Shown piece by piece: positions 1 to 13,203 of a DNA stretch of 13,203 bases. Both the position numbers and the translations under genes were made by a program. Origin of the DNA: Neptuniibacter sp. (lineage in GTDB: Bacteria; Pseudomonadota; Gammaproteobacteria; Pseudomonadales; Balneatricaceae); assembly GCA_030149405.1 (NCBI GenBank), contig JASBRM010000341.1:1-13203 (forward strand), given 5' to 3'. Position 1 is the stretch's first letter. Each line of letters opens with the position of its first letter. A model generated the notes under the pieces. That model worked only from the letters and a program-made list of their open reading frames with translations, had not been told where the DNA came from and did no database searches.

Positions 1-1586
1 ATCACAAATGTCAGCACAGGCCTGCGCATTGCCTTGATCAATATACGCACATAACTGATCTGGATTTTATGCGTCATTCGCACCCGGAAGTGCTGCATTT
101 TATTTTGTTTATCAAACCTAACACGCGCCACACTGACGTGAACCGGAAGCATCCAAAAGGCTTCAATCAGAGAAATAGCCAGTGCGATGGTAACTACCAT
201 AGGAATCACCCGCATGAAGTCACCTAAGATTCCCGGCAATAACATCAACGGCAAAAACGCAGCCATAGTGGTCAGTACCGCGCTGATTACCGGGCGCCCA
301 ACTTCACTCAACGAGGCCATGGTCGCTTCATAGACGGGCTGCCCCAACTGCAACCGGTAATAAATCGCTTCTACCACTACAACGGCATCATCCACCAGCA
401 TCCCCAGCACGATAACAACACCAAGTAGCACCGTAACATTCAAGGTCTCGCCCATCCCCCACAACACCCAGAAGGTGCCTGCGAGAATAAAAGGGATACC
501 AATAGCTGTGAGAAAGGCAATGTGACCGCCTAGAAAAAGCCACGCCACCAGCAGCACCAACAGCAGACCGATGAGTGCATTATTTTGCATAAGCTGGATC
601 GCTTCCGTGGTGGCTACCGTCTGATCATCCACCAACACCAGCTTCACACCCGTTGCCTGAGACAACTGATTGCGCTGATCCATGTATGCCTTCACACGAT
701 CCACTAACTCAATCGTATTGGCATTATCTTTTTTCATCACCGCCAATACGATTGCAGGTTGGCCATCGATCACAGCATCTTGTGAGGCTTTCTTACGACT
801 TTTTTGCACATCGGCTACACGGCTTAGAGTAATCTCTTCACCCTGCAGCCCAATCAAAGGCAGTGTCTTAACTTTATCCGGCTCCGCTTCACGGCCCACC
901 AATCTGACCAACCAGGAGTCACCACCCACTTCAACACTGCCAGCGGAGATATCCTTAAACCAGACAGCCACGGTATCTGCCAGCGCGGTTGGCGATAGGT
1001 TCAGAGCCTGAAGTGCCGATGGATCAAAATTGATTTGTAATTCCGGATCATCCAACCCCACAGGGTCAACCCGGTCCACCCCCACTAAACGCTCCAGATC
1101 TTCCTCTATATTACGTGCCTGAATACGCAGGTTTTCATCATCATCCAACGCAGTAACCGCAACCGTCACACTTGGGAAGGCATTGGCACTGGTGATCTCA
1201 AGAATGACTGGATCAATTGCGTTGGCAGGCAATTCATCTTCTACATTCTGGATTTCACGCCGCAGATCATTAACACGTTTATCAAAGGTTCGGGAATCTA
1301 TATCTTCAAATCGAACCAACAGGCTGGACACACCTTCACGGCTGTTAGATGAGGCAAATTTAATGTCCGAGATATTCTGGATCGCATCTTCCAGAGGATC
1401 AGTCACACGTTTTTCAATATCTTCCGCACTGGCGCCCGGTAAGACCGTGGTCACAACTACCCAGTTAAAATTAATGGTGGGGTCCTGCTGTCGAGGAAGC
1501 AGGTTATAACTGAGAAAACCAATCACTAATACCAACACAAATAAAAGGTTGGCGAGCACATGGTTCTGAAACAGGCGCATGATCAT
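1..1586 (-). CDS. RND-family efflux transporter permease subunit, N-terminal part (gene cut by window edge)
   Basis: This is an inner-membrane proton-driven pump of the AcrB/MexB superfamily, which exports drugs or other small molecules through a tripartite complex. About 528 N-terminal residues are visible; the C-terminal half lies beyond base 1. The protein opens with a first membrane helix (LLFVLVLVIGFLSYNLLPRQ), followed by the periplasmic porter region with PGASAEDIEKRVTDPLEDAI, typical of the family. A block of hydrophobic helices then contains GMLVDDAVVVVEAIYYRL. Its paired aspartates, about residues 399-400, correspond to the proton-relay pair of AcrB (407/408). I start it at ATG 1586; an in-frame ATG two codons later is also possible. 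GGAG in the end of the adaptor gene precedes it, and the gap to that gene is only 9 nt, so the two are co-transcribed. The substrate cannot be read from sequence. The family call is firm; the subfamily is uncertain. Confidence 0.93.
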   Translation of the reverse strand, partial: MIMRLFQNHVLANLLFVLVLVIGFLSYNLLPRQQDPTINFNWVVVTTVLPGASAEDIEKRVTDPLEDAIQNISDIKFASSNSREGVSSLLVRFEDIDSRTFDKRVNDLRREIQNVEDELPANAIDPVILEITSANAFPSVTVAVTALDDDENLRIQARNIEEDLERLVGVDRVDPVGLDDPELQINFDPSALQALNLSPTALADTVAVWFKDISAGSVEVGGDSWLVRLVGREAEPDKVKTLPLIGLQGEEITLSRVADVQKSRKKASQDAVIDGQPAIVLAVMKKDNANTIELVDRVKAYMDQRNQLSQATGVKLVLVDDQTVATTEAIQLMQNNALIGLLLVLLVAWLFLGGHIAFLTAIGIPFILAGTFWVLWGMGETLNVTVLLGVVIVLGMLVDDAVVVVEAIYYRLQLGQPVYEATMASLSEVGRPVISAVLTTMAAFLPLMLLPGILGDFMRVIPMVVTIALAISLIEAFWMLPVHVSVARVRFDKQNKMQHFRVRMTHKIQISYVRILIKAMRRPVLTFV

Positions 1587-1595
1587 AGTGATTCT

Positions 1596-2597
1596 CTACT
1601 CCTGTTCAACGACAGTGACAGCTTCCTTATCACTCACAGCATGCTGCCCCTCAACAATAATTAGAGTATCTACTGGCAGCGTTACCTCAACCGCCTGTCC
1701 TTCAATCGCATGGGGCAGTTTTACAAATTCAGCTTTGCTATCAGTGACCTGCATAAGTCCAAGCTGCCCATCGCGGGAAACCACATAGCGAGCAGGTAAG
1801 CGGCCAAATTCATCCAGCCATTCGACCCGGCCGCTGCTACCGGACAAAGCAACCTGATCTTTAAAGCTAAAGCGCACTTCCTGAGTACGTGCTTTTGCAT
1901 CGATTAAAGGAATCACCGCTCGTAGAGTCAGAGGGTAACGCTTTCCATTGGCCATGAAAGCGAGACCGGTAGCTGTGTTCAACCGTTCGATCTGCTCTTG
2001 ATTCAGGGCAGCAGTCACTTCCTGACCCTTGAGCGCTAATAAACGAATTAATGGGGTACCGGGCGCAGCCAGATCACCAGAGCTGATTAACCTGTCAGTG
2101 ATTACGCCAGCAAAGGGAGCAATGGGAGAGCAACGTTCAACGCTCAACGAGGCTATTTCAAGGGAGGCTTTTGCGCCTCTTTCCTGCGCTAAAAGACTAT
2201 TTAACTCAGCTTTACGCTGGTCACGCAGCTCTATCGAAGCATTTTTTTGTTTTAGTAGTTTTTCCGCTCGTGCCAGCTGCTGACGTGCTAAACGGCTTTG
2301 TGCAATTAATGTTTTAAGAGCACTTTCCGCCTGCTCTTGAGCGAGCTTATGGTCTCGGCAATCCAGTGAAAGCAAGACCTGTCCTTTGGTCACTTGTTCA
2401 CCAACCTGCACATTGATGTTATCCACCTCAGCGGAAATTCGAGCACTCACCTGTGCGTGCTGCTCATTAACAACCTGAGCCGGAGCAGTATGGACTGTTT
2501 GACTTAACAGGCTGGATAAAGGCTCTACTACGACATTGGTAGCCGCAACTGAGGAGCTACCTATTAGCAAAAACAGACTGCCGAAAAATACTCGCAT
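1596..2597 (-). CDS. RND efflux periplasmic adaptor (membrane fusion protein)
   Basis: This is the periplasmic adaptor that links the RND pump encoded immediately downstream to an outer-membrane channel. The chosen start (MRVFFGSLFLLIG...) gives 333 residues with an N-terminal signal peptide ending around SSSVAA. It is preceded by a GGGAAGG ribosome site four bases from the ATG. A longer in-frame reading from 2654 would add 19 polar residues before the signal peptide and is rejected. After the leader come a lipoyl/barrel-sandwich half (VSARISAEVDNINVQVGEQV), an alpha-helical hairpin rich in Q, A, L, K and E, then the returning half with APFAGVITDRLISSGD and a beta-barrel region. This is the standard order for the family. 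No lipobox cysteine is visible after the leader, so it is probably a soluble periplasmic protein rather than a lipoprotein. No outer-membrane factor gene is present in the window. Confidence 0.9.
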   Translation of the reverse strand: MRVFFGSLFLLIGSSSVAATNVVVEPLSSLLSQTVHTAPAQVVNEQHAQVSARISAEVDNINVQVGEQVTKGQVLLSLDCRDHKLAQEQAESALKTLIAQSRLARQQLARAEKLLKQKNASIELRDQRKAELNSLLAQERGAKASLEIASLSVERCSPIAPFAGVITDRLISSGDLAAPGTPLIRLLALKGQEVTAALNQEQIERLNTATGLAFMANGKRYPLTLRAVIPLIDAKARTQEVRFSFKDQVALSGSSGRVEWLDEFGRLPARYVVSRDGQLGLMQVTDSKAEFVKLPHAIEGQAVEVTLPVDTLIIVEGQHAVSDKEAVTVVEQE

Positions 2598-2690
2598 AAA
2601 GCCTTCCCTGATGTCGTCATAATTGAGCCAGAGGTCAACTTTAGTATTATTCAATATAACAATTCAATGCCTCTGATCCATACAGGCAAA

Positions 2691-2717
2691 AAAAAGCCCT
2701 GCAGTGCAGGGCTTTTT
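2691..2717 (-). terminator. Rho-independent terminator of the his operon
   Basis: GCCCTGC at 2696-2702 pairs with GCAGGGC at 2706-2712, and flanking A5/T5 tracts extend the stem to 12 bp with an AGT loop. Read on the minus strand it is followed by a run of eight T. It lies 14 bp after the hisF stop and separates the his genes from the efflux operon, which must therefore have its own promoter in 2598-2690; I see no convincing one there. Confidence 0.9.
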
Positions 2718-2730
2718 AATAATCTTTCGC

Positions 2731-3504
2731 TCAGAGTCGAACTTCTATGCCTTTATCACGCATGTATTCTTTTGCCTGTGGCACAGTGTACTCATTGAAA
2801 TGGAAGATTGAGGCGGCAAGCACCGCATCTGCCTTGCCTTCAATACAGCCTTCAACCAGGTGGTCCAGATTACCAACACCGCCAGACGCAATCACCGGAA
2901 CGTTAACCGCTTCACTGATAGCACGTGTCACTTCCAGATCGTAGCCGTTTTTCACACCGTCCTGATCCATAGAGGTCAGCAGGATTTCACCAGCGCCCAG
3001 CTCAACCATCTTCTTCGCCCACTCAACCGCATCAATGCCGGTTGGTTTACGGCCGCCGTGCGTAAAGATCTCCCAGCGGTTTTCTTCACCCTCTTCAGAG
3101 ACTTTCTTCGCGTCAATAGCTACAACAATGCACTGCGAACCAAAACGCTCTGCTGCTTCTTTAACGAACTCAGGGTTAAATACTGCTGCGGAGTTGATGG
3201 ATACTTTATCGGCACCTGCATTCAGCATGGTACGGATATCATCACAGGTACGGATGCCACCGCCCACTGTCAGCGGGATAAACACCTGTGAAGCCATACG
3301 TTCCACCGTATGCACCATAGTGTCACGGCCTTCGTGGGTAGCTGTGATATCCAGGAAGGTAATCTCGTCTGCGCCCTGCTCGTCGTAACGCTTAGCCACT
3401 TCCACCGGGTCACCCGCATCGCGAATATCAACAAACTTCACGCCTTTTACAACGCGGCCATTTTCAACATCCAGACATGGGATAATTCGTTTTGCCAGAG
3501 CCAT
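2731..3504 (-). CDS. hisF: Imidazole glycerol phosphate synthase cyclase subunit HisF
   Basis: HisF is the cytoplasmic cyclase half of imidazole glycerol phosphate synthase. With HisH it turns PRFAR plus ammonia into IGP and AICAR, the branch point of histidine and purine synthesis. The 257 residues match the usual length. The protein starts [21 protein letters not shown]; Asp12 (IPCLD) and Asp131 (VVAIDAKK) correspond to the two catalytic aspartates of the (beta-alpha)8 barrel. Phosphate-binding loops LTVGGGIRT and VIASGGVG are intact, which also separates it from HisA. Its ATG overlaps the hisH stop by one base (TGATG), implying translational coupling of the two interacting subunits. It is the last gene of the his unit and is followed by a terminator. 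No damage is visible. Confidence 0.98.
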
Positions 3505-4148
3505 CAGATCTTACCGTCCCAGTTCAGGAAGTTTTTCAATAATTGCAGACCCGCTTTGGAGCTTTTCTCAGGGTGGAACTGCACCGCAAAGACATTATCG
3601 CGAGCCAAAGCGACATCAAACTGGTTGCCATAACGGCATACCCCAGAAACCAGATCGCGGTCCTCAGCCTGAACATAATAGCTGTGTACGAAGTAGAAAC
3701 GGCTGCCGTCTTCGATCTCACTCCACAGAGGATGATCAGTCATCTGCGCAACTTCGTTCCAGCCCATATGCGGAACTTTCAGACGTTCGCCCTCTTCCTG
3801 CAGATCATCCCCGAAGTATTTCACCTGCCCTTTGAAATGAGACAGACAATCCACACCGTTGTTTTCTTCAGAAGATTCCAACAACGCCTGCATACCGACA
3901 CAGATACCCAGGAAAGGTTTGCCGGAATTGATCGCGTCCGTTACTTCTTTATCCACTCCAGCCTTGAGCATTTCCGCCATGCAATCACGCATAGCACCTA
4001 CGCCCGGCAGGATAACGCGGTCGGCACTGGCTACCAGTGCCGGGTCCGAGGTAACACGAACTTCTACACCCGGTTCAACAAACTCAAGCGCTTTGGATAC
4101 CGAGTGTAGGTTGCCCATACCATAGTCGATTACTGCTACCGTCGACAT
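3504..4148 (-). CDS. hisH: Imidazole glycerol phosphate synthase glutaminase subunit HisH
   Basis: HisH is a class I glutamine amidotransferase that hydrolyses glutamine and passes ammonia to HisF. The 214 residues are normal length. The opening [18 protein letters not shown], the oxyanion region LPGVGAM, the nucleophile Cys84 in FLGICVGMQ and the His192/Glu194 pair in QFHPEKSS form a complete triad. The gene starts only 3 nt after the hisB stop and ends overlapping the start of hisF. In relatives hisA commonly lies between hisH and hisF; here it does not, and there is no spacer left that could hold a remnant. Confidence 0.98.
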
Positions 4149-4151
4149 CGA

Positions 4152-4745
4152 TTACAAACACCCTTTTGTAGATGGCATTACATTCGCAGCACGTGCATCA
4201 ATTTCCAATGCATTTCGCAGTGCGCGCCCAAACGCTTTAAAGATCGTCTCAGCCTGGTGGTGAGCATTAAAGCCTTTCAGGTTATCAATGTGCAGCGTCA
4301 CGCCAGCGTGGTTTACAAAGCCCTGGAAAAATTCCCAGAACAATTGCGTATCCAGTTTACCAATGCTGGCACGGGTAAATTCAACGTCCATCTCTAAACC
4401 TGGGCGGCCAGAGAAATCGATTACAACACGCGACAAAGCTTCATCCAGCGGGCAATACGCGTGGCCATAACGCATGATACCTTTGCGATCGCCTACTGCT
4501 TCACGGAACGCCTGTCCCAGCGTGATGCCAATATCTTCTACCGTGTGGTGATCATCAATATGTGTATCACCGTTTGCCTGAATATCCAGATCAATCAGAC
4601 CGTGGCGGGAGATCTGCTCCATCATGTGCTCTAAAAAAGGCACACCGGTTTCGGCCTTAAACTGGCCCGTACCATCAATGTTTACAGATACAGTGATCTG
4701 CGTTTCCAATGTATCTCGGCTTACCTTGGCTTTACGCTCCGCCAT
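4152..4745 (-). CDS. hisB: Imidazoleglycerol-phosphate dehydratase HisB (monofunctional)
   Basis: HisB converts imidazole glycerol phosphate to imidazole acetol phosphate in histidine synthesis. At 197 residues it is the single-domain form, without the histidinol-phosphatase domain fused in enterobacteria, so the phosphatase must come from another gene. Metal-binding motifs are intact: [11 protein letters not shown] (His66, His67, Glu70) and the second [14 protein letters not shown] (His162, His163, Glu166). The end, PSTKGCL, is typical of the family. The start is supported by GGGAG seven bases before the ATG. It is the first gene of the hisB-hisH-hisF unit and is divergent from the diguanylate cyclase gene. 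A perfect TATAAT at 4783-4778 on the minus strand is its probable -10 box. Confidence 0.98.
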
Positions 4746-4777
4746 GGTTATCTCCCGCTAGTTAAAACTGAGCCGAG

Positions 4778-4783
4778 ATTATA
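4778..4783 (-). promoter_or_regulatory. Probable -10 box of the hisBHF operon
   Basis: On the minus strand this reads TATAAT, a perfect -10 hexamer, 32 bp before the hisB start codon. The hexamer 17 bp upstream (GTGCAT) is a poor -35, so the promoter may need an activator. No histidine leader peptide with a run of His codons is visible between it and hisB, so classical his attenuation is unlikely. Confidence 0.5.
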
Positions 4784-4815
4784 CATCCATCCCAACAACC
4801 ATGCACTTCTAACAA

Positions 4816-4846
4816 GCACCCAAAGAGGCAAATAAGCCTCAGGTGC
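4816..4846 (+). promoter_or_regulatory. Two-tier hairpin followed by T-rich tract in the leader of the cyclase gene
   Basis: GCACC (4816-4820) pairs with GGTGC (4842-4846), and inside it GAGGC (4825-4829) pairs with GCCTC (4836-4840) around an AAATAA loop, leaving CAAA opposite a single A as an internal bulge. ACTATCTTTT follows. The shape resembles an intrinsic terminator or attenuator on the plus strand, yet it sits 40 bp before a coding start rather than after a gene. Confidence 0.45.
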
Positions 4847-4854
4847 ACTATCTT

Positions 4855-4874
4855 TTAATTACTGCAGTAATTAA
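4855..4874. promoter_or_regulatory. Perfect 20-bp palindrome before the diguanylate cyclase gene
   Basis: TTAATTACTGCAGTAATTAA is identical to its own reverse complement over all 20 bases and ends 11 bp before the cyclase ATG. This is the size and symmetry expected of an operator for a dimeric repressor; as RNA it could also mask the weak ribosome site. No repressor gene is adjacent, so the cognate protein is unknown. Confidence 0.5.
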
Positions 4875-4885
4875 GAAGTACGCAG

Positions 4886-5788
4886 ATGGACCAGATCACC
4901 TTACAACAACTACTCAGAGGTAATCACAAGGCATTGCTCTTGGTGATCAACGCTCTCCCTTTCCCAATCTATTACAAAGATAAAAATGGATTATATCTGG
5001 GCTGCAATAAAGCCTACGAAGAATACGCTAGCGTCAAACGTGAAGAGATCATCGGCAAAAATGTGTTCAGCATATTTGAAGATGAAGCCGCATCAATTTT
5101 CGACCAATCAGACCGAGAACTCATAAATAATCCCGGTGAACAGATTTACGAAACACATGTAAGCCGCTCGGGGCAGGAGACCCAATATGTAAAATTTCAT
5201 AAGGCGACGTTCTTTGATGAAAATAACCAAGTAGCCGGCATACTCGGGGCAATTATCGACATTACAGAACAGAAGCAACTTGAAGCTAAGCTCAAACATT
5301 TTGCTTCTTATGATGATCTAACAGGCATCTACAACCGACGCGAAGGCAACAGGCAACTTAAAAAAAGAGTTCAGCATGCTCATCGCAAAAACAGCGCCCT
5401 TACGGTTATGTTGATTGATCTTGATAATTTTAAATCGATCAATGACACATTTGGTCACGAGACCGGTGATAACATACTTATCGCGACAGCTGCATGCCTG
5501 GCTGATAACTCCAGAGCCAATGACATCCTCTGCCGTTACGGAGGTGAGGAATTCCTTATCATTCTTCCTGAAACCGATACGCAAGCGGCATTGACCATTG
5601 CTGAACGCCATCGGAAAGCGTTAACAAAGATCAGTGTGCCCCTGGCTGGGGCTAAAAACCTTCACATCACCGCCAGTTTTGGTATCAGTGAAATGGGCAG
5701 CGACGAGTCTGAACGCGCATTGATGAAACACGCAGACATCGCCCTTTATAAAGCCAAACATCAGGGGAAAAACCGCGTCTGTTCTTGA
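4886..5788 (+). CDS. PAS-GGDEF diguanylate cyclase
   Basis: This is a 300-residue predicted cytoplasmic enzyme that makes cyclic di-GMP from two GTP. Residues about 15-130 form a PAS sensor domain (INALPFPIYYKDKNGLYLGC near its start, GAIIDITEQKQLEAKL as the linker). Residues about 140-298 are the GGDEF domain: DDLTGIYNRR from residue 143, the active-site signature GGEEF at 219-223, and RAND at 210-213, the RxxD product-inhibition site five residues upstream. Both sites are intact, so an active, feedback-inhibited enzyme is expected. There is no signal peptide or membrane helix, and the PAS ligand cannot be read from sequence. It is transcribed alone, divergent from hisB. The ribosome site is weak (AAGAAG), and its leader carries a hairpin and a 20-bp palindrome. 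The family call is firm; the signal and target are unknown. Confidence 0.95.
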   Translation: MDQITLQQLLRGNHKALLLVINALPFPIYYKDKNGLYLGCNKAYEEYASVKREEIIGKNVFSIFEDEAASIFDQSDRELINNPGEQIYETHVSRSGQETQYVKFHKATFFDENNQVAGILGAIIDITEQKQLEAKLKHFASYDDLTGIYNRREGNRQLKKRVQHAHRKNSALTVMLIDLDNFKSINDTFGHETGDNILIATAACLADNSRANDILCRYGGEEFLIILPETDTQAALTIAERHRKALTKISVPLAGAKNLHITASFGISEMGSDESERALMKHADIALYKAKHQGKNRVCS

Positions 5789-5815
5789 ATTTACTTTCCC
5801 GTACAATGATTTACA

Positions 5816-5843
5816 TTGAAACTTAATGAATACCGTTTATGCT
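5816..5843 (+). promoter_or_regulatory. Probable sigma-70 promoter of the asmA-mutY-yggX operon
   Basis: TTGAAA (5816-5821) and TATGCT (5838-5843) are separated by 16 bp and match the consensus at five and four of six positions. Transcription would begin near 5850, giving a leader of about 24 nt with an AAGGAGAG ribosome site before the asmA-like start. Confidence 0.45.
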
Positions 5844-5873
5844 TCGTGATTCAACCTGACCAAGGAGAGATCG

Positions 5874-7994
5874 ATGAAAGGTTTGCTAAAAATTATCGCC
5901 GGGATTGCCATCCTGCTAGTCGTAGTGGTCGCAGCGGGCGGTGCCATTCTGGGTGCTTTCTTCGACCCGAACGAATACAAACCCGAAATTGAAAACGCTG
6001 CATTAGAAAATGGCGGCGTTGAATTAAAGATCAATGGCAATATCGGTTGGTCGGTCTTCCCCTGGTTAGGGCTGGAAGTTAATAAAATTGATGTTAAGTT
6101 CCCGCGTAAAGCAGATCTTGCCAGTTTGAATCAGGCACAGATTTCGGTACGTCTGCCAGCACTGTTCTCCGGCAAAGTTGAAATGCAGAGTGTCGTTGTA
6201 GACGGTCTGGTGCTGAATCTGGTGAAAGAGAAAGACGGCTCAGCAAACTGGGCCGCTGAGGTCAGCACCCAGAAAGGCAAAGACGATTCTGAGTCTCAAG
6301 AAATATCATCGGACCGTTCTGAAAAAAGTGAACTGGCTCTGGATATAGATAGCATCCAGATCACAAACGGCAATATCACTTACACCGATAAAACCACTGA
6401 TTCTGAAGCACGCCTGACGGAGTTCAATATGACTTCAGGTCAGGTGGTGACAAATGCCTTCTTCCCTGCTGAACTGAGTTTCAATGCAGTACAAACTGTA
6501 AAAGGTGAAGAACAGGTTAAAGCCACAGCAAAACTGGGCGCTGAGTTTTTTCTCGATCTGGAAAAACAGCAGTACCAAATCAAAGGCCTGAGCAGTGACC
6601 TGACCATAAGCGGAAAACCGATTGGTGGAAATACATTATCTCTGAGCACTCAGGCAGACATTGCAGCTGATCTTTTGGCGCAAACTGCAGAAATCAGTAG
6701 CCTGAAACTCTCCATCGCAGACCTGGTAGCCAATGGTAATCTGAAGGTGAAGAACTTTGCAGCTCCAGAGATCAGCGGCAAGCTGGATATTTCTCAGTTT
6801 GATCTTAATAAACTTCTGGCAACGGTAGGTCAGGCAGAGGTTGAAACCACTGATCCGAAAGCGCTTTCTGCCATCAGCGCTAACGTTGTTCTGGGCGGCC
6901 CGGCTAATACAGTAACGGCAAAGAACCTGACACTGAAACTGGATGATACAACCTTCAATGGCTCTGCAGGTTTCGATATGGCTAGCGGTAATATCGCCCT
7001 TAACCTGCAAGGCGATAAACTCGACGCAGATCGTTATATGCCTCCAGCAACAGAGCAGCAGCAAGAAGCTAAAGAAAATAAAGGCACTCAAAGCAAAGGC
7101 TATCCAAAAGATCCGATTCTTCCGGTTGAAGCCCTAAAAGCGCTGGAACTGGATGCAACATTTGGCCTTAAGCAGCTACATGTTTCCAATCTGGATATGA
7201 GTAATATCGCCGTACAGGTTAATGCTCATGGTGGGTTGATTAAAGCCAGCAAAATTGATGTCGATCTGTATGGCGGCAGTGTCCGTAACAACGTAACTGT
7301 TGATGTTCGTAAGAAAACCCCGCTAATCACAACCAAGAAAAACATCACCGGCATTCAGGTTGGTGAAGTTCTGCAGGCAGCAGCTCAGGTAGACAAACTT
7401 ACCGGCACACTGAATTCATCATCCAACCTGACACTGCGTGGCAACTCTGTACATGACTTTGTAAACAGCGTTACCGGTAATGCCAAGGTCAACATGAAAG
7501 ACGGCGAAGTTCATGGCATCGATATGGCCCACACAGTTTGCCAGGGCATGAACAACATCAGTTCTATGGGTGTGGACACTCAGGAAGTGGACCGTTCAAC
7601 ACCGTTTGCCAACATGGGCGCGACTGCCAAAATCACCAACGGTGTGGTTAAAAACAACGACCTGAAAGCGGCTTTGGATGCCATGGCATTAAGCGGGAAA
7701 GGTACAGTGAACCTACCGAAGCAGCTTTTGGATTACCGCCTTGGCTTCATGGTTGAGAAGAACCTATTTAAAGAAAGCTGTTCATTCCCTGACTCTCTGG
7801 AAGGTGTCGAGATCCCTATTGATTGCAAAGGCAGCTTCGACACTGACCCGGCGAAACTGTGTAAGCCTGACTTCAGTTTTATTACCGATGCTTTGAAAAA
7901 CAAAGTAAAAGAGAAGGTGGAAACTAAAGCTAAAGAAAAAGTGGAAGAAAAACTTAAAGACAAACTGGGTGACAAACTGAAAGGACTCTTTTAA
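5874..7994 (+). CDS. AsmA family protein
   Basis: A 706-residue member of the AsmA family, large proteins anchored in the inner membrane whose body lies in the periplasm. The family is linked to outer-membrane assembly and, in newer models, lipid transfer between membranes. Residues about 5-30 are a strongly hydrophobic anchor (IIAGIAILLVVVVAAGGAIL). The N-terminal AsmA signature follows (ALENGGVELKINGNIGWSVFPWLGLEVNKI), then long beta-rich repeats, and a C-terminal AsmA_2-type part (VNMKDGEVHGIDMAHTVCQGMNNI). The last 35 or so residues are a lysine/glutamate-rich, probably helical tail. ATG 5874 has an excellent AAGGAGAG ribosome site. The gene ends 6 bp before mutY, so the two are probably co-transcribed. 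I give no symbol because several AsmA paralogues exist. Confidence 0.9.
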   Translation: MKGLLKIIAGIAILLVVVVAAGGAILGAFFDPNEYKPEIENAALENGGVELKINGNIGWSVFPWLGLEVNKIDVKFPRKADLASLNQAQISVRLPALFSGKVEMQSVVVDGLVLNLVKEKDGSANWAAEVSTQKGKDDSESQEISSDRSEKSELALDIDSIQITNGNITYTDKTTDSEARLTEFNMTSGQVVTNAFFPAELSFNAVQTVKGEEQVKATAKLGAEFFLDLEKQQYQIKGLSSDLTISGKPIGGNTLSLSTQADIAADLLAQTAEISSLKLSIADLVANGNLKVKNFAAPEISGKLDISQFDLNKLLATVGQAEVETTDPKALSAISANVVLGGPANTVTAKNLTLKLDDTTFNGSAGFDMASGNIALNLQGDKLDADRYMPPATEQQQEAKENKGTQSKGYPKDPILPVEALKALELDATFGLKQLHVSNLDMSNIAVQVNAHGGLIKASKIDVDLYGGSVRNNVTVDVRKKTPLITTKKNITGIQVGEVLQAAAQVDKLTGTLNSSSNLTLRGNSVHDFVNSVTGNAKVNMKDGEVHGIDMAHTVCQGMNNISSMGVDTQEVDRSTPFANMGATAKITNGVVKNNDLKAALDAMALSGKGTVNLPKQLLDYRLGFMVEKNLFKESCSFPDSLEGVEIPIDCKGSFDTDPAKLCKPDFSFITDALKNKVKEKVETKAKEKVEEKLKDKLGDKLKGLF

Positions 7995-8000
7995 TTCCAG

Positions 8001-9050
8001 ATGACACCCGAGCAATTCTCAAGCGCCGTGCTGGAATGGTTTGACCAGCACGGCCGCCACGACCTGCCCTGGCAGGAAAACAAAACCGCCTATAACACCT
8101 GGATATCAGAGATCATGTTGCAACAGACCCAAGTTGCTACGGTGATCCCCTATTACCAGCGGTTTATGGAGCGTTTTCCAACGGTAGAATCCCTCGCTGA
8201 AGCGGAACAGGATGAAGTACTGCACCTGTGGACAGGACTGGGCTACTACGCCCGTGCTCGCAACCTGCATAAAGCCGCTAAAATAGTCAGTCAGGAATAC
8301 AGCGGCATTTTCCCTGAGTCCGTTCTGAAACTGGAAGAATTACCCGGCATCGGTCGATCAACCGCAGGCGCAGTGCTCTCAATCAGCACGGGGAAGTGGG
8401 CACCGATCCTGGATGGTAATGTAAAACGGGTTTTGGCCCGCTTCTATGCTATTGAAGGATGGCCCGGCACCACAGCAAACCAGAAGCAGCTCTGGAGCTA
8501 TGCCGAAGCCAACACTCCCCATCAGCGCGTAGGTGAATACACTCAAGCCATGATGGACTTAGGGGCAACACTCTGCACCCGAAGTAAACCGAGCTGCCTG
8601 CTCTGCCCTTTACAACAAAGCTGTAAAGCCTTTGAACTGGGTAAAACCGATCAATTGCCGGCGCCTAAGCCAAAAAAAGAAAAACCGGTTAAACAAACCT
8701 ACATGCTGATCCTGCATCAGCACTCAGAAAAAGAGGTTTTACTCTACCAGAGACCCGCTACAGGTATCTGGGGAGGGCTATGGGGTTTCCCGGAGGTTTC
8801 AGACCTGCGCGACACCCTCAACGAAACGGGTTTGGAACTGGAAGAAAGCAGTTTGCAGATACTGGAACCCATGCGACATACCTTCAGCCACTTCCATCTG
8901 GATATAACCCCAGTGAAAGCAAGGGTGAATACCCCTACAGACTCTGTCATGGAAGGAAAAGCCCTGCTCTGGTATAACATAGAACAACCTGAAAACGTCG
9001 GCCTCGCAGCCCCAGTCAAAAAGCTGCTGCAACAACTGGCTGACTCGTAA
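8001..9050 (+). CDS. mutY: A/G-specific adenine DNA glycosylase MutY
   Basis: MutY removes adenine mispaired with 8-oxoguanine, preventing G:C to T:A mutations. All key features are present in 349 residues: Glu37 in [10 protein letters not shown], the helix-hairpin-helix [11 protein letters not shown] (114-124), catalytic Asp138 in [11 protein letters not shown], and the [4Fe-4S] ligands Cys192, Cys199, Cys202 and Cys208, spaced as in the E. coli enzyme. The C-terminal part (about 230-349) is the NUDIX-like domain that reads 8-oxoG, with [11 protein letters not shown]. The ribosome site is weak (AAAGGA, within the end of the asmA-like gene), so translation may be coupled to it. yggX follows after 19 bp. 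Confidence 0.98.
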
Positions 9051-9069
9051 CAAATTTTGGAGCAACACC

Positions 9070-9342
9070 ATGAGCCGCACGGTACTTTGCCGCAAATACA
9101 AAGAAGAACTTGAAGGTCTGGACCGCCCACCTTACCCGGGCCCAAAAGGCCAGGAGATCTATGACACTGTCTCCAAAAAAGCCTGGAAAGAATGGACGGA
9201 TCACCAGACGATGATCATCAACGAAAAACACCTGAGCATGATGGACCCATCAACCCGCGAATTCCTGCAATCCGAGATGGAAAAATTCATGGATGGCGGC
9301 GATTACGAGAAAGCCGAAGGCTACGTACCACCTTCAAAATAG
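9070..9342 (+). CDS. yggX: YggX family probable Fe(2+)-trafficking protein
   Basis: A small cytoplasmic protein of 90 residues, the usual length, proposed to handle labile iron and protect iron-sulphur enzymes against oxidants. It opens [20 protein letters not shown] with the conserved Cys7 and keeps the family blocks [17 protein letters not shown] and [17 protein letters not shown] lies 8 bp before the ATG. The pairing with mutY is conserved in gammaproteobacteria and joins repair of oxidised DNA to iron protection. No hairpin terminator is visible between it and the tRNA promoter 17 bp downstream. Confidence 0.97.
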
Positions 9343-9359
9343 TTTTTTGTAACAAGTGG

Positions 9360-9388
9360 TTGACAGTTTTAGGCTAAGACGGTTTAAT
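9360..9388 (+). promoter_or_regulatory. Strong sigma-70 promoter of tRNA-Phe copy 1
   Basis: A perfect TTGACA at 9360-9365, a 17-bp spacer and TTTAAT at 9383-9388 (five of six) lie just before the first tRNA. The discriminator after the -10 box, ACGCGCC, is GC-rich, as in stringently controlled stable-RNA promoters. The start site would be near 9395. Confidence 0.85.
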
Positions 9389-9404
9389 ACGCGCCACCTG
9401 AGTT

Positions 9405-9480
9405 GCCCGGATAGCTCAGTCGGTAGAGCAGAGGATTGAAAATCCTCGTGTCGGTGGTTCGATTCCGCCTCCGGGCACCA
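9405..9480 (+). tRNA. tRNA-Phe (GAA), copy 1
   Basis: A 76-nt cloverleaf. The acceptor stem GCCCGGA pairs with TCCGGGC, the D arm is AGCTCAGTCGGTAGAGC, the anticodon arm AGAGGATTGAAAATCCTC has GAA at 9438-9440, and the T arm is GGTGG TTCGATT CCGCC with one G-U pair. The 3' CCA is encoded. It differs from the E. coli gene mainly in the T stem. It has its own promoter and terminator. Confidence 0.98.
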
Positions 9481-9499
9481 CTTAAAGGTCAAATTTGAA

Positions 9500-9524
9500 G
9501 CCTCGTTCTCAAACGGGGCTTTTT
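9500..9524 (+). terminator. Terminator after tRNA-Phe copy 1
   Basis: GCCTCGTT (9500-9507) pairs with AACGGGGC (9512-9519), with one T-G wobble and a CTCA loop, followed by TTTTT. It lies between the two tRNA genes, so the second copy depends on read-through or on its own promoter. Confidence 0.88.
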
Positions 9525-9555
9525 AGTCCTAAGACCTAACTCAGAAACAGTTTTC

Positions 9556-9631
9556 GCCCGGATAGCTCAGTCGGTAGAGCAGAGGATTGAAAATCCTCGT
9601 GTCGGTGGTTCGATTCCGCCTCCGGGCACCA
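9556..9631 (+). tRNA. tRNA-Phe (GAA), copy 2
   Basis: All 76 bases are identical to copy 1, including the GAA anticodon and encoded CCA, while the sequences on either side differ. No clear -35/-10 pair is visible in the 31 bp between the preceding terminator and this gene. It therefore probably relies on incomplete termination or on a promoter overlapping the terminator. Confidence 0.98.
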
Positions 9632-9640
9632 AATAAAACA

Positions 9641-9665
9641 GCCTCGCTCATAGCGGGGCTTTTTT
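9641..9665 (+). terminator. Terminator after tRNA-Phe copy 2
   Basis: GCCTCGCT (9641-9648) pairs with AGCGGGGC (9652-9659), with one T-G wobble and a CAT loop, then six T. It resembles the terminator of copy 1 in stem sequence but not in loop, so the tRNA-plus-terminator unit looks like an old tandem duplication. Confidence 0.9.
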
Positions 9666-9987
9666 ATTTGTACCCGAAGGCTGGATGAGAATCACGACCG
9701 TGGTTCGACAAAATGCGCCCACAGAAGCATTTTGGACAAGCAAGCCAAGCTTGCGCAGCCCTCTCACAAGAGAGGGGCTTAATTTCCAAGAAGGAAATTA
9801 AGATCATTCCGCCTCAGCAGATTATCACTCTCTCCTGCACGCAACCCTTAGCATCTAATTAACAACACTTCTGATAATTCAATCTGGTAAATAGGAGACC
9901 CCATAGGTTTCCGGGCCTGCCGCTGATAACCTTAGTCATTAAACCCGCGTACAATCAATACTGACTATCCATCATTGAGCTTTAATA
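9666..9987. other. Gene-free stretch with a tRNA-like remnant and a hairpin array
   Basis: No coding region is convincing here. Bases 9671-9722 faintly resemble a shrunken tRNA-Phe (CCCG, GGCT, GGAT-GAGAATC, then GTGGTTCGA at 9700-9708, identical to the T arm). Four hairpins then follow at 9709-9802. ATTCCGCCTC at 9806-9815 also equals ten bases of the tRNA-Phe T arm. From 9816 to the next gene I see only a possible -10 box, TACAAT at 9951-9956, for the following gene. Confidence 0.5.
9709..9802. repeat. Array of four consecutive inverted repeats
   Basis: CAAAATGC (9709-9716) pairs with GCATTTTG (9727-9734). GCAAGC (9740-9745) pairs with GCTTGC (9749-9754). CCCTCTC (9759-9765) pairs with GAGAGGG (9770-9776) around ACAA. 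CTTAATTTCC (9778-9787) pairs perfectly with GGAAATTAAG (9793-9802) around AAGAA. All stems are uninterrupted. This may be a dispersed repeat or a structured RNA; its nature is unknown. Confidence 0.7.
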
Positions 9988-10263
9988 ATGATCAAATTTT
10001 TCCGCATTATCAGCCTGTTAGAAGGGCTATCCTACTTGGCAATTTTAAGCGTCACACTGGGTTATATCAGCCGTGATTATGTCTCTTCAATCGGCATGAC
10101 CCACGGCATCCTGTTTATGATCTACATGATCATAGCCCTCTCGAACAATATAAACTGGTCATCACGACAGCAGTTAGGCTTGATGGCAGCAGCCGTAATC
10201 CCCTTCGCCTTTATCCCCACCGAGATCTATTTGCAGAAACAAGAACAGAAAAAACCGGCATAG
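9988..10263 (+). CDS. DUF3817-type small integral membrane protein
   Basis: A 91-residue inner-membrane protein of unknown function. It has about three hydrophobic segments: residues 8-27 (SLLEGLSYLAILSVTLGYIS), 38-52 (MTHGILFMIYMIIAL) and 64-80 (LGLMAAAVIPFAFIPTE). The N-terminal FRIISLLEGLSYL, the central HG.LF and the PFAFIP near the third segment agree with the DUF3817 pattern as I know it. The C-terminus is short, charged and probably cytoplasmic. The Shine-Dalgarno sequence is poor (GAGC). The TAG stop lies inside the loop of the terminator hairpin, so the gene ends without any 3' leader. It is monocistronic and converges on the AT-rich ATPase gene. Confidence 0.8.
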   Translation: MIKFFRIISLLEGLSYLAILSVTLGYISRDYVSSIGMTHGILFMIYMIIALSNNINWSSRQQLGLMAAAVIPFAFIPTEIYLQKQEQKKPA

Positions 10264-10274
10264 AGCCGGTTTTT
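10250..10274. terminator. Bidirectional terminator with the stop codon in its loop
   Basis: AAAAACCGGC (10250-10259) pairs with GCCGGTTTTT (10265-10274) around ATAGA; the loop holds the TAG stop of the DUF3817 gene. T tracts flank the stem on both strands, so it can also stop transcripts from the convergent ATPase gene, whose stop is 76 bp away. The intervening 10275-10349 has no gene. Confidence 0.9.
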
Positions 10275-10349
10275 GTTAGTTTATGGGGAGCTAGGCTAGG
10301 AGCCAGCGAAGCTAAAATTAACTCTGCCCCCATTTTTTTATTGCTCTCT

Positions 10350-12209
10350 TTACATGTGATTCTCGATATTCTGCTTCATACTGTCCTTTAGAATTTCGAG
10401 AAAAGTTTTGTTTCTAGACTTTGCGTCTTCGACAATCGCGTCATATGAGAGCACTGTAGTTGGGGTAGGTACCGATACACCACCCACCCCTTTCGTAGTA
10501 AATTCTTTATAGAAAACCTTTCCTTTAGAAAACAACGGATCTAAGCCAAATTGTTCCAGCCGCTCTGAAAGCTCGTCACTTATATGAATTACTGCGTAAT
10601 ACCAGATTCGCTGTATCTTGGGGCAATACTTCGCTAGTTTTGAGGCCCTCTGAAGGAGCTGGGTAACTGCATACATATTTGCTTCTTCATCATCGCTCTT
10701 CTTCTTAATTTCAACAATAACCACATCAGTTACTTCATTTCCAAATGGGTCTGAAGAAAAAATCATTGCAATATCTGGGCGTCCAGCTTCCTCCAACTCT
10801 TTATCAGTTGTGATTTCACGTATTATAGTATCCATCCTTTTTTCACTAAGAATGGTGCTAAAACTCATAAATTTGTCATCTAACAACCATGCGTTATTTC
10901 TATATAAACTTTCACAAAAGTCTTCTGACCTAAAAACATTTCTTTTAGGGACAATTAAGTTATGAATTTCATCTTCTGAATTACTAAAATCCATTGTGCT
11001 TATTTTCTGTATTATCTTTTCTCTATAAAGCACATATTCAGTCAATGCCCTAGAAGATAGCTCTAGCGATTTATCGTATGCTCTATCATCTAAGCTTTCA
11101 CATTCTAATATTTCCTTTTGCTCTTTAAAGAGCTTATCCTGAGCAGTTTTCAAGGCATCGTCCTTATCTACCAGACCTACGGTATCACTTTCAAAATAGC
11201 CCAATAAATGTGGGTACTTATTTTCAAAAGTTTTTCTGGTTTCCTTGTTTCTTTTTTCAATGGTGGGAACTTTGTCAGAAAGAAGTTTACCTATTTCTCG
11301 TTTGAACACTCTCTTTAAACTTTCAATAGGCATATCGCCGGGTAACGCTAAATTTTGTCTAGCACTATCCGCTCTAGCTTTAAAAATTTCAGAAGAGAAC
11401 AGAACTATAACCGAATAACCAATTGGTATAGATAGCTGTGGAAGTAAGCCAATTTCAATTGTTCTCCCATCTATGCAAACAGCGATTAAACTTCGCCCTC
11501 TCTCAGGCACTTTTCTGATGCTGTAGTGCATATTTACGCTATTGCATATGTCTATAGAGTCATCTTGGATCTCTATTAATTCCATATCAGGAAGATCACG
11601 ACTAGTAATGACAAGGCTGTCAGAAAAGAATTCTTTTTGCTTATTTTCCTTATCAACTGACAAGTCGATTCTGATATTAAAATCCCGACCTTCATTTCTC
11701 ATCTCATTAAAGGTTGGTAAGAAATGATCGATGATCCTATCTTTCAAAACATCAGGTTTTATATCCCCATATGATTTAATTTTTTTACCCTGAAAGCCTT
11801 TAAACTTTAGCTCTGTGTAATTCAGGCCATTTTTATGCTCAACAAGTGGAACTTCTGGGTCAAAATCGCTTTTAAATGTAAAGTGCCTTGAAAGTCCGGA
11901 GAAGAAACTATCTATATCCACTCGATCAAAATATTTTAAAAAAACAAGCCTACCAATGCCTTTATGAAAGCCATCTTTTGGCTTTAACAGCTTTTTGAAG
12001 CGTTCAAAGCTCTCATCAGTGAACCCTGTTCCATTATCACGAATACAAATTCGGAGTGTGTCGGGTTTATCATACGATTCAACGTATATTGAAATGGTGA
12101 TGTCATCAGCACCTGCATCCAAGGAATTTGCCAGTGCTTCATAGTAGACAAGCGCTAATGATGTATTGGGAAAGAAAAGTTCAATAGCGCCTTTTGTTTC
12201 AATATCCAT
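10350..12209 (-). CDS. GHKL (MORC/Hsp90-type) ATPase fused to a PD-(D/E)xK nuclease-like domain
   Basis: A 619-residue cytoplasmic protein. The N-terminal GHKL ATPase is complete: the N box EALANSLDAGAD (Glu24, Asn28, Asp31), DNGTGF at 58-63 and the lid KGIGR at 83-87. About 190-330 resembles the transducer-like second domain of MORC/MutL/Hsp90 proteins, followed by a charged, partly helical stretch. The C-terminal part (about 440-560) has a PD-(D/E)xK pattern: Asp479 in GRPDIAMIF, Glu500-Ile-Lys502 in VVIVEIKKK, then AVTQLLQRASKL. MORC-like ATPases fused or linked to nucleases are known from bacterial restriction and defence loci; a role in anti-phage defence here is inference. The start at 12209 follows AAGGA; an upstream ATG at 12245 has no such site. 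The gene is clearly AT-richer than its neighbours (16 of 60 G+C in 10861-10920 against 36 of 60 in 8221-8280, single-line samples), suggesting transfer. No methylase or partner gene adjoins it. The 110 bp before the start hold no gene. Confidence 0.85.
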   Translation of the reverse strand: MDIETKGAIELFFPNTSLALVYYEALANSLDAGADDITISIYVESYDKPDTLRICIRDNGTGFTDESFERFKKLLKPKDGFHKGIGRLVFLKYFDRVDIDSFFSGLSRHFTFKSDFDPEVPLVEHKNGLNYTELKFKGFQGKKIKSYGDIKPDVLKDRIIDHFLPTFNEMRNEGRDFNIRIDLSVDKENKQKEFFSDSLVITSRDLPDMELIEIQDDSIDICNSVNMHYSIRKVPERGRSLIAVCIDGRTIEIGLLPQLSIPIGYSVIVLFSSEIFKARADSARQNLALPGDMPIESLKRVFKREIGKLLSDKVPTIEKRNKETRKTFENKYPHLLGYFESDTVGLVDKDDALKTAQDKLFKEQKEILECESLDDRAYDKSLELSSRALTEYVLYREKIIQKISTMDFSNSEDEIHNLIVPKRNVFRSEDFCESLYRNNAWLLDDKFMSFSTILSEKRMDTIIREITTDKELEEAGRPDIAMIFSSDPFGNEVTDVVIVEIKKKSDDEEANMYAVTQLLQRASKLAKYCPKIQRIWYYAVIHISDELSERLEQFGLDPLFSKGKVFYKEFTTKGVGGVSVPTPTTVLSYDAIVEDAKSRNKTFLEILKDSMKQNIENHM

Positions 12210-12319
12210 AGTATTCCTTTCTACACAGCATCCTGCTGATGACAATCAAAAAGAATCTACATCATAACAAATAAAAAAAAAGTGAACAGGCAATCACATC
12301 AAACTAACAACCCTTAAAC

Positions 12320-13000
12320 CTAAGCAAAATCCATAGTAACAACAACGCGCTTTTCAGATGCGCTCACCGCAGGCGAGCGGTGCACAGCTCCTGCGCCTTC
12401 ATTGCCATACCATCCATCACCTTTCAGCAGCAGTACATCACCTTCGTTAACCTGCTGGATAGACTCATCATCAGTGTAAAGACCGGAAACATCATCGCTC
12501 AGGCCCTGATTACCGGCACCCAGCTTGGTACGATCCAGAACATCATTTGGAAGCCATTCAGACCCTGGGCCTTTGTACGTCGTAACTAAACGGCAGCCAA
12601 GCTTATCGGTATGGAATCGAGGGCACATCGCCCTATCCAACACCTGTAGCCTCAAGCCCACTTCTTCAAGATCAAACAGGCAACTGTACATATCCAGTAG
12701 CAGAGCCAGATCCTGTACAAACCTGGATTTTCCTTCCAGTTCTGGCAACAGGGACTTCAGGGAGTCTATGGCTCGTTCGTTGTTGATCACAGAACGCAAT
12801 TGAAAGTTAGGATGTTGATCAACTAGCTCTTGGCAGTACTGTTTAATCTGTTCAGTTAAGCTCCTTCGCAATACAACTATATTGATTTGTTCGTCGTAAA
12901 TGCTGGGGAATACATCCGGAACTGCGCCTTCAATAAAATTACTTTCGCTACTCTTCCCTTTGTAGCCCAGATCGTTCTCTCTGACTTCTGCAGCGTTCAT
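12320..13000 (-). CDS. DUF1826 protein, possible Fe/2-oxoglutarate-type fold, probably Zur-regulated
   Basis: A 226-residue soluble protein without signal peptide or membrane helix. The central and C-terminal blocks CPRFHTDKLGCRLVTTYKGP, GDVLLLKGDGWYGNEG and GAVHRSP match the DUF1826 family as I know it. Its biochemical function is unknown. His130-x-Asp132, His207 and Arg218 (ten residues between the last two) reproduce the metal triad and oxoglutarate-binding arginine spacing of Fe(II)/2-oxoglutarate dioxygenases; that assignment is my inference. DUF1826 genes have been linked with COG0523 metal chaperones in zinc-starvation gene sets. A near-consensus Zur box 16 bp upstream agrees. The start is supported by GAGGTGAGG seven bases before the ATG. 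Base composition is like the core genes, unlike the ATPase gene downstream. No terminator is seen after the stop. Confidence 0.8.
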   Translation of the reverse strand: MNAAEVRENDLGYKGKSSESNFIEGAVPDVFPSIYDEQINIVVLRRSLTEQIKQYCQELVDQHPNFQLRSVINNERAIDSLKSLLPELEGKSRFVQDLALLLDMYSCLFDLEEVGLRLQVLDRAMCPRFHTDKLGCRLVTTYKGPGSEWLPNDVLDRTKLGAGNQGLSDDVSGLYTDDESIQQVNEGDVLLLKGDGWYGNEGAGAVHRSPAVSASEKRVVVTMDFA

Positions 13001-13015
13001 AATTTAACCTCACCT

Positions 13016-13038
13016 CAATTGCTATAATATAACATATC
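13016..13038. promoter_or_regulatory. Predicted Zur (zinc uptake regulator) box
   Basis: The core GCTATAATATAAC (13021-13033) matches the gammaproteobacterial Zur palindrome GTTATAATATAAC at 12 of 13 positions; with flanks I count about 19 of 23. It begins 16 bp before the DUF1826 start codon. On the minus strand it overlaps a plausible promoter, TTGCCT (13049-13044) with a 17-bp spacer to TATAGC (13026-13021), so bound Zur would block initiation. It could also act on the plus-strand gene starting at 13163. Confidence 0.75.
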
Positions 13039-13162
13039 ATTTTAGGCAACATCATAAACGCTCTTTACTTCAAAACTTCTCAAAACCTTAACTAAACCGT
13101 AATTTTCCATAGCTAGCTTATTGGACCTTTAAAAAACAAATGGCTTCTGGAAGGTATCCCCC

Positions 13163-13203
13163 ATGTCTATGCTGCAAGGTTCACACACTCTGAAAGCGCT
13201 GGC
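13163..13203 (+). CDS. Start of an unidentified gene, cut by the window edge
   Basis: An open frame beginning MSMLQGSHTLKALA runs off the right edge. GGAAGG lies eight bases before the ATG, a good ribosome site. Fourteen residues are too few to recognise a family. It is divergent from the DUF1826 gene and shares the 162-bp intergenic region with the Zur box, so it may belong to the same zinc-response set. It could also be a chance frame. Confidence 0.4.
   Translation, partial: MSMLQGSHTLKAL

Follow-up and report, generated by a model that had tools for sequence, protein, structure and literature searches.

A candidate single-gene defence factor joining a GHKL ATPase to a predicted nuclease at a variable site beyond tRNA-Phe in Neptuniibacter sp.

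Locus and host genome

The window, i.e. the whole stretch of DNA that was analysed, is a contig of 13,203 bp. The gene under study encodes a GHKL ATPase fused to a predicted nuclease (the GHKL-nuclease gene), and the following features belong to it or lie next to it:

9405-9480 and 9556-9631, plus strand: a pair of tRNA-Phe genes, identical to each other, on the margin of the conserved mutY-yggX-tRNA block
9988-10263: DUF3817 gene, between the tRNA-Phe genes and the GHKL-nuclease gene
10250-10274, no strand assigned: bidirectional terminator-like hairpin, between the 3' end of the GHKL-nuclease gene and the DUF3817 gene
10350-12209, minus strand: GHKL ATPase-nuclease fusion gene, putatively paraMORC3-like (open reading frame, 619 aa, Pfam, motif conservation)
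10353-10997, minus strand: predicted PD-(D/E)xK-type nuclease domain, residues 405-619, with E412, D479, E500, K502 and Q517 (conservation, profile match)
10998-11327, minus strand: predicted helical linker, residues 295-404 (secondary structure of the model)
11262-12209, minus strand: GHKL ATPase and transducer (S5-like) module, residues 1-316, with E24, N28, DNGTGF 58-63 and KGIGR 83-87 (Pfam, fold match, conservation)
12210-12319, minus strand: upstream region with the Shine-Dalgarno-like stretch AGAAAGGA

The open reading frame starts with an ATG at 12209, ends at 10350 on the minus strand and encodes 619 aa. A longer form starting from a TTG at 12245 is not preferred, because the Shine-Dalgarno-like AGAAAGGA precedes the ATG at 12209. 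The promoter scan of 12210-12319 reported no promoter-like site, and three terminator-like hairpins were found in the region, versus 1.2 (sd 1.1) in shuffled sequences. The gene was described in a first-pass annotation as AT-rich and as lying some 700 bp after tandem tRNA-Phe genes, and both statements agree with the measurements: its GC content is 36.5% versus 47.7% for the rest of the window, and 719 bp separate the end of the tRNA-Phe pair from its 3' end. The accompanying description of an insertion between housekeeping genes is only partly accurate. The gene lies past the conserved mutY-yggX-tRNA-Phe block, but it is adjoined by the DUF3817 gene on one side and by a DUF1826 gene on the other, and thus its immediate neighbours are not classical housekeeping genes. 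No methylase, toxin or other partner was seen in the window, which ends with the contig at position 13203.

The surroundings of the tRNA genes were compared in 10 congeners. The mutY and yggX genes and at least one tRNA-Phe gene occur together in all of them, and the tandem tRNA-Phe pair is also found in most congeners with enough sequence. At least 9.5 kb past the tRNA is available in eight congeners, while the contigs of the remaining two stop there; no match to the GHKL-nuclease was detected in these stretches in any of the ten. The genes past the tRNA are mostly unshared among the eight, apart from one run that G005 has in common with G004 and individual genes that occur in other pairs, and DUF1826 lies past the tRNA in one congener, G002. 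The site past tRNA-Phe is therefore described as variable. DUF1826 as such was found in nine of the ten congeners, and mutY in all ten at 71-87% identity, so the contig fits the genus.

The GHKL-nuclease is absent from all 10 congeners and from all 25 other members of the taxonomic family, and in the set of 57 genomes, the window's own aside, partial matches were observed in two more distant genomes. Rather than a universal gene of typical composition, the outcome that the first-pass annotation had named as contrary to its reading, this is a gene with deviant GC content that is missing from the congeners; it is apparently of foreign origin and was probably acquired horizontally. A tRNA-targeted element was considered and dropped, and the designation of a variable site beyond tRNA-Phe was retained. 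An exact copy of at least the last 12 bases of the tRNA was found on neither strand past position 9631, where the best 20-base matches have six mismatches, and no integrase was recognised by eye among the reading frames of the window. Eight genes past the tRNA were sampled by hand in five congeners: G007 accounts for two restriction or methylase genes, and the other six have signalling, transport or metabolic functions. With six of the eight sampled genes ordinary, a defence hotspot at this site is not shown. The stretch past tRNA-Phe in G007 carries a C5 cytosine methylase gene and a GmrSD_N gene (L105, 2847-3884 and 4607-5773).

Domain architecture and conservation

The residues of a complete GHKL ATPase and of a D479-x20-E500-x-K502 nuclease motif, as listed in the first-pass annotation (E24, N28, D31, DNGTGF 58-63, KGIGR 83-87, D479, E500 and K502), are all present in the translation, and their conservation was assessed across 65 aligned proteins of the family (57 from the 77 loci described below, 8 from databases), whose identities to the window protein go down to 36%. 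Thirteen positions are invariant in 65/65 members: E24, N28, D58, G60, G62, G84, G86 and R87 in the ATPase part, and E412, D479, E500, K502 and Q517 in the nuclease part; D31, N59 and K83 are kept in at least 90%. Since residues of both parts are invariant across members as distant as 36% identity, the motif match exceeds what chance would give.

A profile search, proposed earlier as a check on both halves of the protein, gave HATPase_c and HATPase_c_3 above the Pfam cut-offs (residues 17-75), but only a sub-threshold hint of PDDEXK_9 (E 0.0082, residues 474-544). The HATPase models match all 65 aligned members, whereas SduA_C (DUF4263, PF14082) matches 0/65 at E 0.1 or better. A PADLOC search with the window protein returned nothing at E 1 or better. 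In PHROGs, residues 386-613 matched phrog_6203, a family of unknown function (E 2.8e-14), and the ATPase part gave a weak kinase match.

A first structure model, built from 25 close relatives, had a mean pLDDT of 67.3 and was set aside. The fold search with the predicted model placed MORC3 and MORC2 at the top, together with MutL, Hsp90 and topoisomerase VI-B, the rows covering residues 1-316 of the window protein only; a nuclease fold was absent among the best 50 rows of each fold search. Sequence searches of the PDB yielded ATPase-type and apparently chance matches, and no nuclease. The predicted secondary structure of residues ~456-540 follows the element order of a PD-(D/E)xK core, in line with the core postulated around residues 479-502. 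By the model, residues 1-316 form a GHKL and MORC-like transducer module, and the C-terminal part is predicted from its sequence to be a PD-(D/E)xK-type nuclease, the fold being inferred. Of the MORC-like ATPase fused to a nuclease that had been suggested at the outset, the first half and the motif of the second are thus recovered, and the nuclease fold stands as a prediction.

Size and distribution of the family

Among 5.8 billion proteins searched, 1409 matched at E 1e-3 or better. Among the 120 matches listed, the window's own aside, identities are 55-58% over 99-100% of the query, with lengths of 625-637 aa. By a scan of one genome per species with two exact peptide patterns, which favours close relatives, 77 loci with the family were collected from Pseudomonadota, Bacteroidota, Verrucomicrobiota and several other phyla; the 20 loci outside the alignment are close copies, truncated, interrupted or lacking a start. 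In L031, L043, L050 and L073 the gene is interrupted (two reading frames or an early stop), which may reflect decay or assembly errors. In an even sample of the host's phylum the family is present in 2/398 genomes at E 1e-15, one of which is the window's own. Relatives were also found on 12 viral contigs (L131-L142). Two of these relatives have 36% identity; the other ten, at 25-27% identity, belong to a type that is further removed and whose NxWLLDDKFM motif is similar. The phage records searched contained no match to the window protein, and the plasmid records gave seven matches at 21-30% identity.

Relationship to known GHKL-nuclease systems

The first-pass annotation had not recognised the gene as belonging to a named kind. 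A name does exist for this little-studied kind: the paraMORC3 proteins, described by Iyer, Abhiman and Aravind in 2008 (PMC2292703), combine a GHKL domain, an S5 domain and a C-terminal nuclease with an E-D-ExK motif, include a standalone subset and are prevalent in Proteobacteria and Bacteroidetes. The window protein shares with them the N-terminal GHKL domain with its ATP-binding motifs; residues 1-316 align, in the predicted model, with the modules of MORC, MutL and topoisomerases in which an S5-type transducer is present; and E412, D479 and E500-x-K502 fit E-D-ExK in 65/65 members, a likeness of motif only. One difference is that many relatives of the window gene lie in type 3 BREX operons, which the 2008 paper predates. 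By layout, motif and distribution as described in 2008, the gene may be classed as paraMORC3-like.

The same layout is found in a protein that restricts phages. VcSduA, the GHKL-Shedu protein of Vibrio cholerae VSP-II, is reported to carry DUF4263 (SduA_C) and shields E. coli from Drexlerviridae phages, strongly from one of them, with both active sites required (PMC12137116). By its described layout it resembles the window gene in being a single, standalone protein with an N-terminal GHKL domain and a C-terminal PD-(D/E)xK domain, but SduA_C is reported in VcSduA and no SduA_C match was found in the window family. VcSduA also bears on how such a protein might act. PD-(D/E)xK domains can serve as abortive effectors, and a survey of BREX loci proposes backup suicidal nucleases there (PMC12839542); infection could accordingly lead the window protein to degrade host DNA or an RNA and stop the cell, instead of restricting the phage. 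We regard this as improbable, given that VcSduA protected at all multiplicities tried and preserved the cells (PMC12137116). Among other GHKL proteins, CapK is described in PMC13373217, and the eukaryotic MORC2 and MORC3 ATPases are among the closest known systems.

The kinship of the nuclease part was traced by profile comparison, in which all E-values refer to single comparisons. Residues 400-619 matched the C-termini of the GHKL-nucleases L002, L003, L127 and L128 at 98.5% (E 2e-15), and these C-termini matched SduA_C at 90% (E 1.5e-6), whereas the direct comparison of residues 400-619 with SduA_C was not significant (2.3%). A second path leads through a separate family of 672-aa GHKL-nucleases, which was found from L146 and whose profile was built from 40 of 120 listed members. 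Over its full length the window family matched it at 99.6% (residues 20-611, E 9e-24); for the nuclease part by itself the match was 95.7% (E 8.4e-9). The nuclease part of the 672-aa family matched SduA_C at 85% (E 6.2e-6), but gave 4.8% against the nuclease part of the BbrUII/HgiDII enzymes, where the true-direction comparison failed. The true-direction comparison of the phage-type members with SduA_C likewise failed (0.8%). Six reversed and 15 column-shuffled controls for the nuclease-part comparisons all stayed below 1%, the reversed 672-aa comparison gave 0.8%, and the nuclease part against an unrelated ATPase part gave 6.7%.

Because the window nuclease matches the L002-type and 672-aa families and these in turn match SduA_C, its domain appears, from these profiles, to be distantly related to the Shedu-type nuclease, the two being linked only by way of intermediates. 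The label Shedu itself was rejected, with SduA_C in none of the 65 members and the direct profile match at 2.3%. The 672-aa family is a full-length profile relative of the window family, yet separate from it; its proteins, from enterobacteria and vibrios, are named 'ATP-binding protein' and have no precomputed Pfam domain in the 120 listed members. It was not equated with VcSduA, as six members have E27 and K556, versus E27 and K557 in PMC12137116. In L146 (G053) the 672-aa gene (4550-6568) lies near a helicase-like gene (7596-10982, 1128 aa, identified by eye). The BbrUII/HgiDII enzymes (NF050001) also share the N-terminal GHKL domain and have nuclease motifs in register (profile match 96.2%, E 2.4e-9); however, it is the ATPase part (97.0%, E 1.1e-10) that contributes most of the significance, the nuclease part alone giving 41% (E 2.7e-4), and the window protein scores 21.2 bits against the NF050001 cut-off of 550.

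Genomic context of the relatives

As a description of the window copy, the term orphan holds: it stands alone, with no partner seen in the contig. For the family it does not, since relatives lie inside type 3 BREX operons in 18/77 loci and near type I restriction-modification (RM) genes in 9/77. Neighbours were assigned by blastp clustering of adjacent reading frames. PADLOC was used to name the genes of a single locus each for BREX (L006) and Gabija (L026), and Pfam names for type I RM were checked on L035; 'BREX3' required 2 of 5 neighbour clusters and 'RM1' 2 of 3, anywhere in the fetched flanks, some of which were ended by contig edges. The operon of L006 contains BrxF, BrxC, PglXI, BrxHI/BrxHII, PglZ and BrxA, i.e. 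the six core components of type 3 BREX (PMC12839542). PglXI lies downstream of the GHKL-nuclease gene on the same strand in 18/18 BREX loci, and BrxC upstream in 17/18, the exception being L010, whose contig starts 3.1 kb upstream. A protein with SLFN_AlbA_2 and HATPase_c_4 domains, as named on L006 (8146-10011, 621 aa) and L078 (11913-13235, 440 aa), is encoded in 16/18 BREX operons and in two type I RM loci, and this Schlafen-type protein is a possible partner of the GHKL-nuclease. The type I RM clusters are directly adjacent in six of the nine loci. The nine include L062 and L076, which are identical to each other and stem from a single genome record set. A Gabija-type pair occurs in 2/77 loci, and a third pair inside the BREX operon of L032. 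In the Marinobacter locus L019 the relative is followed by a reverse transcriptase on the other strand (RVT_1, 440 aa, 12090-13412) and preceded by T5orf172 and helicase-type proteins.

A description of a GHKL-nuclease gene inside type 3 BREX was not found in a literature search that mostly covered papers free of subscription. Near BREX, the survey of such loci mentions fusions of Shedu type as well as Schlafen-type RNases that carry a minimal histidine kinase; its main text contains none of the terms paraMORC, Bergerat, GHKL, HSP90-like and 'ATP-binding protein' (PMC12839542).

A core role in BREX was rejected. A PglXI relative at E 1e-40 is present in 7 of the 398 genomes of the phylum sample (searched with the same settings as for the family and taken as the same sample), and the family (E 1e-15) in none of these seven. 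Present in the BREX operons of 18/77 loci but in 0/7 genomes with PglXI, the GHKL-nuclease accompanies some BREX loci as an optional passenger. A tree was built of 75 rows: the window copy, 4 of the 12 viral relatives and the 70 loci with more than 580 residues. On this tree, BREX location requires 5 changes, versus 16.4 for shuffled labels. The window copy stands alone on a long branch, within a group of 27 rows that is supported (SH-aLRT 99) and comprises 17 BREX-borne copies, eight other copies, one Gabija copy and the window copy itself. No BREX gene is present in the window and no PglZ in the host genome, and the window gene is neither Shedu nor a BREX component.

The remaining 48/77 loci, some on short contigs, have none of the defence neighbours sought. 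PADLOC models at E 1e-15 in these loci numbered 139 for 79 nearest neighbours, versus 59 for 79 distant rows (78 distinct), a count of models and not of proteins over hand-picked rows.

These contexts raise the question of whether the window copy could be an accessory that has become separated from a larger restriction system and depends on methylation marks or partners from an unlinked one, such as the type I RM genes of the host. The BREX and type I RM associations of its relatives are compatible with this, N6_Mtase (HsdM-type) genes lie on two other host contigs, each followed by a specificity-type reading frame (by eye), and for standalone paraMORC3 proteins the possibility of unlinked RM partners was raised by Iyer et al. 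(PMC2292703). Against it are the 48 loci lacking such neighbours, the missing PglZ and the activity of VcSduA, which has the same layout, on its own in E. coli (PMC12137116); we consider such a dependence unlikely. A MutL-like DNA repair factor with no role in defence is very improbable in view of the patchy distribution, the deviant GC content, the relatives in defence operons and a score of 21.9 bits against the NCBIfam mutl cut-off of 180.

Discussion

The window gene is probably a single-gene anti-phage (or anti-plasmid) restriction factor of paraMORC3-like type, ATP-gated and gained horizontally at the variable site past tRNA-Phe. The defence reading draws on the layout, the motif conservation, the modelled ATPase fold, the kinship with other GHKL-nucleases, the defence operons of relatives, the deviant GC content and the absence from congeners. 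The designation as a candidate single-gene defence factor in the first-pass annotation is most likely right. Several observations speak against it: 48/77 loci lack the defence genes sought, the direct comparison with SduA_C gave 2.3%, six of the eight genes sampled past the tRNA in congeners are ordinary, and no promoter-like site was reported upstream.

In the proposed mechanism, the GHKL domain would bind ATP and the protein would dimerise via its N-terminal module, the transducer closing as a DNA clamp by analogy with MORC, MutL and type II topoisomerases. The helical linker (residues ~295-404) may relay the closed state to the C-terminal PD-(D/E)xK-type domain, which would then cut invading DNA, its presumed substrate. 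Control of the C-terminal nuclease by the ATPase is suggested by analogy with VcSduA. Discrimination of self from non-self would have to proceed without a linked methylase, and the window copy would be expected to protect against phages.

More tentatively, the family may represent a mobile ATP-gated nuclease module that moves between standalone loci, loci of type I restriction and type 3 BREX operons (between BrxC and PglXI, usually with the Schlafen-type protein). The window copy might then sense foreign DNA by shape, ends or topology through the clamp, with no need of a linked methylase. If so, the BREX-borne form would provide DNA cleavage for a system whose effector step is unsettled.

The family adds to the GHKL-nuclease defence proteins a divergent subfamily that is missed by PADLOC models, by Pfam SduA_C and by an NCBIfam cut-off, some of its members lying within type 3 BREX operons or close to type I restriction genes. 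Should the clamp-and-cut mechanism prove right, the gene would offer a one-gene system for studying DNA choice by MORC-type ATPases and a bacterial counterpart to the MORC silencing of invading DNA. What most deserves attention is that members of this subfamily recur inside type 3 BREX operons together with a Schlafen-type protein.
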